In this document: piece after piece, positions 1-48,726 of the stretch
Layout of the letters: each line of letters opens with the position of its first letter
Position numbering within the stretch: position 1 is the first letter of the stretch
Assembly: GCA_027459705.1 (NCBI GenBank)
Contig: DAIDHM010000199.1
Location: 1-48,726, forward strand
Reading direction: 5' to 3'
DNA from: Ktedonobacteria bacterium
GTDB lineage: Bacteria > Chloroflexota > Ktedonobacteria > Ktedonobacterales > JACDGC01
DNA length: 48,726 bases
Translations under genes and position numbers: made by a program
The notes under the pieces: generated by a model
The model's input: only the letters and a program-made list of their open reading frames with translations
The model's database searches: none
What the model was told of the DNA's origin: nothing

Positions 1-128
1 ATAGCGCGGTCTACATGGGTGAAGTTATTGCCAGTGGCAACCCGAAGCGGATCGAGCGGTATTTCCTGCGCAAACTCGCCTATAAGCTCTTCGGCAAATT
101 CATGGGGAAGACCCTCAACCGGATCTGA
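1..128 (+). CDS. C-terminal end of an unidentified protein, cut by the window edge
   Basis: Reading from base 3, an open frame with no stop runs into the window and ends at TGA 126-128. The visible 41 residues are basic and end KFMGKTLNRI. The stop lies only 6 bases from the end of the convergent gene at 135. I do not recognise the family, and the start is outside the window. The frame could be fortuitous, but a gene end placed just before the next gene's end is the expected arrangement. Confidence 0.42.
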   Translation, partial: SAVYMGEVIASGNPKRIERYFLRKLAYKLFGKFMGKTLNRI

Positions 129-134
129 GGGCGC

Positions 135-2849
135 CTACGCGGCATCCAGGATGTCGCGTTCGCCTGCGGACTCTGCGCTGATGATTCCTTGTTCGAACAA
201 AATGCGCGCGAAGTGTTCGACGATGTTTTCGTCCATTTTGCCTGTCTGCACTTCGCGCCGCAACATCATCAGACCCTCCATGGCGGTACGTCCGGGATGA
301 TATGGGCGTTCCGCCGTGAATGCCTCGAAGACATCGGCGACCGCCAGGACGCGCACCAGCAGGGGGATGGCATTGCCGCTCAAACCGTCTGGGTAGCCTG
401 AGCCATCCAGTCGCTCGTGGTGCCACCGCACCAGGGGGAGCAGGTGCCGCAACTGTTCCATGCGTCCCACGATTGCCTCGCCCATCGTCGTATGGGCACG
501 CATGGCAATCCACTCCTCATCTGTCAATTTCCCGGGTTTGCGCAATACATTATCTGGCACACCGATCTTGCCGACATCGTGCACATAGCCACCTAATCGC
601 AGGGTCTCTACCTGTTCCGTAGAGAGATGCATCGCGCGGGCAATCGCGACGGCATAGCGTGAGACGCCTTCTGAATGGGCGGCGGTGTAACCATCACGCA
701 GATCGATAGCGGCAACCAGCGCCTGCACCGCCTCCAGATCCGCCCCAGTGGGTAGGGTCACCTCGCTCTCCATCTGGGCAGTGTTGGCCGAGAAGAGTGG
801 CATCGTCTCTTCCAGCAACATCGTATTGTACCCGACTGCCAGATTGCGTCCGGCGCGTTTGGCGGTATGCAGCGCCAACTCAGCCGCTTTTACCAGTGAA
901 GATCCCGCCGAAGCGTGGATGGGAAAGACCGCATAGCCGACAGAGACCGTCAGCATGGTCGTATCTGGCTCGGCGTCTTCGCTGGTAGTCACCTCAAAAT
1001 ACTCCTGCGCGACCGCCTGCAAGATTAACTGTGACAACTCGGCGGCGCGTTCCATGCCCATGGTGGGTAGGATAATCGCGAACTCTTCCCCACCATAGCG
1101 CGCGGCAAACTCACCATCACGTACCATGTGGCGGATGCAATCCGCGACCATACGCAAGGCACGATCCCCATTTTGATGACCATAGTGAGCGTTAAAATAG
1201 CGGAATTCATCGATATCGACTGTAACGAGCGCCAGTGGGAGGTTCGCCGCAGTGCAGGTTGCCACCTGGTGATGCAGCATGTCCTGGAAGGCGCGGTGAT
1301 TATGCAGACCAGTTAATGGGTCCAGGTACGTCATTTGCCGGGCTTCCTCATAGAGCACCGTCCGTTGGAGCGCGCCGACGATCTCTTCGGCGATCGACGC
1401 GAGAAAATCTGGAACAATCGGGTCGAGCAATTGGGATGGTTCATAGCAGCAGACCAGCGCTCCCCAGATCTTCTCATCCCGGCACAGCGGAACCGTCGAT
1501 AAATGAAACTCTTCGGCCTCAAGGATGGGAGCATCAAAAGATGCCACACCTGTCGCTATGGTCCTCAGTGCCGTAGAGTTCGCCACTGGCGAGATAGGAT
1601 TGGTGGTGACGCGTTGATGATGTTGCTCGCGTACGACCTCCGGAAAGGTATCAGTGAAGTGATGTCCGGAGATACGGGCATACCCTTCCCGTTCATGGTC
1701 CAGCATGACGATTATCGCCCCGCCGAGATGCAATTTGTCCACTAACAGGCGCAGAACATCCGTAGTGATACTCAACTCAGTGGCGCCTAACGCGCAGATA
1801 TGGGCGACGGCCCGCAAAATTTCAAGATGTTGCTGGTGTTGCGTCTGGCGCGTGATATCACGAATGGTCAGGATGGCGCCCTGAATGGTCCCATCCGCCG
1901 CAGGTAGCGGCGCCGTTCGCATCGAATAAATGACCATCTTCTGTTGCGGAAAATAGCACCGCACCGTGGTCGGGCTGTGGGTGCTCACCCCCTTGAGGGT
2001 TTGCGCGATCGGATATTCCTCAGGGTTTATCACGTGCCCGTGCATATCGGTCATCCGAACTGGTTGTTGAGTGGACTGCCGCGCACCTTCCAGATCCTTA
2101 CCCAGATATTCACGTCCAGCACGATTGATATAGCGTAGTTCGCCCTGCGCGTCGAAAATCATCAGCGATTCCAGCATGGTATCCATCACTAGATGGAGCT
2201 CTTGACGGGTCGCCTCGCTCTCTTGCAGCAACGCTGCAAGCTGTTGGTTAAGCGCACTGAGTTCCTCCGTACGATCTGCGGCACGCAATGCGCGTTGAAA
2301 TCCACGCAAACCCAGCGCGATGGCGCACGTCATGTAGAGGAGTGGGGCGATATATCCGCGACTCTGGTCCAGCAACGGGAGCGGCGCCAGCGAACTGTGC
2401 ATTTGCAGGGTGATCAGCAGGAGGCCAGTGCCAAATGCTGCGACTGCGAAGCATGTTCTGGCACCAAAGACAGTCCCTGCCGTGACGATCGGAAAGGCCA
2501 TGGCCGTAACTTGAGCGAGCACCATTATTGGCGTCAACGTCGAGATGGTGTTGAAGCTGATCATCAGCATAGCGACAATGATACAGAGCCAGGCCGCCAG
2601 GCGAACATGCTGCCAGCGGCTCAATACGATAATGACCCCCACCATGGCCAGGGTCCCGATCAATGAAATGGCCGCGCTGGCAACCGAACGCACGCTCAAA
2701 ATCACGATGGGCACACCGAGTAACGCCATCATGATGAGAAAATGGGCGATGCGCCGATTCTGCAAGTCCTCGAGTTTACCCTGAGTTCCCTGGGGACAGA
2801 GCCAACGATCCCAGCTGCTGGTGAGATTGGCGATCTGAATTTGCAACAC
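135..2849 (-). CDS. Membrane-bound PAS-GAF-GGDEF-HD-GYP c-di-GMP enzyme
   Basis: A bifunctional signalling protein of about 904 residues that probably both makes and degrades cyclic di-GMP. The N-terminal ~180 residues hold about six hydrophobic helices, followed by a short coiled coil, a PAS domain (about 215-335), a GAF domain (about 345-495), GGDEF (about 505-680) and HD-GYP (about 700-890). The cyclase motif is intact (RYGGEEF, near 584-590). The HD-GYP motifs are also intact: HDVGKIGVPD, HHERLDGSGYP and ERPY. The inhibitory-site position upstream of GGEEF reads RDGE instead of RxxD, so product inhibition may be weakened. I chose GTG at 2849 because AGAGGA lies 5 bases before it; an in-frame ATG at 2879 has no such site. 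The gene stands alone, with its end facing the partial gene at 1-128. Whether both activities work at once cannot be judged from sequence. Confidence 0.93.
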   Translation of the reverse strand: MLQIQIANLTSSWDRWLCPQGTQGKLEDLQNRRIAHFLIMMALLGVPIVILSVRSVASAAISLIGTLAMVGVIIVLSRWQHVRLAAWLCIIVAMLMISFNTISTLTPIMVLAQVTAMAFPIVTAGTVFGARTCFAVAAFGTGLLLITLQMHSSLAPLPLLDQSRGYIAPLLYMTCAIALGLRGFQRALRAADRTEELSALNQQLAALLQESEATRQELHLVMDTMLESLMIFDAQGELRYINRAGREYLGKDLEGARQSTQQPVRMTDMHGHVINPEEYPIAQTLKGVSTHSPTTVRCYFPQQKMVIYSMRTAPLPAADGTIQGAILTIRDITRQTQHQQHLEILRAVAHICALGATELSITTDVLRLLVDKLHLGGAIIVMLDHEREGYARISGHHFTDTFPEVVREQHHQRVTTNPISPVANSTALRTIATGVASFDAPILEAEEFHLSTVPLCRDEKIWGALVCCYEPSQLLDPIVPDFLASIAEEIVGALQRTVLYEEARQMTYLDPLTGLHNHRAFQDMLHHQVATCTAANLPLALVTVDIDEFRYFNAHYGHQNGDRALRMVADCIRHMVRDGEFAARYGGEEFAIILPTMGMERAAELSQLILQAVAQEYFEVTTSEDAEPDTTMLTVSVGYAVFPIHASAGSSLVKAAELALHTAKRAGRNLAVGYNTMLLEETMPLFSANTAQMESEVTLPTGADLEAVQALVAAIDLRDGYTAAHSEGVSRYAVAIARAMHLSTEQVETLRLGGYVHDVGKIGVPDNVLRKPGKLTDEEWIAMRAHTTMGEAIVGRMEQLRHLLPLVRWHHERLDGSGYPDGLSGNAIPLLVRVLAVADVFEAFTAERPYHPGRTAMEGLMMLRREVQTGKMDENIVEHFARILFEQGIISAESAGERDILDAA

Positions 2850-3052
2850 GGTTATCCTCTCGCGCCTTGCTCTTACCATGCCCTATCGACAAACCGACCG
2901 TCATGCAATAGATGGCTGGCCAACGATGTGGCTATAATTGCCTCACCAACGGACAAAATCCGCGTGGGAAATTTGGTGCAATGTGCTGGAATGGCGAGGG
3001 CAAGGGCGTGGATTGCGGCGCGAGGGCGAATAGCAACCTCCTGAAGAGCAAC

Positions 3053-4471
3053 TCAGTCCTGATCCTCGGTATGTCCCCCATAACGGCGTTGCAACCACCG
3101 GGCGATACTGGTTTCTGCCCCCATTGGTGTCGCACCGGGATCGTAGTACCGGTGTTCGCGCACGCTCGTGGGGAGATAGCCTCCCGGCTGTACATTCGCG
3201 GGCCAGGGACGTGTGGCGTCCGCTGGATCGCCGCCAGTGGTCGCATAGACCTCGTGCGCATAAACATAACCCTGGCCATAATCCAGATCGCGCATCAGGC
3301 GCGTCGGCGCATTGCGCAGATAGGTGGGAACGGGATCGTTGCGGGTGGCGCGGATGTCGGCCACCGCGGCCATATAGGCCCGCTCCAGCGCATTGGATTT
3401 TGGCGCGCAGGCGAGGTACACCACTGCCTGCGTCAGAGCTAACGCGCCTTCTGGCATGCCAACAAAATGCACCGCCTGTTGCGCGGCCATCGCGATGACC
3501 AATCCCTGAGGATCCGCCAGGCCAATATCCTCGCTGGCCATGCGCACCACCCGCCGCGCGATATAGAGCGGATCTTCCCCGCCTTCCAGCATGCGCGCTA
3601 ACCAATAGATGGCGCCATCGGGGTCAGAGCCGCGTACGGATTTGTGCAGCGCTGAAATAAGATTATAGTGTTCCTCACCCACGCGATCGTAGAGCAGAGT
3701 CCGCTGCTGGAGGGCATCGTCCAGCACGGCCAGCGTGATATGCGGGTGACCATCCTCGACTGGGGCCACCTGTGCCGCCAGTTCCAGTGCGGTCAGGGCC
3801 ATGCGCGCGTCGCCATTGGCGAAGGTGGCTAACGCCGCCAATGCGTCCTCATCCATGGCGATTGCCAGCTCGCCCAGTCCTCGCTCGCTATCCGCCAGCG
3901 CGCGCTGGATGATGTCTGTTATCGCCGCATCACTCAGCGCGTGCAGGGTGAAAACGCGACAGCGTGAGAGGAGCGCCGAATTGACCTCGAAGCTCGGATT
4001 CTCTGTCGTCGCCCCGATCAACGTCAGCGTCCCACGTTCCACATGCGGCAAAAGACTATCTTGCTGGCTTTTATTGAAACGGTGGATCTCGTCCAGAAAG
4101 AGGATGGTGCGTTGCCCCCCACGGCGACGTCTCTCCGCTTCGTCCACCACGCGTCGCAGGTCGGCAACACCAGCGGTCACGGCGCTGAGTGCGACAAAAT
4201 ACGCGCGCGTCGTCCGCGCGATCACTTCCGCGATCGTTGTCTTGCCACTACCGGGCGGACCCCAGAAGATCATGGAGACGACCTTGTCCATCTCCACACT
4301 TCGCCGCACGGCGTGGCCTGGCCCCAGGATATGATCCTGCCCGACGATCTCATCCAGGGTCTGGGGGCGCATCCGCGCGGCAAGTGGCGCACGCGCATCC
4401 CTTGCGATAGGCGTCGCCACGGGCTCAGGTGTGGTGAAAAGCGAACCCTGGTTGGGGGATTGATCTGGCAT
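3053..4471 (-). CDS. rarA: Replication-associated recombination protein A (RarA/MgsA AAA+ ATPase)
   Basis: An AAA+ ATPase of the RarA/MgsA/WRNIP1 family that acts at stalled replication forks and single-strand/double-strand junctions. Walker A is GPPGSGKTT (residues 71-79), Walker B is LFLDE followed by IHRFNKSQQD (from about 124), and sensor 1 lies in IGATTENPSFEVNSALLSRC, which ends with the arginine finger. The C-terminal half has the usual oligomerisation region (LARMLEGGEDPLYIARR, then the YLRNAPT stretch). Length 472 residues is slightly long, with a variable N-terminal tail. The start is ATG 4471, since GAGGA lies 7 bases upstream; ATG 4477 abuts that site and is too close. The frame is open further upstream to 4567 but has no ribosome site there. 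Single gene, about 180 bases from the next gene upstream. Confidence 0.95.
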   Translation of the reverse strand: MPDQSPNQGSLFTTPEPVATPIARDARAPLAARMRPQTLDEIVGQDHILGPGHAVRRSVEMDKVVSMIFWGPPGSGKTTIAEVIARTTRAYFVALSAVTAGVADLRRVVDEAERRRRGGQRTILFLDEIHRFNKSQQDSLLPHVERGTLTLIGATTENPSFEVNSALLSRCRVFTLHALSDAAITDIIQRALADSERGLGELAIAMDEDALAALATFANGDARMALTALELAAQVAPVEDGHPHITLAVLDDALQQRTLLYDRVGEEHYNLISALHKSVRGSDPDGAIYWLARMLEGGEDPLYIARRVVRMASEDIGLADPQGLVIAMAAQQAVHFVGMPEGALALTQAVVYLACAPKSNALERAYMAAVADIRATRNDPVPTYLRNAPTRLMRDLDYGQGYVYAHEVYATTGGDPADATRPWPANVQPGGYLPTSVREHRYYDPGATPMGAETSIARWLQRRYGGHTEDQD

Positions 4472-4648
4472 TGTCATTTCCTCGATCCGAACGCAAAGCG
4501 TGCGGGAGCCAACTGGACGCGCCAGCCGACTCCCGAATGATTCTGGGCACCACATGGCTACGCTCACCCACCTGCATTTTCCTCACAGAACCTGGCAGGG
4601 TGACAACACGCGCCCGCGCCAACGCACCGTGGCAATGGGTGATTTGAC

Positions 4649-5923
4649 TCAGTCTTCGACCGCATCCGGATAACCAAGCGCGATTCGCACTGGATGACCA
4701 GGGGTGGTTACCGACTCAAACTGCAGATCCGTGCCAGCGTGTGCGGCGGCGGACACCGCGTCACGATGTTCATTGAAGAACGCGCGCAACGCGACCAGGA
4801 CGTTGTGGACGACCGCAACTTCGTCTGGCTCCAGGGTCAACATCTCCAGTTCTTCATCGCCCGTGTAGAAGCTTGGAACGACTTGCTCTTCTGGACCGCG
4901 CAGGCCAAATTCCGCCACCCATTCCAGATAGCCTGGGGTGACCTCGCCCGTTGCGTCAAAGGAGCATACCAGCGCCTCGTTCATGAGGGCCGCCAGTTGT
5001 TCACCATGTGCGGCATTCGCATGGCGGATGAACTCCATCAATTGACTTGGCTCCAGCATCGCGACCGGGACACCATTCTCTTCCAGTTGGCTGATCGCAT
5101 CTGTCAAATCGCTGTCGCTCATGGAATTGATCTGTTCGACATACGCGCGTGCTTCCAGCAGCGTCTCCAGCGAATCGTAGATGAAGACGGCGAAATTCAT
5201 GCCGGTCTCGCCCGTGAGGTCAACGTACAGCGGCAGGGCATTGTCGAGCTCGACGGTCAGATATGGTCCGTGCAGATGGTATGTCCAGGGATGCTCGGCA
5301 TAGAGCGCATTGGCCGCCCCAAAGAGGTCTTTGGCTATCTGAGGGTCGATTTCCCACTCAAACGGCGCCTCGTCATCATCATCGTCGTCAGCCTCTGCCT
5401 CGCTATCGTCATCAGCGAACCCTATAGCTGCCAGCATCGCTTCGAAGGCCTCGTCCATCAATGGCAAAGATTCCGCAACTTCGACCTGGGGAGTCACTGC
5501 GGCTAACTCTTTTCGCAACGCCACCGCGAGCTCGGGATCATCCACGATAAACTTCCCAGGCAACCAGGGCGATGTTGGTGCGGGGATCCCATCTGGCAAT
5601 AATCCCTCATAGTCATCAAACGCTTCCTCGGCGGGCTCGAGCAAGCCATTGATAAGCGACTGGATGACCGTATGATAACCCTGATCTTCGAAATCTGTCG
5701 GATCATAGATCACCATGTCTTTGGTTTCCCCGGTATGCGCGTCGATCCAGAGGGCGATAGCTGGGACGTACGTTTCCTCATCCACCTCTACCTCATCCTC
5801 CAATTGTCGGAGGGTTCCCATCAAGACGCGTTGCGGTTGGCGAGGCGCTTTCGCCAACCGTTGCAGTGGCGAGGCGGCCGGCGAGGCGGATTTTTTTGAG
5901 GATGGCTGCGATTTTTTCGCCAT
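4649..5923 (-). CDS. Acidic protein of unknown function (DUF6930-like N-terminal part)
   Basis: A soluble protein of 424 residues with no signal peptide or membrane segment. It opens with a Lys/Ser/Ala-rich tail (MAKKSQPSSKKSASPAA), then a domain beginning RVLMGTLRQLEDEVEVDEETYVP that reminds me of DUF6930, recalled from memory. A very acidic stretch (EADDDDDDEAP, near residue 195) separates it from the rest. The second half is also acidic and has no motif I know. The start ATG 5923 is preceded by AAGGAAG with 8-base spacing; the longer frame to 5974 lacks a ribosome site. It is transcribed alone from the extended -10 at 5977-5985. Function is unknown. Confidence 0.8.
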   Translation of the reverse strand: MAKKSQPSSKKSASPAASPLQRLAKAPRQPQRVLMGTLRQLEDEVEVDEETYVPAIALWIDAHTGETKDMVIYDPTDFEDQGYHTVIQSLINGLLEPAEEAFDDYEGLLPDGIPAPTSPWLPGKFIVDDPELAVALRKELAAVTPQVEVAESLPLMDEAFEAMLAAIGFADDDSEAEADDDDDDEAPFEWEIDPQIAKDLFGAANALYAEHPWTYHLHGPYLTVELDNALPLYVDLTGETGMNFAVFIYDSLETLLEARAYVEQINSMSDSDLTDAISQLEENGVPVAMLEPSQLMEFIRHANAAHGEQLAALMNEALVCSFDATGEVTPGYLEWVAEFGLRGPEEQVVPSFYTGDEELEMLTLEPDEVAVVHNVLVALRAFFNEHRDAVSAAAHAGTDLQFESVTTPGHPVRIALGYPDAVED

Positions 5924-5954
5924 AGCGTTGAACTTCCTTCTGATGCGCGAGTCG

Positions 5955-5985
5955 CGTGGTCGGAACCACGACACCCATTATCCCA
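5955..5985 (-). promoter_or_regulatory. Extended -10 promoter and start-proximal palindrome for the gene at 4649-5923
   Basis: On the minus strand TGGGATAAT occupies 5985-5977, an extended -10 element with no good -35. Just downstream, where transcription would begin, CGTGGT-TCCG-ACCACG forms a perfect 6-bp palindrome (5955-5970). It could be an operator or a 5' hairpin in the transcript. Confidence 0.5.
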
Positions 5986-6156
5986 AACCTACATCAAGGC
6001 GCGATTGTTCATGCGATATCACGCGGTCGATCCACATGTGCATGCGGTTCGACGGCGCAAGGGCTTGTCATACCACTCCCATATGGTGGTGGCGCAGGGC
6101 GGATGGCATGCCAGGCTCCTGTATAAGTATATGCGCGGATGGCGAGAAAATGATAG

Positions 6157-6193
6157 CAGAAGAGGAAGCAACATACAGTTGCTTCCTCTTCTG
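6157..6193. terminator. Perfect 16-bp hairpin downstream of the EF-G-like gene
   Basis: Arms 6157-6172 and 6178-6193 are perfectly complementary around a 5-base loop (ATACA). The hairpin starts 27 bases after the stop of the minus-strand GTPase gene. In that direction it is followed by a moderately T-rich stretch (CTATCATTTTCTC), consistent with a terminator. Confidence 0.75.
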
Positions 6194-6219
6194 TCACCGT
6201 CGTGTGTCGTCCAGGGTTG

Positions 6220-8262
6220 TTAACTGGCTTGTTCTTTATGCGCGTGTTCTTCAACCAGATGTTGTTGTACTGGAGCTGGCACATCTTCATAATGCGCGAA
6301 AGTCATGATGAATGAGCCACGCCCCTGGGTGATGCTGCGAAGATCGGTCGCATAGTGCAACATCTCCGCCATTGGCGCCTGCGCCGTGATCCGCTGGTAT
6401 CCATCCCCGACCGATTCCATACCCTGGATGCGGCCGCGTTTGGTATTCAGATCGCTACTGATGTCGCCCATGTTGGTTTCGGGCGCCAGAATCACGACAT
6501 TCATGATGGGCTCCATAATGGTGGGGTTGGCCAGCGGTACCGCTTCTTTCATGCCATACGAGGCAGCGATCTCGAAGGCTTGCGCCGAAGAATCGACCGG
6601 ATGATATTTGCCATCCACCAACGCGACCCGGACATTGATCATCGGATAGCCCGCCAGGAATCCTTTGGCCAGTGCTTCGCGCACGCCCTTTTCGACCCCA
6701 GGCACATACTCTTTCGGGACGACGCCACCGACAATCTTATTCTCAAAGATAAAATCCTTGGTGCTCTCAGGCGGCAGCGGTTCGATCTCCAGCCAGACAT
6801 CGCCAAATTGCCCATGGCCACCACTCTGCCGTTTGAATCTTCCATTGGCGCGCGCTGGCTTACGGATTGTCTCACGATATGGGACATGCAAGTCGTGCTT
6901 GACGACCTCAACCCCAAATTTGCGTTGCATGCGCTCAATCATGATGTCGATGTGCGCCTCACCCACACCCGACAGTAACGTCTCCGCTGTCTCACGGTCG
7001 CGGTCCGTGTGCACCGAAGGATCTTCCTCGACAATGCGCGTGATAGCATTGCTAAGTTTATCCAGATCGCTCTTGCTGCGAGGTGCGATCGCGGTCGTAA
7101 ATTGCGGCTCCGGAAATGACACCCCTTCGAGCTCCAGGGGATGCTCTTTTTCGCAGAGGGTGTCACCAGTATGGGTATGCGTCAATTTAACCGTACAGAC
7201 GATATCGCCGGCGGGCGCCTCAGGGACGATCTCTTGCTGCTTGCCACGCAGTTGCAGGAGCTGTCCGATGCGCTCCTCTTGATTGGAGTGCGCGTTCCAG
7301 GCGCGCGAATCGGCTTTCAGCGCGCCGGAGTAGACGCGGATGTAGGTGATCTGTCCGCGTTGCGGATCCACAATAGTTTTGAAGGCCAGCGCGGCGAGGT
7401 GCCCATTCAGCGTGGCTGGCTTGGCTGCTAGCGCATCGGGGAAGTAGCGCTGGATGGTGTCCAGGAGGGTGGACACGCCAATATTCCTGGTGATCGAGCC
7501 AGCGACGACGGGGACGAATGAGCCAGCGGTGACGCCAACTTGAATGGCGTGGCGTAACTCCTCATCACTGATCGCTTGGCCATCGAGGTAGCGCAACATC
7601 AATTCGTCATCACATTCGACGGCGGATTCCACGAGCATTTCGCGATACCGATTGATCGTATCAGCCATATCGGCTGGGATCTCCGCGGCGATGGGTTTGC
7701 CATTGTCGAAAGTGTACGCGCGCTGACAGATCAGATCCACGACGCCGCGCAAGCTGGCCTCGTGGCCGATGGGGAGGTAGAGCGGCGCGATACTCGACCC
7801 AAAGGCGTCGCGCAGGCTCTGCACCGTACGATCGAAGCTACTGTTCTCGTGATCGAGCTTGGTGATGAAGACCATCCGTGGCAGATGGCGTTCATTGGCG
7901 AAGCGCCAGGCGAGCTCCGTCCCAACCTCGACGCCTTTCTCGGCGGTTACCAGGATGACAGCGGCGTCTGCCGCGCGCAAGCCCGACTTCACCTCACCGA
8001 CAAAGTCAGCATAGCCAGGGGTATCGAGGAGGTTGATTTTGCCGTTGCCCCATTCGATGGGCACGACTTTCAGGGAGAGGGACATACGGCGCCGTACTTC
8101 ATCCGGATCGATATCGATGACTGAGGTGCCATCATCGACCCGACCGATGCGTGTGACCGCACCGGAATCATACAGGGCGACATCAACGAGCGAGGTTTTA
8201 CCAGACCCACCATGAGCGATGAGCGCAACGTTTTGGATGCGCTCCGAGGGATAGACTCTCAT
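6220..8262 (-). CDS. Elongation factor G-like GTPase (EF-G paralog type)
   Basis: A translational GTPase of 680 residues with the complete EF-G domain order: G domain, domain II, III, IV (KRQSGGHGQFGDVWLEIEPL onward) and V (the RGRIQGME region). The P-loop is AHGGSGKTS (16-24) rather than the AHIDAGKTT of canonical EF-G, and the guanine-specificity motif reads TKLD (134-137) in place of NKxD. DTPG (80-83) is normal. These features place it with the EF-G-like paralogs found beside true EF-G in many bacteria, so I do not call it fusA. Its role may be in recycling, stress or regulation of translation. Start ATG 8262 has AGGAG 8 bases upstream. It is a single gene, not in a ribosomal-protein operon as true fusA usually is, which supports the paralog reading. 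Confidence 0.9.
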   Translation of the reverse strand: MRVYPSERIQNVALIAHGGSGKTSLVDVALYDSGAVTRIGRVDDGTSVIDIDPDEVRRRMSLSLKVVPIEWGNGKINLLDTPGYADFVGEVKSGLRAADAAVILVTAEKGVEVGTELAWRFANERHLPRMVFITKLDHENSSFDRTVQSLRDAFGSSIAPLYLPIGHEASLRGVVDLICQRAYTFDNGKPIAAEIPADMADTINRYREMLVESAVECDDELMLRYLDGQAISDEELRHAIQVGVTAGSFVPVVAGSITRNIGVSTLLDTIQRYFPDALAAKPATLNGHLAALAFKTIVDPQRGQITYIRVYSGALKADSRAWNAHSNQEERIGQLLQLRGKQQEIVPEAPAGDIVCTVKLTHTHTGDTLCEKEHPLELEGVSFPEPQFTTAIAPRSKSDLDKLSNAITRIVEEDPSVHTDRDRETAETLLSGVGEAHIDIMIERMQRKFGVEVVKHDLHVPYRETIRKPARANGRFKRQSGGHGQFGDVWLEIEPLPPESTKDFIFENKIVGGVVPKEYVPGVEKGVREALAKGFLAGYPMINVRVALVDGKYHPVDSSAQAFEIAASYGMKEAVPLANPTIMEPIMNVVILAPETNMGDISSDLNTKRGRIQGMESVGDGYQRITAQAPMAEMLHYATDLRSITQGRGSFIMTFAHYEDVPAPVQQHLVEEHAHKEQAS

Positions 8263-8314
8263 AGTCTGATCTCCTGTCTACGATGGACGCACAACACGCT
8301 ACGGTATTCCCATC

Positions 8315-8323
8315 ATTGTACCA
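8315..8323 (-). promoter_or_regulatory. Extended -10 promoter of the EF-G-like gene
   Basis: TGGTACAAT is read on the minus strand from 8323 to 8315, about 50 bases before the start codon. No convincing -35 hexamer is seen, so recognition would depend on the TGn extension. Confidence 0.5.
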
Positions 8324-8421
8324 TGCACCTTGCGCGATGGGTAGACCCTGGCAAGGCCGATCGTGATGAAATCTCCGTCGCTGCCTCTTTTGTGACGACT
8401 TGTTGAGCGTCTCTGACCAGC

Positions 8422-8464
8422 AGAGAGCGCGCAACCCATCTATCTGATCGGTTGCGCGCTCTCT
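8422..8464. terminator. 15-bp GC-rich hairpin after the MFS exporter gene
   Basis: AGAGAGCGCGCAACC (8422-8436) pairs perfectly with 8450-8464 around a 13-base loop. It lies 30 bases past the stop of the minus-strand exporter gene. No clear T-run follows, so it may act as a terminator or as a stabilising 3' hairpin. Confidence 0.6.
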
Positions 8465-8493
8465 CTGATGGTAAGCGGAAGAATCTGGTATCC

Positions 8494-10110
8494 TCACTCC
8501 ATGATCGCGACTGCCTCTAATATTTCTTCCGTTGGCAGCGCGGGATCCGCGTTCCTGGCGCGCTGCTTGAGGTTTTGTACATTGATGTCGCGACCCATGA
8601 AGATGGCGATCACAACACCTACCAGCGTGCCAAACAGCACGACTGTGAATCCGTCATCAACCGCGCTGGTCAGCGCGCGCATCCCGATCGCGTTGCCGAG
8701 GCAGGCCTGCACTGCAGCTTGTCCTTGCGCGGCAAACTGACTGACACACGCGCCGGCGAATCCTGTTGGTGATTGTTGGGCCAACTGCTGTTGGGCCACC
8801 GTGGCTAGCTGCGTGGCATGGTTAGTAGTGTTTTGGGTCAGGTAAGTGGTCGTGAATGCGACTCCTACTGCTGAGAAGATCTGTCGCAAGACATTCAACA
8901 GTGACGAAGCGCGCGCCATCGAACGATTATCGACCCGCGACAGGGTGAAGGTTTGCAAGGGGGTATTGGTCATGCCAAACCCCAGGCCACGTACGACCAT
9001 CCAACCCTGAATCGACCAGCCGGTGGTCTGAAGATCGAATTGCGTCAGTCTGATGGTCGCGATGACCACGAGGGTCAGGCCGACGACGACCAGCGGGCGT
9101 GGGCCTACTCGATTGTACAGCCGACCGGAGATGACGACGCCGGTCGCCGCCATCAGGCCCTGCAAGATGAACACCTCGCCAGAATTGAGGGCCGAATAGT
9201 TCAACACGTTTTGAAAAAAGATGGGGAAGAGCAGGACACTGCCAAAAAAGAACGCGCCGACGATGCCGATCAGCAAGTTACCAATCGTGAAGGCATAGCT
9301 CCGGAAAAGGCGCAGGTCCAGGACGGGATCGCGCGAGACGAAGAGCTCAACGATAGCAAACACGATCAGCAAGCCAGCGCCGATGCCCATGAAGGTGAGG
9401 ACGGTCGGATCCGTCCAACTCCCATTGCCGGCTTCAGAGATGCCATAGACCAGCGTGGTAACACCCGCCATCACCAGGATCAGGCCAGGGAAATCAAAGA
9501 CTCGCTTGAACTGTGTCGGTATGACCCCATTGGCGGCGGCTTCCGCCTTGCGCCCACGCAAGATCAGCAGCCCGGCGATGAAAACCAACACGCCGATGGG
9601 CAGATTTACCGTAAAAATGGCATGCCAGTCGAATGTCGTTGTCAGATAACCGCCGATTGTCGGACCAAAGGCAGGCGCCAATAGCACCGGGACGCCGACT
9701 GCCGCGGAGGCTTGCCCGCGTTCGGAAGGCGGAAAGACGCGGAACACGATCGCGAAGACGATCGGGAAAAGGGCGCCACCACCAATACCCTGGAAGACAC
9801 GGAACACGATCAAGGTCGGGAGATTGGGCGCAACAGCACAGAGGGCCGACCCGACGGTGAAGAGTGCCAGGGCCGTCAAAAAGACGACTTTCGTGCCAAC
9901 ACGGTCACTGATGTAACCGACGGCCGGAATGATGGCCGCTTGCGCCAGAAAATATGCCGTAGCGACCCACACCACATCATTGTAGTTCGCGATATGGAAG
10001 TAATCCTTAATCTGGGGGAGCGCGACATTCACGACCGTGTTGTCGAGGACAGCCATGAAGCTGCCGAAGGCCACGACGAGGGTCGCGCGCCATTTGTATG
10101 CCAATGCCAT
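8494..10110 (-). CDS. MFS multidrug exporter, DHA2 (EmrB/QacA) family, 14 helices
   Basis: An integral inner-membrane proton-coupled efflux pump of 538 residues, the size expected for 14-helix DHA2 drug transporters. Motif A is visible as DRVGTKVVF in the first cytoplasmic loop, and the antiporter motif C as PAFGPTIGGY in helix 5. A long hydrophilic loop rich in Gln and Ala (about 430-490) precedes the last helix, as in EmrB relatives. The substrate cannot be inferred. Start ATG 10110 has GAGGAG about 10 bases upstream. The gene is divergent from the ROK regulator, separated by 276 bases, so that regulator might also control it. An alternative is a non-drug substrate exported by the same family. 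Confidence 0.93.
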   Translation of the reverse strand: MALAYKWRATLVVAFGSFMAVLDNTVVNVALPQIKDYFHIANYNDVVWVATAYFLAQAAIIPAVGYISDRVGTKVVFLTALALFTVGSALCAVAPNLPTLIVFRVFQGIGGGALFPIVFAIVFRVFPPSERGQASAAVGVPVLLAPAFGPTIGGYLTTTFDWHAIFTVNLPIGVLVFIAGLLILRGRKAEAAANGVIPTQFKRVFDFPGLILVMAGVTTLVYGISEAGNGSWTDPTVLTFMGIGAGLLIVFAIVELFVSRDPVLDLRLFRSYAFTIGNLLIGIVGAFFFGSVLLFPIFFQNVLNYSALNSGEVFILQGLMAATGVVISGRLYNRVGPRPLVVVGLTLVVIATIRLTQFDLQTTGWSIQGWMVVRGLGFGMTNTPLQTFTLSRVDNRSMARASSLLNVLRQIFSAVGVAFTTTYLTQNTTNHATQLATVAQQQLAQQSPTGFAGACVSQFAAQGQAAVQACLGNAIGMRALTSAVDDGFTVVLFGTLVGVVIAIFMGRDINVQNLKQRARNADPALPTEEILEAVAIME

Positions 10111-10169
10111 GGGGGAAAAGCTCCTCTATGCTCGAGTAAGAGCATGCTGAACATGCGATATACTAAAAG

Positions 10170-10199
10170 AATATAGCAATACTATCTAAAATAAAGCAA
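10170..10199 (-). promoter_or_regulatory. Promoter of the MFS exporter gene
   Basis: On the minus strand TTGCTT (10199-10194) and TATATT (10175-10170) are separated by 18 bases, with TGC extending the -10 (10178-10176). The leader to the start codon also contains a 6-bp hairpin, ATGCTC/GAGCAT at 10128-10145. Confidence 0.6.
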
Positions 10200-10200
10200 T

Positions 10201-10234
10201 GGACTTCCGGTCCAATATTGTAGGACTTCCGATC
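10201..10234. repeat. Direct repeat GGACTTCCG(G/A)TC upstream of the exporter promoter
   Basis: Two 12-base copies, GGACTTCCGGTC (10201-10212) and GGACTTCCGATC (10223-10234), are spaced 22 bases apart, two helical turns. The first copy is itself palindromic (GGAC-TTCCG-GTCC). They lie just upstream of the exporter's -35, where a transcription activator would sit. Confidence 0.5.
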
Positions 10235-10302
10235 ATACGCGTCTGAGAAGGGGAAAAATTAAGACATCTTCAACGAATATTCATAATTCATTGTTCGGAC
10301 AC

Positions 10303-10376
10303 TTGACTAACTAACTGAGGACATGTTATAGTTGACTTACGCGAGAGTTAGTTAGTACAGTAGCTAAACTAACTAA
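10303..10376 (+). promoter_or_regulatory. Tandem promoters and XylR-like operator of the ROK/xyl operon
   Basis: Two promoters are visible: TTGACT (10303-10308) with TATAGT (10327-10332) and TTGACT (10332-10337) with TACAGT (10356-10361), both with 18-base spacers. Three copies of a half-site overlap them: ACTAACTAA at 10306-10314, its inverse TTAGTTAGT at 10348-10356, and ACTAACTAA at 10368-10376. The last two form an inverted repeat with an 11-base spacer over the second -10 and the start region. The half-site closely resembles the TTAGTTTG-type operator of Bacillus XylR, a ROK repressor (known from that family). Self-repression by the adjacent ROK protein is inferred. Confidence 0.68.
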
Positions 10377-10386
10377 GGAACGAACA

Positions 10387-11715
10387 GTGAGTACGACGGT
10401 TCAACGTCTCAGAGCGGAGATGCTGGCGCGTGACGAGGGGAAAGATACCCTTTCTCCCGGTGCCGATTATCGCACATTGCGTGAATATAATCATCTCCTC
10501 GTTCTGAATTGTGTTCGCCTACAGGGCCCGATTGCGCGCGTTGCTATCGCGCAGCAGACGGGACTCTCGAAGACGACGGTCAGCAACATTATCGATCAAC
10601 TGTTGCAGGATGACCTGGTCATCGAAGGCGATTTTGTTGATGCCGCTCCTACTGGTGGTCGTCGCCCCATTCTCGTGCATTTCAACGCCGAAATCGGCCT
10701 CATTCTGGGGGTCGAAGTTGGCTACACCGTCCTGACGCTCATCACCACCAGTCTCTCGGGAGAAGTCAAATCCGTCTACACGGAACCATTTGACATCACC
10801 ATCCCGCCGGTAAACTGTTTGACGCGCGTCGCGACGGCCATCCGGATCTTCATGGCGAGGTATGCGCTGCCGTGGGATCTTATCATCGGCATCGGTCTGG
10901 GTATCGCTGCGCCAGTCAACGTGCAGTCGCGCACACTGGTCTACCCTCCCGGTGAACATTCCTGGCAAGGAATTGACATCGCCGCGAACCTGTCTCAGGA
11001 ATTCGGCGTGCCGGTGTATGTAGACAACAATGCCAATCTGGCGGCGTTGAGTGAAGGTCATTACGGTGTTGGTATGCCGTATAATGATTATGTCTATGTG
11101 GTCATCGGTCAGGGTATCGGCAGCGGGTTGGTGCGCAATCGTCAGGTCTATCGGGGCGCGTTGGGCGCCGCTGGCGAGATCGGTCACCTCGCGATTGTTC
11201 CGGATGGTCCGGCGTGCATGTGTGGCAAACACGGCTGCCTGGAAACTGTCGCGGACAATGATGCCATCATCGATGACGCTATACAGGGTCGGACCCTCTT
11301 TCAGCGCGGCAAGCATGGGTCGATAACTCCCAGACTTGCCAATCAGGAAGAGGTGGACATCAACGATGTCCTGCATGCCGCCAGCCAGGGTGATCCCGCC
11401 TCGCAACAGGCACTCGCCCAAGCTGGACGCTATGTCGGGACCGCGGTTGCCACGATGATATCGCTATTGAATCCACAGGCGATCATCCTCGATGGTGTCG
11501 CGGTGCGGAACAGTCCGATTTTTTATGAGGCGTTGCGCACGGCGGCCGAGCAGTTGACGATCCCGACGATCTGGGCACAGACCGTCCTGACCATCGGCCA
11601 ACTCGGCGACCTGGCGGTCGCGTTGGGAGCCGCTTCCATGGTTATCGCGGCGGCGTTTACGCCAATGTCCTCCATGAGCGAGATCCCGGTCTCTTCAGGA
11701 AGTATGTCACCGTGA
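10387..11715 (+). CDS. ROK-family transcriptional repressor, XylR-like
   Basis: A sugar-responsive repressor of 442 residues with an N-terminal winged helix-turn-helix (about 30-95, containing AIAQQTGLSKTTVSNIIDQLL) and a C-terminal ROK sugar-binding domain. ROK signatures seen are DNNANLAALSEG, GQGIGSGLV, GALGAAGEIGH and the zinc motif CMCGKHGCLE. The start is GTG 10387 with AAGGAA upstream; no ATG fits. The gene directly precedes a xylose-type ABC importer and lies behind an operator that matches XylR half-sites. Control of xylose or a related pentose is therefore the simplest reading. ROK repressors and sugar kinases share the C-terminal fold, but the DNA-binding domain excludes a kinase. 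The C-terminal ~25 residues (Met/Ser/Pro-rich) look like a non-conserved tail. Confidence 0.92.
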   Translation: MSTTVQRLRAEMLARDEGKDTLSPGADYRTLREYNHLLVLNCVRLQGPIARVAIAQQTGLSKTTVSNIIDQLLQDDLVIEGDFVDAAPTGGRRPILVHFNAEIGLILGVEVGYTVLTLITTSLSGEVKSVYTEPFDITIPPVNCLTRVATAIRIFMARYALPWDLIIGIGLGIAAPVNVQSRTLVYPPGEHSWQGIDIAANLSQEFGVPVYVDNNANLAALSEGHYGVGMPYNDYVYVVIGQGIGSGLVRNRQVYRGALGAAGEIGHLAIVPDGPACMCGKHGCLETVADNDAIIDDAIQGRTLFQRGKHGSITPRLANQEEVDINDVLHAASQGDPASQQALAQAGRYVGTAVATMISLLNPQAIILDGVAVRNSPIFYEALRTAAEQLTIPTIWAQTVLTIGQLGDLAVALGAASMVIAAAFTPMSSMSEIPVSSGSMSP

Positions 11716-11877
11716 CGATGGGAATTGGGAAGGGATGCCCGGTCCGGTGTACATAGAAGCCAAATCGTTCGCGCGGATCACAGTATCGTGATCCGCACAA
11801 TCTCCAGGCTGTCGTTAGCACTGATGGTCGGTCGCGTAGACGCGATTGACGAATTACAAGAGGAGATTCATAAACTC

Positions 11878-12981
11878 ATGCGTCACCAACGTTGGTTCCA
11901 GGCACTTTTCGGCGTGACGATGGTCGGCACGCTGGCGCTGACCGCCTGTGGTAGTTCATCCACCACCGCGGCAGCTGGCCCCAAGGGCTGCATGAAGGTC
12001 GGCGTTCTGCTCCCCGAGAGCGACACCTCTGCCCGCTGGGAGACCAAGGACCATCCGCTGCTCGTGCAGCAGATCACGGCTGACCTGCCCGGCGTTTCTA
12101 TCGATTATTCCAATGCCAATGGCAACGCCGACACGCAGCTGCAGCAGGCTGAAGCCGACCTGACGAAGGGCGACTGCATCCTGGTTGTCGCGCCACATGA
12201 TAGTGCGCAAGCCGCGCAGATTGTTCAGGCCGCTCACAAGGATCACGTGCCGGTTATCGCTTACGACCGTCTCATCAAGGATCCAACCCTCGACTTCTAT
12301 GTCTCTTTCGACAACGAGAAGGTCGGCGAGCTCCAGGGCACCTACATCGCCAACAACTATCAGAAGTATGTCACTCCCGGTCATGCCAACATGGTCTTCA
12401 TCAATGGTTCCCAGGATGACAACAATGCCGTCCTCTTCCGCCAAGGCGCGCATAAAATTCTGGATCCGCTGATCACGGCCGGTACGCTGAAGAGCGTCTA
12501 CGAGACCTACACTCCAGGTTGGACAAACTCCACCGCGCAGACCGAGATGGAAGGCGCGCTGACCGCCAACAACAATGACATCCAGATCGCCTATGTCGCC
12601 AACGACGGCATGGCCGGCACCGTCATCCAGGCGTTGACGGCGCAGCACCTGAATGGCAAGGTGTTGGTCACTGGCCAGGACGCAACCGCCGCTGGCATTC
12701 AGCAGATTCTGCTGGGCAACCAGATGATGACGGTCTACAAGCCAATCGTCAAGGAAGCCACGGCGACGGCGCAACTGGTCGCGGCGCTCAGCAAGGGCAC
12801 CGACACCAGCTCGATCGCCACGGGCACGACTGCCAATGGTAGCGCCAACACTCCTTCCGTGTTGGAGACCCCAGTCGCAGTTGATCTCACCAACATCGCT
12901 TCCACTGTCTTGGCCGACGGCTTCGTCACCAAGGCCGATATCTGCCAGAACGTTCCGGCGGGTACCGACAACATCTGCTAA
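11878..12981 (+). CDS. xylF: Xylose-type sugar ABC transporter substrate-binding lipoprotein
   Basis: A 367-residue extracytoplasmic binding protein. It begins with a basic, hydrophobic signal ending in the lipobox LTAC (Cys24), so it should be lipid-anchored outside the membrane. The periplasmic-binding-protein fold follows. The stretches YSNANGNADTQ, VIAYDRLIKD and FYVSFDNEKVGELQ match XylF closely, including the segment that contacts xylose in the E. coli protein. A longer frame opens at 11725, but ATG 11878 precedes the signal peptide and has AGAGGAG about 12 bases upstream. It is followed by a strong terminator-like hairpin before the ATPase gene, as is common when the binding protein is needed in excess. 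Other pentoses or ribose-like sugars remain possible. Confidence 0.9.
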   Translation: MRHQRWFQALFGVTMVGTLALTACGSSSTTAAAGPKGCMKVGVLLPESDTSARWETKDHPLLVQQITADLPGVSIDYSNANGNADTQLQQAEADLTKGDCILVVAPHDSAQAAQIVQAAHKDHVPVIAYDRLIKDPTLDFYVSFDNEKVGELQGTYIANNYQKYVTPGHANMVFINGSQDDNNAVLFRQGAHKILDPLITAGTLKSVYETYTPGWTNSTAQTEMEGALTANNNDIQIAYVANDGMAGTVIQALTAQHLNGKVLVTGQDATAAGIQQILLGNQMMTVYKPIVKEATATAQLVAALSKGTDTSSIATGTTANGSANTPSVLETPVAVDLTNIASTVLADGFVTKADICQNVPAGTDNIC

Positions 12982-12987
12982 CGAGCA

Positions 12988-13022
12988 GGGTGATGGTGGT
13001 TCTGCCTGAACCACCATCACCC
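12988..13022 (+). terminator. Intra-operon intrinsic terminator between xylF and the ATPase gene
   Basis: A perfect 14-bp stem (12988-13001 with 13009-13022) with a 7-base loop is followed by GGCTTTCTTTTTTATG. It would end most transcripts after the binding-protein gene, with read-through supplying the ATPase and permease. Confidence 0.88.
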
Positions 13023-13186
13023 CGGCTTTCTTTTTTATGTTGGCATGGAGTTGCGCGGGCTGGGTTTCGGCCTGGCAATTCCTGCGGTCCCGCAAGTGGA
13101 TATCGTCACCTGGTTACGGGCTCGCATGCGCTGAGCTGTAACCCACCTCATGAACATCCCAGGTTGTTTCAATGGAGAATGCAGAC

Positions 13187-13993
13187 ATGGTTGCCAATGC
13201 ATCCGGTCAGCCAGACCTCAGAGGCGAGCCCCGACTGCGCTTACAGGGCATCAATAAGTCCTTTGGCGCAGTGCAGGCGTTGCGTAATGTCGATTTCGAG
13301 GTCTATCCCGGTGAGGTAGTCGGCCTGGTCGGTGACAATGGCGCCGGCAAGTCCACCCTGATCAAAACAATTTCAGGCGCTTACACCGTCGATTCTGGCT
13401 CAATCTATATGGACGGTCATAAGATCACCATCACCAGTCCGCAGGATGCCACACGCCAGGGAATCGAGACCGTCTATCAAGACCTCGCCCTCTGTGACAA
13501 CCTGGATGTTGTGAACAACATGTACCTGGGTCGTGAGACGACCGTCGGTCCCATCCCTGTGATGAACGAGATCGAGATGGAGCACCGCACCATCGAAATT
13601 CTCAAGACATTGAACGTCAAGATCCCTTCCGTCCGGGTGCCGGTCGCCCAACTCTCTGGTGGTCAGCGCCAATCGATCGCGGTGGCCAAGACCGTCCTGC
13701 GCGAAGCGCGGGTCGTCTTGTTGGATGAGCCGACCGCGGCGCTGGGCGTGGCCCAGACCCGCCAGGTCCTCAACCTGATCAAGCGGTTGCGCGAGCAAGG
13801 GCTGGCGGTTGTCGTCATCTCGCATAATCTGGCCGATGTCTTTGAAGTGGTGGATCGCGTCATCGTCCTGCGTCTTGGGAAGCGTGTTGCGACCTTCGAT
13901 GTGAAATCCGCGACCTCGGCGAATGTCGTCGCCGCCATTACCGGCGCGGAATTCGAGGCCGGAGAAAATGCCGGAATGGAGGTAAACGCATGA
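13187..13993 (+). CDS. xylG: Sugar ABC transporter ATPase, single nucleotide-binding domain
   Basis: The ATPase that powers the sugar importer, at the cytoplasmic face. Walker A is GDNGAGKST, the signature is LSGGQRQSIA, Walker B is VVLLDEPTAAL, and the switch histidine lies in VVISHNLADV. At 268 residues it has one ATPase domain. Classical XylG/RbsA proteins are about 500 residues with two, so this resembles the short FrcA type, and a homodimer is expected. ATG 13187 is chosen because GGAG (13174-13177) lies 9 bases before it; the ATG at 13172 has no ribosome site. Its stop overlaps the permease start (ATGA), so the two are translationally coupled. The symbol reflects context. Confidence 0.9.
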   Translation: MVANASGQPDLRGEPRLRLQGINKSFGAVQALRNVDFEVYPGEVVGLVGDNGAGKSTLIKTISGAYTVDSGSIYMDGHKITITSPQDATRQGIETVYQDLALCDNLDVVNNMYLGRETTVGPIPVMNEIEMEHRTIEILKTLNVKIPSVRVPVAQLSGGQRQSIAVAKTVLREARVVLLDEPTAALGVAQTRQVLNLIKRLREQGLAVVVISHNLADVFEVVDRVIVLRLGKRVATFDVKSATSANVVAAITGAEFEAGENAGMEVNA

Positions 13994-15174
13994 GCACGGG
14001 TACCATCCCGCAGACCGACAAAAAGGAAGGCTTCAGTCTGCGTCAACTCATCCCCAATGATGTCGGTCAATTACCAGTCGTGGCTGCGCTTATCGTGATT
14101 TCGGTGTACTTTCAGTTTGATAGCAAAGGTTTATTTCTGACCCCGCGCAACCTGAACAATCTGGTCCTGCAATTCGTGACGATCGCCATCATTGGCCTCG
14201 GCGCGACACTGGTTCTCCTGATCGGTGAGATCGATCTCTCCCTCTCGGCAGTTTCGGCGTTCTGCGGCGCGGTCACGGTCACCACCTCGGTGAACGATCA
14301 CTTCCCCGCCTGGGAAGCCATCATCGCGGGCCTGCTGGTGGGCGCTGTCGTTGGTTTGATCAATGGTTCCCTGGTCGCGCTTTTGCGCGTGCCGTCATTC
14401 ATCGTCACGCTCGCGGCGCTCATCGGCTATACCGGGTTTTTGCTCCATATCTTATTACCTGTAACAGATATCCATCTGTTTGATCCGTTCATTAATGGTC
14501 TCACCTCGAACTATTTGCCTAATTCGCTCGGTTTTGGCTTACCGATTGTCGGGGTTGGGATTTATGCGGCGTTTCTGATCTATGGCCAGATCGCGCGCCG
14601 CAATCGGGGACTGGCGACGATACCCACGTGGCAATTAGGGCTGCAGATCGGGCTGGTGGTGTTACTGACCGCTGGCGCGCTCTATGTCTTTGAAAACTAC
14701 CTGGGCGTTCCCTATGTGGCCGTCATCCTCGTTGGGTTGACGACTTTGGTGTGGATCGTCACGCGTTTCACGACCTTCGGTCGCCATGTCTATGCGGTGG
14801 GGGGCAATGCTGAGGCGGCACGGCGCGTTGGTATCAATGTGACGTTGGTCCGCATCTCCATCTTTACCCTGGCATCGACGCTGGCGGCGGTGGCGGGCAT
14901 CCTCGAAGCCTCGCGCACGGCCTCGGCTTTCGCCCAGGTCGATTCGACCTTATTGCTGAACGCCATCGCGGCGGCGGTCATCGGTGGCATCAGCCTCTTT
15001 GGCGGTCGCGGCTCGGTCTGGGGCGTCCTGTTGGGCGCGCTGGTCATCGAGGGCCTCTTGAATGGCCTGGTCCTGCAAGGGCGCAATGCCGACGTGCAAG
15101 AGATGGTCGAAGCGGTCGTCTTGATTCTCGCCGTCATCGTTGACGCTGTCCTGCGCCGACGGCCTGGTTCTTGA
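13990..15174 (+). CDS. xylH: Xylose-type sugar ABC transporter permease
   Basis: An integral membrane permease of 394 residues with about ten hydrophobic helices. Its length equals that of XylH, longer than RbsC-type permeases. The conserved segment LGATLVLLIGEIDLSLS near the N-terminus and the GISLFGGRGSVWGVLLGAL loop near the C-terminus are typical of the BPD_transp_2 family. It overlaps the ATPase gene by 4 bases (ATGA). The operon ends here at a strong hairpin (15281-15318). No xylose isomerase or xylulokinase gene is nearby, so the catabolic genes must be elsewhere or the substrate may differ. Confidence 0.92.
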   Translation: MSTGTIPQTDKKEGFSLRQLIPNDVGQLPVVAALIVISVYFQFDSKGLFLTPRNLNNLVLQFVTIAIIGLGATLVLLIGEIDLSLSAVSAFCGAVTVTTSVNDHFPAWEAIIAGLLVGAVVGLINGSLVALLRVPSFIVTLAALIGYTGFLLHILLPVTDIHLFDPFINGLTSNYLPNSLGFGLPIVGVGIYAAFLIYGQIARRNRGLATIPTWQLGLQIGLVVLLTAGALYVFENYLGVPYVAVILVGLTTLVWIVTRFTTFGRHVYAVGGNAEAARRVGINVTLVRISIFTLASTLAAVAGILEASRTASAFAQVDSTLLLNAIAAAVIGGISLFGGRGSVWGVLLGALVIEGLLNGLVLQGRNADVQEMVEAVVLILAVIVDAVLRRRPGS

Positions 15175-15280
15175 GGTCAATTGCCGGGCAGCTGGTCTCT
15201 TATTCAGCCGCTGCTCAGCATGTGATCGGTTTGGCCTGGTGAGTATGGTCAAGGATGCCGGGCCAGCGCGACAACAGTGC

Positions 15281-15318
15281 GAGGGCGGCGATGGTCGTAC
15301 GTGACCTTCGCCGCCCTC
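15281..15318. terminator. Bidirectional terminator hairpin between convergent xylH and glpX
   Basis: GAGGGCGGCGA (15281-15291) pairs with TCGCCGCCCTC (15308-15318). The stem continues through GGTC/GACC after one T-T mismatch, closing on a GTACGT loop. It lies between two converging genes and can serve both. Confidence 0.75.
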
Positions 15319-15346
15319 ATGTGTGGGTTGCGCGATGGCTGCTGCT

Positions 15347-16360
15347 CTAGCCTTCGCTGACGGGGATAAACTTCTGCGCCCAGCGATGGTGAGCCGTAAC
15401 ATAGCGGACTGTGCCAGAACGCGAGCGCATCATGACGGAGTTGGTGCGGGCGCCGCCCCCAACGAATTCCACCCCGCGCAGCATGTCGCCCGTGGTGATG
15501 CCCGTAGCGGCGAATGAGACGTTCTGGCCGCTGACCAGATCATCCAACATGAAGACACGTTCCAGGTCAATACCCGCGCTCGTCAACTGGGCGCGTTCGG
15601 CGGGAGTGCGCGGCCATACTTTGGTCTGCATCTCGCCTCCCAGGCATTTGAGCGCCGAGGCCGCCAGGACGGCTTCCGGGGCGCCGCCGATGCCCATGTA
15701 GACATCAACGCCCGGATAGTCTTCCATGGCCGCTTCGATCGCTGCCATGACATCGCCGTCACGGATCAGCTTGATGCGCGCGCCAGCCGCGCGGATATCG
15801 CGTTTGAGATCGGCGTGCCGCTCGCGGTCCAGCACGGTGACGACGATATCGCTGACGGCGCAGGCGCGGGCCTGGGCCACACGCCGCAAGTTCTCGGCAA
15901 CCGGGGCGTTGATGTCGATGACGCCGCGCGCGGCCGGGCCGACGGCGATTTTCTGCATGTAATAGACGCCCGGGGGCGCCTGATACATCGTGCCACGCTC
16001 GCTCGTGGCGACGACCGCGATCGCGCCAGGGAGGCCCAGCGAGAGCAGGGTGGTGCCATCGACAGGGTCGACGGCGACATCCAGCTCTGGCATGGCGCCA
16101 TTGCCCACGCGTTCGCCGATATAGAGCATCGGCGCTTCGTCCTTCTCGCCTTCGCCGATGACCACGATGCCATCCATATCGACGCCTTCTAGCGCGCCAC
16201 GCATTGCCTGCACGGCGGCATCATCCACGGCGATTTTGTCACCATAACCCATATAGCGGGCTGAGTTCAACGCGGCCGCCTCGGTCACACGGACCAACTC
16301 CAGTCCGATATTGCGTTCGATGGTCTTTGATGGTTCAAACCCATCAGTTGCCTGCGTCAT
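15347..16360 (-). CDS. glpX: Class II fructose-1,6-bisphosphatase
   Basis: Hydrolyses fructose 1,6-bisphosphate to fructose 6-phosphate in gluconeogenesis, and in the Calvin or pentose-phosphate branch in some bacteria; some homologs also act on sedoheptulose bisphosphate. The 337-residue protein contains the GlpX motifs GEGEKDEAP and DPVDGTTLL, which bind metal and substrate phosphate, and the MGIGGAPEAVLAASALKCLGG region. Start ATG 16360 follows AAAGGAGG with 4-base spacing. It overlaps the end of gmk by 17 bases on the same strand, so the two genes are co-transcribed, gmk first. There is no functional link that explains the pairing. Confidence 0.95.
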   Translation of the reverse strand: MTQATDGFEPSKTIERNIGLELVRVTEAAALNSARYMGYGDKIAVDDAAVQAMRGALEGVDMDGIVVIGEGEKDEAPMLYIGERVGNGAMPELDVAVDPVDGTTLLSLGLPGAIAVVATSERGTMYQAPPGVYYMQKIAVGPAARGVIDINAPVAENLRRVAQARACAVSDIVVTVLDRERHADLKRDIRAAGARIKLIRDGDVMAAIEAAMEDYPGVDVYMGIGGAPEAVLAASALKCLGGEMQTKVWPRTPAERAQLTSAGIDLERVFMLDDLVSGQNVSFAATGITTGDMLRGVEFVGGGARTNSVMMRSRSGTVRYVTAHHRWAQKFIPVSEG

Positions 16361-16964
16361 ATTGCCTCCTTTGGGCACTCACTGTGGAAATAATTGCTTC
16401 CAGGGCTTGCAGCGCCAGGTCGATCTGGCCATCGGGGTTATCGACGACATAGTCGAACCAGACCTGTTCACCCAATTCTTGCACGGCGTTACGCATGCGA
16501 AGCGCCATCTCTTCGGCCGATTCACTGGCGCGCTTCTGCAGGCGATCGCGCAATTCATCCAGGGATGATGGACGGATGAAGATGAAGATCGCTTCTGGCA
16601 TCAAGCGTTTGATATTGCGTGCCCCTTGCGGATCAACTTTGATCAAGACGTTGCGCCCTTTGGCCAACGATGCACGGACGCTATCCGCCGGCACGCCATA
16701 CCAGTTGCCATGCACAAAAGCATGCTCTAACAAATCGCCGCGCGCCAGGAGCTTCTGGAAATCTTCCTCCGAAACGAAGCGGTAATGTACTCCGTCTATC
16801 TCGTTGGGCCGTGGATTGCGTGTCGTCATGGTCACAACCGTATCAAGATCAACCAGAGGAAGAAGGCGCTGGATGACGGTATCCTTGCCAGCGCCGGATG
16901 GTCCGGATATAACGAAGACATAGCCCGCGCGGTTAGTCGTGACGTCTGCTGACGATCCGCTCAT
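16344..16964 (-). CDS. gmk: Guanylate kinase
   Basis: Phosphorylates GMP to GDP with ATP, an essential step in guanine nucleotide supply. The 206-residue protein has the P-loop FVISGPSGAGKDTVI, the GMP-binding stretch TTRNPRPNEIDGVHYRF, and DPQGARNIK before the lid region. Length and motif order are standard. The start ATG 16964 has GAGGAG upstream. It is divergent from rqcH across 227 bases and is the first gene of a gmk-glpX unit. GDP/GTP supply could feed c-di-GMP synthesis, but nothing in the sequence links it specifically to the GGDEF protein. Confidence 0.96.
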   Translation of the reverse strand: MSGSSADVTTNRAGYVFVISGPSGAGKDTVIQRLLPLVDLDTVVTMTTRNPRPNEIDGVHYRFVSEEDFQKLLARGDLLEHAFVHGNWYGVPADSVRASLAKGRNVLIKVDPQGARNIKRLMPEAIFIFIRPSSLDELRDRLQKRASESAEEMALRMRNAVQELGEQVWFDYVVDNPDGQIDLALQALEAIISTVSAQRRQYDAGN

Positions 16965-17191
16965 TGCGCGCTCTCCTCAAGCGGTGGGTAGCTCGTCCGC
17001 GAGGCGAGCGCGCGACTTGCATCGCGAACTCGCGCTGGCGTAACGGAGAACGCGCCGCGTCCGACCCCAATTGGTCGAGATATGGACGGCGCGTTCCACC
17101 TTCATGATAACTATAGGATATCATATCGACAGGTTCAGCGATTTGCTTGGAAATCGCCGCTTGAATTCGACGTACAATTGAGGCAAGCATT

Positions 17192-19030
17192 ATGCGAGTG
17201 GACGCTCTGAATCTCTGGGCGGTGGCGGGAGAACTGCACCCGCTGTTGCGCGGCGCGCGCATTGAAACCGTCATCGCTCCGACGCCGTATGCCATCGCGC
17301 TGGAGTGGTATGGAGGCGGCCAGAAAAGCTGGCTGTTGCTCTCGGCGCATCCCCAGTTGGGGCGCGTGCATCTCGTGCCGGAGCGTCCGCGCAAGCTCAT
17401 TGCCGAGCCACCCGCGTTCGTGATGCTCTTGCGTAAATATCTGGAAGGTTCCCGCATTGATGCCGTTCGCGCGGTTCCCTGGGAGCGGATCATCCGCATT
17501 GATGCCGGGCGCGGACCAGCTTTCGATCGCGTCTGGTTGATTGCGGAGGTCATGGGAAACCTGGCGAACATCATTCTGGTGGATGACGAGGATCAGCGCA
17601 TCCTCGGAGCGTTGCGCCCGGTGAGCATGGCCGTCAATCAGTACCGCGCCATCCTGCCGGGCCACCCTTACATTCCGCCACCCCCGCAAACCCGGCAGGT
17701 CGATGGCGTCACGGTGCCGCGCCTGCTGCCAGAACGCGCGCTCGCGACCGACCTGGCCACTGCCGCACTCGGGAGCGACGCGCCCGCCTGGCGCATTCTG
17801 GCGAGCCATGTGGCGGGGCAGAGCCAGGACCTGGCGCGCGAGGTCGTCTGTCGCGCGCTGGGTGACCCACTGGCCGTTATTCCTCAACGCTCTCTGGAAG
17901 CCTGGGACGCGGTGGTTCGCGAACTGCGCGTGGTAGCGGATCGCGCTGAGCGGCTCAGTTTCGCGCCCGTCGCGCTGGTGGAGAGCGGCGGCATGATCAA
18001 AGATGGCGCGCTCTGGCCGCCCTGCGCGCCACTGGCGCCCGCCGATCTCCGCCAGGAGCCGCGGCCTTCGGTCAACGAATTGCTGGCGGAATATTTTGCG
18101 GCACGTGAATTCCGCGATGCGCTGCACAGTAATGCTGCCGATCTGCGGCGCATCCTCAAGACTGCCCGCGAGCGCCTGGAGAAGAAACTCATCGCTCTGC
18201 AAGGTGATCTGGACGCGCTACGGGCGGGGGATACCCTGCGCGCTGAGGGCGATCTGCTGCTGGCTTTCGCGAACGAGATTCCTGAGGGGGCCACGCGCTA
18301 TGTGACGCCCGACCTGGGGGACGATCTCGCCACCAGGGTCATCACTCTCGATCCGCGACTCACGGCCATCGAGAACGCGAATCAGCGGTTCGCCCGCTAC
18401 CATAAAATGAAGCGAGCGGCGGTACAGATTCCACCACAGATCGAGCGCGCGACGACCGACCTGGCGATTGTCGCGCAGATCCAGACAGACCTGGATCTCT
18501 CTGAGACGCTGCAAGATCTCGTTCAGGTGCGCGCTGAGATTGCTGAGGCGCGGCTGGGAGCGGGGGATCGCGCGGAGGTCGGCCAGAAGCCCGCGAAGAA
18601 GCCGCCAGTGGCGAAGGGGGGCAAGCCGGGGAAGGGCAATAAACCCGCCAGGGTTCCAGGGGGCGATCCCATCAAATTCCGTTCGGAAGCGGGGTTCACC
18701 CTGCTGGTTGGCAAGAATCGCTGGCAGAATGAGTATGTCACGTTCAGTCTGGCGACGGGCAATGATCTCTGGTTGCACGCCCGGGGCGTCCCTGGCGCTC
18801 ACGTCATCGTGAAAAGTGGGGGTCGCGATGTCCCGCGCGCCGTGCTGGACGAGGCGGCGAGCTTTGCCGCCTGGTATAGTCAGTCTCGTGGGAATGCCAG
18901 TGTTGCGGTAGATTACACGCAGCAACGCTATGTGCGGCACATGAAGGATGGTGGTCCCGGTATGGTGATTTATACGCATGAGCGTACCTTGCCCGCCCGA
19001 CCACGCGACCCCGAGAGCGCGAACCATTGA
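17192..19030 (+). CDS. rqcH: RqcH / NFACT-family ribosome quality-control factor
   Basis: A homolog of eukaryotic Rqc2 that binds peptidyl-tRNA on split 50S subunits and directs alanine tailing of stalled nascent chains (known for B. subtilis RqcH). The 612-residue protein has an NFACT-N domain (1 to about 290), helix-hairpin regions, a coiled-coil middle (about 300-460), a Lys/Gly/Pro-rich linker (about 465-490) and a C-terminal NFACT-R domain with NDLWLHARGVPGAHVIVK. The N-terminal hallmark EVMGNLANIILVD corresponds to the E-MG-xxNIIL motif of the family. Start ATG 17192 follows TGAGG. The gene is single and divergent from gmk. Older annotations call this family fibronectin-binding protein; the ribosome role is better supported. 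Confidence 0.92.
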   Translation: MRVDALNLWAVAGELHPLLRGARIETVIAPTPYAIALEWYGGGQKSWLLLSAHPQLGRVHLVPERPRKLIAEPPAFVMLLRKYLEGSRIDAVRAVPWERIIRIDAGRGPAFDRVWLIAEVMGNLANIILVDDEDQRILGALRPVSMAVNQYRAILPGHPYIPPPPQTRQVDGVTVPRLLPERALATDLATAALGSDAPAWRILASHVAGQSQDLAREVVCRALGDPLAVIPQRSLEAWDAVVRELRVVADRAERLSFAPVALVESGGMIKDGALWPPCAPLAPADLRQEPRPSVNELLAEYFAAREFRDALHSNAADLRRILKTARERLEKKLIALQGDLDALRAGDTLRAEGDLLLAFANEIPEGATRYVTPDLGDDLATRVITLDPRLTAIENANQRFARYHKMKRAAVQIPPQIERATTDLAIVAQIQTDLDLSETLQDLVQVRAEIAEARLGAGDRAEVGQKPAKKPPVAKGGKPGKGNKPARVPGGDPIKFRSEAGFTLLVGKNRWQNEYVTFSLATGNDLWLHARGVPGAHVIVKSGGRDVPRAVLDEAASFAAWYSQSRGNASVAVDYTQQRYVRHMKDGGPGMVIYTHERTLPARPRDPESANH

Positions 19031-19059
19031 TGGTGGCAGGGACGGCCAGGGTGAAGCAT

Positions 19060-19080
19060 TGGCACAACGTTGCTGTGCCA
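19060..19080. terminator. 7-bp hairpin between rqcH and the YjbQ gene
   Basis: TGGCACA (19060-19066) and TGTGCCA (19074-19080) pair perfectly around a 7-base loop. It lies 30 bases after the rqcH stop and 23 bases before the next start. No T-run follows, so it may be a 3' end hairpin or a leader element rather than a strong terminator. Confidence 0.35.
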
Positions 19081-19102
19081 GGTTAACGTCTGGAGGCTAA
19101 GC

Positions 19103-19510
19103 ATGCAATCGATTCATATAGCTACTCGCGCCAAAGATCAGATCATCGATCTCACGGATCAGATTGCGGCGGCGATTGCCACGAGCGGCATCACCGACGG
19201 CATCTGCCAGGTCTTCGCGGCCCATACAACCTGCGCAATCACGACCGCTGATCTCGATCCGGGGACCGATCACGATTACCTGCTGGCGCTACGCCACCTC
19301 GTGCCACAACTCGCCTATCTGCATCCTCACGATCCCGCGCATACGCCGGACCATATTCTCGCCATGCTGATTGGACCCGAGGTGCATCTACCGCTCCGCG
19401 CGGGACGGTTGGCGCTGGGCACGTGGCAACGGGTGATTCTGGTGGAATTGGACGGGCCACGCCAGCGAACCGTTCATCTCACCTGTGTGGGGACCAATTC
19501 CGCCGCCTGA
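19103..19510 (+). CDS. yjbQ: YjbQ/UPF0047 family protein
   Basis: A small soluble protein of 135 residues in the UPF0047 family, whose members form trimers and which has been annotated as a secondary thiamine-phosphate synthase; the physiological role is uncertain. Diagnostic segments are QVFAAHTTCAITTADLDPGT near the middle, LIGPEVHLPLRAGRLALGTWQRV, and ILVELDGPRQR near the end. Conserved histidines in these stretches may bind metal. Start ATG 19103 is preceded by GGAGG with 7-base spacing; the frame to 19070 has no ribosome site. It sits on the same strand as rqcH, 72 bases downstream, and could be co-transcribed. Confidence 0.9.
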   Translation: MQSIHIATRAKDQIIDLTDQIAAAIATSGITDGICQVFAAHTTCAITTADLDPGTDHDYLLALRHLVPQLAYLHPHDPAHTPDHILAMLIGPEVHLPLRAGRLALGTWQRVILVELDGPRQRTVHLTCVGTNSAA

Positions 19511-19517
19511 TGTCCCG

Positions 19518-19757
19518 TCACGCAGCACCATCAAGCTCATGGGCGAGCAGGGCGAAAATCACCGCACTTTGTCCGTCCGCGACATAAAAAGGGCCATCCC
19601 CCAGTCGTAGCGGCCAGGCATGCAAGAAGGCCAGGCCGATGGCCCCGAGCGTCTGGCGCAGTGAACCATGGGAGACAAGTGCAACCTGTCCTTCAGTCAC
19701 GATGACGATGTTTGCCATCTCTGGCGGCGGAGATTCATCAGAAGGAATACCCATCAT
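19518..19757 (-). CDS. Small protein of unknown function
   Basis: A 79-residue frame starting MMGIPSDESPPPEMANIV. ATG 19757 has AAGGAG 5 bases upstream, a good ribosome site; the frame extends upstream to 19811 without one. Two hydrophobic stretches (ANIVIVTEGQVALV and GAIGLAFLHAW) alternate with polar residues and do not look like clear membrane helices. It converges on the YjbQ gene, 7 bases from its stop. I do not recognise a family. The good ribosome site and the tight fit to the neighbour argue that it is translated. Confidence 0.5.
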   Translation of the reverse strand: MMGIPSDESPPPEMANIVIVTEGQVALVSHGSLRQTLGAIGLAFLHAWPLRLGDGPFYVADGQSAVIFALLAHELDGAA

Positions 19758-19852
19758 GCGTGCTCCTTCGCGCGAGGCAGCGAGATCCAAGATACCAGAT
19801 CTCATTCGCATCAGAGATGCCAGTCAGAGTGAGCAGGGTCTTTTTACAGTAA

Positions 19853-19897
19853 ACAACAAAATCCACCCCCACGCAAGGTGGGGGTGGATTTTGTTGT
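19853..19897. terminator. Perfect 20-bp hairpin terminator
   Basis: Arms 19853-19872 and 19878-19897 are perfectly complementary with a 5-base loop. The arms end in AT-rich sequence, so either strand reads a GC-rich stem followed by TTTTGTTGT. It lies 18 bases after the stop of the minus-strand oxidoreductase gene and upstream of the small minus-strand gene, isolating the two. Confidence 0.85.
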
Positions 19898-19915
19898 AGT
19901 GGAATACAAAAGGAG

Positions 19916-21730
19916 CTATCGACGATCCTGTGAATTGATGACAGGAATTTTTGAGACATTCCAGCGATCGTTGACGGAAGCGACCTCGAATTTCACCATC
20001 GAGATGGCATCGGTCGGGCAACGCACGATGCAGAGGCCGCAACGGATGCATTTTTCCTCGTCAATGATCATGTCCGCGCCTGCCGTCCATTCTCCCGCGC
20101 CCTGGTGGAGCGGATCGCTCTTGACGACGCGTTTCAAACCTTCCATGCTGATGCAGTCATAGGGACAGATGTCGACGCAGCCGGAGCAGAGGATGCAGAT
20201 CGACGGGTCGATCATGATGTTCAAGGCGCATTGCAGGCAGCGGCGCGCCTGTTCGACGGCTTCCTGGGGTGAATAGCCCGTCTCGCTCTCCACCGTGATG
20301 CTGAAGCGTTTGTCGAGTGGCAGCGAAGGGATAACTTCCCATGGAATAGATTCGTAATTGTCGACCATGCCGCGGCGGAAATCCGGCAACTCGATCTCGA
20401 TGGCCTCTTCCGCTACTTTATCTTCGCCACCCAGATAACGGTTGATCGCGGTGGCGGCATCGCGGCCATCGGCGATTGCGGAGATGAGGTTGCGGGCGCC
20501 TTCGGTATAATCGCCGCCCGCAAAAAGGCCCGGGACACTCGTCATCCAGGAATCGCGATTCACCAGTGGAATGCCCCAGCGGTTCTTCTCGACGGCCAGA
20601 TCCTTGGGGATCCATGTGGTATCGGCGTCCTGACCAAAGGCGGCAATGACCATATCGCAGTCGATGGTGAACTCGGTACCGGAGACCGGGATGGCCTTAC
20701 GACGCCCGGAGGAATCGGGATCTCCCAGCTTATTGCGGATCAGTTTGATGCCAGAGACATGCACACCGTCGTTGGAGATAATCTCCGTCTGCGTGACGAG
20801 ATACTGGAACTCAACATGTTCCAGCATTGCCTCGTCAACCTCGTACTCATCGGAAGGCATCTCTTCTTTGGTGCGGCGATAGAGGACATAGACCTTCTCG
20901 GCGCCGAAGCGGATGGCGGAGCGGCAGCAGTCCATTGCGGTGAAGCCACCGCCCAGGACCACGACTTTCTTACCGACGTACGTCGGCTCGCCGAAATTCA
21001 CCTTCTCGAGGAAGGGGAGACCCTGCACGACCCCCTGATATTCCACGCCGGGGACGACTTTGTTATCCGGACCCGTAATCTCTTTCGGCACCTGGCAGCC
21101 CGCGGCCAGATACACGGCGTGATAGTCACGCAGGAGGTCGGTGAGCTGCACATCGCGGCCAATGGTTGTGTTAAATTGCAGCTTGACGCCCAGGGCGTCC
21201 ATGTATTCGTCGCACTCTTCGTAGGTGACCTCGCGCGGCAGACGCCAGATGGGGATGCCGCCGACCATCATGCCGCCCGCGACCGGATACGAGTCGAAGA
21301 TGGTGACGGGGTAGCCCTTCTCGGCGAGGTCGCGGGCACAGGCCAAACCGGCCGAACCGGCGCCGACAATCGCGACTTGTTTGGACTGTGTGATGGCCGG
21401 ACGTTCGGGCAGATGGCGATACTCGCGATGATCATGCGCGGATCGTTTCAGCCAGCAGATCGAGACCGGTTTGCCATCAATCTTATTCCGGCGGCAGACA
21501 GGCTCACAAGGACGGGCGCAGGTGCGACCCAGGACCCCGGGAGTGACATTGCAACGCCGATTGATCAGATACGCTTCATCGAAACGTCCCTGAGAGATGA
21601 GACCGATGTAGGTCGAGACGTCGGTATGGGCCGGACAACCTACCTGGCAAGGGATGTTGGTCTTATACCAATCAGGCTCCGCGACTTCCGAACGATAGAG
21701 CGGATCAAGCGAAGCGTCGAGCTCGTCCAT
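19916..21730 (-). CDS. GltD-like FAD/NAD(P)H oxidoreductase with added ferredoxin domain
   Basis: An iron-sulfur flavoprotein of 604 residues resembling the small subunit of glutamate synthase and NfnB/AegA-type proteins. The N-terminal helical domain (about 15-110) binds [4Fe-4S] clusters through CQVGCPAH, CNVTPGVLGRTCARPCEPVC and a further Cys. An FAD site (VAIVGAGSAGLACARDL) and an NAD(P) site (VVVLGGGFTAMDCC) follow. The C-terminal ~100 residues carry two [4Fe-4S] motifs, CILCSGCVDICPYDC and CIRCGLCIVRCPTDA, absent from ordinary GltD. No glutamate synthase large subunit is nearby, so this probably moves electrons between NAD(P)H and a ferredoxin or another partner. ATG 21730 follows AAAGG with 8-base spacing; the TTG at 21748 is less likely. 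Substrates are not inferable. Confidence 0.88.
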   Translation of the reverse strand: MDELDASLDPLYRSEVAEPDWYKTNIPCQVGCPAHTDVSTYIGLISQGRFDEAYLINRRCNVTPGVLGRTCARPCEPVCRRNKIDGKPVSICWLKRSAHDHREYRHLPERPAITQSKQVAIVGAGSAGLACARDLAEKGYPVTIFDSYPVAGGMMVGGIPIWRLPREVTYEECDEYMDALGVKLQFNTTIGRDVQLTDLLRDYHAVYLAAGCQVPKEITGPDNKVVPGVEYQGVVQGLPFLEKVNFGEPTYVGKKVVVLGGGFTAMDCCRSAIRFGAEKVYVLYRRTKEEMPSDEYEVDEAMLEHVEFQYLVTQTEIISNDGVHVSGIKLIRNKLGDPDSSGRRKAIPVSGTEFTIDCDMVIAAFGQDADTTWIPKDLAVEKNRWGIPLVNRDSWMTSVPGLFAGGDYTEGARNLISAIADGRDAATAINRYLGGEDKVAEEAIEIELPDFRRGMVDNYESIPWEVIPSLPLDKRFSITVESETGYSPQEAVEQARRCLQCALNIMIDPSICILCSGCVDICPYDCISMEGLKRVVKSDPLHQGAGEWTAGADMIIDEEKCIRCGLCIVRCPTDAISMVKFEVASVNDRWNVSKIPVINSQDRR

Positions 21731-21783
21731 TGGGTCAACCTTTCGCAAGGGATGTAGATTGTGATGATGCTGGTATCGCGTAC

Positions 21784-21830
21784 ATTATAGCACGGATAAA
21801 GGCTACTAAAGTAGTCAGGATTCTCCTGAC
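21784..21830 (-). promoter_or_regulatory. Extended -10 promoter with two adjoining palindromes
   Basis: On the minus strand TGCTATAAT spans 21792-21784, 54 bases before the oxidoreductase start. The -35 zone is covered by CTACT-AA-AGTAG (21803-21814). Immediately beyond is GTCAGGA-TTC-TCCTGAC (21814-21830), a perfect 7-bp inverted repeat. The positions fit an operator or activator site. Confidence 0.55.
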
Positions 21831-22076
21831 ATCCACCATCGGCATGCTAGGATTGCCAGCGCGTTTCCCGCACGGGCTAGTCGCGTGCCGTGAATAATTC
21901 CTGGCTGGTACGTTATAGAATGTAGGCGAACAGCGAGGCTGTCGATGCAGTAGGCGATGGCCACAGCAACACGCCGAAGATGATATACGCGCGGCGTGGC
22001 TCGTGCGCCAGCGCGGTGAGAATGCGTCGGTTGTCGTGCGCACGCGCGATCCGCGGCGGGGGAATGAGTTTCGACC
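21831..22076. other. Spacer between divergent oxidoreductase and L,D-transpeptidase genes
   Basis: Together with 21731-21830 this makes a 346-base gap without a gene. Apart from the promoter and palindromes described at 21784-21830, I see no convincing coding frame, RNA or repeat. A promoter for the plus-strand gene should lie here, but I cannot point to one with confidence. Confidence 0.4.
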
Positions 22077-22829
22077 ATGGGCGACCAACCATCACGCGGG
22101 TCCTGGCGCCGCGAGCATCGGACCACGCTGAGCCTGCTCCTTGGTATCGTGCTGCTCCTGGGCGCTTTCGGGGCGCGCTTTGCCTACCGGCTCTGGACGA
22201 CCGCCAGCAGCAGCCCCAGCGCGGTGCTGACGCTACCGACCGCGACCGCGTTCCCAACCGCGACGCCGCTTCCCGGGACATCCTTACTGGCTGGCGGCGG
22301 CGCGGTCTACGCGGCCGCTACGCCCTATGCCACGCCGATCATCCCGGGATTTCCCCGGCCCGATCAGGATAATCCTACCCAGCAACAGTTGCGGAATCAG
22401 ATTGGCAATCCCGCCAAGGTCATTATGATTTCGCTTCAGGGTCAATTCATCCAGGCCTGGCAAAATGGGCAATTGGTCCGCTGGAGCTATGTGACGACGG
22501 GCAAACCCGAGTCCCCGACGCCAACCGGCATCTATGCGATCGGGTACAAGCTCAGCCCCTTCACGTTTTCTTCCGCCTCACCGAAAAATTCCGCCGGCTG
22601 GTATTATCCGACCAAGGGCAATTTTGCGCTGTATTTCGCCACGGGCGGCTACTTCATCCACGACTCGTGGTGGCGCACCGTCTATGGTCCTGGCCTCACC
22701 ACCTGGCACTACGATCCCGGTCGCGGCGAATGGCAGGAGGGGAGTCACGGCTGCGTCAATACCCCGCTGGAGATGATGGGCTGGCTCTACCTCTGGGCCG
22801 ATGTGGGCACTCCGGTCATTATCTATTGA
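22077..22829 (+). CDS. L,D-transpeptidase (YkuD domain), membrane-anchored
   Basis: A cell-wall enzyme that forms or remodels peptidoglycan cross-links. The 250-residue protein has an N-terminal membrane anchor (about 18-40), a Ser/Pro/Thr-rich linker (to about 100), and a YkuD catalytic domain outside the membrane. The catalytic motif is seen as GYFIHDSWW followed by EGSHGCVNTPLEMM, with nucleophile Cys in SHGCVN. The substrate-proximal PTPTGIYAIGYK segment is also typical. ATG 22077 has only a weak ribosome site, so the precise start is uncertain. The stop codon overlaps the -35 of the following tRNA promoter. Presence of peptidoglycan cross-linking enzymes fits a Chloroflexota or similar host. 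Confidence 0.9.
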   Translation: MGDQPSRGSWRREHRTTLSLLLGIVLLLGAFGARFAYRLWTTASSSPSAVLTLPTATAFPTATPLPGTSLLAGGGAVYAAATPYATPIIPGFPRPDQDNPTQQQLRNQIGNPAKVIMISLQGQFIQAWQNGQLVRWSYVTTGKPESPTPTGIYAIGYKLSPFTFSSASPKNSAGWYYPTKGNFALYFATGGYFIHDSWWRTVYGPGLTTWHYDPGRGEWQEGSHGCVNTPLEMMGWLYLWADVGTPVIIY

Positions 22830-22854
22830 TGCACGCCGCGTGATATGCTATACT
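22826..22854 (+). promoter_or_regulatory. Promoter of the tRNA-Arg gene
   Basis: TTGATG (22826-22831) and TATACT (22849-22854) are 17 bases apart, with TGC extending the -10 (22846-22848). The tRNA begins 33 bases later. The -35 overlaps the stop codon of the preceding gene. Confidence 0.7.
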
Positions 22855-22887
22855 AGCTACTGCGCGCACGAATGTCACGCGTAGCCT

Positions 22888-22959
22888 GTCTCCATAGCTC
22901 AGTGGATAGAGCGGCGGCCTCCGGAGCCGTAGACCGGTGTTCGAGTCACCGTGGAGACG
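22888..22959 (+). tRNA. tRNA-Arg, anticodon CCG
   Basis: A complete cloverleaf: acceptor GTCTCCA/TGGAGAC, D arm GCTC/GAGC, anticodon stem GCGGC/GCCGT with loop CTCCGGA (anticodon CCG at 22921-22923, reading CGG), and T arm CGGTG/CACCG with loop TTCGAGT. The 72 bases end at discriminator G22959. The next bases are CCC, so CCA is not encoded and must be added by tRNA nucleotidyltransferase. A terminator follows. Confidence 0.96.
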
Positions 22960-22988
22960 CCCAACATTTACCCATGTACATCTCCGTG

Positions 22989-23030
22989 AAGCTCCTCTCC
23001 GGCGTACCAAGCGTCGGGTAGGGGCTTTTG
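22989..23030 (+). terminator. Intrinsic terminator downstream of tRNA-Arg
   Basis: An imperfect stem (22989-23004 with 23012-23027; one mismatch and G-U pairs) closes a 7-base loop and runs into CTTTTG. It lies 30 bases after the tRNA. Confidence 0.72.
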
Positions 23031-23314
23031 TCATATCTGATCAGCATGGCGCGGTGTCTCAGCGATGGGCCACACAGCATGATCGGTCAGTTGATTGCGG
23101 CACGGCCGAGTAGCCGCGTCTGGCTGGTGAGCGATGCCAGTGCTGCATTGATTGGTGGCCATATCAGCACCAACATAGAGATGATTGATCAGCATTATGA
23201 TCGCACTTCCACATCATGCAGTGGGCTGCATCACTCCCATTTTTGTCAGCAATCGTGTATACTTCCCACAGTCTGCATACACACCCGGCTCATATAGCAT
23301 CATTGGGGGGTCAC
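23031..23314. other. Gap between tRNA-Arg terminator and NACHT gene
   Basis: About 280 bases with no convincing gene. I looked for a repeat of the tRNA 3' end, as would flank an integrated element, and found none by eye. A TATACT at 23258-23263 is the best -10 candidate for the NACHT gene but lacks a good -35. A small palindrome, ATGCA-GTGGGC-TGCAT, lies at 23217-23232. Confidence 0.35.
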
Positions 23315-25963
23315 ATGGCAGGAAAGGGAGATCAGGAGCCCCGCGAACCCGTGATTTGGCAAGCGCTGCGCTGGCTACTGCTCGCCTGGTGGATTGCGCT
23401 GCTTTCATTGCTTGGGAACATCGCGTACAATGTCGCGATTGCCTTCATTCAAGGTGGCCCAACGGCTGCCCAGGCCCAACTCTCCTGGGGCTATCTCGCG
23501 CACATCGAACAAGCAAATCCCTCCCTCTTCCTGGGAGTTTTTGTGCTCCTTACCAGCGTTTCGGTTCTCGGTGCGGGCCTGTCCATACAGGAATGGCAGA
23601 AAGAACAACGTGCGAAGCGAACCCGTGAAACTGAACATCAAGACTTGAAAAAGCGGGTTGGTATCCTTGAGAGCGATCCCGACCAATATGACCCACAGGT
23701 GGAGCGAGCAAAGTATATTGAAGGTATGCGGGCGGTATTTCAAGGGATCACCCTCCCAATCGATCCAGGCGATGAATTGCGTCTGGCGGCGATCTATCAA
23801 CCCTTGCAGTTGGTGAGCGATCCCCTGGTGGCAGACCAGTTGCGCCGCGAGGATCGGCGCATATTTGAAGATGAGGCCGAGATCCGACGCGCCGCTGAAC
23901 GACTGCGGAGGGAACGCGAGACCCCCAGTGGACAAGACGCATCGGCAGACGAGGCAACGCTACGGCCGGTGCCACGGAGTGAGCCACCCAAACAGGCGAC
24001 GAATATCGCTGATGCCCTGCGCCAGAGTGGCCAGCGTCGCATCATTGTGCTGGGCAATCCCGGCACCGGGAAAACCACCACCTTGCGCCAGACCATCGAA
24101 GATGCCCTCGCCCACCTCGATGCACCGGATGCGCCGTTACCCATCTTTATCGCGCTGCCTGATCTCGCCCGAGCTAAAAAGATTGATCAGTTGGCGGAAT
24201 ATATGGCGGTGGTGGCCGAGAAATACTCGGCAAAACCAGCCTTCGGCAAAGATCTCTGGGCGGCGGTCATCAGCGGTCAGGCCCTGGTGTGTTTGGATGG
24301 CCTGGATGAGGTGCCCAAAGAGGATCGACAGGCGCTCATTGATCGGATCAATAACGACGCGCGGGTGTATGGCGGAACCTGGGTGATTGGCTCGCGCTTC
24401 AGCGAGTATCAAGGCAAGCAATTTGCTCCTGGCCAGTTCGCTGAGTGGGAGTTGAAGCCCCTCGCTCCTGAACAACAGGATCAATTGGCGCAGGCATTAT
24501 TACGCGAATTGCATCGTTTCATCGATGGCCCGCAGGGCACCACCGTACCGCGTCTCAATGCGCAACTGCTCTTGAAGAAGCTGGCAGCGACGCCGCAGAC
24601 AGCCGCCTGGCGGGCAAACCCGCTCTTACTGAGCCTGGCGGCGTATGTCTTCGTGAAACAAGGTGGTTCTCTGCCAGAGACACGCACGACCCTGTACACG
24701 ATCCTGATCGATGGCATCCTTGAGGCGCATATCGAGCGTGGCACGAAGTGGCCCTTTGCCTATGGACTGCTGACGATCCGTGAGGCGTTGGCAGAAGTCG
24801 CCGTGCGGCTGTTTGCGGCCGGGGGGCGCACCTTTGATCTCGCCGATCTCATGACGCACTTGCGTGCCAGCCGCCAGGCGCTGGATGCCAACTGGCACCG
24901 TGGCGATGAGGCGATGGCGCTGGACCTCATACATTGCGGATTGCTGGACGAGGTGGCGAAGGAGACGTATGGGTTCCGCCATCTGACCTTCCAGGAATTT
25001 TTGGTGGCCCGTGGCCTGGCGGCGGGCATGGTGGCCGATGCGCCCAGGCAGACGCGAGCCTGGGAACTGAGTCGTAGCCATCGGACCCATAGTCGGTGGA
25101 ATGAGGCGTTACGGCTCCTGGTTGGAGTATTGGCGGAAATGGGCAAACCGCCAGCCACACAGGCACTCCAGCGTTGGTTCCAGGAGTTACTCGCGCTCCA
25201 GCAAGCCAACGATGATCCAGGGCTGTTGCATCTGGGCTTGGCGATTCGTTCAATGAATGAACTCTCGTCGCTCACGATGCACACCCTGGGGCTTGCAACG
25301 GCGGCCGTGGATGTCTGGAGCACGGCGATCATCGACGCTGCTGGACGCGAACGGAGCACCCTGTTGCAACGCCTTATCAGCCTGGGACCCGAAATTGCGC
25401 GGTTCGACCCGCAGTACACACAGGGGGCAATCGAATCGTTCGTGGTGGCCCTGGAGGATGGAAACTGGCAGATTCGTCAGGCGGCGGCGCAAGCGTTGGG
25501 GCAACTGGGGGAGCGCATGCCAGTCGACGCCCTGCTCGGTGCCCTGGGCGATGACTACGCCAATGTTCGAGCAGCGGCGGCGCAAGCGTTGGGGCGACGT
25601 ACTCCCAATCCAGTAGAGAAGGTCCGGGATGAGGGGATTGCGGTCTTGCTGGATCACAGGTCTGGGACGATTTTCGGTGCGATTGTCCAACGTGAGTTTG
25701 CTGAAGTGTTGGGCAATATGCGTCAAGCTTCTGCTATCTCGACCCTGGCGACGCTTTTGGAGTGGCCATACTGGTCAGTACAGGCGTCGGCGGCGCGTTC
25801 CCTGGGCAAGATTCGTCGGATTGTTATTTCACCTAAATCTGCCGAGATCATCGAGCGGTTGCAACATTTGCGCCATGTCGCCTATTCACAGGTGGTCAAT
25901 GATGCGGCGGACGATGCGCTAGCGGAAATCCTTACCCTGGATGAAAACGTGCCCGAAGAATAA
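23315..25963 (+). CDS. Membrane-anchored NACHT NTPase with C-terminal HEAT repeats
   Basis: A STAND-class NTPase of 882 residues. The N-terminus carries two hydrophobic segments (about 13-45 and 69-90) with a basic coiled-coil-like stretch after them (EWQKEQRAKRTRETEHQDLKK), so the ATPase should hang on the cytoplasmic side. The NACHT core has Walker A GNPGTGKTT (247-255) and the NACHT-type Walker B LVCLDGLDEVP (324-334). Helical and winged-helix regions follow, including FRHLTFQEFLVARGL, a motif typical of bacterial NACHT proteins. The last ~150 residues hold HEAT/PBS-lyase repeats (IRQAAAQALGQLG, VRAAAAQALGRR). Start ATG 23315 follows a GGGGGG tract; an earlier in-frame ATG exists at 23216. 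Bacterial NACHT proteins include anti-phage sensors, but many in Chloroflexota have no assigned role. It lies alone between a tRNA and an insertion-sequence end. Confidence 0.9.
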   Translation: MAGKGDQEPREPVIWQALRWLLLAWWIALLSLLGNIAYNVAIAFIQGGPTAAQAQLSWGYLAHIEQANPSLFLGVFVLLTSVSVLGAGLSIQEWQKEQRAKRTRETEHQDLKKRVGILESDPDQYDPQVERAKYIEGMRAVFQGITLPIDPGDELRLAAIYQPLQLVSDPLVADQLRREDRRIFEDEAEIRRAAERLRRERETPSGQDASADEATLRPVPRSEPPKQATNIADALRQSGQRRIIVLGNPGTGKTTTLRQTIEDALAHLDAPDAPLPIFIALPDLARAKKIDQLAEYMAVVAEKYSAKPAFGKDLWAAVISGQALVCLDGLDEVPKEDRQALIDRINNDARVYGGTWVIGSRFSEYQGKQFAPGQFAEWELKPLAPEQQDQLAQALLRELHRFIDGPQGTTVPRLNAQLLLKKLAATPQTAAWRANPLLLSLAAYVFVKQGGSLPETRTTLYTILIDGILEAHIERGTKWPFAYGLLTIREALAEVAVRLFAAGGRTFDLADLMTHLRASRQALDANWHRGDEAMALDLIHCGLLDEVAKETYGFRHLTFQEFLVARGLAAGMVADAPRQTRAWELSRSHRTHSRWNEALRLLVGVLAEMGKPPATQALQRWFQELLALQQANDDPGLLHLGLAIRSMNELSSLTMHTLGLATAAVDVWSTAIIDAAGRERSTLLQRLISLGPEIARFDPQYTQGAIESFVVALEDGNWQIRQAAAQALGQLGERMPVDALLGALGDDYANVRAAAAQALGRRTPNPVEKVRDEGIAVLLDHRSGTIFGAIVQREFAEVLGNMRQASAISTLATLLEWPYWSVQASAARSLGKIRRIVISPKSAEIIERLQHLRHVAYSQVVNDAADDALAEILTLDENVPEE

Positions 25964-26320
25964 TTCTCGAACGTCTCCTTTGGACACAAAAGCGGGGCGG
26001 CCTCTGCCTGATCGCGATGAGATTGCCTGTAGTAGCTTCTCGAAGGCCCGATGCCAGGCGGCACCGGGCCATAGTGGAGGGTTTAGGCGGTGGCAGGCAC
26101 AAAGCGCGGTGCGGGTATGGGAATGCCCACCTGCGTTGTCTGAGCATCTTGCCGTAGCACGCCGTCGCCTGGATCGCAGGGAAACCGCTCGGGTTCGTCC
26201 ACTGATCAGACCGGGGGACAGTGGGACCGCAGAGAGTTGAGCGCGAGCCGTAGTACTCAGCCCGCTGGCAAGCTAGAGAAGCAAGAAACTACCGTGGCTT
26301 CAGGCCATGCGGAGTGTCAA
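25964..26320 (+). mobile_element. Right-end remnant of an IS200/IS605 (TnpB-type) element
   Basis: This 357-base stretch holds no intact gene. Its 3' part looks like the end of a tnpB element: a GGGGACAGTGGGACCGCAGAG segment, then AAGCAAGAAACTACCGTGG, and a final hairpin CCG-TGGC-TTCAG-GCCA-TG-CGG (26292-26312), ending GGAGTGTCAA at 26320. TCAA is the right-end cleavage site in some IS605-family elements. In such elements this region also specifies the guide (omega) RNA scaffold. No tnpA or tnpB is present and I could not identify a left end, so the start coordinate is arbitrary. Recognition is by pattern memory, without alignment. Confidence 0.55.
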
Positions 26321-26364
26321 AATGTTCCTGCTGGACATCTCTCCACCAAAGCTGCCGTCCCTGA

Positions 26365-26373
26365 TGATATAAT
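26365..26373 (+). promoter_or_regulatory. Extended -10 promoter of argJ
   Basis: TGATATAAT (TATAAT at 26368-26373) lies 32 bases before the first argJ ATG. No clear -35 is present. It begins 45 bases beyond the insertion-sequence end. Confidence 0.6.
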
Positions 26374-26405
26374 GGCACTGCCTTGTATTTCAGTGGACAG
26401 CGAGG

Positions 26406-27671
26406 ATGAATCTCACGATGGCAGAAGCATTGCGCTCCGTTGTCGGCGGTGTCACCGCCGCGCGCGGTTTCCGCGCTGGCGCGATGTCCTGCGGCATCAA
26501 GTCCGATGCCGGGACGCGCGATCTCGCGATCTTAATCGCCGACCAACCCTGTGTCGCCGCGGCGACCTTTACCTCCAGCCGTACCGCCGCCGCGCCGGTC
26601 CTGGTCTGTCGCGAACATCTGGCAGCCGCTGGCTGGCGCGCTCAAGCGGTCATCATCAACTCTGGTAACGCCAACTGCTCGACAGGCGCGCAAGGCCTGG
26701 CCGACGCGCGAACCATGGCGCAACTCGTCAGTGACCGGTTCGGGATTGCCCCTGAACTGGTGATGGTCAGCTCCACGGGCATCATCGGGCGACCACTGCC
26801 GATGGCCAAGATCGCCAGCGGCATCAGCCAGATCGAAGGTCGCTACGATGGCGGCCAGAGCTTCGCCGAAGGCATCCTGACGACCGATACGCGCGCCAAA
26901 ACCATCGCGCTCGAATGGGATGCGCCCGATCCGACACCCGACGGCGCCCGCGTGCTCCGTATCGGCGGATCGACCAAGGGCGCTGGCATGATCTATCCCA
27001 ATATGGCGACCATGCTCTGCTACATCACCACCGATGCCGCCGTGGATCAGCACTGGCTGCAACGCGAACTCCGGATGGCGGTAGCGGACTCGTTCAATAT
27101 GATCTGTGTCGATGGGGACATGTCCACCAACGACACCGTCCTGGTTATGGCCAGTGGGCTGGCGGGGAACACACCCTTCGCCGAAGGCGTGCCGGGCGCG
27201 GCCACCTTCGCCGCCGCCTTGCGGCAGGTCACCCAGACCCTGGCACGCGAGATCGCGCGCGATGGCGAGGGGGCGACCAAGGTGCAGGAAGTCCACGTAG
27301 CGGGCGCCGCGACCGATGCGGACGCGCGCCGAGCGTCCCGTGCCGTGACGATGTACCGCCTCTGGCAGTGCGCCCTGGCCGGTGGCGACCCCAACTGGGG
27401 ACGCATCATGGGGGCATTGGGGGCATCGGGCGCCGAGTTTTCCCATGATCGTGTCGCCATCGGCCTCAGCGCCACCCTGACCCAACCCGTGGTCTGGCTG
27501 GTGCGCGATGGCGTTGCGGTGGACTATGATCAGGCTGCCGCCAAAGCGCAGTTAGCTGGCGCGGAAGTCTTCGTCCACGTCGATCTTGGCGCGGGTACCG
27601 CTACGGCAATCGCCTGGGGCTGCGACATGACCCACGGCTATATCGATGAGAACACGACCTACACACGATGA
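26406..27671 (+). CDS. argJ: Bifunctional glutamate N-acetyltransferase / amino-acid N-acetyltransferase
   Basis: Transfers acetyl from N-acetylornithine to glutamate in the cyclic arginine pathway, and in bifunctional members also uses acetyl-CoA. The 421-residue precursor contains the self-cleavage motif KGAGMIYPNMATML, where the chain breaks before Thr202, the catalytic nucleophile of the beta subunit. Other family segments are INSGNANCSTG, SSTGIIGRPLP and GDPNWGRIMGALGASG. Whether it is mono- or bifunctional cannot be settled by eye. ATG 26406 abuts GAGG, while ATG 26418 lies 12 bases after it, so the real start may be 26418. argD follows 26 bases downstream and is clearly co-transcribed. 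No other arg genes are in the window. Confidence 0.95.
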   Translation: MNLTMAEALRSVVGGVTAARGFRAGAMSCGIKSDAGTRDLAILIADQPCVAAATFTSSRTAAAPVLVCREHLAAAGWRAQAVIINSGNANCSTGAQGLADARTMAQLVSDRFGIAPELVMVSSTGIIGRPLPMAKIASGISQIEGRYDGGQSFAEGILTTDTRAKTIALEWDAPDPTPDGARVLRIGGSTKGAGMIYPNMATMLCYITTDAAVDQHWLQRELRMAVADSFNMICVDGDMSTNDTVLVMASGLAGNTPFAEGVPGAATFAAALRQVTQTLAREIARDGEGATKVQEVHVAGAATDADARRASRAVTMYRLWQCALAGGDPNWGRIMGALGASGAEFSHDRVAIGLSATLTQPVVWLVRDGVAVDYDQAAAKAQLAGAEVFVHVDLGAGTATAIAWGCDMTHGYIDENTTYTR

Positions 27672-27697
27672 CGTGTGAGGGAAGAAGGAGCAACAGC

Positions 27698-28939
27698 ATG
27701 ACCACAACTGGCAGTGGCGCATCCACCCGGCTGGCCCAACGCGACTGGCTCACCCTGGAGCAGCAATATTATCAGCATACCTTCGCGCGGCTCCCCGTCA
27801 CGTTCGAGCGCGGCGAGGGCGTCCGGCTCTTCGCGAGTGATGGCCGGGTTTTCCTGGATCTGGTGGCGGGGATCGCCGTCAATGTGCTCGGACATTGTCA
27901 CCCGGCTGTGGTCGAAGCGATTCGTCAGCAAGCTGGCGAGCTCATTCACATCTCCAACCTCTATGTCAACGAGCGCCAGGTGGAGTTGGCCGAAGAGCTC
28001 TATCAGCTGAGCGCGACCGCGACCCAGGACGGCATGCGGTCATTTTTCTCGAATTCCGGCGCGGAAGCCAACGAGGGAGCGATCAAGCTGGCGCGCAAGT
28101 TTGGCAAATTGCACCGCGATGGCGCCTACGAAATCATCAGCATGGATCGCAGTTTCCATGGCAGGACGCTGGCAACCACCGCGGCCACGGGACAAAAGAA
28201 ATATCAGGATACCTGGCAACCACTGCCTGACGGGTTCATCCAGGTGCCCTTCAATGATCTCGAAGCGGTGAAGTCGGCCACATCCGCCAAGACGGCGGGC
28301 ATCTTGATCGAAGCGGTGCAGGGCGAAGGCGGCATCTATCCCGTGACGCCGACGTACTGGCAGGGTCTGCGCCAGTGGTGCGACGAACACGACCTCGTCT
28401 TGATCGCCGACGAAGTGCAGGCGGGCGTCGGACGAACGGGCAAATTCTGGGCCTGGGAACATTTTGGGGCAACCCCGGACATCGTCACGATGGCAAAGGG
28501 TCTGGCCGGCGGCGTGCCAATCGGCGCGATGCTGGCGGGACCGCGCGCCGATATCTTCGAACCCGGGGACCATGGCTCGACCTTCGGAGGCAATCCGATT
28601 GCGTGCGCCGCCGGTGTCGCGACCATCCGGACCATCAAGGAACAACACCTGTTGGAGCATGCCACCGCGATGGGCGCATATCTGCGCGGCAAGCTCGAAG
28701 GGCTGTCCGTCAAATATCCTTTCATCTCGGGAGTGCGCGGGCTGGGTTTGATGATGGCGTTCGATGTGGCCAATGACCGCGCCGCGGAAGTGGCGCGGGC
28801 GGCCTTCGAACACAACCTGCTCATCACCAATGCAGGTCCTCGAACCATTCGCTTCATCCCGCCCCTGATCCTGGGGCAGGGGGATATTGACGAGGCCACA
28901 GAATTGCTGGATAACGCTCTGGCTACGGTCGCGCGCTGA
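27698..28939 (+). CDS. argD: Acetylornithine aminotransferase
   Basis: A PLP-dependent class III aminotransferase that converts N-acetylglutamate semialdehyde to N-acetylornithine, the substrate for ArgJ encoded just upstream. The 413-residue protein shows FFSNSGAEANEGAIKLAR, the RSFHGRT segment, the PLP aspartate in LIADEVQAGVGRTG, and the Schiff-base lysine in TMAKGLAGGVPIGA. GSTFGGNPIACAA binds the cofactor phosphate of the partner subunit. Start ATG 27698 follows AAGGAG; the ATG at 27668 overlaps the argJ stop and has no ribosome site. Succinylornithine or ornithine aminotransferase relatives are possible, but the pairing with argJ settles the role. Confidence 0.95.
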   Translation: MTTTGSGASTRLAQRDWLTLEQQYYQHTFARLPVTFERGEGVRLFASDGRVFLDLVAGIAVNVLGHCHPAVVEAIRQQAGELIHISNLYVNERQVELAEELYQLSATATQDGMRSFFSNSGAEANEGAIKLARKFGKLHRDGAYEIISMDRSFHGRTLATTAATGQKKYQDTWQPLPDGFIQVPFNDLEAVKSATSAKTAGILIEAVQGEGGIYPVTPTYWQGLRQWCDEHDLVLIADEVQAGVGRTGKFWAWEHFGATPDIVTMAKGLAGGVPIGAMLAGPRADIFEPGDHGSTFGGNPIACAAGVATIRTIKEQHLLEHATAMGAYLRGKLEGLSVKYPFISGVRGLGLMMAFDVANDRAAEVARAAFEHNLLITNAGPRTIRFIPPLILGQGDIDEATELLDNALATVAR

Positions 28940-28952
28940 CTGGACCGCGCGC

Positions 28953-29015
28953 GTTGAGCATCGCAGCGCATGCTCAACATGGCGGACGTAGGGGGGGCGG
29001 CAGGACCTCTGCCGC
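28953..29015. terminator. Two hairpins downstream of argD
   Basis: GTTGAGCAT (28953-28961) pairs with ATGCTCAAC (28970-28978) around an 8-base loop. A second stem GCGGCAG/CTGCCGC (28997-29003, 29009-29015) follows. Neither is trailed by a T-run. They begin 13 bases after the argD stop and probably mark the operon end or fold in the leader of the next gene. Confidence 0.45.
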
Positions 29016-29098
29016 TCGCCTGCCCGCCACTGAAGAACGCCACATCGTTCGCTTGTGGACCATTACGGCCGGGGGTGCCCGGAACAGATCGAGGAGAA

Positions 29099-30538
29099 AT
29101 GAGAAACCCTATGGCAGGTCAGGATACCTCCGGTAGCGGACCATCCGCCAACGGGCCGGCCCCGGAAACCACAGACTTCACGTCCCTGATGGCAGCCGGA
29201 TTACAAGCCGCGGATCAACGTGATTTCGAGCGCGCCTACGAGTTGTTTGACGAAGCTACCCAGCTGGCCCCCGAAGATGCCCGCGCGCGCTATAATCTGG
29301 CGCTCGCTTTACAGAATCTGGGCGATCTGGAAAATGCGGTGGCGACGTATCGGCGCGCGATTATGATTGATCCCAATCTGATCGAAGCGTACATCAACCT
29401 GGGCTATCTTTATGGAAAACTCGGCCTGGATGAAGAAGCGCTGGACATCTTCCAGCGCGCCATCGAACTGGACGCGGAGAACGATGAACTCTTCGTCGCC
29501 CTGGGCGATGCGTATCGGGAACTGGGATTCCTGGAAGACGCCATCCAGGCATATGCCCAGGCGCGGACCATCAATGCGGAGAATGTCCGGGCGCGCGAGA
29601 GTCTCAGCGATGTGCAGGAGCGCGTCCGCTTCCAGACTGAGCACATTGCTCGACTCGAAGCGCAGCTCCGCAATGGCCCTGGCACGCCCGATCACTATGC
29701 CGAGGCAATCGGCGCCTACCTGGAGGCGCAACGCTATGGCGAGGCGCTCGAAGTAGCGCGCAGCGCGACGCAGCTCTTTGGGGATGATCCGGCGATGTTC
29801 GAGACGCTGGCCCTCGTCTATGAAGCGATGGGGGAGAGCGAGCGCGCCGTGGAAGCCTGGCGCAAAGTAGTGGACATTGATCCAACGGATATCGATGCCT
29901 GGGAGCGGCTCGGCAATAACTACCTGGAGCTGGGATTGGTCGATCCCGCTGTCGAAGCGTATCGCAAATGTGTCGAGTTGGATCCCGAGAATCCAGCCAC
30001 CCGCTTCAATCTGGCTGAAGCCTTGATGGAGACGGAGCACTATGATGCAGCGATCCTCACCTACAAGACGCTGCTCGATGAGGACACTTCCGATGACGCG
30101 CTCCAGGCCGATGCCTTCATCGGGCTGGCCGAAGCGTACAACGCCAACGAACAGTATGATGAGGCCCTGAGCATCTGCGATCAACTGCTGCGCGACTACC
30201 CCGATGAGTCGATGGGATTATATCAGCGCGCGACAGCCCTGGACGCGCTCGGACGTTACGATGAGGCGATCGAAGCCTATATCAACTCGCTCGCGAACGA
30301 TCCATTGAACGCGGATACCTACAACGATCTGGCGGATACCTATCTGCAGGTGCAGGCGATCGATGACGCCATTGAGATGGCGCGCATGGCAATCGCGCTC
30401 TCCCCTGATATGGATATCGCCTTCGAGACGCTGGCGACGGCGTTACGCGCTGCCGGGCAGACCGAAGCGGCCGATGCCGCGGATCGCCAGGCACAGGCGT
30501 TGCGCGAAGAACAGGGTGAGGAGGCCCCGCAGGCCTGA
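29099..30538 (+). CDS. Tetratricopeptide-repeat protein
   Basis: A soluble, acidic protein of about 480 residues made almost entirely of TPR units, recognisable by repeated A-x-YNLA-L-LG-x-EEA patterns such as RARYNLALALQNLGDLENAVATYRRAI and the closely following copies. I count roughly ten units. TPR arrays are protein-binding scaffolds; the partner is unknown. A short Ser/Gly/Pro-rich tail precedes the first unit. Start choice is uncertain: GAGGAG (29091-29096) is 2 bases from ATG 29099 and 14 from ATG 29111. A longer frame to 28970 has no ribosome site and runs through the hairpins. It follows argD by about 160 bases and may be read through from that operon or have its own promoter, which I cannot see. 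Confidence 0.85.
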   Translation: MRNPMAGQDTSGSGPSANGPAPETTDFTSLMAAGLQAADQRDFERAYELFDEATQLAPEDARARYNLALALQNLGDLENAVATYRRAIMIDPNLIEAYINLGYLYGKLGLDEEALDIFQRAIELDAENDELFVALGDAYRELGFLEDAIQAYAQARTINAENVRARESLSDVQERVRFQTEHIARLEAQLRNGPGTPDHYAEAIGAYLEAQRYGEALEVARSATQLFGDDPAMFETLALVYEAMGESERAVEAWRKVVDIDPTDIDAWERLGNNYLELGLVDPAVEAYRKCVELDPENPATRFNLAEALMETEHYDAAILTYKTLLDEDTSDDALQADAFIGLAEAYNANEQYDEALSICDQLLRDYPDESMGLYQRATALDALGRYDEAIEAYINSLANDPLNADTYNDLADTYLQVQAIDDAIEMARMAIALSPDMDIAFETLATALRAAGQTEAADAADRQAQALREEQGEEAPQA

Positions 30539-30565
30539 TCTCCGCGCGTTGCCACCCGGTTTTCC

Positions 30566-30599
30566 CCGCCGCGCCGCGCTTTTTTTCGTGGCGCGGCGG
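30566..30599. terminator. GC-rich hairpin with T-rich loop after the TPR gene
   Basis: The stem 30566-30575/30590-30599 pairs perfectly (10 bp) and extends inward by three more pairs, leaving a loop that contains seven Ts. It lies 28 bases after the TPR gene stop. The T-run is in the loop rather than after the stem, so termination efficiency is uncertain. Confidence 0.55.
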
Positions 30600-30660
30600 C
30601 CTCATGTCCAACTTTATTGACTGTTCGCACGTATCGTCCGCAGAGTATTGAGTGGAAGTG

Positions 30661-31665
30661 ATGTTCTTCACCATGTCCAGACGCCACCGCCCTACCCACC
30701 TGCACACATCACCGAAGCAGACCGCCGCGACTCCGGGCATCACGCTACCTCCCTCGCCAACCCCACCCCCGCCAGCGGCAATGTCACGAACCGGGAGCGC
30801 CTCGCATCCGAACTCCTCCTCCAGCCCCTCGCCAGCGTCGGCCTGGCACTGGCCAGAATATGGCGCGGAATTGCTTGGAACTGCCTTGCTGGTGCTGCTG
30901 GGACTCAGCGCCGTCGTGTTGAATTTTGGCAGTGGCTCGCCCGTGGCGCGCCTCATACCCGATCCTGGTTGGCGGCGGCTGTTGACCGGTCTGATGTTCG
31001 CTGGGAGCGGATCCCTGGTTGCCATCTCCCCATTAGGGAGATTGAGTGGCGCGCATATCAATCCAGCGGTCTCGCTAGGGTTCTGGTTGCAGGGTAAGCT
31101 GCACCGCATAGATCTGCTGGGATATATTGGCGCGCAGTTCATCGGCGGTCTGCTTGGGGCCACCCTGCTGGCATGGATGTGGGGCAGCCACGCCGCCAGT
31201 GTCCATGATGGTGCGACGCTCCCAGCCAGCGGCCTCGTCATCTGGTTGCCGATCCTGGGTGAGGTCGTCTGCACAGCGCTCCTGATGCTGAGCATCTTCT
31301 TCTTCGTCAGCAGCAAGCGCTTGATGCATTGGACCCCGCTGATGACCTGGCTGCTGGTGGCCACGATGGTCTGGGTGGAAGCGCCGCTCTCGGGCACGAG
31401 CCTGAATCCGGCGCGCAGCTTCGGCCCAGCGTTGGTGGCGCACATCTGGTCCTGGCAATGGATCTATTTCCTCGCGCCAGTGCTGGGAGCATTGCTGGCC
31501 GTCGGCCTCTACCGTGTGTTCAAGGACGCCAGGACAGATATGCTCACCGCGAAACTGTTCCATGTGACGAATTACCGGAGCATCTTCAAGCATATGCAGG
31601 TCCCCCATATGCCAGCGGATGGGCCACTCCATGTTGCGAAAGCACGTAAAGGCGATAGTCAGTGA
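30661..31665 (+). CDS. Aquaporin / MIP-family channel
   Basis: A six-helix membrane channel for water or small neutral solutes. Both half-helix motifs are complete: SGAHINPAVS in the first half and SGTSLNPARSFGPAL in the second, with the filter arginine after the second NPA. About 60 residues rich in Ser, Pro and Thr precede the first helix and about 45 follow the last, both longer than usual. The glycerol-facilitator Asp after the second NPA is absent (NPAR-S), favouring an aquaporin. The start is uncertain: GTG 30652, ATG 30661, ATG 30673 and a later ATG 30781 are all in frame, and GGAAG (30654-30658) best serves 30673. It is not in the same transcript as the vWA gene, which has its own promoter. 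Confidence 0.9.
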   Translation: MFFTMSRRHRPTHLHTSPKQTAATPGITLPPSPTPPPPAAMSRTGSASHPNSSSSPSPASAWHWPEYGAELLGTALLVLLGLSAVVLNFGSGSPVARLIPDPGWRRLLTGLMFAGSGSLVAISPLGRLSGAHINPAVSLGFWLQGKLHRIDLLGYIGAQFIGGLLGATLLAWMWGSHAASVHDGATLPASGLVIWLPILGEVVCTALLMLSIFFFVSSKRLMHWTPLMTWLLVATMVWVEAPLSGTSLNPARSFGPALVAHIWSWQWIYFLAPVLGALLAVGLYRVFKDARTDMLTAKLFHVTNYRSIFKHMQVPHMPADGPLHVAKARKGDSQ

Positions 31666-31790
31666 TAGCGTCCAATCCGCTCCTGGTGCGGCTTCCCGAT
31701 GGTCCGTTGCCGCTTGCGCGTCACCGATGCGCCGCGCCGCGCCGAGCAATCAGCCTGCACGGCTGGGCTCTTCGGCGCAGCGCATCAGTA

Positions 31791-31799
31791 TGCTATAAT
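31791..31799 (+). promoter_or_regulatory. Extended -10 promoter of the vWA-PP2C-kinase operon
   Basis: TGCTATAAT at 31791-31799, without a good -35, 114 bases before the vWA start codon. It is the only promoter candidate I see for the three-gene operon. Confidence 0.6.
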
Positions 31800-31912
31800 A
31801 GTGACACATTCTCCTGGCTGGCGGCATGCTATATGCCACCGCCTTGCGCCGCATCGCGATCAGCAGCGGACCATCCACTGCATTGGGGTGCGTTGATCTG
31901 GAAGGATCGATC

Positions 31913-32584
31913 ATGGCAATGAACTTCGATGAATCCCCCTCGCGCCGCCTCCCTGTCTATCTTTTACTGGATACCTCTGGTTCGATGGCAGGCGCGCCAA
32001 TCGTCGCCGTCAACAATGGGGTCGGGTTGCTCTATCGCGAGCTGTTGAATAACCCCAGCTCGGTCGAAACCGTCTGGATGTCGGTGATTACCTTCGCGGC
32101 GGACGCGAAACGCCAACCCCTGACTGAGTTGACCCATTTTACCCCACCGGTCCTGACGGCTGGCGGTCCAACGGCGATGGGCGCCGCGCTCAAAGAATTG
32201 GGACGGGCCCTGGATACCGAGATTATTCCGAATGTGCCAGGCGGCGACCGCAAGGGCGATTATAAGCCGTTGGCCTTCCTGCTGACGGATGGGGTGCCCA
32301 CCGACGAGTGGCAGACTGCCGCCGAGGCGTTGAAGAAGCGCACAGTAGGGCGTCTGGGCACTTTCGTCGCCCTGGGTTGTGGCGATGAGGTGAAAGTCGA
32401 TGTCCTCAAAGCCATCACGGATAAGGTCTTGCTGATGCGCGATGTGCAGGGTGATACGTTACAAGAATTCTTCCGGTGGGTCTCGGCATCGATCAAGCAA
32501 GCCAGTATCGCGGCCCCCCGCACCGGTACCGGTGAATCGTTGACGATGATGCCGCCGCCGCCACCTACCATCGAGACCATCTGA
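31913..32584 (+). CDS. TerY-like von Willebrand factor A domain protein
   Basis: A 223-residue cytoplasmic protein that is essentially one vWA domain. The metal-ion-dependent adhesion site is complete: DTSGSM (20-25), the Thr of GGPTAMG (87), and the Asp of LLTDG (123-127), so it should bind a divalent metal and a partner protein. It ends in a flexible MMPPPPPTIETI tail. Proteins of this type (TerY) occur in three-gene sets with a PP2C phosphatase and a kinase, which is exactly the arrangement here. ATG 31913 follows AAGGA with good spacing; the upstream frame to 31826 lacks a ribosome site. The next gene starts 142 bases on, or 4 bases on if GTG 32589 is used. Confidence 0.92.
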   Translation: MAMNFDESPSRRLPVYLLLDTSGSMAGAPIVAVNNGVGLLYRELLNNPSSVETVWMSVITFAADAKRQPLTELTHFTPPVLTAGGPTAMGAALKELGRALDTEIIPNVPGGDRKGDYKPLAFLLTDGVPTDEWQTAAEALKKRTVGRLGTFVALGCGDEVKVDVLKAITDKVLLMRDVQGDTLQEFFRWVSASIKQASIAAPRTGTGESLTMMPPPPPTIETI

Positions 32585-32632
32585 TGCAGTGTCCGCGCGC
32601 GATCACGCGCCAGTTGGCACCGGACAAATCGC

Positions 32633-32704
32633 GGCACCGGACCACCCGGCGGCACCGGACCACCCGGCGGCACCGAGCCACCCGGCGGCACCGAGCCACT
32701 CGGT
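32633..32704. repeat. Four 18-bp tandem repeats between vWA and PP2C genes
   Basis: Units at 32633, 32651, 32669 and 32687. The first two read GGCACCGGACCACCCGGC; the third has A-G for G-A at two positions and the fourth ends CTCGGT. Read on the opposite strand the units encode the VPPGGP-type hexapeptide that begins the kinase (34297-34350), with 15 of 18 bases shared between best units. In the PP2C frame they would encode an HPAAPD/HPAAPS repeat. The repeat therefore sits in opposite orientation to its relative across the PP2C gene. Confidence 0.85.
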
Positions 32705-32726
32705 TGTGCTGCCCAGGGAGAAAGTG

Positions 32727-34277
32727 ATGACCCCTCGCCGTTCCGCGCTACTCTTCGTGCTCGACGCGACCGGTGGAAGCGGCGTGGTGTATCGTGTCGC
32801 CGTCTATCTGCAGCATCTCGTGCGGCAGTTGCGGACGACGGCTGGGCTGACGCGCCGGGCGCGCATCGAGGTATTGATTGCGGATCATACCTCGGCGCAG
32901 ATCGTCACGATCGACGATCTGCTGACCATGGCGGCCAGTGTCGCTTTTGACGCCGCGCCCTTTGGCCTGCACCCCAACACCATCACCGCCATGGTGCAGA
33001 CGATGCCCTATGAGGGCGGCGGCTTTCATGTCTTCTTTCTGCTGACGCGCGACCTCGCCGCCAATTGGGAAGCCGAATTGCCCGCTTTGCACCAGATGGT
33101 GGCGTCCGTGACCGGGCTGTGCTGTGGACCGCTGGCCCCACCCGCCACAGCCACACGGCTCAGCAAGGAACCCGGCGGCACCCGTGTGGTCAATCCGCTC
33201 GACCGCATCCGCATCCAGTTTGACTCAATTGCCGCCTGGCTCAGTCGCGATTTCGGCGATCCACCGGTCGCGCCACCCTTACCGGACGTTGTGCCCGTCC
33301 CTACGGGGTGGTCCGGTGGCGCTGAGTTGCCTGGCGCCGCGCCGACGCCACCCGCGCCAATGCACCCGAGGCCCGCGACACATCCAACGGCGCAATGGCG
33401 GATCCTGGAGCCGACCGATCGTACGGATTCGGTCCCACATAGCGAGCATACGCACCAACCTGGAAGCGCTGGCTGGAGCATGATCGCCGCCAGCCGTCGC
33501 GGCAAACTCCACGCGCACGAGGGAACCTACCGTGATGACGCTTACGCGCTGGGCAGCGCGGATGGTTGGAATTTCATCGCTGTGGCTGATGGCGCTGGTT
33601 CGTGCCGCCTCTCGCGGGTCGGCGCGCATATCGCCACCACGGCCGCCATTGCGGCGCTGCAAGCCGCCGCCACCGCGATGGCCGTGCAGGTGGCCCTGGC
33701 TTCCGACGCGCCCGGTTTCCCCATCCCACGCCACCATGCTCAGGGCCTCGAAGTCATCCAGCAGCACCTTGCGCACTCGCTCCATGCCGCGCAACGTGCC
33801 GTCGAGGCCGAGGCGCGGCGGCGAGCAATCCCCGTCCGCGATCTTTCGTCCACGCTCCTGGTACTGGCCCATTATCCCACCGCTCACGGCGATCAGGTCC
33901 TGGCCGGCGGACAGATCGGTGCTGGGCAGATCCTGCTGGTGGAGAACGACCACCAGTTTCGTCCGCTCGGCGAGGCGAATGTAGGATTTTATTCCGGTGA
34001 GACGATCTTTGTGCCGATGCCTTCGTCCAGCGAACTGGAGCGCTGTGTTTGGGCGACCTGGCTCCCGACGCCGTGGTTGGTGCTCGTGATGACCGATGGC
34101 ATCGCTGATGATCTGTATCCACCCGCGCGGCAAGTGCCGGTCCTCATCCAGGGGATCACCGGGGTACTACGCGCACATCCGGCCGATCAACATCTGCTGG
34201 ATCTGATCGCTTATGAGAAACGTGATTCAGCGGATGATCGTACGCTTGCGGTGCTCTATCGACCGGAGGTCATGTAA
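32727..34277 (+). CDS. PP2C-type protein phosphatase with degenerate vWA-like N-terminal domain
   Basis: A two-part protein of 516 residues. The C-terminal half (about 250-515) is a PP2C Ser/Thr phosphatase: the metal-binding Asps appear in YRDDAY (268-273), VADGAGS (286-292), VMTDGIADD and DDRTLAV. The N-terminal ~135 residues look like a vWA fold that has lost its metal site: ALLFVLDATGGSG resembles the DxSxS strand-loop, and FHVFFLLTRD resembles the LLTDG strand. A Pro-rich linker (135-250) joins them. It should reverse the action of the kinase encoded next. ATG 32727 follows AGGGAG; the open frame continues upstream through the 18-bp repeats to GTG 32589, just after the vWA stop, so a longer form is possible. 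It overlaps the kinase gene by one base (TAATG). Confidence 0.88.
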   Translation: MTPRRSALLFVLDATGGSGVVYRVAVYLQHLVRQLRTTAGLTRRARIEVLIADHTSAQIVTIDDLLTMAASVAFDAAPFGLHPNTITAMVQTMPYEGGGFHVFFLLTRDLAANWEAELPALHQMVASVTGLCCGPLAPPATATRLSKEPGGTRVVNPLDRIRIQFDSIAAWLSRDFGDPPVAPPLPDVVPVPTGWSGGAELPGAAPTPPAPMHPRPATHPTAQWRILEPTDRTDSVPHSEHTHQPGSAGWSMIAASRRGKLHAHEGTYRDDAYALGSADGWNFIAVADGAGSCRLSRVGAHIATTAAIAALQAAATAMAVQVALASDAPGFPIPRHHAQGLEVIQQHLAHSLHAAQRAVEAEARRRAIPVRDLSSTLLVLAHYPTAHGDQVLAGGQIGAGQILLVENDHQFRPLGEANVGFYSGETIFVPMPSSSELERCVWATWLPTPWLVLVMTDGIADDLYPPARQVPVLIQGITGVLRAHPADQHLLDLIAYEKRDSADDRTLAVLYRPEVM

Positions 34278-35833
34278 TGGCTAAACGACCAGGTAACCCG
34301 GTACCACCGGGTGGCCAAGTACCGCCAGGTGGCCCTGTCCCGCCAGGTGGCCAGGCGCGTGGCAATGCTCCGCCGCACCCGGTGGCCGCACCGCCGGTTC
34401 CGCCACCGCTCCGCGTGGTGACGAGCGACAACCAGGTCATTCCCTGCCGACCGGAGCCCTTCAATTCAGGATCGGAAGGGCGATTATATTTCACGTTGGA
34501 TGGCACACGCGTCGTCAAGATCTACTCCAGTCCGGAGCCCTGGCGTCAGGCCAGCCTGGAAGCTATCATCCGGAAAAGAACGCAGGTGATGGCCGATAAT
34601 CAAGCGTATTGGTCGGCTTACTACTGCTGGCCGGAAGCACGTATCGCGCAACCCGGCCTGGGGTTGGTGATGCGCCGCGCGTCAACCGATCTGCGTCCGC
34701 TCTCGCATCTCCTCTCCCCCCGCTTCCGCGCACGTTTGAAACGCGAACATGGACCAGAAGTGGTCGGCACCTGGATCGGCCATGTTGGCATTATGATCAA
34801 GCTGGCGCGGACGGTGAGCCGCCTGCATAATTCCGGTCTCTGCCACTCCGACCTGTCACCAAACAACCTGCTCGTAAACCCCCAGAACGGCATGTGCACA
34901 CTGATCGACTGTGACGGTCTTGTCGAAGCGGAATCCACCATCTTAATGCCGACAGTCCTCGGGACACCAGACTATATGGCGCCCGAACTCGTCAGCGGGA
35001 TCATGCCGATCCCTGGCAAACTTTCGCCACGCCCGACCGTCGAGACGGATCTCCATGCCCTGGCCGTCCTGATCTATCAAGGTCTGCTTTTCCGGCATCC
35101 TTTGCGCGGTAGGGCGATCTATTCGCCTGATCCTGACGAGGATGAGCGGCTTCTCCTGGGCGAACGCGCGCTGTACATTGAGCACCCGATTGATTCCAGC
35201 AATCGGCCGCGTACGCCCTTCCTGACTTCCGCTATTCTGGGGCCAGAGATGCAGGAACTCTGTACGCGCGCCTTTGTGGACGGCTTGCACGCCCCGCGCA
35301 AGCGACCCCTGGCAGCGGAGTGGGAGCGGGCATTGGTGCGGATGTATGACCAGACGGTGCCATGCTCAAATCCGGCCTGCGAAGCCCGTAGCTTCGTGCT
35401 GCCAGAGAGCGGTGCCGTAACCTGTCCGTGGTGCAAGGTGGAAGTGCGTGGCCCCGCGCGCATTCCCATCCTCTATTTTTATCGACTCCGTCAGGACGGT
35501 CGCCATGATTCGCGTGGGACGTATACGCTCGATTTTCGCTTCGTTGGCTGGCACACGCGCAAACTCAATCTCTGGCATATCGAACCGTATCGGATGCCCG
35601 GCCCGAACATTGACGCGACGCCTGTGGGCGAAATTATCTGGGAACCAGACTCCCGGCAAAGTCGCTGGTGGTTAGTGAACCGCACGATTGACCGCGTCAT
35701 TGACATCACGGATGATCAACACCCGGTGGTCAGCACCGCATCCCGCATAGAATTGCGCGATGGCCAGCGGTTGAAAATTGGCGATGGCAACCATAGCCGG
35801 GTCATCGAGATCCGGCTGCATCGCTTGAGTTGA
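34277..35833 (+). CDS. Ser/Thr protein kinase of the TerY-P type with C-terminal zinc ribbon
   Basis: A 518-residue kinase. It begins with a Pro/Gly repeat (VPPGGQ-type, residues 8-26) and a Pro-rich tail. The kinase domain (about 60-355) has GSEGRLY in the glycine loop, the ATP-binding Lys81 in VVKIY, the catalytic loop HSDLSPNN (190-197; HSD instead of HRD), the metal Asp in DCDG (211-214), and MAPEL (234-238). It lacks a recognisable receptor or membrane segment. A zinc ribbon follows (Cys363, Cys368, Cys383, Cys386), then a beta-rich domain of about 115 residues that I do not recognise; an FHA-like fold is possible. TAATG couples it to the phosphatase gene, with GGAGG 7 bases before its start. 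The vWA protein is a likely substrate or adaptor, by analogy with the known triads. Confidence 0.92.
   Translation: MAKRPGNPVPPGGQVPPGGPVPPGGQARGNAPPHPVAAPPVPPPLRVVTSDNQVIPCRPEPFNSGSEGRLYFTLDGTRVVKIYSSPEPWRQASLEAIIRKRTQVMADNQAYWSAYYCWPEARIAQPGLGLVMRRASTDLRPLSHLLSPRFRARLKREHGPEVVGTWIGHVGIMIKLARTVSRLHNSGLCHSDLSPNNLLVNPQNGMCTLIDCDGLVEAESTILMPTVLGTPDYMAPELVSGIMPIPGKLSPRPTVETDLHALAVLIYQGLLFRHPLRGRAIYSPDPDEDERLLLGERALYIEHPIDSSNRPRTPFLTSAILGPEMQELCTRAFVDGLHAPRKRPLAAEWERALVRMYDQTVPCSNPACEARSFVLPESGAVTCPWCKVEVRGPARIPILYFYRLRQDGRHDSRGTYTLDFRFVGWHTRKLNLWHIEPYRMPGPNIDATPVGEIIWEPDSRQSRWWLVNRTIDRVIDITDDQHPVVSTASRIELRDGQRLKIGDGNHSRVIEIRLHRLS
34297..34350 (+). repeat. Three 18-bp repeats encoding the kinase N-terminal Pro/Gly tail
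   Basis: Units at 34297, 34315 and 34333 (first unit CCCGGTACCACCGGGTGG) encode successive PVPPGGQ-type hexapeptides. They are related, in inverted orientation, to the four units at 32633-32704. Confidence 0.85.
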
Positions 35834-36134
35834 GCAGCTTGCTCTTCAGTATTTTGGTACATGCAACCATCCTGCCCGCACCCCCGCCTTTCAGCATTGC
35901 TCGCGCAATCATGTCCGGCCAATCTAGTTCTGATATGGCCGCTCATGGTTGTGTACGCTCCGTGTGAGTCTTTGATAAGTCTTGTTGGTAATGGGCGCCT
36001 CACATCTTGCGGCTCGCGTCGGCCCAGGGTAATCTGGAAGGTGAAAGATATCAGCATAGTCGGCGCGATGGGAGGATCGCAACGACGCGAGGGATCGCGC
36101 TCCGCTGGCGGGCATCGCGCCTGGAGGTAAGGAT
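35834..36134. other. 301-base gap after the kinase operon
   Basis: No coding frame with a ribosome site and no clear hairpin terminator is visible. The GGAGG ribosome site of the protease gene closes it (36123-36127). A promoter for the protease should lie here, but I cannot identify it. Confidence 0.35.
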
Positions 36135-37208
36135 ATGCGACGTTATGTACTCACCACTCTGCTCATGAGTGGTCTTCTCTTTGGGTTGGCTGCCTGCGGC
36201 GTTTCGTCCACAGGGACCACTGTCGCAAACAGCAAGAATGGTTCGACCACGATCTCGACCTCATCGAGCACCGGTGCCCCCACAGGATCCAACGCGGCGA
36301 CGTTGGAAGATTCGGTCATCAACGCCATTCAAAAAGTACAACCCGCTGTCGTTGAGATCACGGTGACGACTACACAAGGTCAGGCGTTGGGGAGCGGTTC
36401 GATCCTCACTACGGATGGCTATGTGCTGACGAATGACCATGTTGTACAGGGCGCGACTGCGATCCAGGTCTCGACCTCGACCACCACCTATAGCGCAAAG
36501 GTTGCGGGGAAGGATCCGGCGGATGATCTTGCGGTCATCAAAATTGAGAATGCTAGTAATCTACCGACGATCACTTTTGCTGATTCGTCAAAATTGCGCG
36601 TCGGTCAGTTCGTTGTCGCGGTAGGAAATCCCCTGGGAGTGGGACAGAGCGCGTCGTTCGGCATCATCAGTGCGTTAAACCGCTCGGTGAGCGAAGCGCC
36701 GAGTGGTCCGGCGAATATCATCCCCAACGCGATCCAGACCAGCGCGCCGATTAATCCTGGCAACAGCGGCGGGGCCTTGATTGATCTGTCGGGAAATCTT
36801 GTAGGCATTCCGACGCTGGGGGCGTTGGATCCGGAATTTGGCAACTCCCCTGCCAATGGGATTGGCTTTGCTATCCCTGCCAATCGCGCGCAGTTCATTG
36901 CTGAGCAAATTATCAAAAATGGCGTGGTGACGAATACGGGTCGCGCGTTCCTCGGTGTTCTGACTTCCGATGCGAACGGTGGCGCGTTCATCCGTCAGTT
37001 GGTCGCTGGTGGCCCAGCAGAACAGGCCGGCTTGCAGCCTAATGATACTATCATCCAGATAGATACTACGGCGATCCCCAATAGCGCGGCACTCGGTAGC
37101 TATCTTGCGAACAAAGCACCGGGTGACAAGGTGACTGTGACGGTCAACCGCAACGGTACCGACCTAAAAATCACAGTGACATTGGGAACGTTGCCTGCCG
37201 GGACTTAG
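36135..37208 (+). CDS. HtrA/DegP-like serine protease, lipoprotein
   Basis: An envelope quality-control protease of 357 residues. A signal peptide ends in the lipobox GLAAC (Cys21), so it is tethered to the outer face of the membrane through lipid rather than the usual single helix. A Ser/Thr-rich spacer leads to a trypsin-like domain with the full triad: His101 in TNDHVV, Asp130 in DPADDLAVIK and Ser210 in NPGNSGGAL. One PDZ domain follows (about 265-350, GRAFLGVLTSDANGG onward). ATG 36135 has GGAGG 7 bases upstream. It is on the same strand as the kinase operon but 300 bases away. A functional tie to that operon is possible but not shown. Confidence 0.93.
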   Translation: MRRYVLTTLLMSGLLFGLAACGVSSTGTTVANSKNGSTTISTSSSTGAPTGSNAATLEDSVINAIQKVQPAVVEITVTTTQGQALGSGSILTTDGYVLTNDHVVQGATAIQVSTSTTTYSAKVAGKDPADDLAVIKIENASNLPTITFADSSKLRVGQFVVAVGNPLGVGQSASFGIISALNRSVSEAPSGPANIIPNAIQTSAPINPGNSGGALIDLSGNLVGIPTLGALDPEFGNSPANGIGFAIPANRAQFIAEQIIKNGVVTNTGRAFLGVLTSDANGGAFIRQLVAGGPAEQAGLQPNDTIIQIDTTAIPNSAALGSYLANKAPGDKVTVTVNRNGTDLKITVTLGTLPAGT

Positions 37209-37431
37209 CTGGGGCATTCCGGGCAGTTGGAAATCATACTGGATCTGAAGGCTGACTACGCGCTAAAAGATGGGACACAAGCTCAATATGGCACTCCTCG
37301 TCGCCGCGATAACGGAACGGGCAGAAGCAGCAAGCACAAAAACATGATCACCCTCTTGATGCTGGCAGGAGACATCCTCTACAATGCCTTCAGGCGAGTT
37401 GTGGAAGCCTGGCGAAGGAGATGAGCGACGG

Positions 37432-37656
37432 ATGAACACCGAACTGTACGCGATTCAGAGTTGCCCGCACTGCGCGGCGGCACGTGAAGATCTGGAGTGG
37501 CGTGGCATCGAGTACGTCGAATATGATGTCGAACAAGACCAGGCGGCCTATGCGCGCATGTTGGCCATGACGGGTGGCGATCGGCGCGTTCCTGTCATTG
37601 TCGAGGATGGTCATGTCACCCATATCGGATGGATGGGTATGGGGTGTTTCATCTGA
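37432..37656 (+). CDS. Glutaredoxin-like thiol protein with C-terminal Cys-x-x-stop
   Basis: A 74-residue thioredoxin-fold protein. The redox motif is SCPHC (Cys11, Cys14), the cis-proline lies in RRVPVIV, and the chain ends GMGCFI, leaving Cys72 two residues before the stop. This C-x-x-stop ending matches, from memory, the so-called UXX-star family, in which some members have selenocysteine at that position; here it is Cys (TGT), and the stop is a normal TGA. ATG 37432 has AAGGAG about 12 bases upstream. The frame is open to 37384. A third, C-terminal thiol could relay electrons or bind metal. It converges with hypE, with a hairpin between. Confidence 0.82.
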   Translation: MNTELYAIQSCPHCAAAREDLEWRGIEYVEYDVEQDQAAYARMLAMTGGDRRVPVIVEDGHVTHIGWMGMGCFI

Positions 37657-37665
37657 AGACCGGGT

Positions 37666-37699
37666 AGCGCGCGGGGGTGATACGGTCACCTCCCGCGCT
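37666..37699. terminator. Hairpin between convergent glutaredoxin and hypE genes
   Basis: GGTGA/TCACC (37676-37680, 37686-37690) with loop TACGG extends outward through GC-rich arms with a bulge and a mismatch (37666-37699). It lies between two converging genes; no T-run is seen. Confidence 0.6.
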
Positions 37700-37712
37700 C
37701 GGCATGGACACC

Positions 37713-38780
37713 TCAGCAGATGCGTGGGAGTGGATCGCCAACGAGCATATCGATCAACCGCGTGCCGCCAAAATGTGTGTGCATCAGCACCATGCGCGCT
37801 GGTTCCGTCCGGATCTCACCGATGATCGCCGCTTCCTCGCCGCCTTCTACGAGGCGCAAGGCGGCCAGTGCCGCGTCGGCCTGCTCGGCTGCAACAACCG
37901 CCAGCAGCTTCCCCTCATTGGCGACATACAGTGGATCGATACCCAGGATCTCGCACGCCCCCTGCACCGTTTCGCGGAGTGGAAGTTGATCTTCCCAGAG
38001 CACGACGCCCAGGCCAGAGTCGCGCGCCAATTCGTTCAACACGGTTCCCACGCCGCCCCGCGTCGGATCGCGCATAAAGCGCAGCCCCGCGCCTGCCGCC
38101 TGCCGCAGTGCCGCCACATGCGGCGTCAGGGCGCGTGTGTCCGACCTGATGTCGCCTTCCAGTTCGAGATCACCGCGCGCAATCAGAATCGCCACGCCAT
38201 GATCGCCAATGGTTCCGGAGCAAAGAATCTTATCCCCAGGGCGGACCGTCGTCGCGCCTAATTGCAAAACCGGGTCGACCACGCCGATACCCGATGTCGT
38301 GATGTATAAGCCATCGCCTTTGCCATGCTCGACGACTTTCGTATCCCCCGTCATGATGGCGACGCCCGCCCGCCGTGCCGCCGCCGCCATTGCCGCAATC
38401 TCACCGATCAATACCTCGGTCGCTAAACCCGCCTCGATAATGAAAGCTGCGGAGAGTCCGAGGGGTGTCGCGCCCGAGACGGCCAGATCGTTGACTGTCC
38501 CATTGACCGCCAGCTCACCGATCGATCCACCGGGAAAACGCAGTGGACGGACGACGAAAGAATCCGTGGTCAATGCCAATCGCGTCTCGCCCAGCGTCAA
38601 CACAGCGGCATCCGACAACTGATCCAACGCGGGATTGCTGAAAGCCGGAACCAGCAATCCTTCGATCAGATTATGCGTCGCCTTGCCGCCCGCGCCATGG
38701 CTCATGTCGATATGGGTCGCGCCGAACCTGGGGCGACGACGCGCCGATGGTGTGGCCGACGTCATCACGGTATCGCTCAT
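37713..38780 (-). CDS. hypE: Hydrogenase maturation factor HypE
   Basis: Dehydrates the carbamoyl group passed by HypF on its C-terminal cysteine to give the cyanide ligand of [NiFe]-hydrogenase. The 355-residue protein has the ATP-binding HGAGGKATHNLIEG near the start, SDAAVLTLGETRLALTTDSFVV, DLAVSGATPLGLSAAFIIEAG and the RDPTRGGVGTVLNELA loop. It ends PRIC, so the catalytic terminal Cys is present. It overlaps hypD by 4 bases (ATGA), and GGAGG precedes the start. Last gene of the hyp operon. Confidence 0.97.
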   Translation of the reverse strand: MSDTVMTSATPSARRRPRFGATHIDMSHGAGGKATHNLIEGLLVPAFSNPALDQLSDAAVLTLGETRLALTTDSFVVRPLRFPGGSIGELAVNGTVNDLAVSGATPLGLSAAFIIEAGLATEVLIGEIAAMAAAARRAGVAIMTGDTKVVEHGKGDGLYITTSGIGVVDPVLQLGATTVRPGDKILCSGTIGDHGVAILIARGDLELEGDIRSDTRALTPHVAALRQAAGAGLRFMRDPTRGGVGTVLNELARDSGLGVVLWEDQLPLRETVQGACEILGIDPLYVANEGKLLAVVAAEQADAALAALRLVEGGEEAAIIGEIRTEPARMVLMHTHFGGTRLIDMLVGDPLPRIC

Positions 38781-39898
38781 GCGGACACCTCCGACTTATC
38801 GATGGCTTTGCGGCCAAAGTTATAATAGGCCGCGCAAGCCCCTTCCGAGGAGACCATCAATGTCCCCAGCGGATGCTCGGGAGTGCAGGATGTACCAAAA
38901 ACCCGGCACTCCCAGGGCTTCAGTTTGCCGCGCAACACATCGCCACACTGGCACTCACTGGGATCGGCGATGCGTACCCCTGGCACGGCAAAACGTAACT
39001 CCGCATCCCACTCGGCATAGGCCGGAGCGATCTTGACGGCGGAATACGGGATCGATCCCAGTCCGCGCCATTCGAACGTAGGTCGCAATTCGAAGACATC
39101 TTCCAGGCAGCGCAGTGCCTGCTGATTGCCCTCCCAGGGCACGACACGACTATACTGATTCTCCACCGCGCGCCGCCCCTCGGCAAACTGGCGCATAATC
39201 ATGAGGATCGAGTAGAGGATATCCAGCGGCTCGCAGCCTGCCACGACCACGGCCTTGCCATACTCGGTCGGGATGAACTCATATGGGGAACAGCCGATGA
39301 CGGTCGAGACGTGGCCAGGACCAATGAAAGCATCGAGCGTGAGATCGGGCGAGTCGAGCAGCGCGCGGATCGGCGGGACGAGTGTGATGTGATTGCAGAA
39401 GACCGAAAAATTGTGGAGATGCTCGCGGCGCGCGCGCTGGATCGTCAATGCTGTCGAGGGTGAGGTCGTCTCAAAGCCAATGGCAAAGAAGACGACTTCG
39501 CGGTCGGGGTTCTCGCGGGCGATGCGCAGAGCATCGAGCGGTGAGTAAACCATTCGGATATCGTTGCCGCGCGCCTTCGCTTCCAGCAAACTCCCTTTGG
39601 AGCCAGGGACACGCATCATGTCGCCGAAACAAGTGAAGATAACTTCTGGTCGCTCGGCTACTGCCATGCCATCGTCAATACGACCCATCGGCAAAACACA
39701 GACCGGGCAGCCAGGGCCATGTACCAACTCTACCTGTTCCGGTAGCATGTCTTTGATACCATGGCGATAGATGGTATGCGTATGGCCACCACAGATCTCC
39801 ATGATCTTGTAGTGTCGATTGGGATCGGTCAATTCGGCGATTTCGGCGGCCACCGCCCTGGCTAGCTCGGCGTTACGAAACTCGTGGACATATTTCAT
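38777..39898 (-). CDS. hypD: Hydrogenase maturation factor HypD
   Basis: An iron-sulfur scaffold that with HypC holds the iron while CN and CO ligands are attached. The 373-residue protein has the two thiol motifs CGGHTH and GPGCPVC. The C-terminal [4Fe-4S] ligands lie in CQCGDVLRG, PWECRVFGTSC and the final Cys of SSEGACAAYYNFGR. Start ATG 39898 overlaps the preceding gene by 4 bases, with GGAG upstream. Gene order hypC-hypD-hypE and overlaps indicate coupled translation. Confidence 0.97.
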   Translation of the reverse strand: MKYVHEFRNAELARAVAAEIAELTDPNRHYKIMEICGGHTHTIYRHGIKDMLPEQVELVHGPGCPVCVLPMGRIDDGMAVAERPEVIFTCFGDMMRVPGSKGSLLEAKARGNDIRMVYSPLDALRIARENPDREVVFFAIGFETTSPSTALTIQRARREHLHNFSVFCNHITLVPPIRALLDSPDLTLDAFIGPGHVSTVIGCSPYEFIPTEYGKAVVVAGCEPLDILYSILMIMRQFAEGRRAVENQYSRVVPWEGNQQALRCLEDVFELRPTFEWRGLGSIPYSAVKIAPAYAEWDAELRFAVPGVRIADPSECQCGDVLRGKLKPWECRVFGTSCTPEHPLGTLMVSSEGACAAYYNFGRKAIDKSEVSA

Positions 39899-40173
39899 GC
39901 GCGCTCTCCTTCGACGATCGGTGTCACCATGATGACGCCTTTCCTGATGGCGACCCCGCCATGCATCAGAATGCAGTCCCCCACCATCACTGGCGCGACC
40001 AGATCGATCGCCACCATCATCTGTGTCCCGGCGCTATCTTCACAGAGCGCGTCGTCACCCGCAAGCGCGATGACACGCAACGGAATGCCACTATCAGCAC
40101 AGGTGACGCATCCGTCGTCATCTAGCCGACAGGCACAGACTCCCAGGCTGGCTATATCGAAACCAGCGCTCAT
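39895..40173 (-). CDS. HypC/HupF-family hydrogenase maturation protein, CxC-x6-CxxC variant
   Basis: A 92-residue second HypC-family protein. Its beta-barrel core aligns with HypC (GIPLRVIAL, then VAIDLVAPVMVGDCILMHGGVAI). It lacks the N-terminal Met-Cys that HypC uses to bind HypD and iron. Instead it opens with four cysteines in CACRLDDDGCVTC (13, 15, 22, 25), a plausible metal site. Such HupF-like variants accompany a standard HypC in some Actinobacteria and Chloroflexota. It overlaps hypC upstream and hypD downstream by 4 bases each. It probably serves as a chaperone for a particular hydrogenase, but that is inference. Confidence 0.85.
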   Translation of the reverse strand: MSAGFDIASLGVCACRLDDDGCVTCADSGIPLRVIALAGDDALCEDSAGTQMMVAIDLVAPVMVGDCILMHGGVAIRKGVIMVTPIVEGERA

Positions 40174-40442
40174 ATAATCCTCGATGCGCGGAAATCCGCC
40201 ATTTCTTGCTGGTACGCTTCGCCAATCTCTTCGAGGGCGCGCAGATTGGCCTGAGCCTCTTCTTCATTGATCTTGGCAATGGCGAAACCGACGTGGATCA
40301 ACACCCAATCACCCACTTGCGCGGGATCATCATCGAGCAGCGCGGTCGCAATAGCGCGACGCACTCCCCCAACATCGGCTTTCACTAAGCCGTGCTCCTC
40401 ATCGATAATCTCGACGATCTTTCCCGGAATTCCCAGGCACAT
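40170..40442 (-). CDS. hypC: Hydrogenase maturation chaperone HypC
   Basis: A 90-residue chaperone that delivers the Fe(CN)2CO unit from HypD to the hydrogenase large subunit. It starts MCLGIPGKI, with the essential N-terminal Cys2, followed by the OB-like core (DVGGVRRAIATALLDD, VGDWVLIHVGFAIAKI) and a charged C-terminal helix. Start ATG 40442 has AAGGGAG 9 bases upstream. It lies 15 bases after hypF and overlaps the variant HypC gene. Confidence 0.96.
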   Translation of the reverse strand: MCLGIPGKIVEIIDEEHGLVKADVGGVRRAIATALLDDDPAQVGDWVLIHVGFAIAKINEEEAQANLRALEEIGEAYQQEMADFRASRII

Positions 40443-40457
40443 CTGACTACGCTCCCT

Positions 40458-42803
40458 TCAGTCTACAGCGCGTGGTTGAAAAGCGCCCCGCCGCGCCATG
40501 GTGGCTGCCAGGACGGCCTGGCCCAATGCCAGACCGCCATCATTGGTTGGTACGCGCTGATGCCGGTAGAGCGTGAATCCCTGGTCGCCCAGGGTTGACG
40601 CCAATTGTTCCAGCAACAGGCGGTTTTGCAGTGCTCCGCCAGAGACCGCGACCACATTGATACCGGTCTCCGCGCGGATTCGTTGGCAGGTAGCGGCGAC
40701 CATCGCGGCCAGCGTCGCATGGAACCGTGCCGCTACTCGCCCCGCGCTCCCTCCCGCGGCCAGATCCGCGACAACGCCCATGATGATCTCGCGCGTTTCG
40801 AGGATCCAGAGCGGCCCTTCAGCGCGCAGATCAAATGGATAGGGCTGGTCGGATGTGCCACCCGCCGCAATCTCCAGTTCGATGGCCGCCTGACCTTCGT
40901 AAGTGATCTGCCGCGTGCCGGGGAGATCTGCGAGGGCCGCCACTGCATCGAAGAGGCGACCCGCACTGGAAGACAGAGGAGAATTGATTTGCTGCGCGAT
41001 CATCCCGTCCAGGACGCGAATCTGTCGCTCATCAATGTGCTTTACCAGCGGCAGTGAATGTCGTAGCGTCGCTTCCAGGCCGAAAGTTGCCAGCATATGC
41101 GCCATCGCCATGCGCCATGGCTCGCGGATCGCCGCCGCGCCCCCTGGCATAGGTATGTAGGCGAGGTGCGCGCGGCGGGTGAAGCCCATGTTGAGACTGC
41201 CAGTGAACACCTCACCACCCCAGATGGCGCCGTCTAACCCGTAGCCCGTGCCATCAAGGGCGATGCCGATGACCATTTCGGACGTGGGCCGTTGATTATC
41301 CGCCAGGCAGCTGGCGATATGCGCGTGGTGATGTTGTATGCCAATTGCGGTCAGGCCGTCCTCCTCCAGTTCGTGCGCGTATTTGGTAGAGAGATATTCA
41401 GGATGGAGGTCATAGGCCACCAATGCGGGTTCAATAGCGAAGAGTTCGCTGAAATGCCGGATTCCCTCGCGATATGATCGCAAGGTCGCATAGTTCTCGA
41501 GATCGCCGATATGATGGCTCATGAAGACGTGGTGATCGCGGGCGAGTGCGAAAGTACTTTTCAATTCGCCACCACAAGCCAGGACATGCTGTGTAAAGGG
41601 TTCGGTGACGGTGAGGGGCCGTGGGGCGTAGCCACGCGATCGGCGGCTGGGATACTCTGCGTTCAGGACGAAACGCGTCACGCTGTCATCACAGCGCATG
41701 TGGATTGGTCGATTGTGCACGATGAAATAGTCGACTATCGCCCCTAATTGCGCCAGGGCCTCTTCGTCGCGGTACGCGATCGGCTCATCGGTCTGATTGC
41801 CGCTGGTCATCACCAACGGCATTCCCGCATCGCGCAACAGCAGATGATGCAGGGGGGTATACGCCAGCATGACGCCGAGGGTTGTTTGGCGCGGCGCGAC
41901 CTCGTCGGCGATTCCATTATCAGCCCGTTGGTCCAGTACGACGATCGGCCGCGCGGGCGAGGTGAGGATCCGTTCTTCCGCAGCGGAGATGTGGCAGAGC
42001 GCCTGAGCCTGCGTCAGATTTTGCGCCATCAGCGCGAAGGGTTTCGCCTGACGGCCTTTGCGCGCGCGCAGGGTGCGCACGGCATCCACGATGAACGGGT
42101 TACAGGCGATATGATAGCCACCGAGCCCTTTGATGGCGACAATCGCCCCCTCGCGCAACCAGCGCGCCGCCGTAGCAATCGCGTCGACGCCAGGCATCAG
42201 TGCGACAGTCTGACCAGCGCAGTCCAGCAATGCGACTTGCGGGCCACATATCGGGCAGGCATTTGGTTGGGCATGAAAGCGTCGATCAGCAGGATCGGTA
42301 TATTCACGCTGGCAGGCGGTACAGAGCGGAAAGCCCGCCATAGTTGTCGTGCAGCGGTCATAAGGGATGCCGCGCGTGATGGTGAAGCGTGGACCACAGT
42401 TGGTGCAGTTGGTGAATGGATAGCGATACCGACGATTGCAGGGGTCCAGCATCTCGGCCAGACAAGCGGGGCAGGTGGCGACATCCGGTGAGATCAAGGT
42501 CTGTCGTGGGGCGCCATCCTGGCTGAGATCGATGCGAAATGCTTCCTCTGCGCGCGTCGGAGTCGGCATCCAGGTGATTTCTTCGATAAGCGCCAGCGCG
42601 GGCGCTTCGTCACGGATCGCCGCAAGAAAATGATCGAGCACGGCGGCGTCGCCTTCCACTTCGATGGTGACTCCGTCGCCAGCATTTCGCACGTACCCCA
42701 CCAGGCCAAAGCGTCGGGCCAGGGTGAAGATAAATGGGCGGAAGCCAACGCCCTGGACAATGCCGTGTACCGCGACAGCCCGCCGTTCCCGCGCCCCGTT
42801 CAT
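40458..42803 (-). CDS. hypF: Carbamoyltransferase HypF
   Basis: Makes the thiocarbamate on HypE from carbamoyl phosphate and ATP, the source of cyanide in [NiFe]-hydrogenase. The 781-residue protein has all domains: acylphosphatase (VQGVGFRPFIF, about 12-95), two zinc fingers (CPACLAEMLDPC, CTNCGPRF, CTACQREY, CPICG), a YrdC-like domain (about 190-370; KGLGGYHIACN), and a Kae1-like domain with HHHAHIASCLADN and GIALDGTGYG. ATG 42803 follows AGGAG with 8-base spacing; the frame to 42875 has no ribosome site. It heads the operon hypF-hypC-hypC2-hypD-hypE. hypA and hypB, needed for nickel insertion, are not in the window, nor is a hydrogenase. Confidence 0.97.
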   Translation of the reverse strand: MNGARERRAVAVHGIVQGVGFRPFIFTLARRFGLVGYVRNAGDGVTIEVEGDAAVLDHFLAAIRDEAPALALIEEITWMPTPTRAEEAFRIDLSQDGAPRQTLISPDVATCPACLAEMLDPCNRRYRYPFTNCTNCGPRFTITRGIPYDRCTTTMAGFPLCTACQREYTDPADRRFHAQPNACPICGPQVALLDCAGQTVALMPGVDAIATAARWLREGAIVAIKGLGGYHIACNPFIVDAVRTLRARKGRQAKPFALMAQNLTQAQALCHISAAEERILTSPARPIVVLDQRADNGIADEVAPRQTTLGVMLAYTPLHHLLLRDAGMPLVMTSGNQTDEPIAYRDEEALAQLGAIVDYFIVHNRPIHMRCDDSVTRFVLNAEYPSRRSRGYAPRPLTVTEPFTQHVLACGGELKSTFALARDHHVFMSHHIGDLENYATLRSYREGIRHFSELFAIEPALVAYDLHPEYLSTKYAHELEEDGLTAIGIQHHHAHIASCLADNQRPTSEMVIGIALDGTGYGLDGAIWGGEVFTGSLNMGFTRRAHLAYIPMPGGAAAIREPWRMAMAHMLATFGLEATLRHSLPLVKHIDERQIRVLDGMIAQQINSPLSSSAGRLFDAVAALADLPGTRQITYEGQAAIELEIAAGGTSDQPYPFDLRAEGPLWILETREIIMGVVADLAAGGSAGRVAARFHATLAAMVAATCQRIRAETGINVVAVSGGALQNRLLLEQLASTLGDQGFTLYRHQRVPTNDGGLALGQAVLAATMARRGAFQPRAVD

Positions 42804-43036
42804 GAGCCAATCTCCTGGTCTGCCAGGCGCAACTACAGTGTTGCGAACTGCCTGTGACCCTATGGTGCATGGCAACGCTCACAAACTCGTCACGGCAGCC
42901 AAGAGGGCAATCACGTCCCCATCACGCCCACTGCTAACGGCGGCGCTGACGGCCCACATGGGCCGGAGCATCGCCGTTGATGACGCGGGCAACGGTGGCC
43001 GACGGCGGCCAACTAGCTCATTGCCCGGACTTGTCG

Positions 43037-44137
43037 CTACATGCCAGGGGTGACGACCGCCACATTCAGATGGTGCAATGGATCTGTCCCGGCCCAACCG
43101 ATGATGACCGCGCTACCGGAGTCAAATTGTGCCAGCGCCGGTCCGGATATCGCGTATTCGCCGAGCGTGGTCGACGAAAGCGGATCCGTCCAGTTCGGAT
43201 AGTGCGTCGTGAATTGGACGTTCAGATAGCGTGTAGTCGTGGTGCCGTTACCCGTCCAGGCGACCCAATACATGGGGCCAGAGGGGGCTCGGAACCCGAC
43301 AATGCTCGGTGCCCAGGCGCTCTGCGCCGTCAACGGTGAAGTTGCTGGGCGATTCCATTGCACGCCATTGTTCGATGTGGCAAAGTACAGATGGTTATTG
43401 GCCTCTGTCCAGCCCAACAATAATCGTGCGGAAGTCCCCGCCGAGAGATCGGTCGCGAGATTTGGCCGCGAGATACTCGTCCAGCCCCACAGCGTCGTCT
43501 TGGCATTCTGCACTGGGTTAGTCGTGCGATGCAGGATATTCAGCGTATGCGCTGGATCCGTCCCCGTCCAACCCAGATAGATATCACTATTGATATCGCC
43601 ATTGATGGTCGTGACCGCTGGCGCCGTGAAACTGGTCTCACCCCAGAAGGTCACTTTGCTGGTCACCGTGAGAGCAGGTGTCGCGATGAAGGCCATATTC
43701 AGCGTATGGTCTGGATCGGTTCCCGTCCAGGCCAGGACAATCGTGCCATATGGCGCGCCGCGGCCGCTGTCGATAAAAGCCACAGCTGGCCGCCAGAGCG
43801 ATGTCTCACCCAGCACGATTTTCTGTGCGGTGGTATAGCTGGTGGCATTTTGTGGAGCGCTCACCATAACGTTGAGATGGTGGAGCGCATCGGTCCCCGC
43901 CCAGGCAATCACTGTCTGGGGGGCATAGGTCGTTGCAAGGGCAGGCCCATCAATGCTGGTCTCGCCCAGTACCGCTTTGGACCCAATGCGCGGGACCGAT
44001 TGTGGTTGTTGCACCGCTGCCCACGCTGTAGCCCCCGGCCACCCAGTGGCACCGGATCCGGCTGTGGCTGGGATCCCAATGCCGACCAGCAAAGCGAGCA
44101 CCACGATGCTCATAATCGCCAATCGACGCGCTTGCAT
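43037..44137 (-). CDS. Secreted protein with six propeller-like repeats
   Basis: A 366-residue exported protein. MQARRLAIMSIVVLALLVGIG is a classical signal peptide, with likely cleavage after the Ala-rich stretch near residue 30-40. Six repeats of about 50-60 residues follow, each with a GETS-x-PA(V/L) opening and an (I/L)xWTGTDxxHxLN ending, for example LAWTGTDPDHTLN and LGWTGTDPAHTLN. The fifth repeat is the most diverged. Six such units suggest a six-bladed beta-propeller; the Asp-rich TGTD turns may bind calcium. ATG 44137 is chosen since AAGGAGG lies 8 bases upstream; ATG 44158 has none. Function is unknown; carbohydrate or surface binding is possible. It lies alone between hypF and the helicase. 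Confidence 0.82.
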   Translation of the reverse strand: MQARRLAIMSIVVLALLVGIGIPATAGSGATGWPGATAWAAVQQPQSVPRIGSKAVLGETSIDGPALATTYAPQTVIAWAGTDALHHLNVMVSAPQNATSYTTAQKIVLGETSLWRPAVAFIDSGRGAPYGTIVLAWTGTDPDHTLNMAFIATPALTVTSKVTFWGETSFTAPAVTTINGDINSDIYLGWTGTDPAHTLNILHRTTNPVQNAKTTLWGWTSISRPNLATDLSAGTSARLLLGWTEANNHLYFATSNNGVQWNRPATSPLTAQSAWAPSIVGFRAPSGPMYWVAWTGNGTTTTRYLNVQFTTHYPNWTDPLSSTTLGEYAISGPALAQFDSGSAVIIGWAGTDPLHHLNVAVVTPGM

Positions 44138-44621
44138 AAGCATAGCCTCCTTCTTCATGCAGGGTCTTTCTCAATAGGAGGCGTACCACAAGGTTTAAAC
44201 GGAGAGCATGTTGCGGTGAGCCCCCAGTGTGGCAGGGGTGGCGGATCGGCTCAGCCATCTGTTGCCCCATCCATAAGCATTCCACGAGCGGACCACAATG
44301 TATACACAAGGGTCTCATGCTCCAGCACGACTGGATCACAAACCGTTGTCTCCTGCGGCAACGCCTCCCATGCAGGCCACCCAGAGAACATTGTCCAATG
44401 CTCGGGATAGGGCGAGTCCTGCCATATTCGCGGAATAGTGAGGGTGGGAAATTTTGGCGAACAATGGACTATTGCTTCCTGCTCCGCGCAAAGCCCATAT
44501 CACCGCGATCATCTTCTGATTGATCGCGGTGTTGATATCTTTGGAAGAAGTATAGGGTGTCAGATGCTGCCCAGGAGGACGTGCCGCGCACCGATGATAA
44601 CCAGCACGAAGGATGACGCCG
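44138..44621. other. 484-base gap containing one strong hairpin
   Basis: No credible gene is seen. CACCGCGATCA (44501-44511) pairs perfectly with TGATCGCGGTG (44521-44531) around a 9-base loop, with ATAT arms beyond. It lies about 90 bases past the helicase stop and may be its terminator. The palindrome TGTATACA (44299-44306) lies in the upstream region of the propeller gene and could be a regulator site. Confidence 0.45.
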
Positions 44622-47063
44622 TTAGCTTTCACCTTCGGTGGGAGGAGTCAACTCGACGAGTTCTTCCACGGGTGGCGTTGGCAGTCCTGCCGCGCGGAAA
44701 GGTAACGTACGGCTCTGTGCTACTGTGCCGTGCAAGAGTTGACGTGCCGCCAGTCGCATCGCTACGCGCTGGCGATCCAGTCGCTGGCGCATCGCTCTGC
44801 GCTCCATCCAGGAAAGCTCCGGAGCGGCTTCGGGAGTCCAGAGTGCCGGATCGTCCAGAATTTGGCTGGCCGCGGATTCCAGTTGGCGCAACAGGTCGAT
44901 TGTCTGATTGAGCACCATCAGCAGGTCGCCTTCGGCCAGGGAAATACGCTGGCGGATTCCGGCCAGCGAGATACCCTGTGCCCAGCCTGAAGCGATGCCC
45001 ATGAAATGCTCATTGATCGCCGGGCTGAGCGGCATGGTCTGTTGCATCTCCAATCGCCGCACTTTGTCGCCGAGCGCTTTGGCGGCTCGACGCGCGACCC
45101 GCAAGCGGTCTGTCAGTGTATCCTGAGACCAGATTGGCTTATCGCTATCATAGACGAACCAGCTGACCACCTCGGCGAGTTCCCCACTGGTCAGACCATC
45201 GAGCGCATTGGAGAGCATCATCTCTGTCAATATGACGCCGGCGGGATGGAAGATCGCGCGTAAGAGCCGTCCCTTCTGAGTCAGGTGATCATCATCGCCG
45301 ATGTAACCCAGCGTACGCAAGACGGTCGCAGTCGCGAGCAACTCATGTTCGACGCTGATCCCCAATTCCACGCCTTCACCGCTATAGATCTCTTCGACGC
45401 GGGCTTGCTTTGATTTTTTGCCTTTGCCCCCCTTCAGGGCGTAGCGGGGTTTCTGTTTGCGGCGTAAGCGACGCTGATATTCCAGGAAGCTTTTGGCGCC
45501 GATCTCGCGGAGTCGTTCGAATTCATTGGGCCGCCACAGATTGAGCACCGAATTATAGCGCATCGAGAAGGCGCTCTTGACCGGCAACAGCGCTTTGGTA
45601 AGCTCCTTGAAGCTCGGCTCGAAAGCATCCCATGGCGAATAGAGGATGATCGCGGCGCCATGCTCGTCCATGCCCCGTCGTCCAGCCCGCCCCGTCAGTT
45701 GCTGATATTCATTCGGTGTGAGCAAACGCATTTCAATGCCATCGAACTTGCTCAGACTCCCCATAATCACCGAACGCGCGGGCATATTGACGCCCATGGC
45801 CAACGTGTCGGTCGCGAAAACCGCCAACAGACTGCCCCGCGCAAAGAGCATTTCGACCAGCATCTTCAAGCTCGGCAGCAGGCCAGCGTGGTGAAACGCA
45901 ATGCCACGCGGCAAGAGCGCTGCCAGAGTCTGCACCTGATCAAGATCGCGATCTTCTTGCGGCAAAGCGGCCAGCCATTCGCGGACCTCGTCGGCAATGG
46001 CGCGCTGTTCTTCGACAGTGGTCATGCGGATGCTGGATGCGTTCAATGCGGCATCTTCGACGGCCTTACGACCCGGCAGGAAGTAGAGGCAGGGCAAAAG
46101 TTCCTGGCCGCGCATAGCTACCAGCACCTCAGCGGGCGTCGGTGCTTCGCGCACTTTGGGTGTGACGCCCTCATCGTCGTAGTACATGTGGCGCGCCAGC
46201 TTCCGTTCACCGCCAATGTGCGGGAAACGCTGTACGCGCTCGCCAGCTGCATTGCGCACGAGGTGGAGGGTATTGTCGAAGAAGAAATAGTCTTCCAGCG
46301 GGACGGCGCGATCGGGATGAAAGATCAGTTTCGTCGGCCCATGTACCTGTGACATCCACTCTACCAGATCTCGCGCATTATGGACCGTCGCCGAGAGACC
46401 AACAAAACCTACCTGGGGTGGCGAATGGATGATGCACTCCTCCCAGACCGGTCCGCGCTGTGGATCAGCCATGTAATGCAACTCATCAAAGATCACGCAG
46501 GCGACATTACTCAGCTGGGTATCAAGGTGCTTTTTACCATGATCGACCGTCGCCACCGTCCCGGCGAAATCAGTCCCGGCAGCAGGATGATCCACGCGCT
46601 CTAATTCGAGCAGGACATTGCGGTAGATCTCGGTCGTCATGACGACGATCGGCGCGTGAGCGTTCTCGACGATATCGCCCGTCATCAGCCCGACCTCCGC
46701 CACGCCATAGCGCGCGCGGAAATCCCGGAATTTTTGATTCGAGAGCGCTTTCAGCGGCGCTGTATAAAAGACCCGCTTGCCTGTGCGCATGGCCTGCCAG
46801 ATCGCGAACTCCGCGATCACGGTCTTCCCGGTGCCGGTGGGGGCAGCCACCAACACGGAATTGCCCACGCTCAACTCTATCATTGCCCGACGCTGAAAAT
46901 CATCCAATGGGAATGGATAGGTCGCGGCAAAAGCGGCGATGAGGTCATTCGCCGCGGAAATCTCGTCCACGGAGTGATCCATGGCTGATTCTTGCTCCAC
47001 AGCGGGGTCAAGTGACGGTTCCATCACCGAATCAGATCCTGTAGGTTGCATTGCGGATGCCAT
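44622..47063 (-). CDS. Ski2/Mtr4-like DEAD/DEAH-box RNA helicase with DSHCT domain
   Basis: A superfamily 2 helicase of 813 residues related to Ski2/Mtr4 and actinobacterial HelY. An N-terminal acidic tail of about 45 residues leads to motif I APTGTGKT, Ia TAPLKALSNQK, II FDELHYM (DELH), III GLSATV, then in the second RecA domain ATDTLAMGVNMPA and motif VI QLTGRAGRRGMD. FERLREIGAKSFLEYQRRL begins the C-terminal part, with a basic KGGKGKKSKQ loop, and the last ~180 residues match the DSHCT domain. It probably unwinds RNA in decay or ribosome-associated processes. ATG 47063 follows AAGGA closely; ATG 47051 is a weaker alternative. A TATACT on the minus strand (47189-47194) is the best -10 candidate. 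Confidence 0.92.
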   Translation of the reverse strand: MASAMQPTGSDSVMEPSLDPAVEQESAMDHSVDEISAANDLIAAFAATYPFPLDDFQRRAMIELSVGNSVLVAAPTGTGKTVIAEFAIWQAMRTGKRVFYTAPLKALSNQKFRDFRARYGVAEVGLMTGDIVENAHAPIVVMTTEIYRNVLLELERVDHPAAGTDFAGTVATVDHGKKHLDTQLSNVACVIFDELHYMADPQRGPVWEECIIHSPPQVGFVGLSATVHNARDLVEWMSQVHGPTKLIFHPDRAVPLEDYFFFDNTLHLVRNAAGERVQRFPHIGGERKLARHMYYDDEGVTPKVREAPTPAEVLVAMRGQELLPCLYFLPGRKAVEDAALNASSIRMTTVEEQRAIADEVREWLAALPQEDRDLDQVQTLAALLPRGIAFHHAGLLPSLKMLVEMLFARGSLLAVFATDTLAMGVNMPARSVIMGSLSKFDGIEMRLLTPNEYQQLTGRAGRRGMDEHGAAIILYSPWDAFEPSFKELTKALLPVKSAFSMRYNSVLNLWRPNEFERLREIGAKSFLEYQRRLRRKQKPRYALKGGKGKKSKQARVEEIYSGEGVELGISVEHELLATATVLRTLGYIGDDDHLTQKGRLLRAIFHPAGVILTEMMLSNALDGLTSGELAEVVSWFVYDSDKPIWSQDTLTDRLRVARRAAKALGDKVRRLEMQQTMPLSPAINEHFMGIASGWAQGISLAGIRQRISLAEGDLLMVLNQTIDLLRQLESAASQILDDPALWTPEAAPELSWMERRAMRQRLDRQRVAMRLAARQLLHGTVAQSRTLPFRAAGLPTPPVEELVELTPPTEGES

Positions 47064-47277
47064 CAATCCTTACGCTGTCGTTCCGTCAGGACGCTGCGCA
47101 GTTGGTTTTTGAGGTCAGCGCGCGCCTACGGGATGCTCGTCGATGGTATGGAGATCCAGAGTGACACGAGAACGAGCACATACTTCTAGTATATAGTACA
47201 ACATTGGCCGAACCTACCGTCGCAACACTCATCCCATGCCGACGTGTAAACCGATGTGAATGAGCGCGCCGCGGCCA

Positions 47278-47751
47278 CTAAAGCATCCAGCTTGCCGCGC
47301 GCGCTAACTCGCGCTCACGCTCCACCTGGACCCCCACGCGATCGCAGATGAAATCAATGAGCTTCGACGTGCTCCGCAACTTCGTCGTCACTTTCTCTGG
47401 ATCGAGCTGGCGCACCTGAATGATGCGCCGCAACGCCGCAATGGGCAGTTGCTCCAAACGAGTTCGGACCCCCTGCAGACCACCGAGTAAAAAATGCGTC
47501 CGCAGATCGATGCGCGCCGCGTAGAGACCCAGCAGATCAGGGTTGGGTTCGGGCACAGCCAGGACGTCGGGGAGCGTCGCGTCATTTTCCGTTACCAGGG
47601 CATCCGCGTCGTCGTCGAGTATTCCCGTCGCAACCAGGGCATCAAGGACCTTCGCGGCTAACGCTGGATTCGCCTCGACATCATAAGCCAGACCGCGCAA
47701 TAACAAAGCGACGGTCTTGCCAGCGACGGATTCTTGTACTTCTACAGCCAT
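47278..47751 (-). CDS. Small unknown protein encoded after ParA
   Basis: A mostly helical, soluble protein of 157 residues without a recognisable domain. The central part (PDLLGLYAARIDLRTHFLLGG) is hydrophobic-amphipathic, and the C-terminal third (QVRQLDPEKVTTKLRSTSKLIDFICDRVG) is charged. ATG 47751 has GGAG 8 bases upstream. It starts 42 bases after the parA stop on the same strand, so the two are an operon. ParA ATPases usually work with a partner that stimulates ATP hydrolysis. A protein in this position is a candidate, although it shows no ParB motif and no obvious helix-turn-helix. Confidence 0.75.
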   Translation of the reverse strand: MAVEVQESVAGKTVALLLRGLAYDVEANPALAAKVLDALVATGILDDDADALVTENDATLPDVLAVPEPNPDLLGLYAARIDLRTHFLLGGLQGVRTRLEQLPIAALRRIIQVRQLDPEKVTTKLRSTSKLIDFICDRVGVQVERERELARAASWML

Positions 47752-47793
47752 AGCATCGGCTCCATTCGTGATAGTTGATGGGACCGCGGTGTA

Positions 47794-48657
47794 TTAACTC
47801 ATAACCTGATGCAAATATTCACGCGCTAGGGCGCTAAATTGTCGATGTGGTCCAGCGCCACCGAATTTTTGACGCAAGTTTGCTACTTCGACATCGACGT
47901 CCGCGGCCTCCGCGACCTCGGAAGCCTCATGAATAATGGTCTCGAAGACTGGTGGATGGATGCCCGGAATCACATCGCGGCGCATATCCATCACGGTCTG
48001 TTTGTGCAGGCGGCTCTGCGGTCGATAGCGGGACACAACGATGCCCAATCCATAGATCTCATGGCGCGCGCGCAGCGCGAAGTCAGCCATGCGATCCAGT
48101 ACTAATGGCACGCCAAGCGTAGAAAGGATATCGGGCACAACGGGGATCAGGAAATAGCGACTCATCGCAATCCCGTTGAGGGTGATGATCCCCAGGTTAG
48201 GCGGACAGTCGATAAGGACATGATCATACTGACCGATCACTGGCCCTAACACATTGCGGAGGGTATAAACGGAGCCATCGCGGAATTCATCCAGATCCGA
48301 TGCCTTGGTGATCTTATCCTGCAACTTGTGGAGCCGAATGCTCGAGGGCAGCAGATCGAGCCCAGGAATGCCACCCATGACATTCGACGTGCGCTGCACA
48401 ATCGCTTGGTTGATCTCGAATTCACGCGACCCATCCAGCCAATCTTTGAAAAGCTGGTAGAGCGATTGGCCGCGCTGATCGCGTTCGCGCCAGCGACGTT
48501 CGTTGATCAATGCGATGGTCGCATTCGTTTGGGGATCGAGATCGACGACGAGGACCCGCTGCCCGTGCTCCACTGCGAGATAATGAGCCAGCGCAATGGT
48601 CAGCGTCGTTTTGCCGACGCCACCTTTTAGATTGATGACGCTTGTAATAACGGGCAT
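47794..48657 (-). CDS. ParA-family (Walker-type MinD/ParA) ATPase
   Basis: A 287-residue partitioning ATPase. The deviant Walker A motif is KGGVGKTT (11-18), followed by VLVVDLDPQTN (switch I region) and LIDCPPNLGIITLNG (Walker B). Length and motif spacing fit ParA/Soj-type ATPases without an N-terminal DNA-binding domain. Start ATG 48657 follows GGAGG with 5-base spacing. No parB, parS-like repeat or replication gene is seen nearby. It may therefore position a cellular cargo (chemoreceptors, carboxysome-like bodies, flagella) or serve a plasmid-derived remnant rather than the chromosome. The small protein encoded next is its likely partner. Confidence 0.92.
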   Translation of the reverse strand: MPVITSVINLKGGVGKTTLTIALAHYLAVEHGQRVLVVDLDPQTNATIALINERRWRERDQRGQSLYQLFKDWLDGSREFEINQAIVQRTSNVMGGIPGLDLLPSSIRLHKLQDKITKASDLDEFRDGSVYTLRNVLGPVIGQYDHVLIDCPPNLGIITLNGIAMSRYFLIPVVPDILSTLGVPLVLDRMADFALRARHEIYGLGIVVSRYRPQSRLHKQTVMDMRRDVIPGIHPPVFETIIHEASEVAEAADVDVEVANLRQKFGGAGPHRQFSALAREYLHQVMS

Positions 48658-48726
48658 GCCATCCTCCGGACGTTCAACATAAACCTTTGTCAGATGCGTG
48701 GCGCCTGGGCAAAATCCAGGTGGGAT

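Follow-up and report, generated by a model that had tools for sequence, protein, structure and literature searches.

The three adjacent genes between positions 31913 and 35833 are predicted to encode a TerY-P phosphorylation switch that would operate independently of the TerD-type Ter system, a reading to which we give a probability of roughly 0.7. The window is the whole 48,726-nucleotide stretch of DNA analyzed, a contig (DAIDHM010000199.1) from a Ktedonobacteria bacterium. Tellurite resistance, restriction systems, and phage defense have all been associated with TerY-P triads, whose usual place is next to tellurite-resistance genes. Here, a gene for a vWA protein with an intact MIDAS (31913 to 32584) is followed by a PP2C gene and a kinase gene (34277 to 35833), and the TAA stop codon at 34275 to 34277 shares a position with the ATG at 34277 to 34279, with GGAGGT upstream at 34265 to 34270. 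The set is no chance arrangement: relatives, like the majority of full-length kinase loci in other phyla, have the genes in the same order, with one to three vWA genes, rather than scattered. The features of the locus are as follows.

31913 to 32584, plus strand: stand-alone TerY-like vWA protein, 223 amino acids (Pfam VWA, homology to YegL and plasmid TerY).
32616 to 32703, no strand assigned: 18-bp tandem repeat array, about four copies, between the vWA and PP2C genes.
32727 to 34277, plus strand: PP2C phosphatase gene, probable start ATG 32727, about 516 amino acids.
32733 to 33175, plus strand: degenerate, MIDAS-dead vWA-like domain, N-terminal and fused to the phosphatase (hhalign).
33498 to 34202, plus strand: PP2C_2 catalytic domain with metal-binding Asp residues D317, D334, D503, and D550.
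34275 to 34279, plus strand: TAATG stop/start overlap of the PP2C and kinase genes.
34277 to 35833, plus strand: TerY-P type protein kinase, 518 amino acids.
34301 to 34353, plus strand: the same 18-bp repeat, about three copies running the other way, within the 5' end of the kinase gene.
34409 to 35341, plus strand: kinase domain with GSEG loop (G65, G68), K81, HSD D192, N197, and D211.
35354 to 35440, plus strand: zinc ribbon CX4C...CXXC (C363/C368...C383/C386).
35441 to 35830, plus strand: C-terminal beta-rich domain, about 130 amino acids, after the zinc ribbon.

The initial annotation had described a complete-MIDAS vWA protein, a PP2C phosphatase, and a kinase, with the last two genes overlapping by TAATG, and this was borne out. 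All three domain profiles scored above their cut-offs: Pfam VWA at 30.8 bits (cut-off 23.8), PP2C_2 at 119.9 bits (cut-off 24), and Pkinase at 48.4 bits (cut-off 31.7). The MIDAS of the vWA protein is complete (D20-S22-S24, T87, D126), it has a PPPPP tail at the C terminus like TerY, and it is similar to E. coli YegL (39%, 3e-30) and to two short plasmid TerY proteins (39 to 44%). In two relatives, G003 and G005, the locus holds the phosphatase and kinase genes but no stand-alone vWA gene, which is therefore not always needed there.

The beta-rich domain, the degenerate vWA on the phosphatase, and the probable start at 32727 were absent from the earlier description. The PP2C reading frame is open already from GTG 32589, and its true start is probably ATG 32727, which has the Shine-Dalgarno sequence AGGGAGAAAG ahead of it at 32715 to 32724; homology to the protein of G004 begins just past this ATG. 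Residues 1 to 46 of the longer frame, if translated, would consist mostly of an 18-bp repeat that is dispersed in the genome (44 genome-wide matches, versus 2 for a control pattern), and the array between the two genes is probably untranslated. The copies in the kinase 5' end encode a disordered VPPGG tract, and residues 1 to 30 have a pLDDT below 50. The four metal-binding Asp residues are invariant in 37 aligned sequences, and the phosphatase has all of its metal ligands. Its N-terminal domain matched a vWA profile with 94% probability (E 9e-8) in hhalign run with a negative control, with low confidence in the beta-alpha topology; among the aligned proteins, the domain is common only to the window and G004 (L026).

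The kinase has a confident predicted structure (pLDDT 90) and looks active, judging from its conventional catalytic Lys, Asp, and Asn residues, zinc ribbon, and beta-rich domain. It carries DCD in place of DFG and HSD in place of HRD, and kinase activity therefore cannot be assumed from sequence. All four ribbon cysteines are invariant in the window clade and in every ter-associated kinase, as are W464 and N468 of the beta-rich domain across both clades. The ribbon was recognized at the outset, but it is not C-terminal, as the beta-rich domain comes after it. For that domain, Pfam and a PDB-sequence profile search gave no recognized ligand, and a PDB fold search with the kinase returned matches to the kinase domain. 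An FHA domain, suggested by eye from the stretch LRDGQRLKIG at the C terminus, was rejected when neither Pfam, run on 24 members, nor the PDB-sequence profile search supported it. That the locus is an ordinary PknB/PstP-type kinase/phosphatase pair beside an unrelated vWA gene is hardly credible: an NCBIfam PknB-type model with a cut-off of 450 bits does match a short core at 24.7 bits, but no PASTA domain was found in the kinase, which has the zinc ribbon and beta domain instead. This explanation is refuted because the full-length relatives are TerY-P kinases with a vWA gene in the row.

The designation as TerY-P type is upheld by domains, gene order, and homology to the ter-locus proteins of IncHI2 plasmids (such as NZ_OQ029480.1). 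The window and plasmid loci share a TerY-type vWA protein, the gene order, a PP2C with a long N-terminal part (PP2C_2 in both), and the same layout of kinase, zinc ribbon, and beta-rich domain. Residues 49 to 514 of the window kinase align with plasmid ter kinases at about 32% identity, and kinase matches covering at least 80% were obtained in 2,179 plasmid records. The window differs from the plasmid locus in having no TerD, TerX, or TerZ, no ATP-grasp, PRTase, or StiP genes, and no TerY_C-domain vWA in the triad locus, and the degenerate vWA on the PP2C belongs to the window. This homology could be taken to mean that a canonical Ter metal/tellurite-response system is encoded elsewhere in the genome, with the triad as its relic or its partner. 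In the sister, ter-associated clade, 23 of the 32 loci sampled have ter-system genes nearby, and a single TerC-family gene lies on a different contig (C128) of the source genome. TerD is absent, however, from the entire source genome (95% complete) and from the 16 other sampled Chloroflexota genomes carrying the kinase; the original statement that the triad stands without ter genes is correct and holds across the lineage. TerC alone is widespread, and many bacteria without a ter operon have one. We regard the relic explanation as improbable and largely refuted.

The kinase tree, sampled without Gao-type antiphage TerY-P kinases, also counts against a Ter relic, placing the window kinase in a separate Chloroflexota clade with 97% support and not nested among the ter-associated kinases. 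The two clades differ at the catalytic lysine. The conventional beta3 lysine is kept in all eight window-clade kinases (K81 in the window), whereas all 34 ter-associated kinases lack it and have a lysine in the glycine loop instead. Eukaryotic WNK kinases likewise have their lysine in the glycine loop, and they sense chloride and osmotic state. We see an even chance that there are two TerY-P designs, one ter-linked with a WNK-like loop lysine and the other in Chloroflexota with the usual lysine and no TerD, and that their cues may differ. As part of that proposal, the ter-associated branch would have shifted its catalytic lysine into the glycine loop and would form a family of bacterial "with no (beta3) lysine" kinases, frequent on conjugative plasmids.

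Triads free of ter genes are not unusual. E. coli K-12 yegL-pphC-yegI is one example, also chromosomal and with no ter genes beside it. The window triad is not singular in acting alone, as all Chloroflexota carriers sampled lack TerD too. YegI has a conventional kinase lysine, like the window kinase, but is only 24% identical to it, is 648 amino acids long, is described as membrane-bound, and has another C terminus and fewer ribbon cysteines. PphC matches the window PP2C weakly (E 0.001) and has no extra N-terminal domain. In PMC13232886, YegI is cited as autophosphorylating and being dephosphorylated by PphC. Sets of a kinase with zinc ribbon and beta domain, a PP2C, and a stand-alone vWA are also reported with GAP1-N2 GTPase genes in actinobacteria (PMC7159879), and the window shares these components; the nearest Chloroflexota look-alikes, those of L033/L034 type, belong to a kinase clade distinct from that of the window. 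A helicase-endonuclease protein near the L034 triad was set aside because that triad is of another kinase clade.

The antiphage testing of a TerY-P cassette, mentioned in the initial annotation, is indeed reported (PMC7699616, PMC11090510, PMC10889362). As tested by Gao et al. (2020) and in P. aeruginosa PAO1, the system likewise consists of a vWA protein, a PP2C, and a Ser/Thr kinase working alone, and it protects against T7-like phages/Autographiviridae (PMC7699616, PMC10889362). A TerY-P kinase is defined as a Ser/Thr kinase with a zinc ribbon fused C-terminally, and the antiphage kinase terminates in an OB-fold (PMC11090510). That the window triad is such a stand-alone antiphage system would fit the three enzyme types and the patchy presence within the order (8 of 47 genomes), but we consider it unlikely. 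Membership in the antiphage subfamily is unsupported because the PADLOC TerY model has no match to the vWA protein and STK_OB scores the kinase at no more than 14 bits; the kinase is instead a near full-length homolog of the ter-associated kinases. Within the window's family, 5 of the 6 genomes carry it, unlike a fast-turnover island gene. The neighbors give no clear sign of a defense island: they are mostly housekeeping genes, with a NACHT-HEAT protein 6 kb upstream, and no specific PADLOC system was matched among them (the matches being generic helicase or protease domains). CoCoNuT type II/III-A triads have cnu genes (McrB-type GTPase, CnuH helicase, CnuE) beside them, and general profile scans of window genes showed no McrB-like neighbor.

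The aquaporin and HtrA lipoprotein genes flanking the triad are real by profile matches, and both adjoin it on the same strand, which underlay the idea of an envelope-stress module coupled to them. This is highly improbable. The gap from kinase to htrA is 301 bp, neither gene accompanies the triad in any relative, and the best HtrA homologs of family members sit on contigs other than the triad's. No conserved neighbor or target gene was found beside the triad in relatives. WD40 giants occur near several Chloroflexota triads (L029, L137, L142) and were discarded as a target, being inconsistently placed, repetitive, and absent around the window triad. A HypD protein sought as a divergence yardstick had no match in relatives.

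Taken together, the locus is most likely an autonomous vWA-gated kinase/phosphatase switch. We favor this reading because the domains, order, and near full-length kinase homology match the plasmid ter-locus triad, because the catalytic and Cys residues are invariant and the kinase model is confident, and because the triad order is kept in relatives without TerD and has the YegI/PphC precedent. In such a switch, the zinc ribbon/beta domain would sense a cue, upon which the kinase would autophosphorylate and phosphorylate a target. The vWA protein, together with the degenerate vWA on the phosphatase, would serve as a metal-dependent adaptor joining kinase, phosphatase, and target, and the phosphatase would reset the kinase, as PphC does for YegI. 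The target would be either encoded elsewhere or found among the three proteins themselves. As for biological role, a response to stress or conflict is the most likely.

Persistence of the triad in a lineage without TerD means that it can exist as a self-sufficient unit, and its biochemistry is therefore approachable without the Ter machinery. Given the two lysine designs and TerD-free working, the two sister branches may share one triad chassis and use it to report different cues. The lysine contrast between them is a testable handle on how ter-plasmid kinases work, and it raises the possibility of WNK-like catalysis in bacteria as well.

The window genome is a 4.6-Mb draft, 95% complete, and belongs to Ktedonobacterales (Chloroflexota), since its order includes a genome that matches Ktedonosporobacter rubrisoli identically over 1,500 bases. 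The following features were located in it.

Features of the triad and its surroundings
31913-35833, plus strand: three successive genes, for a vWA protein, a PP2C phosphatase, and a kinase
32733-33175: degenerate vWA domain, N-terminal part of the phosphatase (profile comparison)
32616-32703 and 34301-34353: copies of an 18-bp repeat, in opposite orientations, at the starts of the phosphatase and kinase ORFs

The initial annotation had described three adjacent genes of the TerY-P type, with a complete MIDAS, a TAATG overlap, and no ter genes nearby, and on each of these points our analysis agrees with it. All three proteins exceed the curated Pfam cutoffs. The MIDAS, the metal site of the 223-aa vWA protein, is entire (D20, S22, S24, T87, and D126), the phosphatase metal ligands are invariant in an alignment of 37 sequences, and the 518-aa kinase has K81, D192, N197, and D211, with DCD replacing DFG at D211, as well as all four cysteines of its zinc ribbon. 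The phosphatase stop overlaps the kinase start in TAATG, which suggests translational coupling, and a good GGAGGT site lies 6 bases upstream of the kinase ATG. The canonical TerY-P triad combines a TerY vWA protein, a PP2C phosphatase, and a kinase-zinc ribbon fusion (PMC11090510), and every defining feature of the type is present in the window triad. Homology between the window kinase and that of IncHI2-type ter plasmids runs from residue 49 to residue 514. Matches to the kinase occur in 2,386 plasmid records, and in 2,179 of these at least 80% of the query is covered. Full-length relatives, at approximately 30 to 36% identity, occur in Bacteroidota, Pseudomonadota, Campylobacterota, Planctomycetota, and Desulfovibrio, nearly always in a row with vWA and PP2C genes. 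A PknB/PstP pair, the identity that the initial annotation had set against TerY-P, was ruled out by profile comparison. The zinc ribbon that it had placed at the kinase C terminus is there, but a 130-aa beta-rich domain, predicted structurally with high confidence, comes after it. This domain is also conserved among ter-associated relatives, and no match in Pfam and PDB sequence searches names it.

TerD is absent from the entire window genome and from all 17 sampled Chloroflexota genomes with the kinase. By a hand count from the locus table, TerD-family or Ter-biosynthesis genes stand in the fetched flanks of 23 of the 32 tree loci from other phyla, several of the remaining loci being on short contigs. 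Triads without ter genes are already known, such as yegL-pphC-yegI of Escherichia coli K-12, whose vWA protein resembles that of the window (39%, 3e-30), although its kinase is distant (24%) and the phosphatase match is weak. Reported work cited in PMC13232886 describes YegI as autophosphorylating and PphC as dephosphorylating YegI. The antiphage test of a TerY-P cassette mentioned in the initial annotation was borne out, as other TerY-P systems are reported to be antiphage (PMC7699616, PMC10889362); this precedent would favor the same role for the window triad, but we consider that unlikely, given that the PADLOC TerY and STK_OB models do not recognize the window proteins. A distant kinase relative (27% over 67% of the query) lies on a human-gut phage contig (MT835511.1, 32677-33630).

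The N-terminal domain of the phosphatase aligned with the vWA profile over its whole length in a profile comparison (94% probability, E 9e-8), and the control comparison gave nothing. Among the sequences aligned, this fused degenerate vWA is common only to the window and its nearest relative, so the window has a pair of vWA modules, of which one is intact and the other dead. Relatives commonly carry two or three vWA genes at the equivalent place; among the genes of such rows (L029, L030, and L032), some have a degenerate MIDAS, for example DDSAAV at L032:11963-12607. Codons 1 to 46 of the phosphatase ORF are mostly a translated array of the 18-bp repeat, which is dispersed through the genome, with 44 matches, in the window and on contigs C22, C39, C52, C81, C189, C226, and others, versus 2 for a reversed control pattern. 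The repeat, GGTGCCGCCGGGTGGYCC, is GC rich and often tandem, and it inflates ORF calls. The true phosphatase start is likely ATG 32727, because a strong ribosome-binding site precedes it and homology to the nearest relative begins there. The vWA-PP2C gap of that relative (L026, 7230-7400) seems repeat-like too, unlike the window's repeat in kind.

The kinase was found in 8 of 47 genomes of the order and in 5 of 6 of the window's own family. Two relatives, G003 and G005, carry the phosphatase-kinase pair, adjoining an exonuclease VII large-subunit gene, with no stand-alone vWA gene at the locus, and represent a natural two-gene version of the triad. The aquaporin and HtrA neighbors carry no evident functional information, because none of the window flanking genes accompanies the triad in any relative examined. 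Approximately 6 kb upstream lies a 915-aa NACHT-HEAT repeat protein (23216-25963), for which PADLOC returned a generic HEAT match only. Another relative, with a 13.7-Mb genome, has a large helicase-endonuclease gene (MTES_1575) followed by a different vWA-PP2C-kinase set; this arrangement (L034, 1240-5898) is possibly a defense locus.

A tree of 51 kinases, built with the glycine-loop columns left out, separated a window clade of 8 (bootstrap/SH-aLRT, 97/98) from a ter-associated clade of 34 (93/97), and both were recovered in a quicker 53-row tree.

Lysine contrast
34 ter-associated kinases: kinase genes at relatives' loci L036-L077 and at the IncHI2 plasmid ter locus (L116); positions compared, 68 and 81 of the window kinase P0003

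In all 34 ter-associated kinases, an IncHI2 plasmid kinase among them, the third glycine of the loop is replaced by lysine (GxGxxKDVYF), and the beta3 position holds A, G, L, or C in place of the usual lysine. Both residues are of the conventional kind, a loop glycine and a beta3 lysine, in all eight window-clade kinases, in three others (L137-139), and in two of the YegI type. Eukaryotic WNK kinases have their catalytic lysine in the glycine loop and none at beta3, and the lysine spacing of the ter-associated kinases is the same. By sequence, this WNK-like layout is a trait of the ter-associated relatives and not of the window kinase, which keeps the conventional lysine design. Atypical lysine placement in kinases has been noted (PMC7139507); no description of the loop-lysine layout in ter-associated kinases was found in the literature searched, which did not cover the key 2012 comparative paper.

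Judged from the sequence, the kinase and phosphatase are linked and apparently active, and the vWA protein, with its intact MIDAS, is a putative adaptor. The vWA modules may drive metal-dependent assembly of a complex in which the zinc ribbon and beta-rich domain would receive a cue, the kinase would phosphorylate a target as well as itself, and the phosphatase would reset the modification. The window set is a real TerY-P triad, with a dead vWA fused to its phosphatase, and belongs to a TerD-independent branch known to date from Chloroflexota alone. A sharper lead than this triad itself is the relocation of the lysine in the ter-associated sister clade.
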